Source: a virus. From it: a stretch of DNA of 45,654 nt. Positions 1 to 45,654 of this stretch are shown here, piece by piece. The stretch lies in the IMG/VR virus record IMGVR_UViG_3300009466_000006, positions 1 through 45,654 of that record; one strand, given 5' to 3'. The number at the start of each line of letters is the position of its first letter. Position 1 is the stretch's first letter. The position numbers and the translations under genes were made by a program. The notes below the pieces were generated by a model. That model was not told where the DNA came from. It searched no databases and saw nothing but the letters and a program-made list of their open reading frames with translations.

Positions 1-335
1 CCCATCATCCACAGCCCGCGACCGGGGGGTGACCACTTCAGGTTGAACAGGCGGTCGAAGGCATCTTGTGCGGATCGGTGCGCCTTGCCGTCATGCCACG
101 GCAAGCGGTTGGTCTTGCAGTGATCCTTCTGGATACTGAACATGCCGTTCACTACTCGCTCACAGACATCCACCCATGACTCTTTCGTGCCGTCCTCTTT
201 CAGGCGCGAGTACGTTCTCAGGAACGTGATCTCACCGATGGAGTTACCAGCAACATCCTTGAACCCAAACGGGGACGGAAGGTCGCGGTAGGTGTCCACG
301 AAATCGGTCGAGAGACGAAAAGAAAAAAGAGACAC
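1..335 (-). CDS. nrdJ: Class II (adenosylcobalamin-dependent) ribonucleoside-triphosphate reductase, N-terminal part
   Basis: This is the first ~111 residues of a reductase that makes deoxynucleotides for phage DNA synthesis using vitamin B12, so it works with or without oxygen. The gene runs off the left edge of the window. The translation begins near STDFVDTYRDLPSPFGF, continues with FLRTYSR and VNGMFSIQ, and reaches FDRLFNLKWSPPGRGLWMMG, which is the typical N-terminal layout of monomeric class II (RTPR-type) enzymes. The start chosen is a GTG with GAAAGG seven bases upstream; no ATG fits as well. Catalytic cysteines lie beyond the window edge, so activity cannot be judged. Confidence 0.85.
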   Translation of the reverse strand, partial: MSLFSFRLSTDFVDTYRDLPSPFGFKDVAGNSIGEITFLRTYSRLKEDGTKESWVDVCERVVNGMFSIQKDHCKTNRLPWHDGKAHRSAQDAFDRLFNLKWSPPGRGLWMM

Positions 336-368
336 AGAAATGCCTTTCAGTAGTTTGGAAGTAAAGGG

Positions 369-497
369 TTAAACGTCTGCCCAGTCATCACAGTCAGAGC
401 ACCACCAGTCCTGAATCTCGGCATCAAAGTCATAGGTGCGTTCTGAGCACCTGCGGCATGTTTTGAAGCGAGAGGGATTCATGGATACAGCCTGCAT
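369..497 (-). CDS. Small zinc-ribbon protein
   Basis: A 42-residue protein with two CxxC knuckles (TCRRCSE and WCSDCDD) that should bind one zinc ion. It lies just upstream of nrdJ. The N-terminus is uncertain: an ATG at 497 has a GGGAAGG about twelve bases upstream, while an in-frame ATG at 482 gives 37 residues with no visible ribosome binding site. It is rich in Trp and Asp at the C-terminus. Function is unknown; such mini-ribbons are common in phage operons and may bind nucleic acid or protein. Confidence 0.6.
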   Translation of the reverse strand: MQAVSMNPSRFKTCRRCSERTYDFDAEIQDWWCSDCDDWADV

Positions 498-631
498 AAC
501 GTGGTCAAGCCTTCCCCAAAAATGTATCTTGCGTGTGACATACAGTAGACACCTTGGGGTCTGCTGTCAATAGGAGAACGAGACAGACCCGCTCCATAAG
601 AAAAAACCACTGTTATCAACTCACAAAACTC
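498..631. other. Intergenic stretch upstream of the small zinc-ribbon gene
   Basis: This gap contains the left-most copy of the TGT...TACA dyad (523-551), a third copy of a 13-mer that also occurs twice inside the next gene (608-620), and an imperfect hairpin with GGGTCTG and CAGACCC arms (about 556-590). No convincing reading frame was found. It probably holds the promoter or leader for the ribbon gene and nrdJ. Confidence 0.3.
523..551. promoter_or_regulatory. Recurrent dyad, site A (degenerate)
   Basis: On the minus strand TGTCTAC, 18 bases, then TACATT. The outer TGT and TACA keep the spacing seen at eight other gaps, but the left arm is poor. It lies upstream of the zinc-ribbon and nrdJ genes. 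TACATT could also serve as a -10 box. Confidence 0.25.
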
Positions 632-1288
632 TCACTCGTCAAACGCCTGCGCAATCAACGCCGTCGTCTGCTCACCATCAAAACCGCCCCCATCAATCTC
701 CTTCAAAGCCTGCGCACGATCACCAAAAATAGAACTCAAAACACCCGCCCCACCCTGACGCTCAAACGTCATCCGAACAAACTCACGATTGTCTTCCATC
801 TTCTTCAACTGCTCCACCAATTTGAACAAACGATCAATCTCTTGAGAAACATTCGGATCAGGGTAACCACCATTCAATTCCTCGCTAAACCGCGCAAAAG
901 CCACCCTAGAGCCCTGCATCTCTACAACAGTGTTCAACAAAGCCTTCAACTGATCCTTCGTCTTAATCTCAATCGGAAGACCAAAAGCACACTCCGAGTT
1001 GTCCTTAAACGCAGGACAATTAGCAGCCACAAAACACGTATTACACTGCCGCAAAGAGGTGCTCGTTGAGCCTAAAATAGGGGCCTGTCGAATCGTCTCT
1101 GTGCCGTCCTCTGAGACCTCAACAATCTGGGTGGTCTCCACTGCCATTACGGGTAAATACTGCCTCTCAGAGGCCATTCTGGGCTCAGGAATACGGCTCT
1201 CAGGTTTCCGCACCTCGACACCACTGTTATCAACATCGCCGAACAACATTCCACCCAATCCCGTCATCAACATCTCACTGTTATCAAC
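608..1288. repeat. Three copies of the 13-mer CACTGTTATCAAC
   Basis: Exact copies lie at 608-620, 1222-1234 and 1276-1288. The latter two encode the DVDNS repeat of the barrel protein. The first lies outside any gene, just past its stop codon, so coding alone does not explain it. The TTATCAACA core at two copies differs from the DnaA box by one or two bases. Confidence 0.6.
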
Positions 1289-2152
1289 ATCGGTCGGGGC
1301 ATCCTCGGCAGTTTTGCCGCCGTCAATGATGTGAAAGTTATTCGGTGGGTTCTTTTTGTTCATAGAGTTCTCCAATTGTTGGTACGACCAGATGGCCAAT
1401 CGAGTGACTTCCTTCGGATCATCTGCAACCACGGCCTCGTAGTCCAGACCAGCGCCCGTAATGAGCGCCCGGTACCTTCGACGAGACTGGTCCTTCATCG
1501 ACTTGGGGTAGCGCACCAGACGGGTTCCGTCCCAGACGATGGTCTCCCCACGGCGCATCGGGCTCTGCCACGAACCTGTGCTGGCTGTAGCGAACTGAAC
1601 CTGACGCAGGTTCTCAGGGCTGGCAATAGCGAGACCATGCCAGACCGTCCCGTGGGTAGACGTGAACGCCCGGGTGCGAGCGGCAAGGCTGGTCTCAGAC
1701 TCTAAAGACTTGTGCGTTACGGCGATGTTAGAAAACTCTTGAGATAGTTCTACAAGATCAGAAAACCCTGCCCCAGAGTTCCAGACGGGCCAGAACTGAT
1801 CACCGGCGTCTGACCAAAAACTGCGCTGCTCCTTGACCCAATCGTGGCCCAACTGGGGCGGATCAAACTCGATAAAGCCGGCCAACCGGTCTGCGTTGTC
1901 AACCACCCACTCTTGGTAGCCGATAGCAAACTCTTCTAATTCTCTTGCGCCAAAGTTCTTAGTCTCAGAAACACCCGGGTAGGCAATGACCACAGCACTG
2001 GGATCAAAGCGCTCGGCGACAAGCCACTTCTTGGTCTTGGGCATCCCGCGCTTAACCATCCGGGCGTAAGAGACACCCATATGAGTGACACCCATCGACT
2101 CCAGAACGGTCCTGTTGCTTCCGATCTCGGCGCCCGTATAAATAATCTTCAC
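632..2152 (-). CDS. TGT/DpdA-like TIM-barrel protein with a C-terminal four-cysteine motif
   Basis: A 506-residue protein. Residues 1-260 have the rhythm of phage relatives of tRNA-guanine transglycosylase: a VSYARM strand near 28, FIEFDPP near 93, a PVWNSG strand near 122, and HGLAIASPENL followed by ASTGSW near 172-195. TGT enzymes and the phage DNA version DpdA swap a guanine base for a 7-deazaguanine. Residues 370-388 hold C-x2-C-x5-C-x8-C, fit for zinc or an Fe-S cluster. The usual barrel motifs are weakly kept, so the activity is inferred, not shown. No preQ0-synthesis genes are in the window. It is followed at nine bases' distance by HAD-like and nucleotidyltransferase genes, suggesting a joint job. 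Two DVDNS repeats occur near residues 288-310. Confidence 0.4.
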   Translation of the reverse strand: MKIIYTGAEIGSNRTVLESMGVTHMGVSYARMVKRGMPKTKKWLVAERFDPSAVVIAYPGVSETKNFGARELEEFAIGYQEWVVDNADRLAGFIEFDPPQLGHDWVKEQRSFWSDAGDQFWPVWNSGAGFSDLVELSQEFSNIAVTHKSLESETSLAARTRAFTSTHGTVWHGLAIASPENLRQVQFATASTGSWQSPMRRGETIVWDGTRLVRYPKSMKDQSRRRYRALITGAGLDYEAVVADDPKEVTRLAIWSYQQLENSMNKKNPPNNFHIIDGGKTAEDAPTDVDNSEMLMTGLGGMLFGDVDNSGVEVRKPESRIPEPRMASERQYLPVMAVETTQIVEVSEDGTETIRQAPILGSTSTSLRQCNTCFVAANCPAFKDNSECAFGLPIEIKTKDQLKALLNTVVEMQGSRVAFARFSEELNGGYPDPNVSQEIDRLFKLVEQLKKMEDNREFVRMTFERQGGAGVLSSIFGDRAQALKEIDGGGFDGEQTTALIAQAFDE

Positions 2153-2161
2153 AGAGTCCTC

Positions 2162-2650
2162 TTATTCAAAGTTCAGACTCTCTTCTTTCTGCATCCGAAC
2201 ATCAGCCGCCTTCAGGGCCTGCTGCCGGGTGCGCTCTGCGACAAGGTCATTCCACTTACGAACACCTGCCGGAGCATCTGGCCGGTACTCGGGCCGGGAG
2301 TACTCGGGGCAGGCAAACAGTAAAGAAGTGATTCCACGGCGTAATCCCTCAGCAACATATGAAGGGTTTGCATCGATGTACAGAGCGATGCCGCCTTTTG
2401 ATCGAGCAACCGACAACTGCCGAAACCTCACGTTCTCTTCAGGATCGACACAGACGGTGGAATCAATGAGGTCGTCGTAGTCAGCAAGGTTGTGCAGCAT
2501 GAGCCAGACCTCCACCTGAGTGCGGTCCTCTTCGGTCGCAAGGACAACGCGGCCAAGTACCTGCATGGCGCGGTAAATGATGAGTCCGTCAGGGATAAGT
2601 TCGCCGGTATCGTTTCGTAGGACGCCATCTACAGATAGCAAAATGTTCAT
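2162..2650 (-). CDS. HAD-superfamily-like protein, nucleophile missing
   Basis: A 162-residue protein with the layout of a small HAD phosphatase. The N-terminal strand reads LLSVDGVL where active enzymes have DxDG. The second acid is Asp8, but the catalytic nucleophile position is Ser6. A motif II-like ATEED (Thr39), a possible motif III Lys85, and YIDANP (Asp93) as motif IV are present. Without the nucleophile, normal phosphatase chemistry is unlikely; it could bind a nucleotide or partner. It sits nine bases before the barrel protein and four bases after the nucleotidyltransferase, so all three are probably co-translated. Confidence 0.5.
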   Translation of the reverse strand: MNILLSVDGVLRNDTGELIPDGLIIYRAMQVLGRVVLATEEDRTQVEVWLMLHNLADYDDLIDSTVCVDPEENVRFRQLSVARSKGGIALYIDANPSYVAEGLRRGITSLLFACPEYSRPEYRPDAPAGVRKWNDLVAERTRQQALKAADVRMQKEESLNFE

Positions 2651-2653
2651 GAT

Positions 2654-3619
2654 CTATCGCGGCGTCCTGTAGGTGGCAGCGCGGCGCACCAACGTCTCAG
2701 TGTCGGGCAGTTCCATGCCGTAAGTTTCAAAGTCGTCACGTTCCTTGGCCGACTTCGCGTAGTCTTTGAGCCGCTTCATGGCCTGAACAACTCCTGTGCG
2801 CTTTCCCGACTGCCAGCGGTAGTTTGTGAAGTCTGCGTACCCCATACCGGATGGGCTAAATCCTGCGCGGCGGCCCGCGTGAATCTCTTCGTAGAGTGCG
2901 CTCGCAGCATCAAGAGTGTTTTCAAAGTCACGCTCGGCGTTAACCCGGTGCGCAGGGTTTTGAGCGCCTCGGATCTGCTCTAGTGATTTTCCATACCTAG
3001 ACACAATGTTGAGCCCACGCTGTCGGTCGGTCTCCACGCTGACATCCCATGACGGATGAACCCGCACCATTGGGTTAGGGCTGGGCTGAACAATCCATAA
3101 ATCGCTGGTCACATCGTATGCGGCGTACGGGTTAATGAACTTGATGTCATCTGGTGCAGTGCCCACGCCAAGATTGATATAGACCGTGACCTCAAAGTTG
3201 CTTGCTCCAAAAGATACGCCATCAATGTCGGGGTACAACTCGCTGAACATATCTTTGTTGAGCATCTTGCCGATCTCGGCGTCCATGAGACCAGAGAACT
3301 CAGGGTTAGCGTGGCGAAACTGTACGTAGTCGACACCCATCATGATGTCGAGGTCTGCGGGGTCTCTGTCGGCTGCCCACTGGTAAGAAACTCCGCTGCC
3401 TGCAATCCACAACCGCGTCCACAACTCCGGGGCCATATATTTTTCTTCTAAGAATTCATATATTGTCTCTACAATCCACTCGCGTACCTGTGGCTTGAGG
3501 TGCGTTCCGTCAAAAATCCCGGGGTCAAGGCTTTTCTCCGGCTCAGAGAAATAAGAAGTACTGCTGGTAGTGACGCCAACAGGCTCGTACTCTTCGGGGT
3601 TGTATTTAGGGGACGACAT
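2654..3619 (-). CDS. Nucleotidyltransferase-fold protein
   Basis: A 321-residue protein with the Pol beta-type nucleotidyltransferase signature: GSG at 74-76, then DLD at 89-91, the usual GS...DxD metal site for transferring an NMP to protein, RNA or small molecules. A VTVYIN strand further on may carry the third carboxylate position. The C-terminal half is helical with many Arg and Lys. The substrate cannot be told from sequence; tRNA, an antibiotic-like molecule or a toxin-type target are all possible. It is first in the tight three-gene run with the HAD-like and barrel proteins. Confidence 0.6.
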   Translation of the reverse strand: MSSPKYNPEEYEPVGVTTSSTSYFSEPEKSLDPGIFDGTHLKPQVREWIVETIYEFLEEKYMAPELWTRLWIAGSGVSYQWAADRDPADLDIMMGVDYVQFRHANPEFSGLMDAEIGKMLNKDMFSELYPDIDGVSFGASNFEVTVYINLGVGTAPDDIKFINPYAAYDVTSDLWIVQPSPNPMVRVHPSWDVSVETDRQRGLNIVSRYGKSLEQIRGAQNPAHRVNAERDFENTLDAASALYEEIHAGRRAGFSPSGMGYADFTNYRWQSGKRTGVVQAMKRLKDYAKSAKERDDFETYGMELPDTETLVRRAATYRTPR

Positions 3620-3624
3620 AGTCT

Positions 3625-3831
3625 CTATGTTTCCTCAGAATCCTCTGCAAGTCGCGGCTTAATCACCTTGCGTTTGAGTGGCAGGTCCCCGTCGCCACTG
3701 GCTGGGGTCATAAACCCGCAGTCAGCATGAGCATTAGAAAACCTGTGGATCATGAGCCATACAGGGTCTTCTTCTTCGCTCTCGACCTGAAAAGAAGATT
3801 CACACGCGCCGCAATGCAGTTCGACATACAT
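3625..3831 (-). CDS. Small Cys/His protein
   Basis: A 68-residue protein of unknown function. It has CGAC near the N-terminus, then HRFSNAHADC, so a zinc knuckle of C-x2-C plus His/Cys ligands is plausible. The middle is acidic (ESEEED) and the C-terminus basic, then acidic. It lies five bases upstream of the nucleotidyltransferase gene. Confidence 0.55.
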   Translation of the reverse strand: MYVELHCGACESSFQVESEEEDPVWLMIHRFSNAHADCGFMTPASGDGDLPLKRKVIKPRLAEDSEET

Positions 3832-3837
3832 GCAGCC

Positions 3838-4119
3838 TCACTCGCTCTCAGTGCGCTTAGCCAGTGCCGCCGCGACCTTATCCGCGACAGGCTCTTCGGC
3901 ACCTGTTAAAAGACTCTTAATATCGCGCATCTGCGTGATCCTGCCGACCTCACGGGCCAGTTGTGCGCTGTAGGTCTCCACGTCCATAGGAGTGGCTTCC
4001 CGAATAACGTTCAGTGCTGGCATCTTGTCGGTGTAGACGCCGAGTGTTCCCGTCGGGTTAACAACAACCATGAAAGCAGTCACGGCATCGATAGCGTCGG
4101 GCACAACTTCTTCTGACAT
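3838..4119 (-). CDS. Conserved-looking hypothetical protein, 93 aa
   Basis: No family recognised. An N-terminal hydrophobic strand (AVTAFMVVVNPTGTLGVYTD) is followed by two predicted helices and an Ala-rich tail. Its ATG overlaps the stop of the preceding gene by one base (TAATG), so the two are probably translationally coupled. Confidence 0.55.
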   Translation of the reverse strand: MSEEVVPDAIDAVTAFMVVVNPTGTLGVYTDKMPALNVIREATPMDVETYSAQLAREVGRITQMRDIKSLLTGAEEPVADKVAAALAKRTESE

Positions 4120-4661
4120 TACAGATCTCCTCGCAGAGCGTTAATTTTTCCTTGAACAACTGAGTTGATGGGGCAGAATTGGCACAAGTAGTTTTTAGGA
4201 CCCGGTGCTTTCGAGGGATCAACAAGTCCCAACTCTTTGCGGTCTGCCTTCGTGTTTGGCAGCAATCGCTTGGCAGGGGTGTTGTAGTCAGGACAGCCAT
4301 CAGTTGGACGCAGGTGCGCGTTGTAGCACTTCAAAGCATCTTCTTGGAATGTATTGCGAGTTGCATAAAACTCGGGATCAAACTCGTCAAGACCGGCAGA
4401 CCCGCCGCCTTTGATCTGTTCGATGATCTGTTTCTTGGCTGCAGGGCTTTCCCACGTCAGTTGCGGGATGCGAAACAGGTGGCCACGGTGGGGCTCTCCG
4501 CTGGGGAACTGGTGCGGTTCTACCGCAATCTGCAGAAGGTGATCATTTTCAGGAAGACCATCAAAGAGGGGAAGTTCATCAATGGTTTGACACACCAGAC
4601 AGTAAAGGAGCCTGATGACAGGACCCGTATCGGTGGTCGGCGGGGTAATAAGATTCGACAT
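4119..4661 (-). CDS. Cysteine-motif hypothetical protein, 180 aa
   Basis: An unrecognised 180-residue protein with two cysteine groups: YCLVC near residue 20, and C...CPDY followed by CQFCP in the C-terminal half. Together these could bind zinc or an Fe-S cluster. AAGGAG lies seven bases before the ATG, a good binding site. The start codon forms the right arm of a copy of the recurrent dyad (4661-4689), so expression may be controlled there. Confidence 0.6.
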   Translation of the reverse strand: MSNLITPPTTDTGPVIRLLYCLVCQTIDELPLFDGLPENDHLLQIAVEPHQFPSGEPHRGHLFRIPQLTWESPAAKKQIIEQIKGGGSAGLDEFDPEFYATRNTFQEDALKCYNAHLRPTDGCPDYNTPAKRLLPNTKADRKELGLVDPSKAPGPKNYLCQFCPINSVVQGKINALRGDL

Positions 4662-4689
4662 GTATATGCTCCTTGTAATGCGTGGTACA
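4661..4689. promoter_or_regulatory. Recurrent dyad, site B
   Basis: On the minus strand TGTACCA, 18 bases, TACA, with the last base of the dyad being the A of the downstream ATG. The left arm matches TGTAnCA. The ribosome binding site AAGGAG lies inside the spacer. Confidence 0.4.
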
Positions 4690-4736
4690 ACACAGCCTAT
4701 GACCCCAGTCGGGGCCTGTCATGCTGAAGGCGTGCC

Positions 4737-4949
4737 TTAGCGAGTGTTTGTTACGCGAGCATCCTGTGGATACTCAGTGGTGGGGAATCCGTAGCCAAAG
4801 AATGGGTGCAGTGAGGCACGTTGCTTGGAGACGATCTCCTCGCCCTTGGCTGGGGCTGGGGTCGTGTCGGGGCGTGCCTTGCGGTACTTGCCGTCGGTGG
4901 CGCCCTCGCGAAGATCGGCGTTCATTGAGCGGTAATTGTTAACGGCCAT
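4737..4949 (-). CDS. Hypothetical protein, 70 aa
   Basis: A small, basic, mostly unstructured-looking protein with many Arg, Lys and Pro and a hydrophobic patch HPFFGYGF near the C-terminus. The start is the ATG at 4949 because GGGAGG lies just upstream; a longer reading from 4970 would start before that site. It overlaps the end of the preceding ribbon gene by eleven bases. Function unknown. Confidence 0.55.
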   Translation of the reverse strand: MAVNNYRSMNADLREGATDGKYRKARPDTTPAPAKGEEIVSKQRASLHPFFGYGFPTTEYPQDARVTNTR

Positions 4950-5160
4950 TTGGTCCTCCCATAAGGTCATTTACTTGTCGGGCGTTCTTTTGAGTCTGGC
5001 AATCGGGGCACATGTTCCCGCCGTACATGGTGGTGACAGGGTTCATCAGCATCCCACAGCCTTGGCATGTGCCTGAGCCGTTGTAGATGGTCTGTAGAAG
5101 TGCCTGCTGGCTTTGCCCCGCCATCATTTCGATGGGGAGTGCGCCGTCGCCGTCATCCAT
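4939..5160 (-). CDS. Zinc-ribbon protein, 73 aa
   Basis: Contains CQGCGM and, fourteen residues later, CPDC, a clear four-cysteine zinc ribbon in the middle of the protein. The N-terminus is acidic and the C-terminus has Asn/Gly-rich residues. The ATG overlaps the preceding stop by one base. It is one of about ten small zinc-binding candidates in this window. Role unknown. Confidence 0.6.
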   Translation of the reverse strand: MDDGDGALPIEMMAGQSQQALLQTIYNGSGTCQGCGMLMNPVTTMYGGNMCPDCQTQKNARQVNDLMGGPNGR

Positions 5161-5522
5161 TAGTTACCTGCCAAACTGTTTCGAGATGTGCCGGAGTATC
5201 CGGCGACACCACCGGAGAACCAAGACACGCGAGGGTCTGTGTACTTCCGGCCAACTTCAATAATGTCAAGAATGCCGGGGATAGTCCTGTCATAACCAAA
5301 CCGCTCGGGAAAAGGATTGACCTGCGGGAATGGGTTCCTCACCATCTCGGCCAACTCTGCGCCCGGAATCACAGCAGCGTTAACAGCCTGCTGGGTAAGG
5401 CGCTCTTCATTGGAAGCAAAAGGTCCTAGGTATTGCCATCGAGGAACTAGCGGTTTAGGAGATACCTGCGGAACCCACGCATGCGTGCGGTCATACCGAC
5501 CATCAGGAGTTTTAGCGTCCAT
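5160..5522 (-). CDS. Hypothetical protein, 120 aa
   Basis: Not recognised. Pro-rich N-terminal third, then a helix with NEERLTQQAVNAAVIPGAELAEMV, then a Gly/Ser-rich end. AGGTAAGGAAC lies before the ATG. Similar Gly/Pro-rich proteins follow at 6489-7004 and 9186-9919; they may form one group of low-complexity virion or internal proteins, but nothing proves it. Confidence 0.55.
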   Translation of the reverse strand: MDAKTPDGRYDRTHAWVPQVSPKPLVPRWQYLGPFASNEERLTQQAVNAAVIPGAELAEMVRNPFPQVNPFPERFGYDRTIPGILDIIEVGRKYTDPRVSWFSGGVAGYSGTSRNSLAGN

Positions 5523-5564
5523 GTTCCTTACCTGTCATACTAGAGTCACACTGAAGGAGTTCAA

Positions 5565-5726
5565 ATGATTGAGTTAACCGAAGACGAATTTGCGACGGTT
5601 TACGAAGCGTTGCGATTGGTTACGCACACCTACACTGAAGAAGAAGTTCCGCACGTTGTCGCCATGGAGCGGATGGCGTGGAATGCTGTAGAGGCTGCTA
5701 AACATAGGGCTGACCAGACCGCCTGA
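5565..5726 (+). CDS. Small plus-strand protein, 53 aa
   Basis: An isolated gene on the opposite strand: ATG preceded by GAAGGAG at good spacing, then an acidic, helical protein (ELTEDEFATVYEAL, EEEVPHVVAMERM) of 53 residues. It is below the usual ORF length cut-off. Its 3' end overlaps the convergent neighbour by 29 bases. A weak CATACT -10-like box lies about 25 bases upstream of the ATG. It resembles an independently expressed small accessory gene. Function unknown. Confidence 0.6.
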   Translation: MIELTEDEFATVYEALRLVTHTYTEEEVPHVVAMERMAWNAVEAAKHRADQTA

Positions 5727-6483
5727 CTCCCACTTTTCGAGGCTTTCCCTGCTTGGTAGTCCCCGACCTTTCAAACTCTTTGCCGCCCTCCCAAGTGATC
5801 GCCTGCAGTTGGTAAGGCTTCAGGTTCGATCCCGTGGATTCATTAATAGAGGCTGCGGCACCACGGTAAGCGTTCTCAAAGTGCTCGTACCGCGTTGTAC
5901 TCCCTGTGAGAGTTGCCGCGCTGGATATTCCTCGATCCATTGTCCAAGGCTGTAGACGGTTTACGGCGACATCGTGCGCCCTGCCATCAATAGTGACGTG
6001 CCTATCGTCAAGATTTATGTTGTGCGCAAACGAGTTTGTCTTAGGAGCAGTGCGACGATTCAAAACTTCGTCAACGTGCTCCCCCTCTAAAATTCTATGA
6101 GCCTTCGTTAAACCGACATCTGTTGCACGACTGATACTCATTCCGCTTAATGGAGAGCGGTCACCTCGATGGATGCTGTCCCAGTCCGAACGGCGAAGGC
6201 TGTGTAGTTCCCCCAAGGCCGAAATGTTGTGGTTTTCCCAGTCCATGTTGGGAGAAACCGCAGCGACAAGGCCAGAGCCTCCTAAAACTGAAGTCGAAGT
6301 GCCACGAACGCCTTTAGTCACAGCGTCATTGACCGATTCATACCAGTGTGTTCCCTGTGCCTTAGCCCTTGGAGAGGCCATGTGGTAAACGCTTTCAACA
6401 TTTTGCACCATGCTGCGGAATTGTTGTGAAGAAGACGCATCAACATTTGGGAAATCAGATTTCTTCTGGGCCACAGTTGCCAT
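5698..6483 (-). CDS. Conserved phage protein, DUF7178-like (tentative)
   Basis: A 261-residue protein with blocks I associate with a widespread phage family of unknown function: YHMASPRAKAQGTHWY, then AAVSPNMDWENN-type text, then VTIDGRAHDVA, YRGAAASINESTG and LKPYQLQAITWEGG. The His/Asp/Trp-rich blocks look enzymatic, perhaps a nuclease or glycosylase, but no catalytic assignment is possible. No strong ribosome binding site is seen. The C-terminus is basic. It is convergent with the small plus-strand gene. Confidence 0.6.
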   Translation of the reverse strand: MATVAQKKSDFPNVDASSSQQFRSMVQNVESVYHMASPRAKAQGTHWYESVNDAVTKGVRGTSTSVLGGSGLVAAVSPNMDWENHNISALGELHSLRRSDWDSIHRGDRSPLSGMSISRATDVGLTKAHRILEGEHVDEVLNRRTAPKTNSFAHNINLDDRHVTIDGRAHDVAVNRLQPWTMDRGISSAATLTGSTTRYEHFENAYRGAAASINESTGSNLKPYQLQAITWEGGKEFERSGTTKQGKPRKVGVRRSGQPYV

Positions 6484-6488
6484 TTACA

Positions 6489-7004
6489 TCACGCCCATGC
6501 CGGTCGGAGTCGGGTTAATTGCTCGCGGCGGCGGGGACCCATTTCGGGTGCGACGTTGTTAGGCATGTCGACTTTGCCGTCGTTGACGAGGTGTGTGGGC
6601 TGGATCTTCAGAGAAGCCAGCACGGTCTTACGGCCCTTAAACTGATTTCCGATGCCGGTCTCGGCGCCCCACTCGGAAGGCCAGATGTAGTCGTTGGGGT
6701 CGATGCGCTCGCCCTTGTGGACTCCGCGCTGGTAAGACTTCTGGTTGACTCTGGTCTTGAGAGAGTCCAGAACGGCGTCTGAAATAGAGTTGGGCTTTCC
6801 CTTGTCATCCCGGCGGGAACGGATAGTTCCTAGGTAGCCGTCGGGGTACTCCGCGTGGGGAACACGGCCTGTGCCCATGCGGGCGTAGTCAAGATCTGAT
6901 CGGGCAACGGGTACACCGCCGCCGCCAAAGTTGAATGAGCCATACATCCCGCCCGCGCCCATGGCGGACCAGTTCTGCTGAGGGTTAAGATTGTTGTACG
7001 GCAT
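6489..7004 (-). CDS. Hypothetical protein, 171 aa
   Basis: Unrecognised. The N-terminus is Asn/Gly-rich (MGAGGMYGSFNFGGGG), the centre basic, and the end Arg-rich. There is no ribosome binding site before the ATG; instead the start codon completes the right arm of dyad site C, so a leaderless or regulated transcript is possible. It might be a minor internal virion protein. Confidence 0.55.
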   Translation of the reverse strand: MPYNNLNPQQNWSAMGAGGMYGSFNFGGGGVPVARSDLDYARMGTGRVPHAEYPDGYLGTIRSRRDDKGKPNSISDAVLDSLKTRVNQKSYQRGVHKGERIDPNDYIWPSEWGAETGIGNQFKGRKTVLASLKIQPTHLVNDGKVDMPNNVAPEMGPRRREQLTRLRPAWA

Positions 7005-7032
7005 GTAGTAATGGTTGCAAACTCATGCTACA
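7004..7032. promoter_or_regulatory. Recurrent dyad, site C
   Basis: On the minus strand TGTAGCA, 15 bases, TACTACA. The left arm is the exact half-site and the right arm differs by one base. The dyad ends on the A of the start codon of the 171-residue protein gene. Confidence 0.5.
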
Positions 7033-7045
7033 AATACAGCGCTTA

Positions 7046-7600
7046 CTATTTGGGAGCGTTCCTTGCTGCCGACTCCCTATCGCGAGCATCTCGGACGGTC
7101 ATAGCGTGCAAAGAGTTTGCAATATGACTCATCCGGGGATTAACACCCAGTTTTTCTGTCTCCCCGGTCTTCTCATTTTCTTGGGAAGATGTGATCTCAG
7201 GGAACTGATGTTGTGCAGGGTTGTGCGCGGTATACATGGCCAGTTGTGCGTTCGCCATCCCGTGTTGCAGAGCGTGCATCAGGCCAGCAGTTGACTTGCT
7301 GTATCTGTCAGAAACGTCAAGGTAGCGCTTGTCGCCGTCAGACCATGTCCCTTGGTAGGCACCTTCAGGAGCAGCGCTGTGGTTGGTAGGAACGGGCTCT
7401 TCATTGACAAGGTCTGCGTGGGCACGAACATCTTCAGGAGTGTGGTCATCGACTGTGGCCTCAAAAGATCCGCCATCGCGGACTCGGGTGTCGGGGTCGC
7501 GGGAGACGTAGTAACCGTGTGAAGGACCCTCTTTGAGAGTCTCCAAGTTTCTACTGCCGCCCTCTAGACCTGCAAACTGTGCATCGCTTATAATTGCCAT
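7046..7600 (-). CDS. Hypothetical protein, 184 aa
   Basis: Start set at the ATG at 7600 (MAIISDAQFAGLEG); the longer reading to 7885 is antisense to the plus-strand genes and has an unnatural Cys/Phe-rich text. The protein is hydrophilic with HAL/HGMANAQLAMYTAHN helices in the second half and no family I know. No Shine-Dalgarno is visible; the start lies in dyad site D, between this gene and the divergent plus-strand pair. Confidence 0.55.
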   Translation of the reverse strand: MAIISDAQFAGLEGGSRNLETLKEGPSHGYYVSRDPDTRVRDGGSFEATVDDHTPEDVRAHADLVNEEPVPTNHSAAPEGAYQGTWSDGDKRYLDVSDRYSKSTAGLMHALQHGMANAQLAMYTAHNPAQHQFPEITSSQENEKTGETEKLGVNPRMSHIANSLHAMTVRDARDRESAARNAPK

Positions 7601-7621
7601 GTAGCAAGTATCGCGTATAAA
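7594..7621 (+). promoter_or_regulatory. Sigma70-like promoter for the plus-strand pair
   Basis: TTGCCA and TATAAA separated by 16 bases, with the ATG of the first plus-strand gene 22 bases after the -10. The recurrent dyad overlaps this promoter, which fits repression. Confidence 0.45.
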
Positions 7622-7628
7622 TGATACA
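7600..7628. promoter_or_regulatory. Recurrent dyad, site D, between divergent genes
   Basis: Read on the plus strand TGTAGCA, 15 bases, TGATACA; on the minus strand TGTATCA, 15 bases, TGCTACA. It covers the spacer and -10 of the plus-strand promoter and touches the minus-strand start codon, the place expected for a shared operator. Confidence 0.5.
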
Positions 7629-7643
7629 TAAAAAGGGGTAAAA

Positions 7644-7820
7644 ATGCCGACAGCATGGAGCGCAGGCGAGCACGACGTAAAGATGAACCTCAAAGGATTC
7701 TCAGGAACCCTGAACTGCAAGTGCGGGTGGGTGCGAGAGTTGAGCAGAGATGAGTTAATGACCAAAGGCGAGATCTGGCGCGACATAGCAGACGAGCACA
7801 AAGCAGAGTTCAACAAATGA
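7644..7820 (+). CDS. Small plus-strand protein, 58 aa
   Basis: ATG after AAAAGGGG at suitable spacing. The 58-residue protein has LNCKCGW in the middle followed by a helix with charged residues (LSRDELMTKGEIWRDIADEH). A single CxC pair could be half of a metal site shared in a dimer. It overlaps the next plus-strand gene by four bases (ATGA), so the two form a small operon opposite to everything around them. It falls below the usual ORF length cut-off. Confidence 0.6.
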   Translation: MPTAWSAGEHDVKMNLKGFSGTLNCKCGWVRELSRDELMTKGEIWRDIADEHKAEFNK

Positions 7821-8155
7821 GTTATGACCAGCCTTACGGTGGCGAGACAGATGATGGGTGGAAAGAACTTATTGAGGTGTGCCATCGGAAACTGAAGTAC
7901 ATCGATCCTGATTACAAGATTGTTCAGATCAAAGAGAAGTTTGGCGGTCTCAGGTACTACTTCTCTACCGACCTAGAGTTCGGCAGTATCGCCCACGAGA
8001 TCATGGCTGACATTGTGTCCTCTGCCGAGAGGATGGCAGGCCGCACATGTGAGTCGTGTGGGACCTCCCGACACAGGGAGGACGTAGAGAATCGGTCTGT
8101 GCGAGGCTGGTACAAGACCTATTGTGCAAACTGTTTTTCAATCAAGACCGCGTAA
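7817..8155 (+). CDS. Phage zinc-ribbon protein with KEKFGGLRYY motif
   Basis: A 112-residue member of a common phage family: the text QIKEKFGGLRYYFS in the middle, then a helix, then CESCG and, after a short Arg-rich stretch, GWYKTYCANC. The four cysteines form a zinc ribbon. Family function is not known to me. It is the second gene of the plus-strand pair and ends one base before the convergent phosphoesterase stop. Confidence 0.7.
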   Translation: MSYDQPYGGETDDGWKELIEVCHRKLKYIDPDYKIVQIKEKFGGLRYYFSTDLEFGSIAHEIMADIVSSAERMAGRTCESCGTSRHREDVENRSVRGWYKTYCANCFSIKTA

Positions 8156-8156
8156 G

Positions 8157-9134
8157 TTAGTACTTGAATTCTTGACCCGCGTAAAGCGCCCAGCCGTCTT
8201 GGATGTGTACGGTCTCAAGAGAGTACCGGGGATCATTGTCGCGGTAGCGCAAGATCAGCACGCCCTGCTGCCAGTCTTCGTAGTTCTTAATAGGCCGACC
8301 GTGTAAGTCCATAGCGCCCTTAACAGATGGAACCGCACCGTCAACACGGCACAGGCATCCCGGTGTCGCAGCGAACTGTCGCACCGCGCCATGTCGGTCC
8401 TGCTGGGTGGTGTGGTGGACCTCGATGCGGTGGATGTGTCCAAAGATAGTTGAGGTTCTGTCTCCACGGGAGTACGCGCTGGCTGTTGATCCTGATGATC
8501 GAACGATGGTTCCATGCACGCACTTGATCCAGTCGTTGAGCCAGAACTTTCGTGCAGGGTACCCGTCAAGCCAGTCGACCTTGAGGTCGTCTGTGCGCAG
8601 CAAGAAAGGGGCCGACAGTGTTGGCCAGTCAAAGGGAATAAGTGCTCGGGTCAACCCTGCCGATGCGGCATTAAAGCGCAACACGGTGTCGCTGATGCGC
8701 TTGTCGTGGTTACCTTCCAGAACAACAATCTGCGACTTGGGAACTGTGGCGCGTTGCTTGGCAAGAAATTCATGGCCAGCATCGATGGCGGCCTGTGTGG
8801 TCTGCTGCCACACAGGATGCTGGTCGTACTTACTGTGGGCCGGAAGGTCAAGGAAGTCGCCCAGATTGACCACAACGTCTACGCGGGAATCTGCAGCAAC
8901 CGCAGCAAGAATTTGAGTGGCCACATCGATAGCGGCGACATCATGGAAAGGATCGAGAGGGTCAGGGGAGCCCTTGAGGTACCTGTAACCGAACTGAGGA
9001 TCGGGGAGAATGACGGCAGTGTTCCAGCCCTTAAGAAATGCTGGTGCCTTCTTCGGAAGTTTCGCGGGATAAATGTTTACCTTTGAAGCCTTTGTAACAG
9101 GGTCAAACAGGGTGTTCACAGTTTTTTGTGTCAT
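8157..9134 (-). CDS. Calcineurin-like metallophosphoesterase
   Basis: A 325-residue enzyme with all core motifs of the two-metal phosphoesterase fold: DPQ at 45-47, LGDFLDL at 91-97, GNHDKR at 141-146, a conserved His in CVHGT, and GHIHR in the last third. It hydrolyses phosphomono- or diesters; in phages such proteins act on nucleic acid ends, cyclic nucleotides or NAD-type molecules, but the substrate here cannot be told. GGAG lies eight bases before the ATG. The reading is complete. Confidence 0.85.
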   Translation of the reverse strand: MTQKTVNTLFDPVTKASKVNIYPAKLPKKAPAFLKGWNTAVILPDPQFGYRYLKGSPDPLDPFHDVAAIDVATQILAAVAADSRVDVVVNLGDFLDLPAHSKYDQHPVWQQTTQAAIDAGHEFLAKQRATVPKSQIVVLEGNHDKRISDTVLRFNAASAGLTRALIPFDWPTLSAPFLLRTDDLKVDWLDGYPARKFWLNDWIKCVHGTIVRSSGSTASAYSRGDRTSTIFGHIHRIEVHHTTQQDRHGAVRQFAATPGCLCRVDGAVPSVKGAMDLHGRPIKNYEDWQQGVLILRYRDNDPRYSLETVHIQDGWALYAGQEFKY

Positions 9135-9185
9135 AGTGTGTGCTCCGTTGTAGTGTGCCAGTTACTTGTCCGGGTTATTTAGTTG

Positions 9186-9452
9186 TTATTCCTGATCAAA
9201 CTTGTAGTTGCTCCCTGACGTTCTTTTACTGTAAGGCTGAGGAGACTCGCTGCCGCTGCGCTTGAGGCGCCACGCGGTCATCTTGTCGGCACTAGTCAGC
9301 ATTCCCGCACCTATGGGAGACACGTCCGAAGGACCCCTGTACTCGGGATGAGCGGCACCGACCTGACTATCTTTGACAGTGTTCTCCTCAGGAGAATGCA
9401 TCTGCATCGGCTTGCTCTGTTGAAACTGCACAGAAGCCATGTCTTTAGCCAT
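9186..9452 (-). CDS. Hypothetical protein, 88 aa
   Basis: The start is the ATG at 9452, which overlaps the preceding stop (TGATG). The protein is Met/Gln/Ser-rich and low complexity with a basic C-terminus (WRLKRSGS, YSKRTSGSNYK). It resembles its upstream neighbour in style and may be a co-expressed partner. Function unknown. Confidence 0.5.
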   Translation of the reverse strand: MAKDMASVQFQQSKPMQMHSPEENTVKDSQVGAAHPEYRGPSDVSPIGAGMLTSADKMTAWRLKRSGSESPQPYSKRTSGSNYKFDQE

Positions 9453-9919
9453 CAGTAGCCCGCGTACGCCCCGTCGACACCGTCTGCCCATGAGCCAGAG
9501 CGGTTAATCGCTGAAGGAATGATGCGACCGTTTGCCTGAGTGGCTGTCGCGGCGGGATCAATTGTGGGGGGAACAACTGCTTTCACGCGGTAGGAAGCAC
9601 CGCTGCGCTCGCTGCCCCATGCAACGTTTGGTCGGACCTGTAGCCCGGGAACGACGTAGGGGTCACCACTCTTGATGTTTCCTGTCTTAGGCACCAGTTC
9701 GCCACGCAGCGGTGGAACCGCGTTCGCGTTAGCAAAATCTGTGATGGTGGACATGCCCATAGGAATACGGGGGCTACCCACGCGTGCCATGCCAGCCAGC
9801 GCCTCTTCAGGCGTGGGAAGATTAACTCGGGGCGCCGCAGCGGCCAGAGAATCCATGTGACTTGACGGGGCACCTTCGCGCCGTCGAACTGCAGAACCAG
9901 AAGAACGCCAATTAGCCAT
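9452..9919 (-). CDS. Hypothetical protein, 155 aa
   Basis: Start at the ATG at 9919 with AAAGGAG six bases upstream; the longer frame to 10345 is antisense-like text over the SpoVS gene and is not real. The protein is Pro/Gly/Arg-rich with few predicted helices (LAGMARVGSPRIPMGMSTI, GNIKSGDPYVVPG). No family recognised. Confidence 0.55.
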   Translation of the reverse strand: MANWRSSGSAVRRREGAPSSHMDSLAAAAPRVNLPTPEEALAGMARVGSPRIPMGMSTITDFANANAVPPLRGELVPKTGNIKSGDPYVVPGLQVRPNVAWGSERSGASYRVKAVVPPTIDPAATATQANGRIIPSAINRSGSWADGVDGAYAGY

Positions 9920-9975
9920 GTAAGGCTCCTTTCCTACCATTACAACGGTAGAGAAACCTTGGCCTCGCGTCTGCA

Positions 9976-10266
9976 CTAACTGACAGTTATTACAAACAGA
10001 ATTGCGCTGATCTCTCCATCGCGGGATTCGATGCTGGTAAAACCGGGCTTGCAGACAAGGTCGTAGCCTCGGGGTGCCACGTAGCCACGGGCGATTGCGA
10101 TGCCCTTGACGGCTTGGTTCACAGAGCCCGCGCCAACCGCCCGAAGACGAACTAACTTGTGCTCGTATATCGCGTGAGCGATGGCCGAGGCCACCGCTTG
10201 CGGGTTTGATCCGGCGCTTACTCGGAGGGGTTGGTCTTCCGATACGCCGACAATTGAATCGGTCAT
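9976..10266 (-). CDS. SpoVS-like protein
   Basis: The protein is a close match in pattern to stage V sporulation protein S of Bacillus and relatives: LRVSAGSNPQAVASAIAHAI, then VGAGSVNQAVKGIAIARGY, then VAPRGYDLVCKPGF and a hydrophobic final strand. SpoVS is a small alpha/beta protein of the Alba-like group that probably binds nucleic acid. The start is uncertain: ATG at 10266 has AGG at seven bases; an in-frame ATG at 10272 adds two residues. In an actinophage it may affect host development, or bind RNA or DNA in infection. Confidence 0.8.
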   Translation of the reverse strand: MTDSIVGVSEDQPLRVSAGSNPQAVASAIAHAIYEHKLVRLRAVGAGSVNQAVKGIAIARGYVAPRGYDLVCKPGFTSIESRDGEISAILFVITVS

Positions 10267-10334
10267 AGTCATACCTAGGGGTCCAGTGGGTGGTCGTTGG
10301 TACCACGGTATGGACAAAACACGTCCCTGACTGT

Positions 10335-10931
10335 CTAAAAATCATTCTGGTCTCGAAACTTAGGGTCTTCCAATTTTGTTAAAATATCCTTCTCGTACCC
10401 GGTAATGGCGACCTGACCCACTATCCGAGCAATCACGTAAGAGTCCGCCAAATTGTCATCCGTAAACTCAGCACCGTACTTTTTGTACACACTGAGAAGA
10501 ACCTCGTTCTTTTTTGCGTTACCTCGATCCGTAGCAAACTTTTTTACCATCGTCGGGGGAACCCTCAAAGGAAACTGAGAAGGCCCTGAAAAGTTCTCGT
10601 AAAAAAACATCCGGGTGGTGCCATGCAACTCACCCAAAGCCACCGCACTATGGCTATGCACCACAGAGTCCTCAGTACCTACATCAACAATTTCAAAACC
10701 CTGAGAAGAAAACTCCGCCACGGTATCGCTAATAAAACGAGTAATGTCGTGCAAACGGGCAATCCCACGAAGTTGCGACTTAAACAGCCGCGACTCGTAC
10801 GCAAGATCGTCTACCCCCAAAAGTGTCACGGCAAAGCCAGTCAGACTGGGGTCAAGTCCAACCACTACATGCTGGGGGCCTCCTGTACGAAGGCCACCCG
10901 ACGCGACAATCCTTGGCACCTGTTTAGACAC
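10335..10931 (-). CDS. RuvC-like Holliday junction resolvase
   Basis: A 198-residue RNase H-fold nuclease. VVVGLDPSLTGFAV carries the first catalytic Asp (27), VDVGTEDSVV the Glu (88), and DDNLADSYVIA the last acidic pair (159 and 163). Enzymes of this kind cut branched DNA made during phage recombination and before packaging. The start is taken as GTG at 10931, overlapping the upstream stop by eight bases; the binding site is weak, and GTG at 10919 is possible. The longer frame to 11075 reads through the neighbour. Confidence 0.75.
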   Translation of the reverse strand: MSKQVPRIVASGGLRTGGPQHVVVGLDPSLTGFAVTLLGVDDLAYESRLFKSQLRGIARLHDITRFISDTVAEFSSQGFEIVDVGTEDSVVHSHSAVALGELHGTTRMFFYENFSGPSQFPLRVPPTMVKKFATDRGNAKKNEVLLSVYKKYGAEFTDDNLADSYVIARIVGQVAITGYEKDILTKLEDPKFRDQNDF

Positions 10932-11451
10932 CGACAGAAACCAGATCTTCAACCTGCAGATCATGAATAGAAGACAGCAACTCTTGCGGAACCTCACGAG
11001 AAGTATTCGTCGGGTCCCACCCCGGAGTAGTCCCCAAAGACCAACCCACTTGCGCGGTAATCCAACCAATGACATCTACCTTACGGCACCAGTCATCAAT
11101 GTCGGTGTACGCCAAAACCGTGACCCTGTCCAGCCGCCTGTCCCGCTCACGGATAACAAGGGGAGAACTTGGACTACGTACCCGACGAACCTCCAAATTA
11201 GGAAGCACATCAGGAAGATCCTTAAACTTGTAATGCTGGGAAGAATCCCACACCGAGGCCGTCCAATAACAACACGTCGCCTTAGCGACAGCCAACTCAC
11301 ACGCCGCCGCAGCCACAGACGCACGCAGGTTGTCTTCCATCCGCGACTTGTCGTAATAAGCCGCGTCAGCCTTGCCCGCGTTTGCGCTATTCCGACGAAG
11401 ACCGACCTGATACGCCATCTCCAATTCCCATGTCTCTAACTTGATTTTCAT
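10924..11451 (-). CDS. Possible PD-(D/E)XK-fold protein, 175 aa
   Basis: Starts with ATGA overlapping the upstream stop, with GGGGTGG before it. A helix ending ELAVAK is followed by LPDVLPNLEVRRV, resembling the D...ExK/R core of restriction-like nucleases, and a later strand with RVTVLAYTD. The family is unknown to me. It lies between a resolvase and a MazG-like protein in the recombination block, which suits a nuclease, but the catalytic Lys is Arg here, so this is a weak guess. Confidence 0.5.
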   Translation of the reverse strand: MKIKLETWELEMAYQVGLRRNSANAGKADAAYYDKSRMEDNLRASVAAAACELAVAKATCCYWTASVWDSSQHYKFKDLPDVLPNLEVRRVRSPSSPLVIRERDRRLDRVTVLAYTDIDDWCRKVDVIGWITAQVGWSLGTTPGWDPTNTSREVPQELLSSIHDLQVEDLVSVGV

Positions 11452-11813
11452 CCGCGCCACCCCGCGATGACATCAAGAAGCAGGTACCCAGCAAGATCAA
11501 TTGCAGGGTGCTCTCCGTCACCACCATTGGCCCCGAGGCCATTTCGTATGCGGTTCAATTTGTCATCCATCCGTACTGCCATCCTTTCGCGAGGGGTCAT
11601 ATTTCGAGCAAAAATGTCGAGAGGCTGGAGAGCAGAGTCTCCATACCTTCGGTTTTTCAGTAAGAGAAGGTGAGTTAACGCTATGCCGACCTCAGCAATT
11701 TCTTGCTGGGTTTTGTTGTCAGAGTCTTCGAGCGTCTGCTTGATGTCAAAGAGTGCGTCAAGGGGTGACCACAACTCGGGAAGACCTTCCCAGTTGGAGT
11801 AAGGGCGGCTCAC
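11448..11813 (-). CDS. MazG/DUF1599-like all-alpha protein (tentative)
   Basis: A 121-residue helical protein with KNRRYGDSALQPLDIF, then RMAVRMDDKLNRI and DLAGYLLLDVI. This pattern is common in phages and resembles all-alpha NTP pyrophosphatases, where acidic residues in helices hold magnesium. It may clean the nucleotide pool. It starts with a GTG overlapping the upstream stop (GTGA) and ends by ATGA overlap with the next gene. Confidence 0.6.
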   Translation of the reverse strand: MSRPYSNWEGLPELWSPLDALFDIKQTLEDSDNKTQQEIAEVGIALTHLLLLKNRRYGDSALQPLDIFARNMTPRERMAVRMDDKLNRIRNGLGANGGDGEHPAIDLAGYLLLDVIAGWRG

Positions 11814-12157
11814 GAGTAGGCCAGTTCACAAAGGTGTGACCGCCAGATCATTACTGGTCGAGACCCTTGGCGGCTTGAGCGAATGTAGTAACCCGTTGGG
11901 TCAAGATGTCCTTCGGAGACCATGAAGCGAAGCATTGGACCAAGCACGCGGGTGTCAACTCCTAAACTGTCAATGGCTCCCTTGGCTTCGCGCTTAGAAA
12001 TTTCTTCCCAGACATCATCAATAATAAACTCACGATTCTTTTTACTTACTTTGATAATTGCTGAGAACACTTGTCGAAGCCAGCGCTCTTCTTTGACCGA
12101 CCACGTCTTGGAGTGGCCACGTATAAATGCGTTAGATAACTGTGCGGGTGTAATCAT
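11810..12157 (-). CDS. Winged-helix-like phage protein, 115 aa
   Basis: Start at ATG 12157 after GGGAG; the N-terminal extension to 12274 is antisense-like. The text FIIDDVWEEISKREAK, then LGVDTRVLGPMLRFMVSEGHL, then GYYIRSSRQG and VMIWRS is typical of a phage family that looks like a winged-helix domain. It might bind DNA or act as an adaptor. It lies between the UvsY-like and MazG-like genes. Confidence 0.55.
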   Translation of the reverse strand: MITPAQLSNAFIRGHSKTWSVKEERWLRQVFSAIIKVSKKNREFIIDDVWEEISKREAKGAIDSLGVDTRVLGPMLRFMVSEGHLDPTGYYIRSSRQGSRPVMIWRSHLCELAYS

Positions 12158-12167
12158 TGCGTTCTCC

Positions 12168-12659
12168 CTAGGGCGCCCAGCGGTTAGATTTACGATTGTT
12201 AAACGATGTCCTCCGGGTAAGTTCCCGGCTGATGAGGTTGGAATCCCGGTCAAGGTTGTTCGATAGGGATTCAATTAGTTTTCGGTACGCGTAGGCGACC
12301 TCTAACTCTTCCTTAAGTGCAACGACTTGAGGATCTTGAGCGACTGCGGCTTTCGCGTAAGTCACTAACTTTTCTGCCTTACCGCTGTCTTTTCCTGCAA
12401 GCATTTTCATGCCTTCAAGTGATGAAATCCTTTTTTCTAAAGATCGCTCATCGACCTGAGCACAGGAAACCTGCACACCGACAAAGTCGGAGTAAGCGGT
12501 GTACTCGGAATAGAGAACCATGAGTTCTTCGTCACCAACAGAGGTCAGGTCTCTAGGTAATTCAGGAAGGTCGTACCCCGGCTTTTGTGGTTCCCGAATT
12601 CCTTGTGAAACGAGTGCGTCCATGGCCGTGCGGGACGCATTGTCCATACGAAGGTTCAC
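12168..12659 (-). CDS. UvsY-like helical protein, possible recombination mediator
   Basis: A 163-residue, mostly helical protein. The start is GTG at 12659, overlapping the upstream stop (GTGA) with GAGG seven bases before it. LPELPRDLTSVGDEELMVLYSEYTAY is followed by a Lys/Glu-rich helical region and SNNLDRDSNLISRELTRR. This resembles the small helical proteins next to RecB/Cas4-like nucleases in large phages. By size, composition and place it could do the job of T4 UvsY, which loads the recombinase on ssDNA. That is an inference from context. Confidence 0.5.
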   Translation of the reverse strand: MNLRMDNASRTAMDALVSQGIREPQKPGYDLPELPRDLTSVGDEELMVLYSEYTAYSDFVGVQVSCAQVDERSLEKRISSLEGMKMLAGKDSGKAEKLVTYAKAAVAQDPQVVALKEELEVAYAYRKLIESLSNNLDRDSNLISRELTRRTSFNNRKSNRWAP

Positions 12660-13528
12660 GCGGGGACCTCGATTTCTTTGCATGACTTACAGCCGTCAGG
12701 TGACACATTGCAGGCCGGTGGTGTGTTCGATCGAACCGCGTACGCGATGTCGTACGCGTTGTCGAGCATGTCTTTGACGATGAAGGGATCGGCCTTGACG
12801 ACGAACTCTTTGTATGACTGGTCTGCTTTGAGTTCGTACAGGAACACGATTTCCGATGGGGCGGATTCCAACTCTCCACGCTCTGCCATCCTGCGGGCAA
12901 GTTCCAAATACAACTGCCCTTGACGAATGTGTGTGGGGAATGGGCGCCGGACATCTCGCCACGCAGTAAACAGGTCATTTCCGCCCTTGAATAAAGAGGG
13001 CTGCTCCATACGCATTGTGCCTGACCCAACAGATTTGATCTCGATCATGAAGTCATCTTTGAGACCTTTGACCCAACCGTCAGAGTGTCCAGCGATCATC
13101 AGGTCAGGGTCTGTAAGCGGGACTTCCTTATAGGAAACCTGAGGATCTCCACACAGACTGCAACACTCGGGTGAGGTGTCCCAAAATCGGTTTCCACAGT
13201 CATGGCACTGCCACACGCCGTAAAGCCATCCACCTTCGCGAATCCACTCCTGCCACTTGTGGTGGATTGAGTGGCCCTCGTCAAAGATTGATTGCAGACG
13301 AAGTCCGGGCCGGTCTTCATTCTGAGTGACTCCGATAATACGAAAATATGAAGCCCGCATACAGAAGTCATTCTTAACCAGTTCAGACGGGTGGATAACG
13401 TCTTGACGTCGAGAGGTGTCTAGAGGTCGAGTAAGCAAGTGTCTTTCGATAGGACCGATAAGACGCGTCTCTGCCTTCTTAGTGTCAAGAAACTGCTTTA
13501 GTGAACCGCTTGGCTTTGTTCCCACCAT
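12656..13528 (-). CDS. Cas4/RecB-like PD-(D/E)XK exonuclease
   Basis: A 290-residue nuclease. The core is IAGHSDGW followed by DFMIEIKSVG, the D...ExK metal site, and later IRQGQLYLELA, matching the RecB-family QxxxY helix. A cysteine in FCMRAS near the N-terminus plus CNVSPDGCKSC at the C-terminus make the four-cysteine Fe-S clasp of Cas4/AddB-type enzymes. An inserted zinc-ribbon-like stretch (CHDCG...CSLCG) lies between. It likely makes 3' single-stranded ends for RecA. Start ATG 13528 has GGAG four bases upstream; it overlaps the whiB gene by 44 bases. The GTG at 13525 is also possible. Confidence 0.8.
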   Translation of the reverse strand: MVGTKPSGSLKQFLDTKKAETRLIGPIERHLLTRPLDTSRRQDVIHPSELVKNDFCMRASYFRIIGVTQNEDRPGLRLQSIFDEGHSIHHKWQEWIREGGWLYGVWQCHDCGNRFWDTSPECCSLCGDPQVSYKEVPLTDPDLMIAGHSDGWVKGLKDDFMIEIKSVGSGTMRMEQPSLFKGGNDLFTAWRDVRRPFPTHIRQGQLYLELARRMAERGELESAPSEIVFLYELKADQSYKEFVVKADPFIVKDMLDNAYDIAYAVRSNTPPACNVSPDGCKSCKEIEVPA

Positions 13529-13838
13529 CATGCTCCAATATGAACTGTTTGAGTGTCTTGGTTTTTGTGGACTTTTCCCATTTGCGTTGGAGGTGGCTGC
13601 GCTCGCGATGAGACATACCTCCCCAGATGCCATGGGTGTCTTCCATAGAAATGGCGTACCAAAGACACTGGTTTCGGACGGGGCATGGGGGATCGCCCTC
13701 GCCGGTTCCCCAGCAGATAGATTTTGCTTTGTCCGCAATGGGCTTGTAGAGACGACGGTCTCGGGGCGGATAAAAGATATCGGTATCGACGTCCATGCAC
13801 TTGGCGTCGTACCGCCACGAATGGGCGGGTTCTTGCAC
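13485..13838 (-). CDS. whiB: WhiB-family iron-sulfur transcription factor with expanded cysteine spacing
   Basis: A 117-residue WhiB-like regulator, a family limited to actinobacteria and their phages. It shows a first Cys14, acidic text DTDIFYPP, then Cys42, Cys52, Cys58 and the signature HGIWGGM at 69-75, followed by a basic helix RERSHLQRKWEK. Family members hold a 4Fe-4S cluster and bind the main sigma factor. The second and third cysteines are normally two residues apart; here nine residues (42 to 52) separate them. Start GTG at 13838 after GGAGG. A 120-base gap upstream carries dyad site E. Confidence 0.88.
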   Translation of the reverse strand: MQEPAHSWRYDAKCMDVDTDIFYPPRDRRLYKPIADKAKSICWGTGEGDPPCPVRNQCLWYAISMEDTHGIWGGMSHRERSHLQRKWEKSTKTKTLKQFILEHDGGNKAKRFTKAVS

Positions 13839-13958
13839 TAGTCCTCCGAGTGGTAAGTAACGGCTGATGGCTCTTGTGCATCGGCAGGTGTGTACTTACG
13901 GCTTGGATACCGCTAGTGGCTGTATTACGAGGAGTGTAGCATGAGTATGCAGTAGACA
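13839..13958 (-). promoter_or_regulatory. Leader region of whiB
   Basis: A 120-base gap, long for this genome. Minus-strand TACACT at the right arm of dyad site E could serve as a -10 box (TG one base upstream makes it extended). It leaves a leader of about 90 bases before the GTG. No stable hairpin was obvious. Confidence 0.35.
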
Positions 13959-13963
13959 TTACA
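13935..13963. promoter_or_regulatory. Recurrent dyad, site E, upstream of whiB
   Basis: On the minus strand TGTAATG, 15 bases, TGCTACA. The right arm is the exact half-site and the left keeps TGTA. The left arm overlaps the stop codon of the upstream endonuclease gene. Confidence 0.45.
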
Positions 13964-14276
13964 ACGCCCCCTCACGAAGGGCTATGAAGTCGTTCTCGTC
14001 AATGACGACGTAGTCCCGTCCTTCGAGATGAAACGCTAGGACAGGCATTCGCCCATCCATAATTGCCTCAACCCGGATCTTGTCGAGAACGGCTGAGGTA
14101 AGACTGATGGATTTCTTGCTGGTGTACTTGTGTTCTATAAGGAGGTCGTCGGTGCGTACATCACCTTTGCGGCTCCAGAACGCGCCCGAGGCTGCAGTTC
14201 GTTGCCCGCCCATAACCTTTTCCAGTCTCTTCTCATGATGCTGAGACTGTTTCTGGCCCTCAGTCTTCATCGCCAT
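13959..14276 (-). CDS. PD-(D/E)XK endonuclease-like protein
   Basis: A 105-residue protein with the compact nuclease core SGAFWSRKGDVRTDDLLIEHKYTSKKSISL. The GDV...D...EHK arrangement gives the metal-binding acids and the catalytic Lys of small Holliday-junction-resolvase-like phage endonucleases. The start ATG at 14276 is chosen over 14312 because the latter lies deep in the neighbour; ATG 14270 is also possible. The overlap with the upstream gene is 17 bases. Confidence 0.65.
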   Translation of the reverse strand: MAMKTEGQKQSQHHEKRLEKVMGGQRTAASGAFWSRKGDVRTDDLLIEHKYTSKKSISLTSAVLDKIRVEAIMDGRMPVLAFHLEGRDYVVIDENDFIALREGAL

Positions 14277-14589
14277 CCACTGTGAGAGCGGCCAGTTCAC
14301 GGGCCGCGCCAAATGCTATGGCGGAAGTTCCCTCAAAATGGCAATGAATCTTGCGAATTTTTGCAGCCAGATCCTTTCGGAGATCTGCTTCTAGGCAGAC
14401 TTTTGGGATGCTGGTAAGGGTGTCTGGGTGTTCGTTCATAAACCGCTGAGTGAGAATCTCTTCGTACTCAAAGAGGGCGTTGATTGCTGTAGTTGCCAGC
14501 AACTGTGCGTCCTTCTCAGAAAGGTTGTGTTTATCCTTAATAACTTGTGCAACATATTTATCACCGTCTGTGACGATTGTGTGTTCCAT
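14260..14589 (-). CDS. Hypothetical protein, 109 aa
   Basis: A helical, acidic protein with no known family; KHNLSEKDAQLLATTAINALFEYEEIL is the clearest helix. The binding site AAAGG is about thirteen bases before the ATG, an awkward distance. Dyad site F lies immediately upstream, so it is the first gene of a block with the endonuclease. Confidence 0.5.
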   Translation of the reverse strand: MEHTIVTDGDKYVAQVIKDKHNLSEKDAQLLATTAINALFEYEEILTQRFMNEHPDTLTSIPKVCLEADLRKDLAAKIRKIHCHFEGTSAIAFGAARELAALTVDGDED

Positions 14590-14597
14590 GGGAGAAC

Positions 14598-14626
14598 TGT
14601 ACCTTTCATTGCAAGTATATGCAACA
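14598..14626. promoter_or_regulatory. Recurrent dyad, site F
   Basis: On the minus strand TGTTGCA, 18 bases, TACA. The left arm differs by one base from TGTAGCA. This copy was found by looking for TGT at the predicted distance from a TACA, after the pattern had been drawn from other gaps. Confidence 0.45.
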
Positions 14627-14655
14627 CCCAGACACCCGCGTGTCGGACCTATTTA

Positions 14656-15123
14656 TCAGGCTAATTGGTTACAGCGGCTCCCGGATATGTACCAGTGACG
14701 CTTTCCGTCACCGAACCGGAATGCTGTCCAGAAGGCGCGATCCTGCCAGTATCGGCTCCATTTATTAATGGATTTCCCGCGAAGATCACGGATCTCTTTG
14801 ATCCGGTGGCCTCCTGATTTCTTTTCTTCAGGAATCATCAAATACGTTAAGGACACCCTCCAAGAACGATCCAAAAATTGGTACGCACCTCTCGCTGATG
14901 ATGTTTTGTTTGCTGCCCTGTAATTGAATCGGGACTCCTGATACATGATGCACTCCCGGAAATCTTCATGTTCGGGTGAGTGCCATTCGCCTTTATACAG
15001 GCTTGGCTGGTAGCCCAACCAGCGGGCTTTCTTGTCTACGCTGCTGGGTTCCGCTATGGCGGAGGTTGTGCTGAGTAGCAGTCCTGCAATTAATGCTGTT
15101 ATGAAAATAAGTTTCTTTTGCAT
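14656..15123 (-). CDS. Secreted lysozyme/transglycosylase-like protein
   Basis: A 155-residue protein that begins with a clear signal peptide (MQKKLIFITALIAGLLLSTT, then SAIA) of about 24 residues. The mature part has CIMYQESRFNYRAAN, with Glu63 placed as the catalytic acid of goose-type/SLT or Rpf-like muralytic domains, followed by SARGAYQFLDRSWR. It should act on cell-wall peptidoglycan after export, as an endolysin or during release. Start ATG 15123 follows TTGGAG. Two Cys (58 and 152) may form a disulfide. It is separate from the tail module. Confidence 0.65.
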   Translation of the reverse strand: MQKKLIFITALIAGLLLSTTSAIAEPSSVDKKARWLGYQPSLYKGEWHSPEHEDFRECIMYQESRFNYRAANKTSSARGAYQFLDRSWRVSLTYLMIPEEKKSGGHRIKEIRDLRGKSINKWSRYWQDRAFWTAFRFGDGKRHWYISGSRCNQLA

Positions 15124-15198
15124 GGTTCTCCAATGCTTGAGGGTCAGGTCAAGTCTTGGCAATAGGCGGCTCCTCTCATCTGTTGGCAGATTCGTAGT

Positions 15199-16242
15199 TC
15201 ACGAGACCTCCAAGGGTCGAGGAGCATCAACAGTTGTGAGTGCGAGGTGCTCCAGTTCCTCGCGGAGATCGACCATTTCTCGGATGGCATTTACAACGGC
15301 GTCCATGCCGTTCCATTTGTCGTCCTTGAAGTAGTACCAAGCACCCTTGCGGGTGATGATCTCCTTGACCACGCATAAAGAGGCAATCTCTTTAGCGAAG
15401 TCATATTCCCCGGGCGCACACTCGCCACCGTCGTCGAAATACATATCAACGTAGGCAACTCGATGCGGCGGGGCAGACTTGTTTTTTAGCGTACGCATGC
15501 GAATTCGCTGTCCAATGCGCTTCTTATTTCCGCTGGGACCTATGTCTATCCAGTCGTCACGCTTCACCTCGGTGCGGGTGAAGTAGGCAAAATCTTTCCC
15601 AACACCTCCGGGTGTTGTACGGGGATCTCCGTGCATGACGCCGATCTTGAAGCGCCACTGGTTAATCATGATCCCAATAATTGGGCGTTCAGACTCGGTT
15701 AACGACCTCTGCATTGCGGCGCCAACCTTGCGGAAGAACTTATTAGTGAGTAAAGCGCCTCTACCAACGGTCATTTCGTCCATAGACTTGGCAACTTCAG
15801 GAGACGGCGTGAGTGCAGGTAAAGAGTCGATAACGATGCAATCGATGGCTTTAGACTCCGCGAAGGCTATGCAGGAGTCGTACGCCTCCTCCATCACTGT
15901 GGTTTCAATAACGATCACGCGCTCTGGATCGACTCCACACTTTTCAGCCCACGAGGGCACCCACGGCTCCGCAGCCACCCAAACGGCTGTCCACTCAGGA
16001 TCACGGTGCTGGTTCTCTGCAATAGTTTTAAGCGCCAAGAAGGATTTTCCATGGCTTGGCTCACCTACCAGTTCGTGCCACTGGTTTGCGGGCCATCCAC
16101 CGCCAAGAATGTAATCAAAAGTTACCGAGCCAGTTGGGACTCGACCACCATGCTGGGTGATTGAACTGGCAACAACAGCAACATTGCCTCCCATCTTTTT
16201 GTTCAGTGCTGCGATGACAGATTTAGCGTCAGGGTTAATCAT
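15199..16242 (-). CDS. recA: RecA/UvsX-like recombinase
   Basis: A 347-residue strand-exchange protein. Walker A is GEPSHGKS at 60-67, Walker B is CIVIDS, and PTGSVTFDYILGGGWP precedes it as in RecA. The C-terminal region keeps TTPGGVGKDF with basic residues for loop L2-type DNA contact. It drives recombination-dependent replication and repair, fed by the Cas4-like nuclease and possibly the UvsY-like protein. Start ATG 16242 is preceded by AAAGGAG; the N-terminal extension to 16413 is antisense-like. Confidence 0.88.
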   Translation of the reverse strand: MINPDAKSVIAALNKKMGGNVAVVASSITQHGGRVPTGSVTFDYILGGGWPANQWHELVGEPSHGKSFLALKTIAENQHRDPEWTAVWVAAEPWVPSWAEKCGVDPERVIVIETTVMEEAYDSCIAFAESKAIDCIVIDSLPALTPSPEVAKSMDEMTVGRGALLTNKFFRKVGAAMQRSLTESERPIIGIMINQWRFKIGVMHGDPRTTPGGVGKDFAYFTRTEVKRDDWIDIGPSGNKKRIGQRIRMRTLKNKSAPPHRVAYVDMYFDDGGECAPGEYDFAKEIASLCVVKEIITRKGAWYYFKDDKWNGMDAVVNAIREMVDLREELEHLALTTVDAPRPLEVS

Positions 16243-16253
16243 GTGAGTCTCCT

Positions 16254-16592
16254 TTAAGTGGGCATTCCTTGCTGAGGTCTTCCTTGGGTGTATCCGCATG
16301 AGTAACAGCGTGGTGCGACTGCTGACCCACTGTTGGAGCGGGAAAAAAACAAGTTGCTGCCACAGGATGGGCAGTTGCTGGACTCCATGCGTGCAGCCTC
16401 CCCGCCAGACCACTGCATCGATGCCTCGGCAAAGTTTTCAGGAGTGACTTGAATCCCGGGTGCGCTCTGCGGAGTGGGTCGAGGTGCGGGTGGTATGCGC
16501 GGAGGGGCTGGGGCGTGTGACGGAGGTGTTGAGGATGACGGTGTAGACGTGTCAGACTTCATCTTGTTCGCCCACCATGACGCGTTACTCAT
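16254..16592 (-). CDS. Pro-rich protein with C-terminal zinc ribbon
   Basis: A 112-residue protein. Residues 15-50 are a Pro/Ser/Ala-rich linker, and the C-terminus has CPSCGS and, about eighteen residues on, CYSCGY, a standard zinc ribbon ending in QGRPQQG. It lies twelve bases upstream of the recombinase gene, so it may recruit or regulate DNA repair. No strong ribosome binding site is seen. Confidence 0.6.
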   Translation of the reverse strand: MSNASWWANKMKSDTSTPSSSTPPSHAPAPPRIPPAPRPTPQSAPGIQVTPENFAEASMQWSGGEAARMESSNCPSCGSNLFFSRSNSGSAVAPRCYSCGYTQGRPQQGMPT

Positions 16593-16598
16593 ACGGAG

Positions 16599-17015
16599 TC
16601 ACCGCGCAAACTTGTACTCGATGATGCCAAGGTCTTCTAACTGAGTGACCGTGGCTATCGAGGACGTGTAAGACGCGTAACGAATAATTGTGAGCATGTC
16701 GTTAACCTCGTCCTCAGAAACCATATAGTCCTCGTTGTGTGAAAATGATGTCAAAATGAGGGCCGCTGTAGTTTTACTAAACTCTTCAATGATTGGGTTT
16801 AGAGCGGCAAGCGCTTTCAGTCGGGCGGTGGACTCCGCACTGTCTTCGTCTAAGACGTCCTCAGGGGCTGGGACTAGGTCCAGCATGTCTCGTATCAGGG
16901 TCGGATTGAGCAGGCGTGTGTCAAGTGCGTACTTATAAAGGTAGTCGTCGACGGATAAAATGTGACTGAATACGACTCTTGGTTGCTTCTTCCTGTTTCT
17001 AAACTTAAATTTCAT
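16599..17015 (-). CDS. Hypothetical protein, 138 aa
   Basis: The start is ATG at 17015, in a four-base ATGA overlap with the polymerase stop. The N-terminus is basic (MKFKFRNRKKQ), the rest a helical, acidic body (EDVLDEDSAESTARLKALAALNPIIEEF, then SEDEVNDMLTIIRYAS). Not recognised. Tight coupling to the polymerase suggests a replication partner. Confidence 0.55.
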   Translation of the reverse strand: MKFKFRNRKKQPRVVFSHILSVDDYLYKYALDTRLLNPTLIRDMLDLVPAPEDVLDEDSAESTARLKALAALNPIIEEFSKTTAALILTSFSHNEDYMVSEDEVNDMLTIIRYASYTSSIATVTQLEDLGIIEYKFAR

Positions 17016-18991
17016 TTTGCCTCTCCCCACTTGTCAACTATTTTTACGTCTGCTACTAGCGGAACTTGAAAGAGATTGACGCCCTCCATCGCTTGACGGA
17101 TTTGCTCGGCTGTCTCTTCGGACTGTTCTTGGGGAGTGGTAGTTACCAACTCGTCATGGACTGTAAGAATGATTCGCGAAGTGTCGGGAACCATCTGGTG
17201 TGCCCTGACCATTGCTATTTTCATGACGTCGGCCGCGCTGCCTTGAATTAAGGTGTTGAACGCTTGGCGCTCGGCTTTGCTGACGAGCCACCGCTCTTTG
17301 CTGAGCAGATCAGGAAGATACCTGCGGCGTCCGGTGATAGTTCCGACGTAAGGAACGGGAGTCTTGCTCCGCGCTCTTCTAATAGTTAAGTGCTTAAGTT
17401 TAGAAATGTTCTTGAATTTATCTGAGAACTCTTCGAGCAGTTCGGTTGCTTCCCCGGTGGTGCAGCCGATCTGTCGTGCAATCTTGTCTGACCCGACACC
17501 GTAAGCGATAGACAAGACAAGAACCTTGCCAGCCTTGCGGTCAACTCCCATGGTCTCGCCGATGGCGGTATAAATATCTCCACCTGATCGGTAAGTCTCA
17601 AGCATTACGGGGTCTTTAGAAAACGATGCGATCATTCGTGGCTCGATCTGGCTGTAGTCGGCGACGACCAGTTGGTGACCCTCTGGAGCAACAAAAAGAT
17701 TACGGATTAGTTTCCCGTACTCGGAGCCCGGTGCGGGTACGTTCTGTAGATTGGGGTTGCGGGATGAGAAACGTCCAGTGGCTGCGCCTATCTGGTTGAA
17801 GTCTGTGTGTAGGCGACCACGGTCTAGAAGTGGCTCTTTAACTTGCCGAGTAGATTTTCCGTTAGTAACCCTTGTAACGACGCCACCCATGTATGGAGTT
17901 ACGTAGGTTGTGAGCAGTTTATTAAGGTCTGAGTATGCAAGGAGTGCGTCGACAAGTTGATCGTTGCCCTTGTAAATTTCTAGAGCATCCGCGCTGACGC
18001 TGTAGTCGGCGATAGAGAGAACTTCCCTGTTTTGCTTTTTCTGCTTGCCTCCAAGGGTGAGTGACTTGGGCTGGAGCCCTCGACCACCCTCCTTCTTAGA
18101 ACCATATAAAAGTCTTTGCTTTGTTGCTGTGGAGTTGATGTTGAACTCTTCACCAGCGATACGGTAAATACGGCCTTTGGACTCTTCGATGTCCTTTTCC
18201 AAGCGAACCTTGAGGTCAGATAAGGACTCGGTGTCAAGAAGTGCTCCCGCAAGCCGCATCTCTGTGACTACTCGCAGCACCTGCATCTCTAAGTCAAATA
18301 CTTTAGAGAGGTTGTCTTTTTCAATTCTTTCTTTAAGAACTTTCCACGCCGCGACAGTGGCCACCACGTCGAGATGCGCGTACTTGGCGACCTCATCGAA
18401 GGAGTAACGCTCGATCTCCGCGCCTACCCCTTTGACCATCTCGATACCTGCGTACTGCTTGGCAACGTCTTTAAGTCCGTATCCAAAAGACTTGGAAGAG
18501 TCGACCTGAAAGGCTGCGATCATGGTGTCGAAATATGGTTCAGAGGGGACACCGTCTAAGTACTTGGTAACCGATCCCAGATCGAAAGCCAGATTGTGAC
18601 CAATCTTTAGGTGCTGGTCACTTTTGAAAAGATCTGAAAGGTGTGAAAAAACAAAAGTTCGGGTCAACTGTGTAGGAGGCTCAGAAAATATCTTCACTTC
18701 CTTCTTAACATCGGTGGAGTAGTCCTGTGGTCGAATAGCAAGACCCTTCTCGACTCTCTTTGCAGCCGACTCGCGCAATGGGAACTGGGACTCAACGAAG
18801 TCTCCGTTGGGGTGGCCCATGGGCACAACCCATGACTCCTCGCCGTCAGAGATTGCAATCCAAGTGACGTTATTTCTCCACGGGTCACCACGATGGTCTC
18901 CAAGAGTTTCTACGTCAAAACAGAAAGTATCTCCTCGGCGCAGTGTTTCCAGCATCTCAAAAAATGCTGCTTCGTCTGTTACGACGTTCAC
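17012..18991 (-). CDS. polA: Family A DNA polymerase with 3'-5' exonuclease
   Basis: A 659-residue replicative polymerase like T7 and phage Pol I enzymes, lacking a 5' nuclease domain. Exonuclease motifs: FDVET (Asp26, Glu28), IGHNLAFDLG and YAHLDVVAT. Polymerase motif A is ADYSQIEPR, motif C is VHDELV. The O-helix reads R-K-A-G-K then three residues, Leu, and three residues before Tyr-Gly: the residue matching E. coli Phe762 is Leu. Start GTG at 18991 follows GAGGAG. It copies the phage genome with the DnaB-like helicase and primase. Confidence 0.93.
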   Translation of the reverse strand: MNVVTDEAAFFEMLETLRRGDTFCFDVETLGDHRGDPWRNNVTWIAISDGEESWVVPMGHPNGDFVESQFPLRESAAKRVEKGLAIRPQDYSTDVKKEVKIFSEPPTQLTRTFVFSHLSDLFKSDQHLKIGHNLAFDLGSVTKYLDGVPSEPYFDTMIAAFQVDSSKSFGYGLKDVAKQYAGIEMVKGVGAEIERYSFDEVAKYAHLDVVATVAAWKVLKERIEKDNLSKVFDLEMQVLRVVTEMRLAGALLDTESLSDLKVRLEKDIEESKGRIYRIAGEEFNINSTATKQRLLYGSKKEGGRGLQPKSLTLGGKQKKQNREVLSIADYSVSADALEIYKGNDQLVDALLAYSDLNKLLTTYVTPYMGGVVTRVTNGKSTRQVKEPLLDRGRLHTDFNQIGAATGRFSSRNPNLQNVPAPGSEYGKLIRNLFVAPEGHQLVVADYSQIEPRMIASFSKDPVMLETYRSGGDIYTAIGETMGVDRKAGKVLVLSIAYGVGSDKIARQIGCTTGEATELLEEFSDKFKNISKLKHLTIRRARSKTPVPYVGTITGRRRYLPDLLSKERWLVSKAERQAFNTLIQGSAADVMKIAMVRAHQMVPDTSRIILTVHDELVTTTPQEQSEETAEQIRQAMEGVNLFQVPLVADVKIVDKWGEAK

Positions 18992-19021
18992 AAAATCTCC
19001 TCAAATTGGTTTGAAATGGAG

Positions 19022-19065
19022 GGCAGGACGCAGATCAGGGAAGGGGGGTCTGTCTGCGTCCTGCC
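19022..19065. other. 13-bp perfect inverted repeat between polymerase and ssDNA-binding genes
   Basis: GGCAGGACGCAGA at 19022-19034 pairs exactly with TCTGCGTCCTGCC at 19053-19065 around an 18-base purine-rich loop. No U-tract follows in the transcription direction, so it looks more like an mRNA processing, attenuation or stability hairpin than an intrinsic terminator. Confidence 0.65.
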
Positions 19066-19088
19066 GTCCTAGCAGGCGCTTGCGCTGT

Positions 19089-19781
19089 TTAGCGGCTGCT
19101 GATCTCACGCGCTACACGGGTCATCTCGTCACGGGGGGCGAATGAGATAACGGTGGGCGTAAGAGGTTCAAACCGAGAGACTGTGGATTCAATCTCGTTA
19201 GCGTCGGCGCTCCAATCTTCGGAGAGATCGCGAGGCTTTACGGGAAGTACTGTGTAGACAGTCTTGGGACCGCGTCCCTGTCGGGACATCGACCAGTAAA
19301 TTCGATCAAGTGGGCCAGTCTTTGGGTCCTGATCAAAAGCAGCCAGTTGGCGGGTCAACGTGGGGCTGGTCAACAAGATGTCAACGGCGGGCTCTTCGGC
19401 CGAAAGGTTGACGATACTGAAGGCAGCCTTTGGTCGCGGAGTGTCACCAATTCCACACAGTGGGCACTCTTCTTCAAGACACACAAATGACTTACGACCG
19501 GGGCGTTCAATCCAGTGCTGGCGAAAAACAGCGAAGGGAGTTGCGTCAAGGAACTTGACTAACTGGGGCTCCTCATCAAAGCGAAATTCCGTATTGAACT
19601 TACGGTCTGTTGACGCGGTCTTAAGAGCGGCAGCCCAGCCCGACTGAACTGCAGACGTGTGACTAGCAACAACGTCTTCGCGATCCTCTTCGAATACTTC
19701 TTCGTCAACATCAAGATTCATGTCGACACCGTCTGCAATAAAGTCAGAGGGATTTGAGACTTTCCTTTGTGCAACTGGCAT
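19089..19781 (-). CDS. Probable single-stranded DNA-binding protein
   Basis: A 230-residue protein encoded just upstream of the polymerase. The text VKFLDATPFAVFRQHWI followed by CLEEECPLCGIG and FSIVNLS looks like the zinc-containing OB-fold ssDNA-binding proteins of large phages (the T4 gp32-type role). The N-terminus is acidic, unlike T4 gp32, whose acidic tail is C-terminal. It should coat replication and recombination intermediates. Start ATG 19781 after AGGAG; the longer frame to 19880 is not supported. Identification rests on pattern and place. Confidence 0.5.
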   Translation of the reverse strand: MPVAQRKVSNPSDFIADGVDMNLDVDEEVFEEDREDVVASHTSAVQSGWAAALKTASTDRKFNTEFRFDEEPQLVKFLDATPFAVFRQHWIERPGRKSFVCLEEECPLCGIGDTPRPKAAFSIVNLSAEEPAVDILLTSPTLTRQLAAFDQDPKTGPLDRIYWSMSRQGRGPKTVYTVLPVKPRDLSEDWSADANEIESTVSRFEPLTPTVISFAPRDEMTRVAREISSR

Positions 19782-19789
19782 GTTTTCTC

Positions 19790-20257
19790 CTAGGCAGTGT
19801 GTGCATTTGCAGTGTTGTTTTCGAGAACGTTCTTCCACCGTTCGTAAAGAACAATGGTCAGGTCGTGGTGCTCCCTCCACTCGACGCGGGCAGATCCCAA
19901 AAGATTCCTTTTGTGGAACTCCTCAATCGTGACCTCAATAATTTCCCGCGAATAAACTCGCTTTCCCGGGACTTGCTTCCCCGAGGTATTGGTGTACCCC
20001 GGAAGTCTGTACGGAGCGGTGGGAATGTATGACTTTCGTTCCCACAGGCGGATAGTTACGGTTGTTTTTCCCAGAGCCAGCGCCATAGCACCGGGGTAGT
20101 AGAAATCTCGCTCTTCACCGTTCAGAAGTTTTTTTACACACTTCCCGCGCCAGTCCTGTTCACTTTTTGTAGTGGACTCCGGGGTAATGCGACGCTTGAC
20201 CTTGCTACCGGGGTAGTAGGTATCGACAGAGGACAGGAACTCGTCAACTTCGTTCAC
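19790..20257 (-). CDS. MerR-like helix-turn-helix DNA-binding protein
   Basis: A 155-residue protein. DFYYPGAMALALGKTTVTIRLWERKSYIP is a helix-turn-helix followed by the Trp-containing turn of MerR/excisionase-type domains, then GKRVYSREIIEVTIEEF as the wing and a following helix. This places it as a transcription regulator. Start is GTG at 20257 overlapping the upstream TAG. Together with WhiB it is the best in-window candidate to bind the recurrent dyad. The gene lies in the operon whose promoter region carries dyad site G, so autoregulation is possible. Confidence 0.6.
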   Translation of the reverse strand: MNEVDEFLSSVDTYYPGSKVKRRITPESTTKSEQDWRGKCVKKLLNGEERDFYYPGAMALALGKTTVTIRLWERKSYIPTAPYRLPGYTNTSGKQVPGKRVYSREIIEVTIEEFHKRNLLGSARVEWREHHDLTIVLYERWKNVLENNTANAHTA

Positions 20258-20691
20258 TACTTGAGCACCAATGCGTAGGTCACCTTTGGTGGATAAATCC
20301 TGTCGACATCATCCTCGGTAAGTTTGTCGTCATAGAGCGCTTCCATAACGCGGTCCTCATTCACGACGCGTACAAGTTCGGTGCAGTCATCCCACAGACC
20401 GTGAGCAACCAGCACCTCTTCAGCGTTGTCGTCATTAACTGCTCTAGCCACGCGGCGCTGACGCTGCAACGACGCCACACCATCAAGAGGCTCATCAAAC
20501 TCAAGCCACATGTGGCCTTGGTCATCTTCGTAGCCACCGTCGGTGACGACCTCAATAAGACGGTCACGAAGTTCCTTCTGGCGCTTGGCCAGTTTGTCCG
20601 TCTCTATCTTTAGATGCTTGTACTCACGCACCATCGCCTCTGTGCTGTCCATGGGCTCAGGTACTCGCCGAGTGTCTGAAACTTTTGCCAT
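20257..20691 (-). CDS. Hypothetical coiled-coil protein, 144 aa
   Basis: The first third is a heptad-like coiled coil (REYKHLKIETDKLAKRQKELRDRLIEVV), the rest a mixed alpha/beta acidic domain with EFDEPLDGVASLQRQRRVAR. No family recognised. AGGGAG lies eight bases before the ATG. It is the first gene of the transcription unit leading to the regulator and polymerase, with a good promoter 28 bases upstream. Confidence 0.55.
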   Translation of the reverse strand: MAKVSDTRRVPEPMDSTEAMVREYKHLKIETDKLAKRQKELRDRLIEVVTDGGYEDDQGHMWLEFDEPLDGVASLQRQRRVARAVNDDNAEEVLVAHGLWDDCTELVRVVNEDRVMEALYDDKLTEDDVDRIYPPKVTYALVLK

Positions 20692-20708
20692 CTTGTTCTC
20701 CCTTGTGA

Positions 20709-20737
20709 TGTAGCACGTACATTACACCCGTGAGACA
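20709..20737. promoter_or_regulatory. Recurrent dyad, site G
   Basis: On the minus strand TGTCTCA, 15 bases, TGCTACA. The right arm is the exact half-site. It covers the spacer and -10 box of the neighbouring promoter. Confidence 0.5.
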
Positions 20738-20747
20738 GATCATGCAA
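20719..20747 (-). promoter_or_regulatory. Sigma70-like promoter of the polymerase operon
   Basis: TTGCAT (20747-20742) and TAATGT (20724-20719) are exactly 17 bases apart, and transcription would start about 20 bases ahead of the AGGGAG ribosome binding site. Dyad site G overlaps the -10 region, which fits a repressor operator. Confidence 0.55.
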
Positions 20748-20805
20748 GACCCGAATCCGCGTGTCGCGTTTATATGTTGTATAAGTTACAGCAGGGGTCT
20801 GACAT

Positions 20806-22380
20806 TTAGGGCTGGTTTGCGGCCAAGAAACTGATCAGCGATCCTGCTGTCAGGTCAACCCCACCTCGGGTGTTGATCCCTTTGCCGTCTATGACGGCTG
20901 AGGCAACGGCGGACTTTTGGTTTAAGACTTCAAATTGACGTTCTTCTATGGACTCCGACATCAGTAGATCTTGAATAACGACCGATGGCCAGCGCGACGA
21001 TGCACGCTTGATCCTGCCGTTGCGCTGTACAGAGAGCCCACTTGACCATGGAAGATCAAAGTTGATCAGCATGTTTGCCTGCGGTAAGTCAACTCCGTAA
21101 CCACCCGCATCAGTAGAGACCAGCACACGGGTCTCTGGGTTTGTTTGAAACTGCACCTTCGCTGCTTCTTTTTCGACGGCGTTCATGGCGCCCGTGTAAA
21201 CGACGCCGCCTGTCTGTTCTTGAATGAGGTCTGCCATTAGGACATATGAACAGAAGATCACTATCTTGTTGGCGTCATCGCTGGACAGGTGGTCAGCAAC
21301 AAGCGAGGTAAGTGCTTCAAGTTTTGGTGACTTTGCCTTTGATACGGTATTCAGTATCTTCTTATCTTCTAGTAGTTCTGCAAGATATTTAGAACCTTCG
21401 GTGCCGTAGGGACTCCACAGGGCCGCACTTTTTGAAAGAAGTGCGGGGTGGTCGCAGAGCATACGCAATGCGGTGACCTTGCTCATGATGCTGCCACGAA
21501 GCGCGTCCTCAGGTCCTCCCGTTGCAGAACCGTAACCATAATGTGCATCGATGCTCCATCCAGATCCGAATGAGGCTTGGGCGTCACTAAGTTCTTCTGC
21601 AAGATCGTTAGAAATCCTGCGGTAAAGGATCGATGAGTTGCGGTCAAATGGAATAATTATTGGGTCTTTGTGGATAGTTTCTGGAAGGAACGGAGCCACA
21701 TCGGGGTCTGACTGTGACTTGCGTACAGAGGCGGTCATCACTCGCTCATGCAGTTTGGGAAGATTCCGATAACGGTCAACTCCTCCAAACTTGTTTCGCA
21801 CGATGAAGGTTGCATCGAATAGATCAAAACGTTGCCCAAGAACCAAGGGGTCGACACTTTGCAAAATTGAGTAGAGTTCTTCGGGTCTCCCGTTTTCAAT
21901 AGGAGTTCCCGTCAGAGCAAATCTGATACCCACACTACGTGAAAGTTCTTTGACCTTCTTAGATCGCTTGGATCGAAATGACTTTATGGCGGTGGCCTCG
22001 TCCATAATCAGGGCGTCAAAATCGATGTTCTTGACAAGGTCCCAGTCGTTGACAACTTGCTCGTAGTTCATGATTACGTAGGAGTAGTCATCAGCGGTCA
22101 CGTACTGGCTGACTCGCTGTCCTTTAGTCCCATCAATAACTAGAGCAGTTTCCGTAGAAAATTTCTCAATTTCTTTCTTCCACTGGTACTTGAGGCTCGA
22201 TAAGCAAACGACCAGTACGGGTTTTTTCAGTATCTTTGCATCACGCAATTCCTCGACTGCGCAGATAGTGAGCACTGTCTTGCCCAGACCTAGGTCGTAG
22301 GCGACCAGAACTTTCCTGCGCTCGGTCATTTTGTCAACGGCTTCTTCTTGGTAAGGAAGTAGTGTTCCTGTGAAACTCAT
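20806..22380 (-). CDS. SNF2/superfamily II DNA translocase
   Basis: A 524-residue ATP-driven translocase with the full motif set: a Q-motif-like LLPYQEEAV, Walker A DLGLGKT at 29-35, DEAT at 127-130 as motif II, LTGTP as motif III, STDAGGYGVDLPQA as motif V and QRNGRIKR as motif VI. Phage members of this group remodel DNA-protein complexes or forks, as T4 UvsW or Dda do. No nuclease domain is fused to it. It overlaps the zinc protein gene by ATGA and lies at the end of the primase block. Confidence 0.88.
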   Translation of the reverse strand: MSFTGTLLPYQEEAVDKMTERRKVLVAYDLGLGKTVLTICAVEELRDAKILKKPVLVVCLSSLKYQWKKEIEKFSTETALVIDGTKGQRVSQYVTADDYSYVIMNYEQVVNDWDLVKNIDFDALIMDEATAIKSFRSKRSKKVKELSRSVGIRFALTGTPIENGRPEELYSILQSVDPLVLGQRFDLFDATFIVRNKFGGVDRYRNLPKLHERVMTASVRKSQSDPDVAPFLPETIHKDPIIIPFDRNSSILYRRISNDLAEELSDAQASFGSGWSIDAHYGYGSATGGPEDALRGSIMSKVTALRMLCDHPALLSKSAALWSPYGTEGSKYLAELLEDKKILNTVSKAKSPKLEALTSLVADHLSSDDANKIVIFCSYVLMADLIQEQTGGVVYTGAMNAVEKEAAKVQFQTNPETRVLVSTDAGGYGVDLPQANMLINFDLPWSSGLSVQRNGRIKRASSRWPSVVIQDLLMSESIEERQFEVLNQKSAVASAVIDGKGINTRGGVDLTAGSLISFLAANQP

Positions 22381-22598
22381 TGAAACTCCTCGTCAATTTC
22401 GGTGGCTCCGCGCAGCAACGAACCGCATGAGGCGCAGACCATTTCGGTGAAGTAGCCAGCAATGGTCTTGTCGTCTGCAAACCAGATAAGTGCGTGAAAA
22501 ACTTGGTTGCCGCACACACAGACGGTGGTTGGACCCATGAACAGCAGGTCGCTTCCGTCAGGCTCTACGTAAAAGATTTCGTAGACGGGTTGGCTCAT
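22377..22598 (-). CDS. Small zinc-binding protein, 73 aa
   Basis: CVCGN and CASCGS lie about 28 residues apart and make a zinc-ribbon-like four-cysteine site; the rest is aromatic and hydrophobic. ATGA overlaps on both sides join it to the primase and the helicase genes, so it may be an accessory of either. Function unknown. Confidence 0.6.
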   Translation of the reverse strand: MSQPVYEIFYVEPDGSDLLFMGPTTVCVCGNQVFHALIWFADDKTIAGYFTEMVCASCGSLLRGATEIDEEFQ

Positions 22599-23533
22599 GC
22601 GACTCCACCGAGAGCGGCTTTTCCAAATGCGCGGGACTTTGCTGTTTCCAGACCGGCAAGTATTTCTTCTGCGGTCATGTCTCCGGGATCTTTGGCGTCA
22701 ACGTCTGTGTAGTTGAAAAAGCGAACGCTACGCAAAACTCCTTGGGTGTTCTTAAGCAACTCAATACTGGATTTGCGGCCTGCCTCATCCTTGAATGGAT
22801 TATCAAGCGCGAAGACGACCTCGTCTGCTGCGCTCATAAGTAGTAGTTGCAGTTTGGACACGATGGCTCCAAATGTCGCGACCGCTCCCGTCACACCGTC
22901 AGCGTGCAGGCGCACCGCATCGAGTGGCGACTCAACGACAACCATGCGTCCGCCTTGAAAGGCGTGGTAGCCAAACAGGGTTCCACTCTTCTTAACACCC
23001 AGCGGGTAGTTGCGGAACATGCGGTCCACTTCGGACTTCTCCTGCCACCCCAGCAGTGAGTCATCGTTGGGGTTTCTAATGGGCAGAATCCACGACTCAG
23101 ATACGAAGTTCCACTTAACGCCGTAAAGGTCACACGCTTCGGGTGTGAGGTGTCTGCGCCGCAGTGCCCATTTAGGTGGTGCGGAGTATCTATAGATCTG
23201 TGACTCCGAGATGGTCTGTCGGTGACTCACAATGGGTTGTGGCCCGGGTATGCGTGCAATGCTGTCGGTAATGTCGGGCTTGACGGTGAGGGTTTTAGCC
23301 TCATCAAAACTGACACCCTTGAGGTCGGAAATCAGGGTGATGATGGAGCCCCTGTACCCGCAGGAGAAGCAAAGGAATAAGCCCGTGTCAAGGTTTATTG
23401 ACCACGACGGGTGTGAGTCCATCTTTCCCGTACGCTGAAAGTGCATGGGGCATTCAGCGACGAACTCGTCACCCCGAGCGAACCCGGATATACCGAGCCC
23501 GCCAAGGGTAGACGAGACGTCGATGCTGGTCAC
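22595..23533 (-). CDS. DnaG-like primase
   Basis: A 312-residue primase. A CHC2-type zinc domain is at the N-terminus (Cys28, His31, Cys55, Cys58 with HPSWSINLDTGLFLCFSCG), followed by a TOPRIM core: VVVESPLDAVRL carries the Glu, FALDN the first Asp, and DVDAKDPGDM the second acid cluster. It synthesises RNA primers for lagging-strand synthesis. No helicase-binding C-terminal domain is apparent, so the protein is short compared with cellular DnaG. ATGA overlaps at both ends. Confidence 0.88.
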   Translation of the reverse strand: MTSIDVSSTLGGLGISGFARGDEFVAECPMHFQRTGKMDSHPSWSINLDTGLFLCFSCGYRGSIITLISDLKGVSFDEAKTLTVKPDITDSIARIPGPQPIVSHRQTISESQIYRYSAPPKWALRRRHLTPEACDLYGVKWNFVSESWILPIRNPNDDSLLGWQEKSEVDRMFRNYPLGVKKSGTLFGYHAFQGGRMVVVESPLDAVRLHADGVTGAVATFGAIVSKLQLLLMSAADEVVFALDNPFKDEAGRKSSIELLKNTQGVLRSVRFFNYTDVDAKDPGDMTAEEILAGLETAKSRAFGKAALGGVA

Positions 23534-23772
23534 CTGTTAGAACTCTGCAACCGAAACAAGTCAGTTTCAGCGGTCAAAAGGTTGATAGCGGGAAGGAGTG
23601 CGTCAGCAATGTCGCCCTCTCTGGAGAGCAAATGTGATGTCACAGCGTCAACGACAACGTCCGCCATCTGCAAGTAGTAACGTCGGTCTTCGATGATCGC
23701 GTGGTTCCACGGGATGGCCTGCTCATCAGATGTGTAGATAAGTTCGGCTATCTCTTCTATCAATGCACTCAT
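23530..23772 (-). CDS. Hypothetical protein, 80 aa
   Basis: A small helical acidic protein (ALIEEIAELIYTSDEQAIPW, then RRYYLQMADVVVDAV). Start ATG 23772 has GAAGGG six bases upstream; the ATG six bases before it lacks one. Dyad site H lies just upstream, so this is the leader gene of the primase-SNF2 block. Confidence 0.55.
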   Translation of the reverse strand: MSALIEEIAELIYTSDEQAIPWNHAIIEDRRYYLQMADVVVDAVTSHLLSREGDIADALLPAINLLTAETDLFRLQSSNR

Positions 23773-23790
23773 TGGCATCCCTTCGGTAAG

Positions 23791-23819
23791 TGTAGTGCTG
23801 AATGGTAGTAAATGCTACA
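23791..23819. promoter_or_regulatory. Recurrent dyad, site H
   Basis: On the minus strand TGTAGCA, 15 bases, CACTACA. The left arm is the exact half-site and overlaps the TAG stop of the DnaB gene. TACACT at the right arm could be the -10 of a promoter with TAGCAT as -35 at 17 bases. Confidence 0.5.
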
Positions 23820-25098
23820 CCTGTGGAACGCTTGGTGCAAAGCGGCTCGCCGTAATACATCCCGGACATTTGTTGGCGGAATCCTCGTCATGAAAACAGC
23901 CCGTGTCCCAGCGCCAGATCAGCACGGTGGAGTCGGGTCCGCAGTTACGCGAGGCCACAATCCGCAGTTCGCGGATCTCATCATCCTCGGGAACTTCTTG
24001 CAGACCAAGAATCACATCAGAGTCTTGGAAGAAACTGGACGAGTACCCGATGGAATCGGCAGAGACCTTGCCACCCTTCATCTTCCACAGAAGAGTCTGC
24101 GTGGATATGACGACCGGAATGTTGATCCTCTGCGCAAGTCTTTTCAGTGAGCGGGTGATGTTTGTGAGTGCCTGTGGAGTGTTTGATTCTCCACTCTGCT
24201 CGTCCTGCATCAGGTACACACCGTCAATAAACGCCACGTCAGGCTTGGTCTGGTCAATCTTTGCCGCCAAAGCGCTCACCGTTATGCCGTGCATGGCGTC
24301 ACTGAGCGTAAACTTATTGCTCATCAACTCCATGTCGGTCAGCATGTCTCGATAACTGTCCAACTCCGGGGAGGTAAGTGATCCCCGACGCATCCGGTCA
24401 TGGCTGACCTTGGACCGCATCGAATCATGGCGCACCTGCTGCTCAGTATTAGACATCTCAAAAGACTGAAACAAAACGTTATGGCCCGCCTCATGGATGT
24501 TGATAGCGGTCTGAAGCAGGATCTGAGACTTACCCGTCTTGGGAGGTGCGATAACGGTGACGAGTTGGCCACCCTGCAGACCTGCAGTGGCCTCATCGAT
24601 CTTCTCATAACCTGTTGGTAAGCCTAAAAGATTACCTGCCGAAGATGCCAGATCCTCGTACAGGCTGAGCCGTGAAAGCGGATCACGCTCCAGTTGCATA
24701 TCGGTGACACCCGGAACTCCTTCACGATGAATGTCTGTGACACCACGCTCAATAAGTACGAGAGCGGCCTCGTGATCATTGGTCGATGAAAGAACCTCAG
24801 CAGCACCTTGGATCGTGTCCTCGACCTTGACATAGCGCCTGTAGGCAATGAACTGGTCAAGAAGGTAGTCCAAAGAGTCCTCAACCTTGAGGATGGCAAA
24901 GTTGGGAAACTCAGCCTTAACACTCGTGGCGGTGGCGACCTCACCGTACCTGCCCCAGTGCTCAACCAGCCACTTAAAAACCTGACGAACATCAGGGTTA
25001 ACAAACCAGTCAGGCTGAACACCAGTAGAAAGCAGTGGTGTGATGTTGCGGTCCCGAATGGCGCGAGATATTAAGCGAACCTCATTATCTGCCGCCAT
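23815..25098 (-). CDS. dnaB: DnaB-like replicative helicase
   Basis: A 427-residue RecA-fold hexameric helicase. An N-terminal helical domain is followed by LPTGYEKIDEATAGLQGGQLVTVIAPP, with Walker A APPKTGKS at 184-191, Walker B VAFIDGVYLM, and NIPVVISTQ as a later motif. It unwinds the fork for the family A polymerase and works with the DnaG-like primase. The end has two Cys close together (CPGC region). It starts one base before the stop of the HAD-like neighbour. Confidence 0.9.
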   Translation of the reverse strand: MAADNEVRLISRAIRDRNITPLLSTGVQPDWFVNPDVRQVFKWLVEHWGRYGEVATATSVKAEFPNFAILKVEDSLDYLLDQFIAYRRYVKVEDTIQGAAEVLSSTNDHEAALVLIERGVTDIHREGVPGVTDMQLERDPLSRLSLYEDLASSAGNLLGLPTGYEKIDEATAGLQGGQLVTVIAPPKTGKSQILLQTAINIHEAGHNVLFQSFEMSNTEQQVRHDSMRSKVSHDRMRRGSLTSPELDSYRDMLTDMELMSNKFTLSDAMHGITVSALAAKIDQTKPDVAFIDGVYLMQDEQSGESNTPQALTNITRSLKRLAQRINIPVVISTQTLLWKMKGGKVSADSIGYSSSFFQDSDVILGLQEVPEDDEIRELRIVASRNCGPDSTVLIWRWDTGCFHDEDSANKCPGCITASRFAPSVPQV

Positions 25099-25517
25099 CA
25101 GAGTGAACGATCCAGATGACCCAAGCCGATCCCACGACCGCCATACCGTGCCTGATTCTCAGGGGTGTCCACCACGCCGATAACTTCTGGCCGATACGGC
25201 AGATCACTCAAAAGAGAGAACAGATCAGGATAGGTCGTGGAATAGTTCACAGGATTTGTCCCCAAGTTGTCGAGTTGTGTAAGCCGTTTATCTGCCTCGT
25301 CCTGACCCACACCAAAATTAATCAGTTCAATACGGATCGCAGAACGCTCAGTGTATCTCCAGATACGATTCAATGCTACACGGTCAAACCTGCGAATACT
25401 AGTAGTTCCCACCCTCACCCCTAACACCTTGCGCGGCTCATCTTGAGCCACGGTAATCGATTCATACGTCACAAGAATCCTTGGAGGAATCTCGTTAGAA
25501 ATGTCACCCCTAATCAA
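25098..25517 (-). CDS. Hypothetical protein, HAD-like fold possible
   Basis: A 139-residue protein encoded between the helicase and the SWIM protein. ILVTYESI at the start, IELINFG in the middle and [12 protein letters not shown] near the end follow the spacing of HAD motifs I, II and IV, but the nucleophile DxD is absent. It may be a degenerate HAD protein like the one at 2162-2650. The fold is a guess and the role unknown. Confidence 0.45.
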
Positions 25518-25808
25518 CTAAAGAACCTCAATCCTCCCGTAACGCACCACGAAGTCCCGAAACTTCTCGTTGGTTGTCATCACACCAGAGAGGTCATCAC
25601 CCTGAGCGTTCTCATGCACCATCAACGGATAGTGACCGTTATTGCTCTCCAGACGCGCTATAACAAACTTGGTATGGCGACAGATGGATCGACCCTTATA
25701 CGTCGGGCAATTACAGCGAGCCGATGCATCATCAAGGTTCATCTCAACCTCAAAAATAGCGGGCTGCTTGGGTGACAAAAACAACTGAACAGTGCGCCAA
25801 TCGCTCAC
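25518..25808 (-). CDS. SWIM-type zinc-finger protein
   Basis: A 96-residue protein with ARCNCPTYKGRSICRHTKFV: the CxC...CxH ligand pattern of SWIM domains, which bind zinc and are found next to SNF2 helicases and MULE transposases. The start is GTG at 25808 with AGGAGG six bases upstream, rather than the ATG at 25823. It lies beside the helicase loader; a role in DNA binding at the fork or in pairing with the SNF2 protein is plausible. Confidence 0.7.
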   Translation of the reverse strand: MSDWRTVQLFLSPKQPAIFEVEMNLDDASARCNCPTYKGRSICRHTKFVIARLESNNGHYPLMVHENAQGDDLSGVMTTNEKFRDFVVRYGRIEVL

Positions 25809-25809
25809 G

Positions 25810-26394
25810 TTAGTCCTCCTCATGGGTTACCTCCATGATGACGGCTATAAAAAAAATATCACTCGATAAGTTACCCAAAAAAGAATCCTTCGGCCGCGAC
25901 TTAGACGTGACAATCGTGGGAAGGCCCTGATCAAAACGACGACCAATGAGAGCATCCAACGTCGAATCCACCCAGCCCGACTCCGTCCGGTGCTCGTCCC
26001 CGTAGCCCGACAAGATCAACAGGTCGTCGTCAAGGCGCGTGCGAAACTCACGCTCGCCCTCGGGACGCTCCGAGGCCAAGTAGTCGCTGCTCCGCAGGTA
26101 GAGCAGGGAACCAATAGACTCCCTGATCAACAAGTCCTGAGCCACCGCAGTGGCGACCGCCACGCCATGGCGTCCCACCAGCCAGAGACCTTTCCCACAA
26201 AACTCAAAGTTTCCCACCGCCCGAACAACGTCCCCAGCGGTCACATGCTCGGACCACTTCTCCACCAGACCCTGCGGTCGGGCACCTTCAAGTAGGGGTG
26301 CCACATGCGGGGAATCTGGCAGTAGTCCAAGGTATCGGGGGCCAATCTTGGATAATCGTAAGCGCGAGGTTGTTAGGCCCTTGTACTCCCTCAC
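25810..26394 (-). CDS. DnaC-like helicase loader with lost ATPase motifs
   Basis: A 194-residue protein with DnaC/IstB AAA+ architecture: a basic N-terminus, KGLWLVGRHGVAVATA where a Walker A should be, DDDLLILSGYGDEH for Walker B, GWVDSTLDALIGRRF and PTIVTSKSRP for the sensor 1 region. The Walker A Lys-Thr/Ser and the Walker B Asp pair are absent. Fold and place between the initiator and DnaB argue for a loader, but it cannot bind or hydrolyse ATP in the usual way. GTG start overlaps the initiator stop (GTGA). Confidence 0.65.
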   Translation of the reverse strand: MREYKGLTTSRLRLSKIGPRYLGLLPDSPHVAPLLEGARPQGLVEKWSEHVTAGDVVRAVGNFEFCGKGLWLVGRHGVAVATAVAQDLLIRESIGSLLYLRSSDYLASERPEGEREFRTRLDDDLLILSGYGDEHRTESGWVDSTLDALIGRRFDQGLPTIVTSKSRPKDSFLGNLSSDIFFIAVIMEVTHEED

Positions 26395-27263
26395 AGGGCC
26401 TCCATCTGGGCGTCCAGACTGGAGACCCAGTCGTCGGAAATCTCCTCGCGGGTGATCTCGCGGTAGTTCTGCTGCAAGAAATGCAGGAATCGTTTGTAGG
26501 CTGGCGGGGTCTCGGTCAGCGAGGTGACCGTCTCGATATCTTCAAAAAATCGATCCACGGCGGTTGCCATGTCTGTGACCGAGAGGCCGTGATCTTTGGA
26601 CCACTTCTGGAGCACCACGGTCATGGTCGATCCGTCGGTTCCTCCGCCCAAGATGTCTGGGCGTGCGGTGGCCATCCTGTGGCGGAACTCCTTGACCACA
26701 TGGGCGACCGACCACTGGTCTCGGGGCGTCAGTCGGTGGTATTTCAGGGCCGCACGGCGTTCGGCACGGGTCATCCGTTCACGGTGTGAACGCTTTTCGG
26801 TACGGCCAACACCTGCGAGGTTCTCTCCGTCGTCGGTTTCGTAGTAAATCGGCACTATTCGTGTTGTCCCTTTCTCGGGGGTACCCCGGGAGGTAGGAGA
26901 ACCGTTAGGTTCTCCTAGCGACCCACTGTCACTTGTCGACATGTCGTCCTTGTATACGTACCCTTTTTGTCTCACTGGTGAGACTTTCTGTCTCATATCT
27001 GGGACTTCTTGTCTCACCTGTGGGACTCCTTGGTGTTCCTGCGGTACGGCGTAAACGCCGTTTATGGAGCGAATTAGGACGCCTTTGTCGACGATTCCTT
27101 GGATAAATCGGTGCGCGGTTGCCCGACTAACGGACATTGATGCGGCAACGTCTTCGATTCTGACGCGGATTACCCCCTCGCGTTCGTGCGTGAAAATAAT
27201 GCATGCGGCCATGAACTCTTGGGGCGTGAGCCCCTTGTTGAGTAATTCATTCGCCGATGTCAT
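26391..27263 (-). CDS. Helix-turn-helix replication initiator-like protein
   Basis: A 290-residue protein. Residues 32-65 form a winged helix (VRIEDVAASMSVSRATAHRF); a low-complexity linker with Pro-Val-Arg-Gln repeats covers residues 73-100; the C-terminal part has ATARPDILGGG and a helical domain resembling phage initiator C-termini that contact helicase. The linker is encoded by the four iterons. Followed directly by the loader and DnaB, it has the same order and layout as lambda O-P. It would bind the origin and recruit the helicase. Confidence 0.6.
   Translation of the reverse strand: MTSANELLNKGLTPQEFMAACIIFTHEREGVIRVRIEDVAASMSVSRATAHRFIQGIVDKGVLIRSINGVYAVPQEHQGVPQVRQEVPDMRQKVSPVRQKGYVYKDDMSTSDSGSLGEPNGSPTSRGTPEKGTTRIVPIYYETDDGENLAGVGRTEKRSHRERMTRAERRAALKYHRLTPRDQWSVAHVVKEFRHRMATARPDILGGGTDGSTMTVVLQKWSKDHGLSVTDMATAVDRFFEDIETVTSLTETPPAYKRFLHFLQQNYREITREEISDDWVSSLDAQMEAL
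26964..27047. repeat. Four 21-bp iterons within the initiator gene; candidate origin of replication
   Basis: Four 16-bp imperfect palindromes repeat every 21 bp, at 26969-26984, 26990-27005, 27011-27026 and 27032-27047, each followed on the minus strand by a 5-base purine spacer (AAAAA, AGAAA, AAGAA, AAGGA). The best unit, GTCTCACTGGTGAGAC, is a perfect 7-bp dyad; the last is degenerate. Placement inside a presumed initiator gene, next to loader and helicase, mirrors lambda ori in gene O. No strongly AT-rich tract adjoins it. Confidence 0.65.
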
Positions 27264-27280
27264 GTATGTTCCGTTTCGTG

Positions 27281-27309
27281 TGTCGTATGGGTAGACTGCG
27301 TATGTTACA
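27281..27309. promoter_or_regulatory. Recurrent dyad, site I (right arm degenerate)
   Basis: On the minus strand TGTAACA, 18 bases, GACA. The left arm fits TGTAnCA and overlaps the stop codon of the gene upstream; the right arm has one mismatch in the TACA core. It lies upstream of the initiator gene. Confidence 0.3.
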
Positions 27310-27793
27310 CCTTGTTGGATAAATTGCGGAAGCGACGCGACCGAAACATCTCCTGCATCTCTGACCTGACCGTTTTAAGAACCTCCGCAGTCACCCGCGA
27401 GATCACCTCATCGATGTAAGGAACCGCGTCCACAACAAGTTCTTGGTACTCGTCTGCCATGTCTAAACTGGCTACACCTCGCGAGGCAAGGATCTGTAGA
27501 TACTTGTACTGCTTGCCGCTGTCGTCCCAGCCCATTAAGACAAGGTCTCCAAGTTGGGCAAGGCTCACGCAGTACGAGTCCCTGTCCGCTACGGTTACAA
27601 GTTCGGACGCGTTCTCTAGAGTATCTTCATCAAGTTCTGCGTCAGTGACAATAGTTACTGGTATTCCTAAAGAAAACACCCACTCGGTGACGACCTCTGA
27701 CGCAGGAAGTGAGACGACAACCTCACTAACAAGATCGGTTAACTCCGGGAATACCTCGGGCGAGCAATCGCTCGGTACGACAATAACTTTCAT
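27305..27793 (-). CDS. Rossmann-like hypothetical protein, 162 aa
   Basis: Start ATG 27793 in an ATGA overlap with the membrane protein gene. The text VIVVPSD, SEVVVSL, GIPVTIVTD and LGDLVLMGW reads like alternating strands of a Rossmann or SLOG-type fold, but no motif is diagnostic. The C-terminal region is helical and basic (VLKTVRSEMQEMFRSRRFR). No function can be assigned. Confidence 0.5.
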   Translation of the reverse strand: MKVIVVPSDCSPEVFPELTDLVSEVVVSLPASEVVTEWVFSLGIPVTIVTDAELDEDTLENASELVTVADRDSYCVSLAQLGDLVLMGWDDSGKQYKYLQILASRGVASLDMADEYQELVVDAVPYIDEVISRVTAEVLKTVRSEMQEMFRSRRFRNLSNKV

Positions 27794-28047
27794 CGCCGAC
27801 CTCGCAACGTTGCGGAAGATACTTTGGTCATCGAGTACAAGACCTGAATGGAGGTCAGCGCGATGAACGCACTGGCTGCCGCCCAGACTAGTAGTTGCGG
27901 AATCGTGACCGCGTCCGTCAGCAAAATCCACGTACTAACGCTCGACGATAGTATCGCGGTCGGGACCCTGTAGAACTGAATATCTATCCAGTAATCAATG
28001 ATCGAAATTATGAGGGCTGTAGCAGCCGCTGCCAGTAGGAGATCCAT
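27790..28047 (-). CDS. Small membrane protein, holin candidate
   Basis: An 85-residue hydrophobic protein with two to three membrane segments (LLLAAAATALIISII, then a central stretch, then LLVWAAASAFIALTSI) and a charged C-terminal tail ending in RGRR. Start ATG 28047 follows AAGG. It lies between the tail proteins and the replication genes, and its size and layout suit a holin, but the only soluble muralytic gene is 13 kb away, so the lysis role is uncertain. Confidence 0.5.
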   Translation of the reverse strand: MDLLLAAAATALIISIIDYWIDIQFYRVPTAILSSSVSTWILLTDAVTIPQLLVWAAASAFIALTSIQVLYSMTKVSSATLRGRR

Positions 28048-28061
28048 ACTTGGCACCTTAT

Positions 28062-30614
28062 CTACTCTTCGTAGATTCCTCTCGGGATAAGTGACTGAAC
28101 TTGTGGATCAGGGGAGTCCCAAAGCAGCACCCGAGCCCGAACTCCCACGGGCAGGTAATAGGGGAGGGTCTGCTTGAGCCGCCCCAACTTGATGGGTGCC
28201 TTGTTGTACAGAAGTGAATACGAGCCCGGGGTGCCATCTGACCAGCGACCATCTTGGTTATCAATATCGGACAGGTCACCTGAGAAGAAAGTTTGTATCC
28301 TGTCAGCCCGCTCCATCAGCACGTTGTCGATGTAGACCGTACCTGTTCCCTCAAATCGCAGTACCGCATACGTGGCACTTGAAGGGGATGTTAGCGCCGC
28401 TTCGATGCGAGACCACTCGGTCGATAAGTCATCAAACACGTATTCGGACACGGACACAACGGCGTCAGAGTAGTCGTACCACGTCACGACCATGGAGCAA
28501 CTTCCCAACTCAGACAGCGCGTATGCCGAAAGGCTGTACGAGTAGTTTCCTACAACGGGGATGTCGTTGCTTTTAAATGCCCACGAAGTGCCCGTCGCTT
28601 TACCGGATTTGCTACCACTTACAGACTGTTCAGTTGAGGTGGCTAGAGATCCACTTTCGACAGTCCACGTCGTACCCGCTAACTCAAACGAGGGATCAAA
28701 GATCAGGTTAAGGCGATCCGGCTGACATACCACTGTCACCGTTGCAGGATCGCGGTACACGTACTCCACTTCGTAAGTACTGTAAACGAACGCGCCGTAA
28801 ATTCCGTCCTCGCCGTACTTTGTGTTTGTTCTTCCCGTGAAAAAGTCTCCAAGACGGCTTGACTTCTCGACAAGAAATCCATCGACGTAGAAAGAGTCAG
28901 CGCTGGAAAAAGTTGTTGGTGTGTCAACGGAAAATTCAAGACGTGTCGAGTTAGTGGGTGCCGTTACTGTGTAAGAAAGGCGAGTCCACTCGTTAGCGTT
29001 CAGAGACGCCGAGTCAGCAGTACTTGTCGACAGCAGGGTAGCACCGTTGTACCACTTGAACGAAACAGTGGCCGTGGATGACTTGGTAGGCCGCGCATAC
29101 ACAGACCCCGTGAAGGTCTCGCCCTCAGATGCAGCAATGGTCCCCGTGTTAGTTATTCCAAGACTGCGAGGTGTCCCATCAGATGACGCGGCTCTAAAAG
29201 ATGTACTTCCATAAAGGCTCACTGCACTGGACGACTCAAGAACCCTGCTTGCACTTGTCACAAGTTTGACAGAATCAATCTCAGGCTCCACAGGAGGGTA
29301 ATTGAAAAGGTTTGCTCTAACTCGTACGGCCTCATTTGTGAAAGCCAACATATCGAGGTAGGCAACATCTCCAGTAGAGCCAGAAACGTTAATACGAAGC
29401 GCTGCGAATGCTGCGTTGTCTGGTGCGATCACAGGACCACCTGCAGATTCCCAACTAGTGGTCGTCAGCACACCCGACGGAGTAGAGACCGAGATCAGAT
29501 CGCCCCGCACATCAAGCCAGTGAACAGACGGCTCGATAACGACATCGTCACCGTCAGACTTACACGGAACATCGAAGTAGTAAGACTCCCCAGCAGTTAC
29601 CGGAATTGACAATAGTCTGTTGTAGTCGGCAGGAAGTTCAAGAACTGCAGAAGAATTTACAAGCGTGACCTTACCCACACCTAGCCGACTAAACGGGTAC
29701 TCGTCTGTTTCTGTCGCTATCTCAGGACCTTGCATCCCGAGTTCCACTATCGGCTCAACCTCTAAAGAAACATCGCTGGGGTTGAAAGACCAGTTACCTG
29801 TCGAACTCTCAAATGAAGCATCATCAAGAGATAGAAAAAGATTTGTTGAATCCGTTACCACGGTCTGCCATCCTGTCAGGGCCTCTACGAACGTAGTGAT
29901 GCCCCTGAGAGTTCCCTTATTTCTGTAGATGTACCCAGCCTCCCTGTAAAGACGAGCATTTGCAGCAACTCCGAGAATGTACTCGGAAGGCATGCCCACT
30001 CCCGTCACAAAAATCTCACTCAGGCGGCGCGTGACGTGTAGGTTTCTGTTCTCAGGAAGAATGAAATCCACCATGGAGGACAACTCGTCAAATGTGAGTC
30101 CAAAGGAATATAAAAACTTTTCAAGGTCTGACTCTTCGTCTTGAGTTGGAGAGAAAGGATTCCCGTCTTCCGACGAGTACATAGTTGGTAAGAAACTTAT
30201 AAGTTTCTTTGTAGACTGCTTATTTGTCGGGATAACGACAGAGGTTGCCGCGTCTTTGAACCACGCGCCGTTGTCATCAAAACCAAACAACGTGTAGTAG
30301 GCAGTCCCCGCCTGTTGCGAGTAGGGCGCACTGAGTTCAGGCACCACCATTACTGCTGTCGCGTCTAATACAGTTGTCGTGGAGGCCGTGACAGTTCCTG
30401 ACGAAACGGTAAAGCCGTCGGAAGGGTCTTGCGCCGCTCCCGTGTTTGACCGCACTAACACGTACTGGCTGCCCACTCGGGTAGGGGCCTCGATGCTAAT
30501 TTCAACGGTTCCGTAATCAATAGCCTGAGCAAACAGGTAAGACTGAGTGATGACGGGGCCAAAATTGCCGTAGACGCTCCCGCCGTACTTGAATGTCTTG
30601 AAAGTTCCTGCCAT
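28062..30614 (-). CDS. Tail protein I-like protein with carbohydrate-binding-like domains
   Basis: An 850-residue protein. Residues 130-245 carry LISFLPTMYSSEDGN, LEKFLYSFGLTFDELSSMVDFI and GIPS-type text resembling phage tail protein I, which links baseplate to fibre. Three following beta-rich segments end in WYDY/VYIDNVLMERAD or FYVDGFLVEKSS text, typical of carbohydrate-binding jelly-roll modules. It probably sits at the baseplate edge and contacts host surface sugars. Start ATG follows GGAGAACTG. It could be the receptor-binding protein. Confidence 0.7.
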   Translation of the reverse strand: MAGTFKTFKYGGSVYGNFGPVITQSYLFAQAIDYGTVEISIEAPTRVGSQYVLVRSNTGAAQDPSDGFTVSSGTVTASTTTVLDATAVMVVPELSAPYSQQAGTAYYTLFGFDDNGAWFKDAATSVVIPTNKQSTKKLISFLPTMYSSEDGNPFSPTQDEESDLEKFLYSFGLTFDELSSMVDFILPENRNLHVTRRLSEIFVTGVGMPSEYILGVAANARLYREAGYIYRNKGTLRGITTFVEALTGWQTVVTDSTNLFLSLDDASFESSTGNWSFNPSDVSLEVEPIVELGMQGPEIATETDEYPFSRLGVGKVTLVNSSAVLELPADYNRLLSIPVTAGESYYFDVPCKSDGDDVVIEPSVHWLDVRGDLISVSTPSGVLTTTSWESAGGPVIAPDNAAFAALRINVSGSTGDVAYLDMLAFTNEAVRVRANLFNYPPVEPEIDSVKLVTSASRVLESSSAVSLYGSTSFRAASSDGTPRSLGITNTGTIAASEGETFTGSVYARPTKSSTATVSFKWYNGATLLSTSTADSASLNANEWTRLSYTVTAPTNSTRLEFSVDTPTTFSSADSFYVDGFLVEKSSRLGDFFTGRTNTKYGEDGIYGAFVYSTYEVEYVYRDPATVTVVCQPDRLNLIFDPSFELAGTTWTVESGSLATSTEQSVSGSKSGKATGTSWAFKSNDIPVVGNYSYSLSAYALSELGSCSMVVTWYDYSDAVVSVSEYVFDDLSTEWSRIEAALTSPSSATYAVLRFEGTGTVYIDNVLMERADRIQTFFSGDLSDIDNQDGRWSDGTPGSYSLLYNKAPIKLGRLKQTLPYYLPVGVRARVLLWDSPDPQVQSLIPRGIYEE

Positions 30615-30664
30615 CAGTTCTCCAGTGTTGTGTGTTCAGTTGTCCCTACCAAGAAAGCGTGTGA

Positions 30665-30832
30665 CTACTCTTCTTTTCCCCACTTGCCTAAAGGGCACTC
30701 TGCGCCCGACAATCTTGTCTTAACCTTCATGAAACAGCCACACTTCTTACACGTCCATGTTGGTTTGAAAAGTTCAGGACATGCATTACAGATTGCGGCG
30801 CGAGCAAAGGCTTTTTCTTTATCTATGATCAC
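30665..30832 (-). CDS. Four-plus-cysteine tail-region protein, 55 aa
   Basis: GTG start at 30832, overlapping the previous stop (GTGA) and preceded by AAGGA. The text ARAAICNACPELF, TCKKCGCFM, KVKTRL and CPLGKW is a widespread small zinc-binding family of contractile-tailed phages. Six cysteines are present, five of which could bind zinc. The neighbouring upstream protein carries a related domain at its C-terminal third. It is too short for a standard ORF scan. Probably a structural or assembly factor. Confidence 0.75.
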   Translation of the reverse strand: MIIDKEKAFARAAICNACPELFKPTWTCKKCGCFMKVKTRLSGAECPLGKWGKEE

Positions 30833-31449
30833 TGGAGTCCTTCCAAATAGTTTGCCAACTCGTCTTCAAATTCCAACTGGTCTTGAGAATTTATGACGGT
30901 AGTTTGTTCGTTTGATACCAGACCTAACTCCTTAGACTGCTCTGTTAAGTCTGCAAGTACTTTCTGTTTGTCTCCCCACAATTCCTGTGGGCAGTAGGTG
31001 TCTGCCTTTGTTGTTTCGTCAAGCACTGGCTTTTCTGACACCGCGCAGGTCATGGTTGTTAGGTTGAGAAAAGGACATGATTTGCAGAGGCTAAGTCTTT
31101 CTTCTCTTTCCACTCGCCCTACGCGGTCACCCGGAAGGCAGCCGTCCCAAGGGTTATCATCAAGAAGTACGTGGGCAGCCTGTGGACCTTCGTGGGTACC
31201 TTCGATCCGTGTAGTCGTCACGTCATTGGACTCACTATGAACTGCCACTAAAAGTACCCATGGCCCGGGGATGAGGTCTACTTCGTGAATGTAAACAGTG
31301 ACCCCGTGTTCTGTTCTAAGTAGCCGAAGTCCAGTGCAAAAGTCGTAAGTAGCAACAAGGTTGCCGTCCTCATCAAATACACACAAGGATGTTTGATCGT
31401 TTCTGATAACTGATTCTTTCGAGATGGTGTGCAAATAAATAATGCTCAT
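30829..31449 (-). CDS. Tail-region protein with Cys-domain, 206 aa
   Basis: The N-terminal 120 residues form a beta-rich domain (HGVTVYIHEVDLI, WVLLVAVHS); then RLSLCKSCPFLNLTTMTC and DTYCPQELWG repeat the layout of the 55-residue protein next door (CxxCP-L, Cys, CP...W). The two genes overlap by four bases. A shared zinc fold used twice suggests domain duplication. Function unknown, placed with fibre proteins. Confidence 0.6.
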   Translation of the reverse strand: MSIIYLHTISKESVIRNDQTSLCVFDEDGNLVATYDFCTGLRLLRTEHGVTVYIHEVDLIPGPWVLLVAVHSESNDVTTTRIEGTHEGPQAAHVLLDDNPWDGCLPGDRVGRVEREERLSLCKSCPFLNLTTMTCAVSEKPVLDETTKADTYCPQELWGDKQKVLADLTEQSKELGLVSNEQTTVINSQDQLEFEDELANYLEGLQ

Positions 31450-31450
31450 G

Positions 31451-32092
31451 TCACGTTACCTTGTACCATTCTGTTGTGCTGTTGATGTAACCCGGTTCGT
31501 CAATAAGTTCATCGCATATTGGATCTCCGTAGCAAGTAGAACAGCAAGTTGAGCAATTCACCGTGATTGTTCCGCAGTAGTACGTGGGACAACCGCATTC
31601 TCCGTATCCTTGCCCAACGCCCGGAGGGCACGGGCTACCACTACACCCCCCACTGCAAGTGACGGAACACGGCTGGCACCCTACACAGCATTCATACGGG
31701 TTTTCTCGGCAACTGTAATTGTATTCTCGGCGTTCCATAAATGCAGGTGCAGACTGTGGCGCACCAGCGGCGTAACTGTAGGTAAGTGAGAATCTGGCAT
31801 CGACACTTGTGAGTGAGTACCTGCGCTTACCATCAACCGTTGACACATTCGCGGTTCCGCCCCCTGATATCAAGGTAGGTGTGTACACACCGGTATCAGC
31901 AGTGTTGGTTACCTCGAACACTCCTGTTGAAATATACGCAATGACTGGTGCGGGCGCTGATCCTAAAGTGGACGTTCTCCACGCGCCGCCAACTTTTACC
32001 GAGGACGACGCTACCGTCCTCCACACCCCGCCTACTTTGACGGCTGCTGAGGCGGGGGTCTTCCACACCCCACCGACCTTTACTCCAGACAT
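31451..32092 (-). CDS. Fibre-like protein with repeat and 16-cysteine C-terminus
   Basis: A 213-residue protein in the fibre block. The N-terminus has three near-identical units of about fifteen residues (KVGGVWKTPASAA, KVGGVWRTVASSS, KVGGAWRTSTLG). A beta region follows. Residues 130-200 hold sixteen cysteines in about seventy residues, many as CC, CxxC and CxxxC. Such density points to disulfides or metal binding at an exposed tip. It starts one base inside the next gene's stop. No close family known to me. Confidence 0.6.
   Translation of the reverse strand: MSGVKVGGVWKTPASAAVKVGGVWRTVASSSVKVGGAWRTSTLGSAPAPVIAYISTGVFEVTNTADTGVYTPTLISGGGTANVSTVDGKRRYSLTSVDARFSLTYSYAAGAPQSAPAFMERREYNYSCRENPYECCVGCQPCSVTCSGGCSGSPCPPGVGQGYGECGCPTYYCGTITVNCSTCCSTCYGDPICDELIDEPGYINSTTEWYKVT
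31950..32092 (-). repeat. Three ~45-bp tandem repeats in the fibre-like gene
   Basis: The 45-bp units encode KVGGVWKT-type segments and are well conserved in DNA, with AAAGT(C/A)GG(C/T)GG as the shared core. They form the N-terminal attachment part of the protein. Confidence 0.6.
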
Positions 32093-32886
32093 TAGACGTA
32101 CTTGATCCAGAGATCACCATCGGCGCCGCCAGATGGGTCGGCGGTAGAGATCGTAATTTGACGTGCTCCCTTAGAGCCGGTCGCGGTAGGTGACACGACG
32201 GTTGTGGTACCTGTGAACGTAGGGCTTGCGATTGGCGCTTTAGCGTTCAACTGGGTCTGAATAGCACTGGTAACACCGTCGATATAGCCAAGTTCAGTTG
32301 ACGATACGACCCCGATAGATGTCGCTGTTGGTAGGGCGACGGTTCCAGTAAAGGTAGGGCTAGCGCTGGGTGCCTTGGTGTTGATCTGGGTCTGGAGGGA
32401 ACTGGTGACCCCGTCGAGGTACCCAAGTTCAGTTGACGATACCGAACCTATTGATGTTGTTGAAGGAAGTGTGATCGTCCCTGTGAAGGTCGCCCCCGCG
32501 CTAGGTGCTTTAGCAGCAAGGTCACTGGTAAGACCCGTAACTGCCGACTGAGCAACTGTCATCGTGTTGTTTGCCGAGTTTATGATCTTGTTGGTCAAAG
32601 TCTGAGAGTCTGTAGTTCCCACGACGGTGCCGGAAACCGCAGAGATTGTCGTGTTGGCTGACTTAACACCCGCTTCGATGTTAGACAACCGGCTGGAGAG
32701 GTTCGTGTATGCAGTGGGGTTCGAGTATGTTCCTGACCACGTCGAGGAGAGCAGAGTGGTTCCAAGAGCAATCTGGACGGCGGTAACCTCGTCCTGAAGC
32801 AGGTTGACATGGCTGGCCATGACGGTATCAACAAGGTCCACCTTGGTCGTGAAAACCCGAACAGAACCCGGAAAAATTGCAGGCAT
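32092..32886 (-). CDS. Tail fibre protein with triple repeats
   Basis: A 264-residue fibre protein. An N-terminal anchor (FPGSVRVFTTKVDLVDTVMASHVN) precedes coiled-coil-like text and two-and-a-half repeats of SSTELGYLDGVTSSLQTQ followed by KAPSASPTFTGT, as in many phage fibre shafts. The C-terminal tip has GADGDLWIKYV. Start ATG 32886 follows GGAAGG. It likely forms trimers at the baseplate and may contact the host. Confidence 0.75.
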   Translation of the reverse strand: MPAIFPGSVRVFTTKVDLVDTVMASHVNLLQDEVTAVQIALGTTLLSSTWSGTYSNPTAYTNLSSRLSNIEAGVKSANTTISAVSGTVVGTTDSQTLTNKIINSANNTMTVAQSAVTGLTSDLAAKAPSAGATFTGTITLPSTTSIGSVSSTELGYLDGVTSSLQTQINTKAPSASPTFTGTVALPTATSIGVVSSTELGYIDGVTSAIQTQLNAKAPIASPTFTGTTTVVSPTATGSKGARQITISTADPSGGADGDLWIKYV

Positions 32887-32964
32887 AGGCACCTTCCTTA
32901 CGTCGTCTTAATTGTGGCTCGTCCACGCGTCGAGGTCTGGGTTAAATCAACCTTTATGTTGGAC

Positions 32965-33255
32965 CTACAGACCTTCCAGAGCAGCGACCCGAGCAGCCAA
33001 CTCTGAGATCTGCTGTAGTAGGGCGTATCCGTCATTGATCTTGGTCATACCCATCCAGACAGGGAAGTCCTTGTCGCCATTTTCGTAGGTGACCCAAACC
33101 TGCTCACCCGCGTCAGGGACAACTATGTACCCAGAACTGACAATTGGCCAGATCCAGTCGGTAATAGCGTTGCCGCTCATGGCAGGGATCATGACTTTAA
33201 TCCTGCCTAGGGAACTAGGGTCCCTGTTGTCGGCAACAATCGCCCTGTAAATCAA
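32965..33255 (-). CDS. gp5-like OB-fold baseplate spike protein, short
   Basis: A 96-residue protein matching the OB domain of T4 gp5/VgrG-type spikes: PSSLGRIKVMIPAMSG, then WIWPIVSSG, VPDAGEQVWVTYENGDKDFPVWMG. The C-terminus has a short coiled coil. It lacks the lysozyme domain of T4 gp5; the tape measure carries muralytic domains instead. The start is TTG at 33255 with GGAGG about ten bases before it, overlapping the upstream stop (TTGA). Confidence 0.7.
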   Translation of the reverse strand: MIYRAIVADNRDPSSLGRIKVMIPAMSGNAITDWIWPIVSSGYIVVPDAGEQVWVTYENGDKDFPVWMGMTKINDGYALLQQISELAARVAALEGL

Positions 33256-34805
33256 GCCCCGAGACCTCCTGTGACGGTTAACGTGAGGCCGTCGTCAAGA
33301 AGAATAAAGATCTCATCGGGATCGGCCGTTAGCGTTCCTGAACTTCCCACGTCTGAGTCTCTTTTAAGAACCGTGACAGACACCCCTCGGGTGACTCCTA
33401 GAGAGGCGACCGCAGAAACAATGTCTGAGGTGACTATTGATGCTCCGAAAGGAATTCTTGCGTAATCAAACTGTTCAAAAAGTGTCTGCTTGATGATACG
33501 GAAGGTGTCGACCTGACGCAAAGAGTCAATGGACTCCACTTCAACGGAGATCTCAAGTGGCGTGTACACAGGGCTGGATACCGTCAATGACGAACCCGCG
33601 AGAGATGCCAAGCCCACTGTCTCAGAGACTTCGCTTATCAGGCCAGTCATTTCTGTGGTTTCATCCCAAGTGGACGTGGCCTCGTTGTACTCAAATCCGG
33701 GGCGCTGCTCTGCCGATCCAGTATTTCGGTACGGAGCCACCGCAAGTAAGACTGTGTTTGCAATCTCAGCCTGCGCACTTGCTTTCCCACAAGTCGATAG
33801 GGACAGTGCAATGTTCTGATAGTCCTCAAGAGTGACCGCTCGTGTTGCAGTTCTGTAGGCTTGTCGAGCGTTATACCGAATGGATTCTGTGTCTTCAGGG
33901 TCTGTACCTCCTGTGGCCGCAGCGTCGTTTGTGACACTGAGCGAGCCAATAAGAACAGCAAGCCCTGACGATTCCACCCCGGGGATCGCAGTGATTTCAC
34001 GGATAGTTCCGCTCGGGACGTTTCCGTAGATTCCGTCGACAACCCTGTAAGACGCGTATATGTAGTGACCGGATGACGGAACAAGACCCGACACACCATC
34101 GCCAAATTCAACGTAGGTCACTTCTGATCCTGTGTCTCTAACGGTGTACACGCGTGAGAGCGGTGAGTAATCGTAGAGGTGGTCAACGCGCCTCCACGGA
34201 ATGTAGTTGACCCCGTCGTACACGTACACTTGTACGGAGTTTGCTAGAACGTTAGATTCAGGGACCTCAAAGATTTGACCGGATGACCCGTAGGAGATAC
34301 CAAGAGCCTCACCGTACCCAAGTTCGCCTCCCTGTGTGACCCCTTGAACGGCAGAGACTGTGCCGGTGCTTTCAGAAGCGATAGTTAGTTCTTCGTCGGT
34401 CTCAAATGGAATAGATAGAGTGAGGTCATTGACGGAAACACGCGCCGACACCACTGTTTTTGCAGGAATAGAGATGGGCAGCGTGGACGTATTAACAAAG
34501 GTCACGTCAACCGTGGCGGGGGAGTACCCCGCAAATGAGTACCCAAAATCTCTGGCCAGTGCAATGACGTTGGAACGCTTGCGAGCGGTGGAAAGAGAAG
34601 ACTCATTGGCCGCACGGTCGATGTAGTACGACATAAGGTCGCCCATGAATGCAAACGCCTCAACAAGCGCCAACCCAAAATCTGTGGGGTCATCACCTGC
34701 CCACTCAGGTATTTTTGCTTGAACCCGAGAGACCATGTCGTCCCGCAGGGACTGGTAATCCCTTGACGTGTAGTCAACTTGTATTGGTAAAGCAGTGTCA
34801 GCCAT
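33252..34805 (-). CDS. Baseplate wedge protein, gp6/J-like
   Basis: A 517-residue wedge protein. The N-terminal IQVDYTSRDYQSLRDDMVSRVQAKIPEW, then DPTDFGLALVEAFAFMGDLMSYYID and ARKRSNVIALARDFGY, is the standard opening of J-like/gp6 baseplate proteins; later VVDGIYGNVPSGTI and GTDPEDTESIRYNARQAYRT are also diagnostic. It forms the ring that clamps the hub. AGGT lies before the ATG. Confidence 0.85.
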   Translation of the reverse strand: MADTALPIQVDYTSRDYQSLRDDMVSRVQAKIPEWAGDDPTDFGLALVEAFAFMGDLMSYYIDRAANESSLSTARKRSNVIALARDFGYSFAGYSPATVDVTFVNTSTLPISIPAKTVVSARVSVNDLTLSIPFETDEELTIASESTGTVSAVQGVTQGGELGYGEALGISYGSSGQIFEVPESNVLANSVQVYVYDGVNYIPWRRVDHLYDYSPLSRVYTVRDTGSEVTYVEFGDGVSGLVPSSGHYIYASYRVVDGIYGNVPSGTIREITAIPGVESSGLAVLIGSLSVTNDAAATGGTDPEDTESIRYNARQAYRTATRAVTLEDYQNIALSLSTCGKASAQAEIANTVLLAVAPYRNTGSAEQRPGFEYNEATSTWDETTEMTGLISEVSETVGLASLAGSSLTVSSPVYTPLEISVEVESIDSLRQVDTFRIIKQTLFEQFDYARIPFGASIVTSDIVSAVASLGVTRGVSVTVLKRDSDVGSSGTLTADPDEIFILLDDGLTLTVTGGLGA

Positions 34806-34816
34806 AAAAGTACCTA

Positions 34817-35176
34817 TCAGATCGAAACGGTGTACGTCGTTGAATTTGTTTCTTCAAACTTGGGGATACGGTAGATAACGTTCAAGGACACAGTTCCAAA
34901 CTCTGTCTCTTCAAGTTCTGTCCTGACGAAATCAACTTCGGGAAGCCATGCCAAGAACGCGGCCTGAATCTGACCGTCAGCAAAGCCCGGAGCATCAAGT
35001 GCAATATCAAACAAGTTGTTTGGCAGTGAGCACCCGAAATCATTGCGCATCACCCTCTCGCCAAGGGCCGTAGACACTACGGTTCTGACTTTGTCCGCCC
35101 ATATTTTTTGCAGGTCCGTTGAGGTAGCAACGTTGCCGAAACTATCGAGTCGGAAAGGTAGGCTAATGGCTTTCAT
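34817..35176 (-). CDS. Baseplate wedge protein, gp25-like
   Basis: A 119-residue gp25/W-like lysozyme-fold wedge protein. Diagnostic pieces are LRDSFGNVAT-type start text with RLDSFGN, then KVRTVVSTALGERVMRNDFGCSLPNNLF and a last strand IYRIPKFEE. It sits on the tail sheath side of the wedge. GGAGAATGACC lies before the ATG. It precedes the gp6-like gene in the usual order. Confidence 0.85.
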   Translation of the reverse strand: MKAISLPFRLDSFGNVATSTDLQKIWADKVRTVVSTALGERVMRNDFGCSLPNNLFDIALDAPGFADGQIQAAFLAWLPEVDFVRTELEETEFGTVSLNVIYRIPKFEETNSTTYTVSI

Positions 35177-35213
35177 AAGGTCATTCTCCGCAATTCAATG
35201 GCTATTTGTGGTC

Positions 35214-36500
35214 TTAACTATGTACCCAACGTCCCGTGAGGCTCTCTTTTTTGGATGTTCCCACGACGAATCCTGTCCGAACAGCCTGCAGCCTCGTCTT
35301 GGTCACCTCGTTGCTGCTAAAGCCCTCGACAAGGTCGGTCTCGTAGTTGCGGGTTGCCTGTCTGCGGCTACGAGGTGTGTACCGAACGCCGTTGACCGAG
35401 TCAGTCGACACTACGAGGTCGCATGTGTAGGTCGGGTCGATTCCCCTGCTAATCCTGTGCGTAACTTCTTTTACCAGCCAGTACCCGCCAAGAGAGCGGT
35501 CTTTCAAGGCCAACTCCACCGTACGGTACGGGCTAAACAGGGAATTTCCCGACGCTTGTACCCGAGCATCGATAGCCATGAGGCCACTTTCCGAGGCTCC
35601 CTTGGCCAGTAACTCGGCCTCTTGCCTGCTGTGGGCAACAGATTTTGACCCCATAAACCTGTCGTACTTTGACCTACTGGATTTATTACGGTAAATCACC
35701 GACTCGGGAGCCTTTCGGATAAACTCTACTTCACTGGTCTCGGGCGACACCGAAACAAAGACCGCAGGATCAGATAGCCGGTCCTCGTCGTCTGAGGTGT
35801 CTCCCACCCACGTATCTACATGCTCGACAGTTGGGACAGGGTACTGATACGTGTTATCCCACGCGTAATCACTGAGAAGTGGGGCCCTACTAACACTTGC
35901 TCTGGCGTAGTCAGAAAGTGGCATGAAGAACATGGTTGTTCCCTCGACACGCAGAATGTACCCAGACCTCTTGGCAAGTTTATTAAGAAACTCCCAATAT
36001 GTCTCTCCCGTTTGGCTCACCGTAGCCCTGCGCAATCCGTGTTGCTTAGTAATAACTCTAAAACCAAACCGCTCACCGATGTCAGTAACAATCTCAGCCG
36101 CAGTTCTATTCGTATAAGTTTTCTGAGAAGTTTCTCTCAAGGAACGTGAAGCAGCGACACACACCACGTCTCTCTCGTATCTGTTGTCTTCAGTAGACAC
36201 CAGTCGAACATGCGTCACGTACCCAAAGAAGTACCCCCGGTCGTCCCTATTATTAGAAGACCAGAAGATGATCTTTATAGGGGTCCCTGAACTCAACTTG
36301 TTAAACCAGTCCAGATGCTTGGACGCAATTCGGACGACGGCCGTATCGTGCTCACCAATTTTTTGATGAACGTCTAGTCTTTTGTACGTGACAGTATTTT
36401 TTTCAAAAGGGGTTAAGGGAAACGTTGCCCCAAAACCACCAACCAAGTGTTTCTTAACTGGTTTAGGAGCGCTTCCAGATCTTGAGAGAGTAGTGCTCAC
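35214..36500 (-). CDS. Baseplate hub protein, gp27/D-like
   Basis: A 428-residue hub protein. DRGYFFGYVTHV and the text SRSLRETSQKTYTNRTAAEIV followed by GETYWEFLNKLAKRSGYILRVEG are typical of late-control D/gp27 proteins, which form the base of the tail tube and hold the spike. The C-terminal end is basic. The start is a GTG overlapping the upstream stop (GTGA). Confidence 0.8.
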   Translation of the reverse strand: MSTTLSRSGSAPKPVKKHLVGGFGATFPLTPFEKNTVTYKRLDVHQKIGEHDTAVVRIASKHLDWFNKLSSGTPIKIIFWSSNNRDDRGYFFGYVTHVRLVSTEDNRYERDVVCVAASRSLRETSQKTYTNRTAAEIVTDIGERFGFRVITKQHGLRRATVSQTGETYWEFLNKLAKRSGYILRVEGTTMFFMPLSDYARASVSRAPLLSDYAWDNTYQYPVPTVEHVDTWVGDTSDDEDRLSDPAVFVSVSPETSEVEFIRKAPESVIYRNKSSRSKYDRFMGSKSVAHSRQEAELLAKGASESGLMAIDARVQASGNSLFSPYRTVELALKDRSLGGYWLVKEVTHRISRGIDPTYTCDLVVSTDSVNGVRYTPRSRRQATRNYETDLVEGFSSNEVTKTRLQAVRTGFVVGTSKKESLTGRWVHS

Positions 36501-36775
36501 GGAAACACCACAGTTGTTCCCGCAGTTATGGACATAGGGTCAAGAATCTCAGGGTTTTCGTCAAGAAAGACCCACCATCGGTCAGGCTTACCAAATAGAC
36601 GGGAACCTACCCTGTCCACACGCACACCTTCTCGCCACTTGGTGCTCGTTTTCACTCGGTAGTCTGAAGGTACGTAAGGATTGACGCGCATTACTGTCGG
36701 TCGAGTTGTCTGTGTGCGACCGTCTAAGTAGTAAGTGACTGGCTGGTTCGCATACCTGCTGGATGTACTTATCAT
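36497..36775 (-). CDS. gp53/LysM-like baseplate protein
   Basis: A 92-residue protein ending with VDRVGSRLFGKPDRWWVFLDENPEILDP and a ITAGTTVVFP strand, the LysM-like layout of tail X and T4 gp53 baseplate proteins. These stabilise the wedge or bind peptidoglycan. ATGA overlap with the upstream gene. Confidence 0.7.
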   Translation of the reverse strand: MISTSSRYANQPVTYYLDGRTQTTRPTVMRVNPYVPSDYRVKTSTKWREGVRVDRVGSRLFGKPDRWWVFLDENPEILDPMSITAGTTVVFP

Positions 36776-37899
36776 CTGTACCCAAACCTTCTTTCTGCCG
36801 CTCCTGTCGTCGGCTGAAACTCAGAACTCTTGTCGGGCTTGTCTGTATCCCAACCAATGACGTCGGGAATTCTTTCAAATCCCAGAGAGACCTCGGTGTA
36901 GGTAGGGATCATGTCGGGCGTGAACATTATGTGCGTGTACGAGACAGAGGCGACACGTACTCTGTAAATCATTGTCTTACTTAAGTAGAGCATCAACGGG
37001 ACACTAAATGCAAGACCAACATCTGCGGTAAAACCTCTGTAGGTTGTCTTCCATTGACGCCCAAGCATTGTCCTGAACAGGTAGTCAAGGTCATACATGG
37101 TGCCCTGCTTGGCTATTGAAGAGATATCAAGTAGGTCAACTCTAGAGTTAACGCCCGCGACGTCTTTAATAGATATTGGAAGTTGCTGCGCCCCAACCGA
37201 ACCGTAAGTGCTTCCAATAATCGTTTGATCTCCAGCCCGGAGCCTACTGAGGACGGACTGCACAACACCCATATCGTCCACGCGGCTAATAGGAAAAGAC
37301 ATTCCGATTGAGGCACCCGTGCTAGATATTCCAGACGGAAGTGCTGTTGATTGGCCAGAAAAAATATACGACGTGTTTACCCCTCGGATGAGACCCGTCT
37401 CAAACGAGAGAGTCACAGGGTTGTACATAAACCTAAAGCCATACTTCTTTCCATCAGGAAATAGATTGTTTATGGTTGCTGCATTAGGTTTGGGGCCAGT
37501 GGATGTAGTGCCGGAGGATGTCTCTTGGGTGCTTTGGTTTCTTCTTTGTATTTCTTCTGCTGCGGCACGGCCCCCCGTTACCAAATAATTTTTACGCTCC
37601 TCTTCGTCCACCCCGGTAGCACCCTCACCCTCCACGTATTCGTCATCTTCATTTTCAGTCCAGTCTTCAGGAAAAGAGGTGTCTGGAATTATGAAGCCTT
37701 TTCGGTTCAAGACTTGCGACCTGCTCATTTTAAGAAGTTCATATGTCTTAGGGTCGTTCATATTGGGGCGTCCCTCACGGTCCCAGACAACATCGTGACC
37801 GGGCATGGTTTCTGCGTCGGCGCTAATAAGTGCGGGCGCGTTAAACTCGATTGTGTATGAGACTGGCTTACTCGTTTTAGGTAATGGTTCTGGAGCCAT
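36772..37899 (-). CDS. Baseplate/tail protein, unassigned, 375 aa
   Basis: A 375-residue structural protein. The N-terminal third is acidic and low complexity (ENEDDEYVEGEGATGVDEEER), the rest beta-rich (YGFRFMYNPVTLSF, SIGMSFPISRVDD, YRVRVASVSYTHIMF). The FMYNP text is seen in minor tail proteins that sit between tape measure and hub. No catalytic features. The role is inferred from position. Confidence 0.55.
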   Translation of the reverse strand: MAPEPLPKTSKPVSYTIEFNAPALISADAETMPGHDVVWDREGRPNMNDPKTYELLKMSRSQVLNRKGFIIPDTSFPEDWTENEDDEYVEGEGATGVDEEERKNYLVTGGRAAAEEIQRRNQSTQETSSGTTSTGPKPNAATINNLFPDGKKYGFRFMYNPVTLSFETGLIRGVNTSYIFSGQSTALPSGISSTGASIGMSFPISRVDDMGVVQSVLSRLRAGDQTIIGSTYGSVGAQQLPISIKDVAGVNSRVDLLDISSIAKQGTMYDLDYLFRTMLGRQWKTTYRGFTADVGLAFSVPLMLYLSKTMIYRVRVASVSYTHIMFTPDMIPTYTEVSLGFERIPDVIGWDTDKPDKSSEFQPTTGAAERRFGYR

Positions 37900-37901
37900 C
37901 T

Positions 37902-38120
37902 TTACGCACCTGTCCTGTTCCTGATGTACCGCTCCGTAGTTCTATCCCCCGGAAATTCATACAGATAGGTTTCGTAGTTAGTGGGTTGAACCCACACTCT
38001 TGAAGAGAGCGAAGCCAAAAGTCTCGTGTACAGAACGTCTTTTGGCTGTTGAGAGTACGTCGTTGCAGAACTAGGCAGCAAAGGGCGTGATCCAAAACTC
38101 ACAATGTCGGAAGTGTTCAT
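37902..38120 (-). CDS. Small tail-module protein, 72 aa
   Basis: Unrecognised. Ser/Thr-rich N-terminus, then RVWVQPTNYETYLYEFPGDRTTERYI with several aromatics, ending RNRTGA. ATGA overlap with the tape measure stop, with GGTAGG just upstream. It lies between tape measure and the baseplate gene, where tail-completion or initiator factors are commonly encoded. Confidence 0.5.
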   Translation of the reverse strand: MNTSDIVSFGSRPLLPSSATTYSQQPKDVLYTRLLASLSSRVWVQPTNYETYLYEFPGDRTTERYIRNRTGA

Positions 38121-41100
38121 GACCTACCTACTCTTGAGACTCTCTCTTTACTCTCTAAAAGTGCAATGACCTTGTTAGCAAAGCGCTCTGCCTCATCATC
38201 AGAGGCACGCTCTATGTTCAAGTTCACCGTCACGGGCTGCTTTGATCCCCCACCGTTCAAGGCTTCCCGGAGCGCGTCACGAAAATCCTGAGCAACAGCC
38301 GCAGGGAAAATCATCTCGCCTTGATGCACGTTGACAGCACCGTCTCGGGATACTGTCTCCATTCCGTGTGAAGCACTTTGCGCTCGTGTCTCGTACTCCT
38401 TGTAGTAGGTAGCCGCTTTCCCGTACTGGGGGCTTACCCATGATGCCCAGTTTTTGCCCTTTTGCGACATATACGCCGCAGCACGGGCATTGATCATCGG
38501 GTCAAAGAGGTCTTCTTTTGCTTGATACCCGGGAACGTACTGTTGAAACTTCCTGCTGCGTTCCGCTTCGAGGTTGCCCAGCATGTTGATTTGAAATATG
38601 CCATATGAATCATCGGGCGGAACTTTATTGTGCGATGTCGGGTTTCCACCGGATTCCCGCATAGCAATAGCCCACGCCTCCCGATGTCGTTCTCCGACAA
38701 AGCCTGCAGCGGTAAGCCAACTGCTGAGGCTTCCTGATGGTTTCTTACCTGAGTAAGGAGCGCCCCCATTGCCGTCAGTGGATGGGCCTCCGGGGGTATC
38801 TGCCGCTCTAGTGTCGTTGACTTTTGGAGATCCCGCTCCAAGACCTTCAAACACAGATACAAGATTGGTTGTGAGCACACTTGCATTTGTGGCAAGACTT
38901 CCCGTATTGATACTTGAGGTTGTGAACGAGCCCATGCTCGGGGTCGATGATCCAAATCCAGACAGACTGGTTGAGGACACTGTTGAGAACTGATTGGCGT
39001 ACTGAACCTTGGCTCCGATACCAGAAGACGGAAGTATTGCCGAACTCTTTTCAGGCGCTGCCAGCAAGTTCTGCACAGGCTTGTCTGAAGAGGTTGAGCC
39101 CCCAATATCAACGCCACTGGGTGACTCTGTAATACCCGAAATTCGTCGAGCGCCTACGTATCGGCTTGAGTACCAACTGCTAATAGGGCCTCTGACGGTT
39201 CCATCGTCAGGATTTGCCGCGTGGACGTGCTCATTGTTTCCAGCGTAAATTGAGACGTGACCTGTCTTTTTTTCGTCATGAGTTTTCCACAGCAGTAGGT
39301 CCCCGGGCTGCCAGTCGTCTCTGTCAACTGGTGTTCCTATATTTAAGTAGGAGTCTGAGTAACCGGGGACAGACTTGCCAAACTGCTTGTACACGTATTG
39401 CGTAAATGTTGAGCAGTCCCAACCGTTTTCAGGGTTAGGAGGTCCTTTTCTGTTTTCAGGTTTTACGTACGGGGTGCCGACAAATTGACTGGCAAACGCG
39501 ACAATTTGCTCCCCCTGCAGTCCACCTTTGCTGAACGATTTTGAAGGGCTGGCAAAACCAGAACCAAAGTCGTGACCCATGGAGTTTATTTTGTTTAGCG
39601 TATCAACGCCGACTGTCTGTACGGCTCTGGCATTTACGACGTACTCACCAGCGCTGACGTTGGCGCTGATGTTGTCTTGTGTAGATCCGCCGTTGCCTTT
39701 GATCGGTCCCCCGTCAGCAAACCCGGGAATGAGAAAACCGACGCCGCCGCCTATGATTCCAGATAAAATAGGGCCTAGAGTGTTGCCACCCGTCGCGGTC
39801 TGCGTGACTCCTTTGAGCGCCAGACCGAAGTCACTAACAACTCCGGTGACGTCGATGAACTGTGATACCAGCGAGGAGGTCACCTGTTCTGCGTTGGTAC
39901 CTGCAACGAACCCACTGAGAAGTCCCTCGCTGGAGTCCATGACCATGGTTCCGTAGTTTGTGTTGATGTCACCCGTTGCTGCCATGGGTGAAGAATTTTC
40001 GTTAAGGCCGTACTTCTTGGCCAACTCTGTAGCGCTATTTTTTCCTTCTTTGAGTCCTAGTCGAATTCCTTTGCGGCCACCTTCTTTGACTTTTAACCTA
40101 AGAAATTGGATTGCCTGCGCGTAGAGTGCGGGCTGCTGTCCGTACAGTTCATTAAGGTCCGCCCCTACGAAACCCATGGCTATGTCTCGGTCTAGTTGCG
40201 CCTCTGTGACGTTGTTGTCGGGGTACCAACGGCTCCACAACTGGTCCATAACCGCGCCGACATCTTTGAGGTTACCTTTTGAGTCGACGGTAGAGATACC
40301 GATTCCTAGTAACTTGTCCGATATTCCTGTAGAGCCTTGGTAAAGGGCCATTGATCCCTGAACGGAAGCGACGTTGTTCATCCCTGTCATCTGGTACATA
40401 AATCCAGCAGTCGTGAGCATTTCATCTTGGGTCTTACCCATGTTCATGGTGAAACTGCTGGCCGTCATGGCCGCAGACGCTGCTACAGGATCAAATGTTC
40501 CAGAAGATCCACTGTTTATCCCTTGAAGAATTCTCTGGTTGGTTGCTTTGTTTTGGTAGGGACCCGCTGTCGAGTACGCCGTCTGGAACAGCATGGACTG
40601 GTTAGTGACGGCGTCCTGCGTACTTGGAGTTCCGTTCCATGCAGCGGCTCCGACGCCAGCCGCAATCTTGAGGCCGCCAAACGAATTTCCCCCGTGGGCT
40701 GGTCCATTACTTGATGGGACAAGTCCGCCGCCTCGACCGCCCCCGTAGTTGCCCCCGCCTGTTGTGGCGACTGTGTTCCCACCCCCACCTGAACGTACAA
40801 CGTCGGTGCTCTGGCCACCAAAAGTAGCCACTGCTTTTCCGAACCGAGTTCCGTTGCCTCCGCCGCCACCTTGTACGGCAACCTCGGTGCTTTGGCTTCC
40901 GAATAAGGCGACTGCTTTTCCAAACCTGTTAACCGCGTCAGACGTAGTGGACTTAACTTCTGAACCAGACTTGGCCGAGGTTATGGTCTGCGCGACGGAA
41001 CCGATGATTCCAAGCGAGGTTGGCATGACGGAACCGACAGAGCCTTGCGGCGCACTTGACCGGGTACCGCCGCCAATCTTAGACACATCACTCTTAGCAG

Positions 41101-41203
41101 CAATCTTTGAAATGTTTTCAAAGGTTTTTTCAAGATCCTTTGTGTGACCAAGTGCGGTGGCGAGTTTCTTATTGAAACTTTCCATAGAATCGCTCAATGA
41201 CAT
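38117..41203 (-). CDS. Tape measure protein with NlpC/P60 and transglycosylase-like domains
   Basis: A 1028-residue tape measure that sets tail length and is ejected with DNA. Residues 1-180 are Gly/Ser-rich with two RFGKAVA...GxQSTxV repeats; 480-500 is hydrophobic. An NlpC/P60 peptidase covers about 565-695 (WDCSTF with Cys597, GHVSIYAG with His649). A lysozyme/SLT-like domain covers about 825-970 (AMRESGGNPTS with Glu850, SYGIFQINMLG). GGAGGTG eight bases before the ATG is the best ribosome binding site in the window. Two cell-wall enzymes in one tape measure suit a thick actinobacterial wall. Confidence 0.88.
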   Translation of the reverse strand: MSLSDSMESFNKKLATALGHTKDLEKTFENISKIAAKSDVSKIGGGTRSSAPQGSVGSVMPTSLGIIGSVAQTITSAKSGSEVKSTTSDAVNRFGKAVALFGSQSTEVAVQGGGGGNGTRFGKAVATFGGQSTDVVRSGGGGNTVATTGGGNYGGGRGGGLVPSSNGPAHGGNSFGGLKIAAGVGAAAWNGTPSTQDAVTNQSMLFQTAYSTAGPYQNKATNQRILQGINSGSSGTFDPVAASAAMTASSFTMNMGKTQDEMLTTAGFMYQMTGMNNVASVQGSMALYQGSTGISDKLLGIGISTVDSKGNLKDVGAVMDQLWSRWYPDNNVTEAQLDRDIAMGFVGADLNELYGQQPALYAQAIQFLRLKVKEGGRKGIRLGLKEGKNSATELAKKYGLNENSSPMAATGDINTNYGTMVMDSSEGLLSGFVAGTNAEQVTSSLVSQFIDVTGVVSDFGLALKGVTQTATGGNTLGPILSGIIGGGVGFLIPGFADGGPIKGNGGSTQDNISANVSAGEYVVNARAVQTVGVDTLNKINSMGHDFGSGFASPSKSFSKGGLQGEQIVAFASQFVGTPYVKPENRKGPPNPENGWDCSTFTQYVYKQFGKSVPGYSDSYLNIGTPVDRDDWQPGDLLLWKTHDEKKTGHVSIYAGNNEHVHAANPDDGTVRGPISSWYSSRYVGARRISGITESPSGVDIGGSTSSDKPVQNLLAAPEKSSAILPSSGIGAKVQYANQFSTVSSTSLSGFGSSTPSMGSFTTSSINTGSLATNASVLTTNLVSVFEGLGAGSPKVNDTRAADTPGGPSTDGNGGAPYSGKKPSGSLSSWLTAAGFVGERHREAWAIAMRESGGNPTSHNKVPPDDSYGIFQINMLGNLEAERSRKFQQYVPGYQAKEDLFDPMINARAAAYMSQKGKNWASWVSPQYGKAATYYKEYETRAQSASHGMETVSRDGAVNVHQGEMIFPAAVAQDFRDALREALNGGGSKQPVTVNLNIERASDDEAERFANKVIALLESKERVSRVGRS

Positions 41204-41216
41204 ACCCGGTCACCTC

Positions 41217-41396
41217 CTAGTCTGCAACATACAAAGAGATCCAATTCATGCGTTCTCTTGGACTTAAGTTCTTTATTTCTTCTAAGGACCACCCCGGGTA
41301 GAACCTTGAAATCATTGACCACGACTTCATTAGGTACTGGTAGTAGGTGTGGTCTTCTACGAGTCCTCTAAAATCGAAACAAGTTCGCCAGAGCAA
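41217..41396 (-). CDS. Tail assembly chaperone, downstream frame (made by +1 frameshift, or from TTG)
   Basis: The frame after the shift adds 50 residues (from RGLVEDHTYYQYLMKSW to MNWISLYVAD) to the 275-residue protein, giving a fusion of 325. LSPRERMNW and the small size suit the C-terminal partner of gpG/gpGT-type chaperones. The position just before the tape measure fits. Alternatively translation begins at TTG 41396 with GGAGG six bases upstream, giving 59 residues. Both routes use the same frame, and the sequence alone cannot exclude either. Confidence 0.6.
   Translation of the reverse strand: MLWRTCFDFRGLVEDHTYYQYLMKSWSMISRFYPGWSLEEIKNLSPRERMNWISLYVAD
41367..41373 (-). promoter_or_regulatory. 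Candidate +1 programmed frameshift site UUU-UAG
   Basis: The P-site codon UUU (41373-41371) is followed by UAG-A. A forward slip by one base re-pairs tRNA-Phe on UUU and places AGA in the A site, opening the downstream frame. The same logic is used in the prfB (RF2) shift, where the slip codon precedes a slowly read stop. Confidence 0.45.
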
Positions 41397-42195
41397 GCGG
41401 TACCTCCAACTGTGTATCACAGTCTGGGCAGGGAACCTTGACATTTTGAAGTTCTGGTCCGGGAACTTTCTGCAGGATTTCTTCACCAATTTTTCGCCGG
41501 TCTCTGATGCTGAGATCCAGAACTTGACTTGGGCTTATAACAGTAGTTCCACGGATCTCTACCACTGTGTTTTTCAAGAGTATGGTGCTCAACTCTGCAA
41601 TGTTTTTACCTGCAGCGGTCATCATTTCCCTTTGGGTATGCCCTGTGGGTAACTCGCATAGGACTTCTCCGTCTGTAATCTCTACTAAGAACCGCCTGTC
41701 GGATGGGCTCTTGAGTTTTTTAACGGGAACATCTTTATCAATGTTCACCTCAACCTCAACGTTTTCACTGCAGGAATAGCAGTACACCGACGCGGTTACC
41801 GTGGGGCCAAAAGTTGCTTTGAAGATCTTTAGCAGTAAGTAGTCTCGATCACCAGATAAAAGGCTATCGAGTAGTTCTTCCGATGACTTCTCGCTGCCGA
41901 TTCGCACCGTGCCTCTAGTTAGAACTTCGCTAAGAGTTTTTTCAACAGTTGTGGCCCGAGAAATTACTTCTTCGTCGCGTCCTGTCAACTCTCTAATCTC
42001 GGCCGAGGTGACAACCTCCCCGGAGAAAGTTAGGTATCCTCCGGGGAGATCGACAGATGTGTCATCAGGCTCAGTGATATCTGCCACTGGGGAGTCGTCG
42101 ACCAATGGCTCGGCCGATTCGCTGACCATTCCCATGATGTCGTTAATCATTTTTTGAGCCTCTTTTGGATTTGAGGAGGCGTCTATAGTTTCCAT
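41368..42195 (-). CDS. Tail assembly chaperone, upstream frame (gpG/gp26-like)
   Basis: A 275-residue protein. The N-terminal 90 residues are acidic; then two zinc-like pairs, YCYSCSENVEVEV and CPDCDTQLEV, bracket a helical part (RDRRKIGEEILQKVPG). The Cys pairs and the position suit gp26-like proteins of contractile phages. It ends CGA UUU UAG, and the UUU before the stop can re-pair after a one-base forward slip. It may act with the tape measure during tail assembly. Start ATG lacks a strong ribosome binding site. Confidence 0.65.
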   Translation of the reverse strand: METIDASSNPKEAQKMINDIMGMVSESAEPLVDDSPVADITEPDDTSVDLPGGYLTFSGEVVTSAEIRELTGRDEEVISRATTVEKTLSEVLTRGTVRIGSEKSSEELLDSLLSGDRDYLLLKIFKATFGPTVTASVYCYSCSENVEVEVNIDKDVPVKKLKSPSDRRFLVEITDGEVLCELPTGHTQREMMTAAGKNIAELSTILLKNTVVEIRGTTVISPSQVLDLSIRDRRKIGEEILQKVPGPELQNVKVPCPDCDTQLEVPLALANLFRF

Positions 42196-42226
42196 TTTAT
42201 TCTCTTTCTTGTGTCCCTGTTAGTTT

Positions 42227-42871
42227 TTAGATCTCGTCTTTTATGTCAGTTTGTCCTGTCGCCACGGTGGTTTCTTTTGCCCATCCCATGGACATTCCTT
42301 CGTGAACGATTGTCATCTGTTCTACAACTAAGGCATTGTCGCCTGCATTAAGATCCGAGTACGCAAGCGAAGTTGGCCACGCGTTGTACAGGTTGAACCG
42401 TGCAACTACGAGGTCATCACCGGCGTTCTGATTTTCAGTACGCTCTGATCCGTAGTCAGTTACTGTTGAATATGGAACAGGATGGTTGAGAACGTCGATA
42501 GCAATGTTTGCCCTAAATGAGGACTTGTTTGCGAACAACTGATCTCCGCCACCGTTGAGAGCCCTAAACAACATACGAGTCCAGTCGTAGTTCTGTCGGC
42601 TACCAATGGTGACACCGCGCTGGAACGTGACAGGTGAGAACGTTGTCTGACCCGGGATCTGGTGGACAGTTGTGTTGTATCCACCTTCTCGGTAAGGGAT
42701 AGGCTCGGTCGTCATTGACAGCCCGGATATGGAAGTGAATCCCACTGTTGCGAAAGGTTTGAAATCAGAAGCGCCGCCACCCGTTGTCAGTGGAAGAAAC
42801 TTCACGATAAACCTAAAGTTCCTGATCGGATCAGAGGTTTGAGATTTTCTTAGATTGGCTTGAAGTGCCAT
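42227..42871 (-). CDS. Tail tube protein
   Basis: A 214-residue tube protein of the gp19/T4-like fold: a beta-rich protein with DPIRNFRFIVKFLPL, GFTSISGLSMTTEPIPYREGG and VTFQRGVTIG, then LYNAWPTSLAYSDLNAGDNALVVEQMTIVHEGM near the end. It forms the inner tube. GGAGG lies before the ATG. It lies directly downstream of the sheath gene, the usual order. Confidence 0.88.
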   Translation of the reverse strand: MALQANLRKSQTSDPIRNFRFIVKFLPLTTGGGASDFKPFATVGFTSISGLSMTTEPIPYREGGYNTTVHQIPGQTTFSPVTFQRGVTIGSRQNYDWTRMLFRALNGGGDQLFANKSSFRANIAIDVLNHPVPYSTVTDYGSERTENQNAGDDLVVARFNLYNAWPTSLAYSDLNAGDNALVVEQMTIVHEGMSMGWAKETTVATGQTDIKDEI

Positions 42872-42882
42872 AGTTAGCCTCC

Positions 42883-44349
42883 TCAGGCTGCCGTTGTTTG
42901 GGTGAGTTGAATCTTGATGAACTCGGCTGGGTACTGCAGTGCTACACCGATTTCAACGTTGACAACACCGTTCTGGATGTCATCAATGGAGTTGTTTTCG
43001 GAGTCGATTTTTACGTAGAACGCGTTTTCACGAGTTGCTCCGCGAAGTCCACCGTTACCCCAGAAGTTTTCGAGGTAGGCACTAACAACAGTCCGCATTT
43101 CAGCCCAGAGGTCAGACCCTGAGTTTCTGAAGAGAGCGAACTCCAGCATTGAGTTGAGTTCCTTGTCAAGGAACACCATCGTGCGTCGGATGTTGACGTA
43201 CTTAGTGGCAGTCGACTGATCTAGCGTCCGTGCGCCCATGACAACGGGCCCAACGCCAGCCAGATTTCGGATAGCGTTAACCGGGTAGGAGTCGTTGTTG
43301 AGTGCGTCTAACTCACTCGATGTCAGTTGGCGCTCCAGCGCCACTGTCCCCGGAAGTGTTGCTGTCGTTCCCGCAGGAGCCTTAAATACACCGATACTTG
43401 CATCGGTGTTGAGCATCATTCCGGCAACGGAACCTGACGGTCCTATTTTCTTAACGGCGCTGCGTGAACGTGAGGTGGCGTCAGAGACCCAGAGGTGTGG
43501 GTAGTAGACGGCCGCGTGATCCGAGACCCCAACGGCTTGTGCATGGCTCACGGCCTCTGCGGCGGTCGAGTCGGCAGGTGTTTCTGCGACATAGAACGAC
43601 TTGTTGGCCTCACAGAATTCGACGATTGCGCTCGTCAATTCGGTGCTGGTGTTGTCGGGCGCGAAGACTACGAAGGTGCGGTCAATTTCTGCGAGCCTGC
43701 TGAGGGCCGTTAGGTAGTCTGGGTCCTCTGACACAGTGCCGTCAGATCCACTTGTCAGCGGTAGCACTCCGATAGAACTTGGAAGGGTCAGGCTGCTTGA
43801 TCCTTCTGCATCCCATGCAAAGTTGACGTAGGAGGACCGAAGGTTGATTGTGTTTGGCACCTCTAAGGCACCAAAGGTTCCAAAGTCAAGATTGGTGTAC
43901 GTCTCAAGAATAATGTCGTCTGCCGTTGAGGAAGAGTCGCCGGCTTCTTGACGGATAGTGATCGTGTAGCGGTCTGCAGAGTTTGCTGCCACCTCTACGC
44001 GGATGTTGTTTCCGTATGCACCGGGAGACTTGGCTGTAAAGGTTCCCCAGACATCGTCGCTGCTGGATACAACATCGACCGACGCTGCAACTGCGCTAGG
44101 TCGTACGGCGCGAACTACGTAGAGTTCACGACCCCCGCTGCGGAAGAACAAGTTTGCAGCAAAGGTTGAGTCGTAACTTCCGTCCAGAGGTCCGAACACG
44201 CGGCTGAACTGGTACCACGAAGTTATGAGCGTTGGCGTCTCTGGTCCCGAGGGCAGAGTTGCAATCATTGCACCAGCGGCCGCCGTTGAGGAGAACGCGG
44301 GTAAGGGGGTTGGAAGGACCGTTTCGGTCACATAGATACCGGGGCGCAT
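42883..44349 (-). CDS. Contractile tail sheath protein
   Basis: A 488-residue sheath. The N-terminus starts RPGIYVTETV, typical of sheath proteins; the C-terminus has RRTMVFLDKELNSMLEFALFRNSGSDLW, EMRTVVSAYLENFWGNGGLRG and VEIGVALQYPAEFIKIQL. The last strand exchange region and the N-terminal arm build the interlocked sheath. It proves a contractile tail. AAGGAG lies eight bases before the ATG. Confidence 0.95.
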   Translation of the reverse strand: MRPGIYVTETVLPTPLPAFSSTAAAGAMIATLPSGPETPTLITSWYQFSRVFGPLDGSYDSTFAANLFFRSGGRELYVVRAVRPSAVAASVDVVSSSDDVWGTFTAKSPGAYGNNIRVEVAANSADRYTITIRQEAGDSSSTADDIILETYTNLDFGTFGALEVPNTINLRSSYVNFAWDAEGSSSLTLPSSIGVLPLTSGSDGTVSEDPDYLTALSRLAEIDRTFVVFAPDNTSTELTSAIVEFCEANKSFYVAETPADSTAAEAVSHAQAVGVSDHAAVYYPHLWVSDATSRSRSAVKKIGPSGSVAGMMLNTDASIGVFKAPAGTTATLPGTVALERQLTSSELDALNNDSYPVNAIRNLAGVGPVVMGARTLDQSTATKYVNIRRTMVFLDKELNSMLEFALFRNSGSDLWAEMRTVVSAYLENFWGNGGLRGATRENAFYVKIDSENNSIDDIQNGVVNVEIGVALQYPAEFIKIQLTQTTAA

Positions 44350-44396
44350 GTGGGCACTCCTTCTGTAATAGTTGGGTGTGGACTAGGGGTTCCGGT

Positions 44397-45038
44397 TTAT
44401 GCCGATATGGTGCTGGAAAATAGGGGAGGGTTTGATGTGATGTTGATTGTGTTAACTCGGTAATAGAGTTCGTCTGCGAATACTGTGGGAACTTCGCTTG
44501 AAACACGAACTGTGAAGGCGTTCATAAATAAACGCTTTCCTGACTCAACGGTATCCCGCTTAGCGATACCCAGTACGTCTAAACGACGAACGGTGGAGTC
44601 CCACTGCTCGACGCCATCTACCACCCCGGTCAGTTTCTCTCGCACTACGAGAGAGCCGAACCGAACTGGAAGCCTTGTCCTCAGCAGTTGATCCATGATC
44701 TGTCGATCATGTCGGGGCTGCCGAGCAAATGTGGTGACTTGGTAGTCCAAGTTCATAGGGATGGGCATAAATGTGGACCACTGACCGATGTCGGCCTCGT
44801 CCATCCCATCGGGCATCAAGTACCACGGCCTCACCTGCTGTGCGCTCATGGCGCGTTCTCGCGCCTCGCTCACGTTAATGAGGTCAATAGTGATGAAGGG
44901 GAATGACTGGTTGCGGACTTCGGTGTCGGGCTGTCCAAACCAGACACCCACGTTGCGGGCGGAGTCGCGCTCGTCGGAGACTGTCATTCCTTTGAGAAGT
45001 TCGCGCAGCGCCTCGTCTTCAGAGATCAAGAACGTCAT
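44397..45038 (-). CDS. Tail terminator/neck-like protein
   Basis: A 213-residue protein between the sheath and the neck genes. The text VWFGQPDTEVRNQSFPFITIDLINV, YLMPDGM and PMNLDYQVTTFARQPRHDRQIMDQLL is typical of tail-completion proteins. The ATGA overlap with the upstream gene and its place before the sheath suggest a role in joining head and tail or ending tube growth. No closer assignment is safe. Confidence 0.6.
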   Translation of the reverse strand: MTFLISEDEALRELLKGMTVSDERDSARNVGVWFGQPDTEVRNQSFPFITIDLINVSEARERAMSAQQVRPWYLMPDGMDEADIGQWSTFMPIPMNLDYQVTTFARQPRHDRQIMDQLLRTRLPVRFGSLVVREKLTGVVDGVEQWDSTVRRLDVLGIAKRDTVESGKRLFMNAFTVRVSSEVPTVFADELYYRVNTINITSNPPLFSSTISA

Positions 45039-45343
45039 ATTTTCACGCCCTCTAACTCGGCCATGATCGAGTAGACAAGTATTGAGTCGACTGTCGACTC
45101 ATCGGCAGCCCATTGACGAATTGCTGGACGGGGCTGCTCATCAAGGCCGCCGTATTCTGCCGACTCGGGGGCCGTTCCCTGCGCGTTGACCGCCAACTTG
45201 GTTTCCCCGTTTGGTCGAACGCGGACGCGCTTAGTTGCGTTAGTGTCCCAACCCAAATTCGTGGCAGACTGCTGAAGACTGACAGTCAGAGGGACTGCAG
45301 ACTTCTGGATACCTAACTTGAGGGCTTCGGATAGAGATTTCAT
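45035..45343 (-). CDS. Hypothetical neck/connector-region protein, 102 aa
   Basis: A start at ATG 45343, overlapping the upstream stop (ATGA). A helix-rich N-terminus (MKSLSEALKLGIQKS), a middle with VRVRPNGETKLAVN, then YGGLDEQPRPAIRQWA and a final helix. The family is unknown. Its position among neck genes is the only hint of a role. Confidence 0.5.
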   Translation of the reverse strand: MKSLSEALKLGIQKSAVPLTVSLQQSATNLGWDTNATKRVRVRPNGETKLAVNAQGTAPESAEYGGLDEQPRPAIRQWAADESTVDSILVYSIMAELEGVKI

Positions 45344-45522
45344 TTTTTGCGGCTGGCCCGAACCTGACTGACGCCCCATCCAATAAGGAGGGCGGAGAGT
45401 GCCATACCTGCGGCCTGCTTACCCGACAACGGTGGCGGCCCGAAGACGCCTCTAGCAAAGTCTTCGCGCTCTTGGGCAGAGTTCATCTCCGCCATTTCCT
45501 CGTACCACGGTCTCCATGCCAT
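45340..45522 (-). CDS. Small single-pass membrane protein, 60 aa
   Basis: A 60-residue protein: a soluble acidic N-terminus, a Pro-rich turn (GPPPLSGK) and one hydrophobic segment (AAGMALSALLIGWGVSQV) with an Arg/Lys tail. GGAG lies seven bases before the ATG. Single-span proteins in the neck region are unusual; it could be a membrane-active or accessory protein. Confidence 0.5.
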   Translation of the reverse strand: MAWRPWYEEMAEMNSAQEREDFARGVFGPPPLSGKQAAGMALSALLIGWGVSQVRASRKK

Positions 45523-45526
45523 GAGG

Positions 45527-45592
45527 TCACTCCATCAGCAGGTAATTCAGCAGGGTGGCGTTGTTCGGTACCGCATGCACCGCGCCGTCTTA
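45527..45592 (-). other. In-frame TAA followed by a 20-codon coding-like tail
   Basis: TAA (45592-45590), then twenty sense codons in the same frame (DGAVHAVPNNATLLNYLLME) and TGA at 45529-45527. The tail reads like normal protein and ends seven bases upstream of the next start. This may be a nonsense change, a read-through site or a sequencing error in the partial gene to the right. Confidence 0.55.
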
Positions 45593-45654
45593 AGGGTAGA
45601 AATAATCGGGCCCAGAGTCTGTCTTAACTTTCGTAAATATCGTTGACTTGCTCC
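45590..45654 (-). CDS. C-terminal end of an upstream gene (partial)
   Basis: The window edge cuts this gene. The visible residues are SKSTIFTKVKTDSGPDYFYP, then TAA. Only about twenty residues are available, so no family can be named; the position suggests another neck or head-tail gene. See the in-frame continuation in the adjacent entry. Confidence 0.45.
   Translation of the reverse strand, partial: SKSTIFTKVKTDSGPDYFYP

Follow-up and report, generated by a model that had tools for sequence, protein, structure and literature searches.

A probable lambda-type replication origin within the initiator gene of a phage family seen in metagenomes

Here we present evidence that a phage known from metagenomic sequence carries a replication origin of the lambda type inside its own initiator gene, a reading to which we assign a probability of about 85%. 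The window, as the whole stretch of 45,654 nucleotides under analysis is called here, had been annotated in an earlier note as holding a lambda-O-like origin, and this reading is supported by near-frozen synonymous sites, by palindromes kept in relatives, by gene order and by PHROG matches to initiation proteins. The origin feature is made up of iterons together with a hairpin, so that the iterons are only half of it; linking hairpin 1 (Table 1) to the origin is the main addition to the first reading.

Table 1. Replication genes and origin elements of the window
Feature	Position	Strand	Remarks
DnaG-type primase	22595..23533	-	CHC2 zinc ribbon and Toprim
DnaB-like replicative helicase	23815..25098	-	
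139-aa conserved protein	25098..25517	-	start motif GDISNE; directly before DnaB
Small protein, weak SWIM zinc-finger similarity	25518..25823	-	conserved between loader and helicase
DnaC-like helicase loader, 194 aa	25810..26394	-	Walker A and B motifs decayed
Initiator gene, 290 aa	26391..27263	-	winged helix, linker, C-terminal domain
Hairpin 2, TCTCGGGGGTACCCCGGGA	26873..26891		GC-rich; weaker evidence than hairpin 1
Hairpin 1, TAGGAGAACC-GTTA-GGTTCTCCTA on + (non-coding) strand	26894..26917		10-bp perfect stem, cGNNAg-type loop
Iteron nearest hairpin, GTCTCACTGGTGAGAC (+ strand letters)	26969..26984		palindrome
Middle iteron, GTCTCATATCTGGGAC (+ strand letters)	26990..27005		palindrome
Iteron nearest HTH-coding end, GTCTCACCTGTGGGAC (+ strand letters)	27011..27026		palindrome

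Results

The initiator and its gene neighbourhood

The AlphaFold model of the initiator consists of a confident winged helix (residues 1-76), a disordered linker (77-151) and a helical C-terminal domain (about 165-290). Because the linker is disordered, the DNA elements of the origin sit where the protein is least constrained. The N-terminal domain resembles regulators of the MarR/Crp/DeoR type. A fold search of the PDB returned generic winged-helix proteins alone and nothing below E = 0.001, which leaves the C-terminal domain unclassified. Within the family, 23 of 27 members match phrog_270 ('replication initiation protein') and 18 of 27 match phrog_678 ('replication initiation O-like'). The window protein itself gave no lambda O family match in Pfam or PHROGs; we take it to work like O and make no claim of O-family membership by sequence. 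Also, tblastn with the initiator gave no homologue in cultured phages, and the family is best read as one without cultured members, seen in metagenomes only.

The genes run in the order initiator, DnaC-like loader, SWIM-type zinc protein, 139-residue protein, DnaB, primase and SNF2-type helicase, with the loader gene immediately downstream of the initiator gene in a 4-base overlap. The first five, from initiator to DnaB, keep this order in relatives, some distant ones having a small extra gene in between, and the succession of initiator, DnaC-like loader and DnaB on which the lambda comparison had been built is therefore conserved. The SWIM-like zinc protein and the 139-residue protein have no PHROG match; both are kept throughout the family and may be part of the initiation machinery. 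No relatives of the window helicase were found in the genome_contigs search. Streptomyces phage BRock has a similar order of loader, DnaB, primase and helicase, and no initiator relative was recognised in it.

The loader has lost its Walker A motif, reading GRHGVAVATAV in the window versus GxPGLGKTTHA in distant relatives. This loss, together with an altered Walker B, extends to all four near lineages (the window, L005, L007 and L011), whereas distant relatives keep both motifs. An ATPase-dead loader between initiator and helicase would be a parallel to lambda P, a protein that does not belong to the AAA+ ATPases. Inverted repeats were also observed at two other places in the window. A perfect 20-bp palindrome, AAGAAACTTATAAGTTTCTT, occupies 30190-30209 within the gene at 28062-30614, which encodes 850 aa, and a 17-nt inverted repeat spans 19018-19069, its arms separated by 18 nt.

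Palindromic iterons in the linker

The linker-coding stretch contains, in frame and with A-rich spacers, three 16-bp imperfect palindromes that read GTCCCACAGGTGAGAC, GTCCCAGATATGAGAC and GTCTCACCAGTGAGAC on the coding strand, start exactly 21 bp apart and encode about residues 81-99. Their consensus, GTCYCANNNNTGRGAC, is matched exactly at these three places in the window, and allowing 1 mismatch adds no further site. Four such iterons had been proposed in the earlier note. Three of them stand, at 16 bp, every 21 bp and inside the HTH gene, with 6, 6 and 7 of 8 palindrome pairs; the supposed fourth, at 27032-27047 (GGTGTTCCTGCGGTAC), has 2 of 8 pairs and matches the other copies at 6-9 of 16 bases, and the array is accordingly confined to 26969-27026. 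The suggestion that GTCTCAC in dyad site G is a second binding place was not borne out, this 7-mer occurring 5 times in the window against 9.25 expected. Extra iteron half-sites elsewhere in the window are at chance level.

The array was compared with synonymous resamplings that kept the protein fixed and followed the phage's own codon usage. Arm pairs are complementary in 16 of 18 cases, against a mean of 7.2 in the resamplings, none of which (0/20,000) was as high, and identity at lag 21 is 39/66 against a mean of 31.0 (p = 0.0004).

The linkers of relatives hold palindromes of differing sequence, the opposite of a protein repeat retained over freely changing codons. Among the near relatives, L005 has TCCCA-N4-TGGGA, L007 has GGCTCACCAGTGAGCC with half-sites 21 bp apart and L011 has GCGCC-N4-GGCGC at a spacing of 21 bp; farther away, the palindromes are CCCACA-N4-TGTGGG every 33 bp (L053), ATGCCTC-N6-GAGGCAT 33 bp apart (L078) and GTAACA-N4-TGTTAC 30 bp apart (L052). 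The iteron sequence shifts and the palindromic form is kept, as would be expected if the sites and the HTH domain co-evolve.

Constraint at the DNA level and base composition

Synonymous rates were taken from one phage pair, the window and L002, whose initiator proteins are 81% identical. Synonymous differences per site amount to 0.61 in the HTH part, 0.073 in the iterons, 0.00 in both hairpins and 0.54 in the next stretch, the corresponding non-synonymous values being 0.14, 0.18, 0.17 and 0.10. Because synonymous change is so far below that of the flanking stretches, the DNA of iterons and hairpins must be constrained. Some residue changes in the iterons are concerted, GTC in the window being ATC in L002 in 3/3 copies. 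The idea that DNA function drives the repeat is thus upheld for this pair, whose iterons differ in amino acids but hardly at all at synonymous sites. Against L002, the initiator gene is near-identical over its last third (26391-26720; synonymous 0.16) and far diverged in its first part (0.61), a pattern suggestive of recombination with a junction inside the gene; the last third was left out of the synonymous baseline for this reason.

Most relatives have a distinct AT-rich tract beside the iterons, and none was seen in the window, where the lowest 40-bp GC content in the initiator gene is 0.40, a value reached by 8% of the window's 40-bp stretches. Across the family, 45 of 46 members have the GC minimum of the initiator gene within the linker, versus the 26% expected by length. 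GC skew is weak and carries no usable signal, with a minimum near 42 kb; the record may be a fragment, related contigs being 76-95 kb long.

A conserved hairpin 3' of the iterons

Between the iterons and the C-terminal domain lies hairpin 1, which reads TAGGAGAACC-TAAC-GGTTCTCCTA on the coding strand and occupies the same position across the family. Its counterparts are AAGAGAACC-TAAA-GGTTCTCTT in L002, GTTAGAAGAAAC-TAAC-GTTTCTTCTAAC in L005, ATAGAAGTACC-TAAC-GGTACTTCTAT in L007 and CTACTGATTC-TAAA-GAATCAGTAG in L011, while many distant relatives have a stem of 8-10 bp and a three-base loop, for example CAATAAATAC-TTC-GTATTTATTG. Small GC-rich hairpins like hairpin 2 come after hairpin 1 in many, not all, relatives.

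Two-sided changes were found at 8 of 10 pairs, in the distant set and in the near set alike (the latter including an L005 hairpin of 12 pairs), although these counts are not independent events because the sequences are related. On fixed structures, paired cells make up 96.7% in the distant set of 12 sequences and 98% in the near set of 5, against 32-49% in slid controls; the percentages are partly built in, since the hairpins were chosen for pairing. Neither the two-sided changes nor the abrupt end of pairing, which in the distant set collapses right past pair 10, is built in by that choice. There are no G.T pairs within the stem. As relatives change both sides of the stem together, it is the DNA itself, beyond the protein, that is preserved.

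Hairpins with arms of at least 9 bp and loops of 3-4 number 26 in 12.3 kb of linkers and 1 in 487 kb of surrounding DNA. Against synonymous shuffles the hairpin is significant in most members (p <= 0.025), and by this measure a clear hairpin is absent in some distant members, such as L016, L061 and L068. An exact scan of viral contigs for AAATACTTCGTATTT returned mostly matches without further stem; seven matches had stems of 9-10 bp, all of them in ORFs bearing the family's motif. In L025, L045, L049, L063, L102, L112, L113, L114, L137 and L142, a different hairpin lies ~55 bases before the C-terminal motif, and L114, L137 and L142 of this initiator subgroup have a cGAAg loop on the coding strand instead; this may be a shifted or strand-flipped version of hairpin 1. 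Other viral contigs (L160, L178, L201 and L226) share a recurring 11-bp hairpin, AATAAAAATAC-TTC-GTATTTTTATT, outside long ORFs in the frame checked.

The loop is conserved in a strand-specific manner. Among the 29 members whose arms reach 8 bp or more, the loop on the non-coding strand is c(GTA)g or c(GAA)g in 8 cases each, c(GTTA)g in another 3 and c(TTTA)g in a further 2, several of these members being close relatives. The cGNNAg class is a stable DNA tetraloop. GNA loops, for their part, can form extraordinarily stable DNA minihairpins, according to Yoshizawa et al. 1997 as cited in PMC6307347. Phage N4 has small DNA hairpins whose C-GNA-G loops lie on one strand and which are extruded when supercoiling is at its physiological level (PMC4496689); those are promoters of the virion RNA polymerase, a role for which the window hairpin gives no indication. 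That the loops of the non-coding strand are of the cGNAg/cGNNAg class suggests an element made of folded single-stranded DNA and, with the lack of G.T pairs, favours a DNA hairpin over an RNA one. We consider it reasonably probable that the hairpin acts as folded DNA.

Comparison with known origins

A palindrome 3' of the lambda iterons has long been known. Lambda has four annotated iterons in O, then a tract of 20% GC and then the hairpin GTCAGAGAATTC-TGGC-GAATCCTCTGAC (39162-39189), which has 11 of 12 pairs, a score reached by 0 of 100 synonymous shuffles, and the non-coding loop c(GCCA)g. Gene 15 of phi80 has a hairpin with 10 of 12 pairs, the non-coding loop c(GTCA)g and iterons about 21 bp apart, much as in the window. 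Both phages thus share with the window palindromic iterons in the linker of the initiator gene, a hairpin 3' of them and a loader gene immediately downstream. They differ in having four iterons rather than three and P as the loader rather than a DnaC-derived protein; the window has no marked AT-rich tract, and its phage carries its own DnaB and primase. In a 2020 origin study, the lambda origin was described as iterons plus an AT-rich tract, the most stable hairpins of gene O being placed among the iterons (PMC7466680).

Other phages give a mixed picture. The hairpins of Klebsiella phage 5 LV-2017 and of SEN22 score at p = 0.05 and 0.00, the SEN22 loop belonging to another class. Gene 18 of P22 and O of HK446, lambdoid phages with a DnaB-type gene downstream, likewise have the origin inside an O-like gene and a short hairpin at its end, with the loops TAAA in P22 and TAAC, the same as in the window, in HK446; their stems, however, are of 5 bp, were read by eye and are not significant in automatic scoring. 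BUCT566 has a 6-bp hairpin with a TTC loop, also read by eye. No comparable hairpin was found in KO-TP1, Bas106, TP901-1, Tuc2009 or Vibrio K73, although the rep genes of the lactococcal phages TP901-1 and Tuc2009 resemble the window gene as (DnaD-like) initiator genes with tandem repeats, and in Tuc2009 the annotation places the origin within this gene. Because the comparison set was hand-picked, the shared loop class is suggestive rather than established. The ssiA/ssiB sites of plasmid RSF1010 oriV also bear hairpins, and primase recognition, which is a property of the RSF1010 sites, would be a possibility for the window. The RSF1010 origin lies outside the initiator gene, and its primase is of another family than the window's.

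Discussion

The lambda-type origin can be put into a working model. The winged-helix N-terminal domain would bind the three palindromic iterons, probably as dimers, and the 21-bp spacing would put all three on one face of the helix. The resulting initiator-iteron complex would then open adjacent DNA. The 10-bp hairpin probably folds when the stretch is supercoiled or single-stranded, and it may serve to keep the bubble open or to show where the helicase is to be loaded or priming is to begin. To judge by gene order, the C-terminal domain would hand DnaB to the melted DNA via the DnaC-derived loader.

A sharper version of the same explanation makes the hairpin a primase or primosome site like ssiA/ssiB of RSF1010, which folds on one exposed strand and at which the phage primase starts. 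The operon does encode its own primase, the loop is conserved strand-specifically, and hairpin 1, at 23-24 nt, compares with the hairpin at nt 7-27 of ssiA, a 40-nt site recognised by the plasmid primase (PMC4434180). Stems vary freely, however, so that a primase would need to recognise the hairpin by its loop and shape; no conserved single-strand motif was found beside the hairpin, and the window primase is DnaG-type, not RepB'-type. Lambda, moreover, has a related hairpin yet employs the host primase for its replication. On balance we regard a primase site as rather unlikely.

That the elements serve expression of the operon is a good deal less probable. Iterons could be operators at which the HTH protein binds to repress or attenuate the operon that encodes it, with the hairpins acting in the transcript (attenuation, mRNA stability or translation), and both the resemblance of the N-terminal domain to MarR/Crp/DeoR-type regulators and the position of the elements, which are transcribed and lie upstream of loader and helicase, would fit. 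Yet the iterons are located ~240 bases into the gene rather than at its start, and occur nowhere else in the window, while a role in the transcript is opposed by the absence of G-U pairs, which RNA helices tolerate, among the covarying pairs, by a coding strand without a T run after the hairpins, and by an Rfam search that gave no match. We consider it almost negligible that the DNA repeats are a by-product of the repeated protein linker without any DNA function: the linker peptide is indeed repetitive (VPQVRQE VPDMRQK VSPVRQK), but synonymous resampling fails to reproduce the palindromes, synonymous sites barely move while residues do, and relatives with unrelated peptides keep palindromes.

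Starting from the lambda-type origin, we tentatively propose, at somewhat less than even odds, that origins of this type share a third element: a short hairpin with an exceptionally stable cGNAg/cGNNAg loop on the non-coding strand, kept by compensatory change in coding sequence across phages whose initiators are not recognisably homologous. It would fold as single-stranded DNA at initiation and have a strand-specific job in helicase loading or priming.

Conclusions

These findings give a replication-origin address to a phage family known from metagenomes only. They also draw attention to a lambda element that PMC7466680 does not list among the key ones, the hairpin 3' of the iterons, as being under selection for structure. 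Since iterons and hairpin change sequence and keep their form, what matters in the origin can be read from the relatives, and the family constitutes a natural mutagenesis experiment for the lambda origin.
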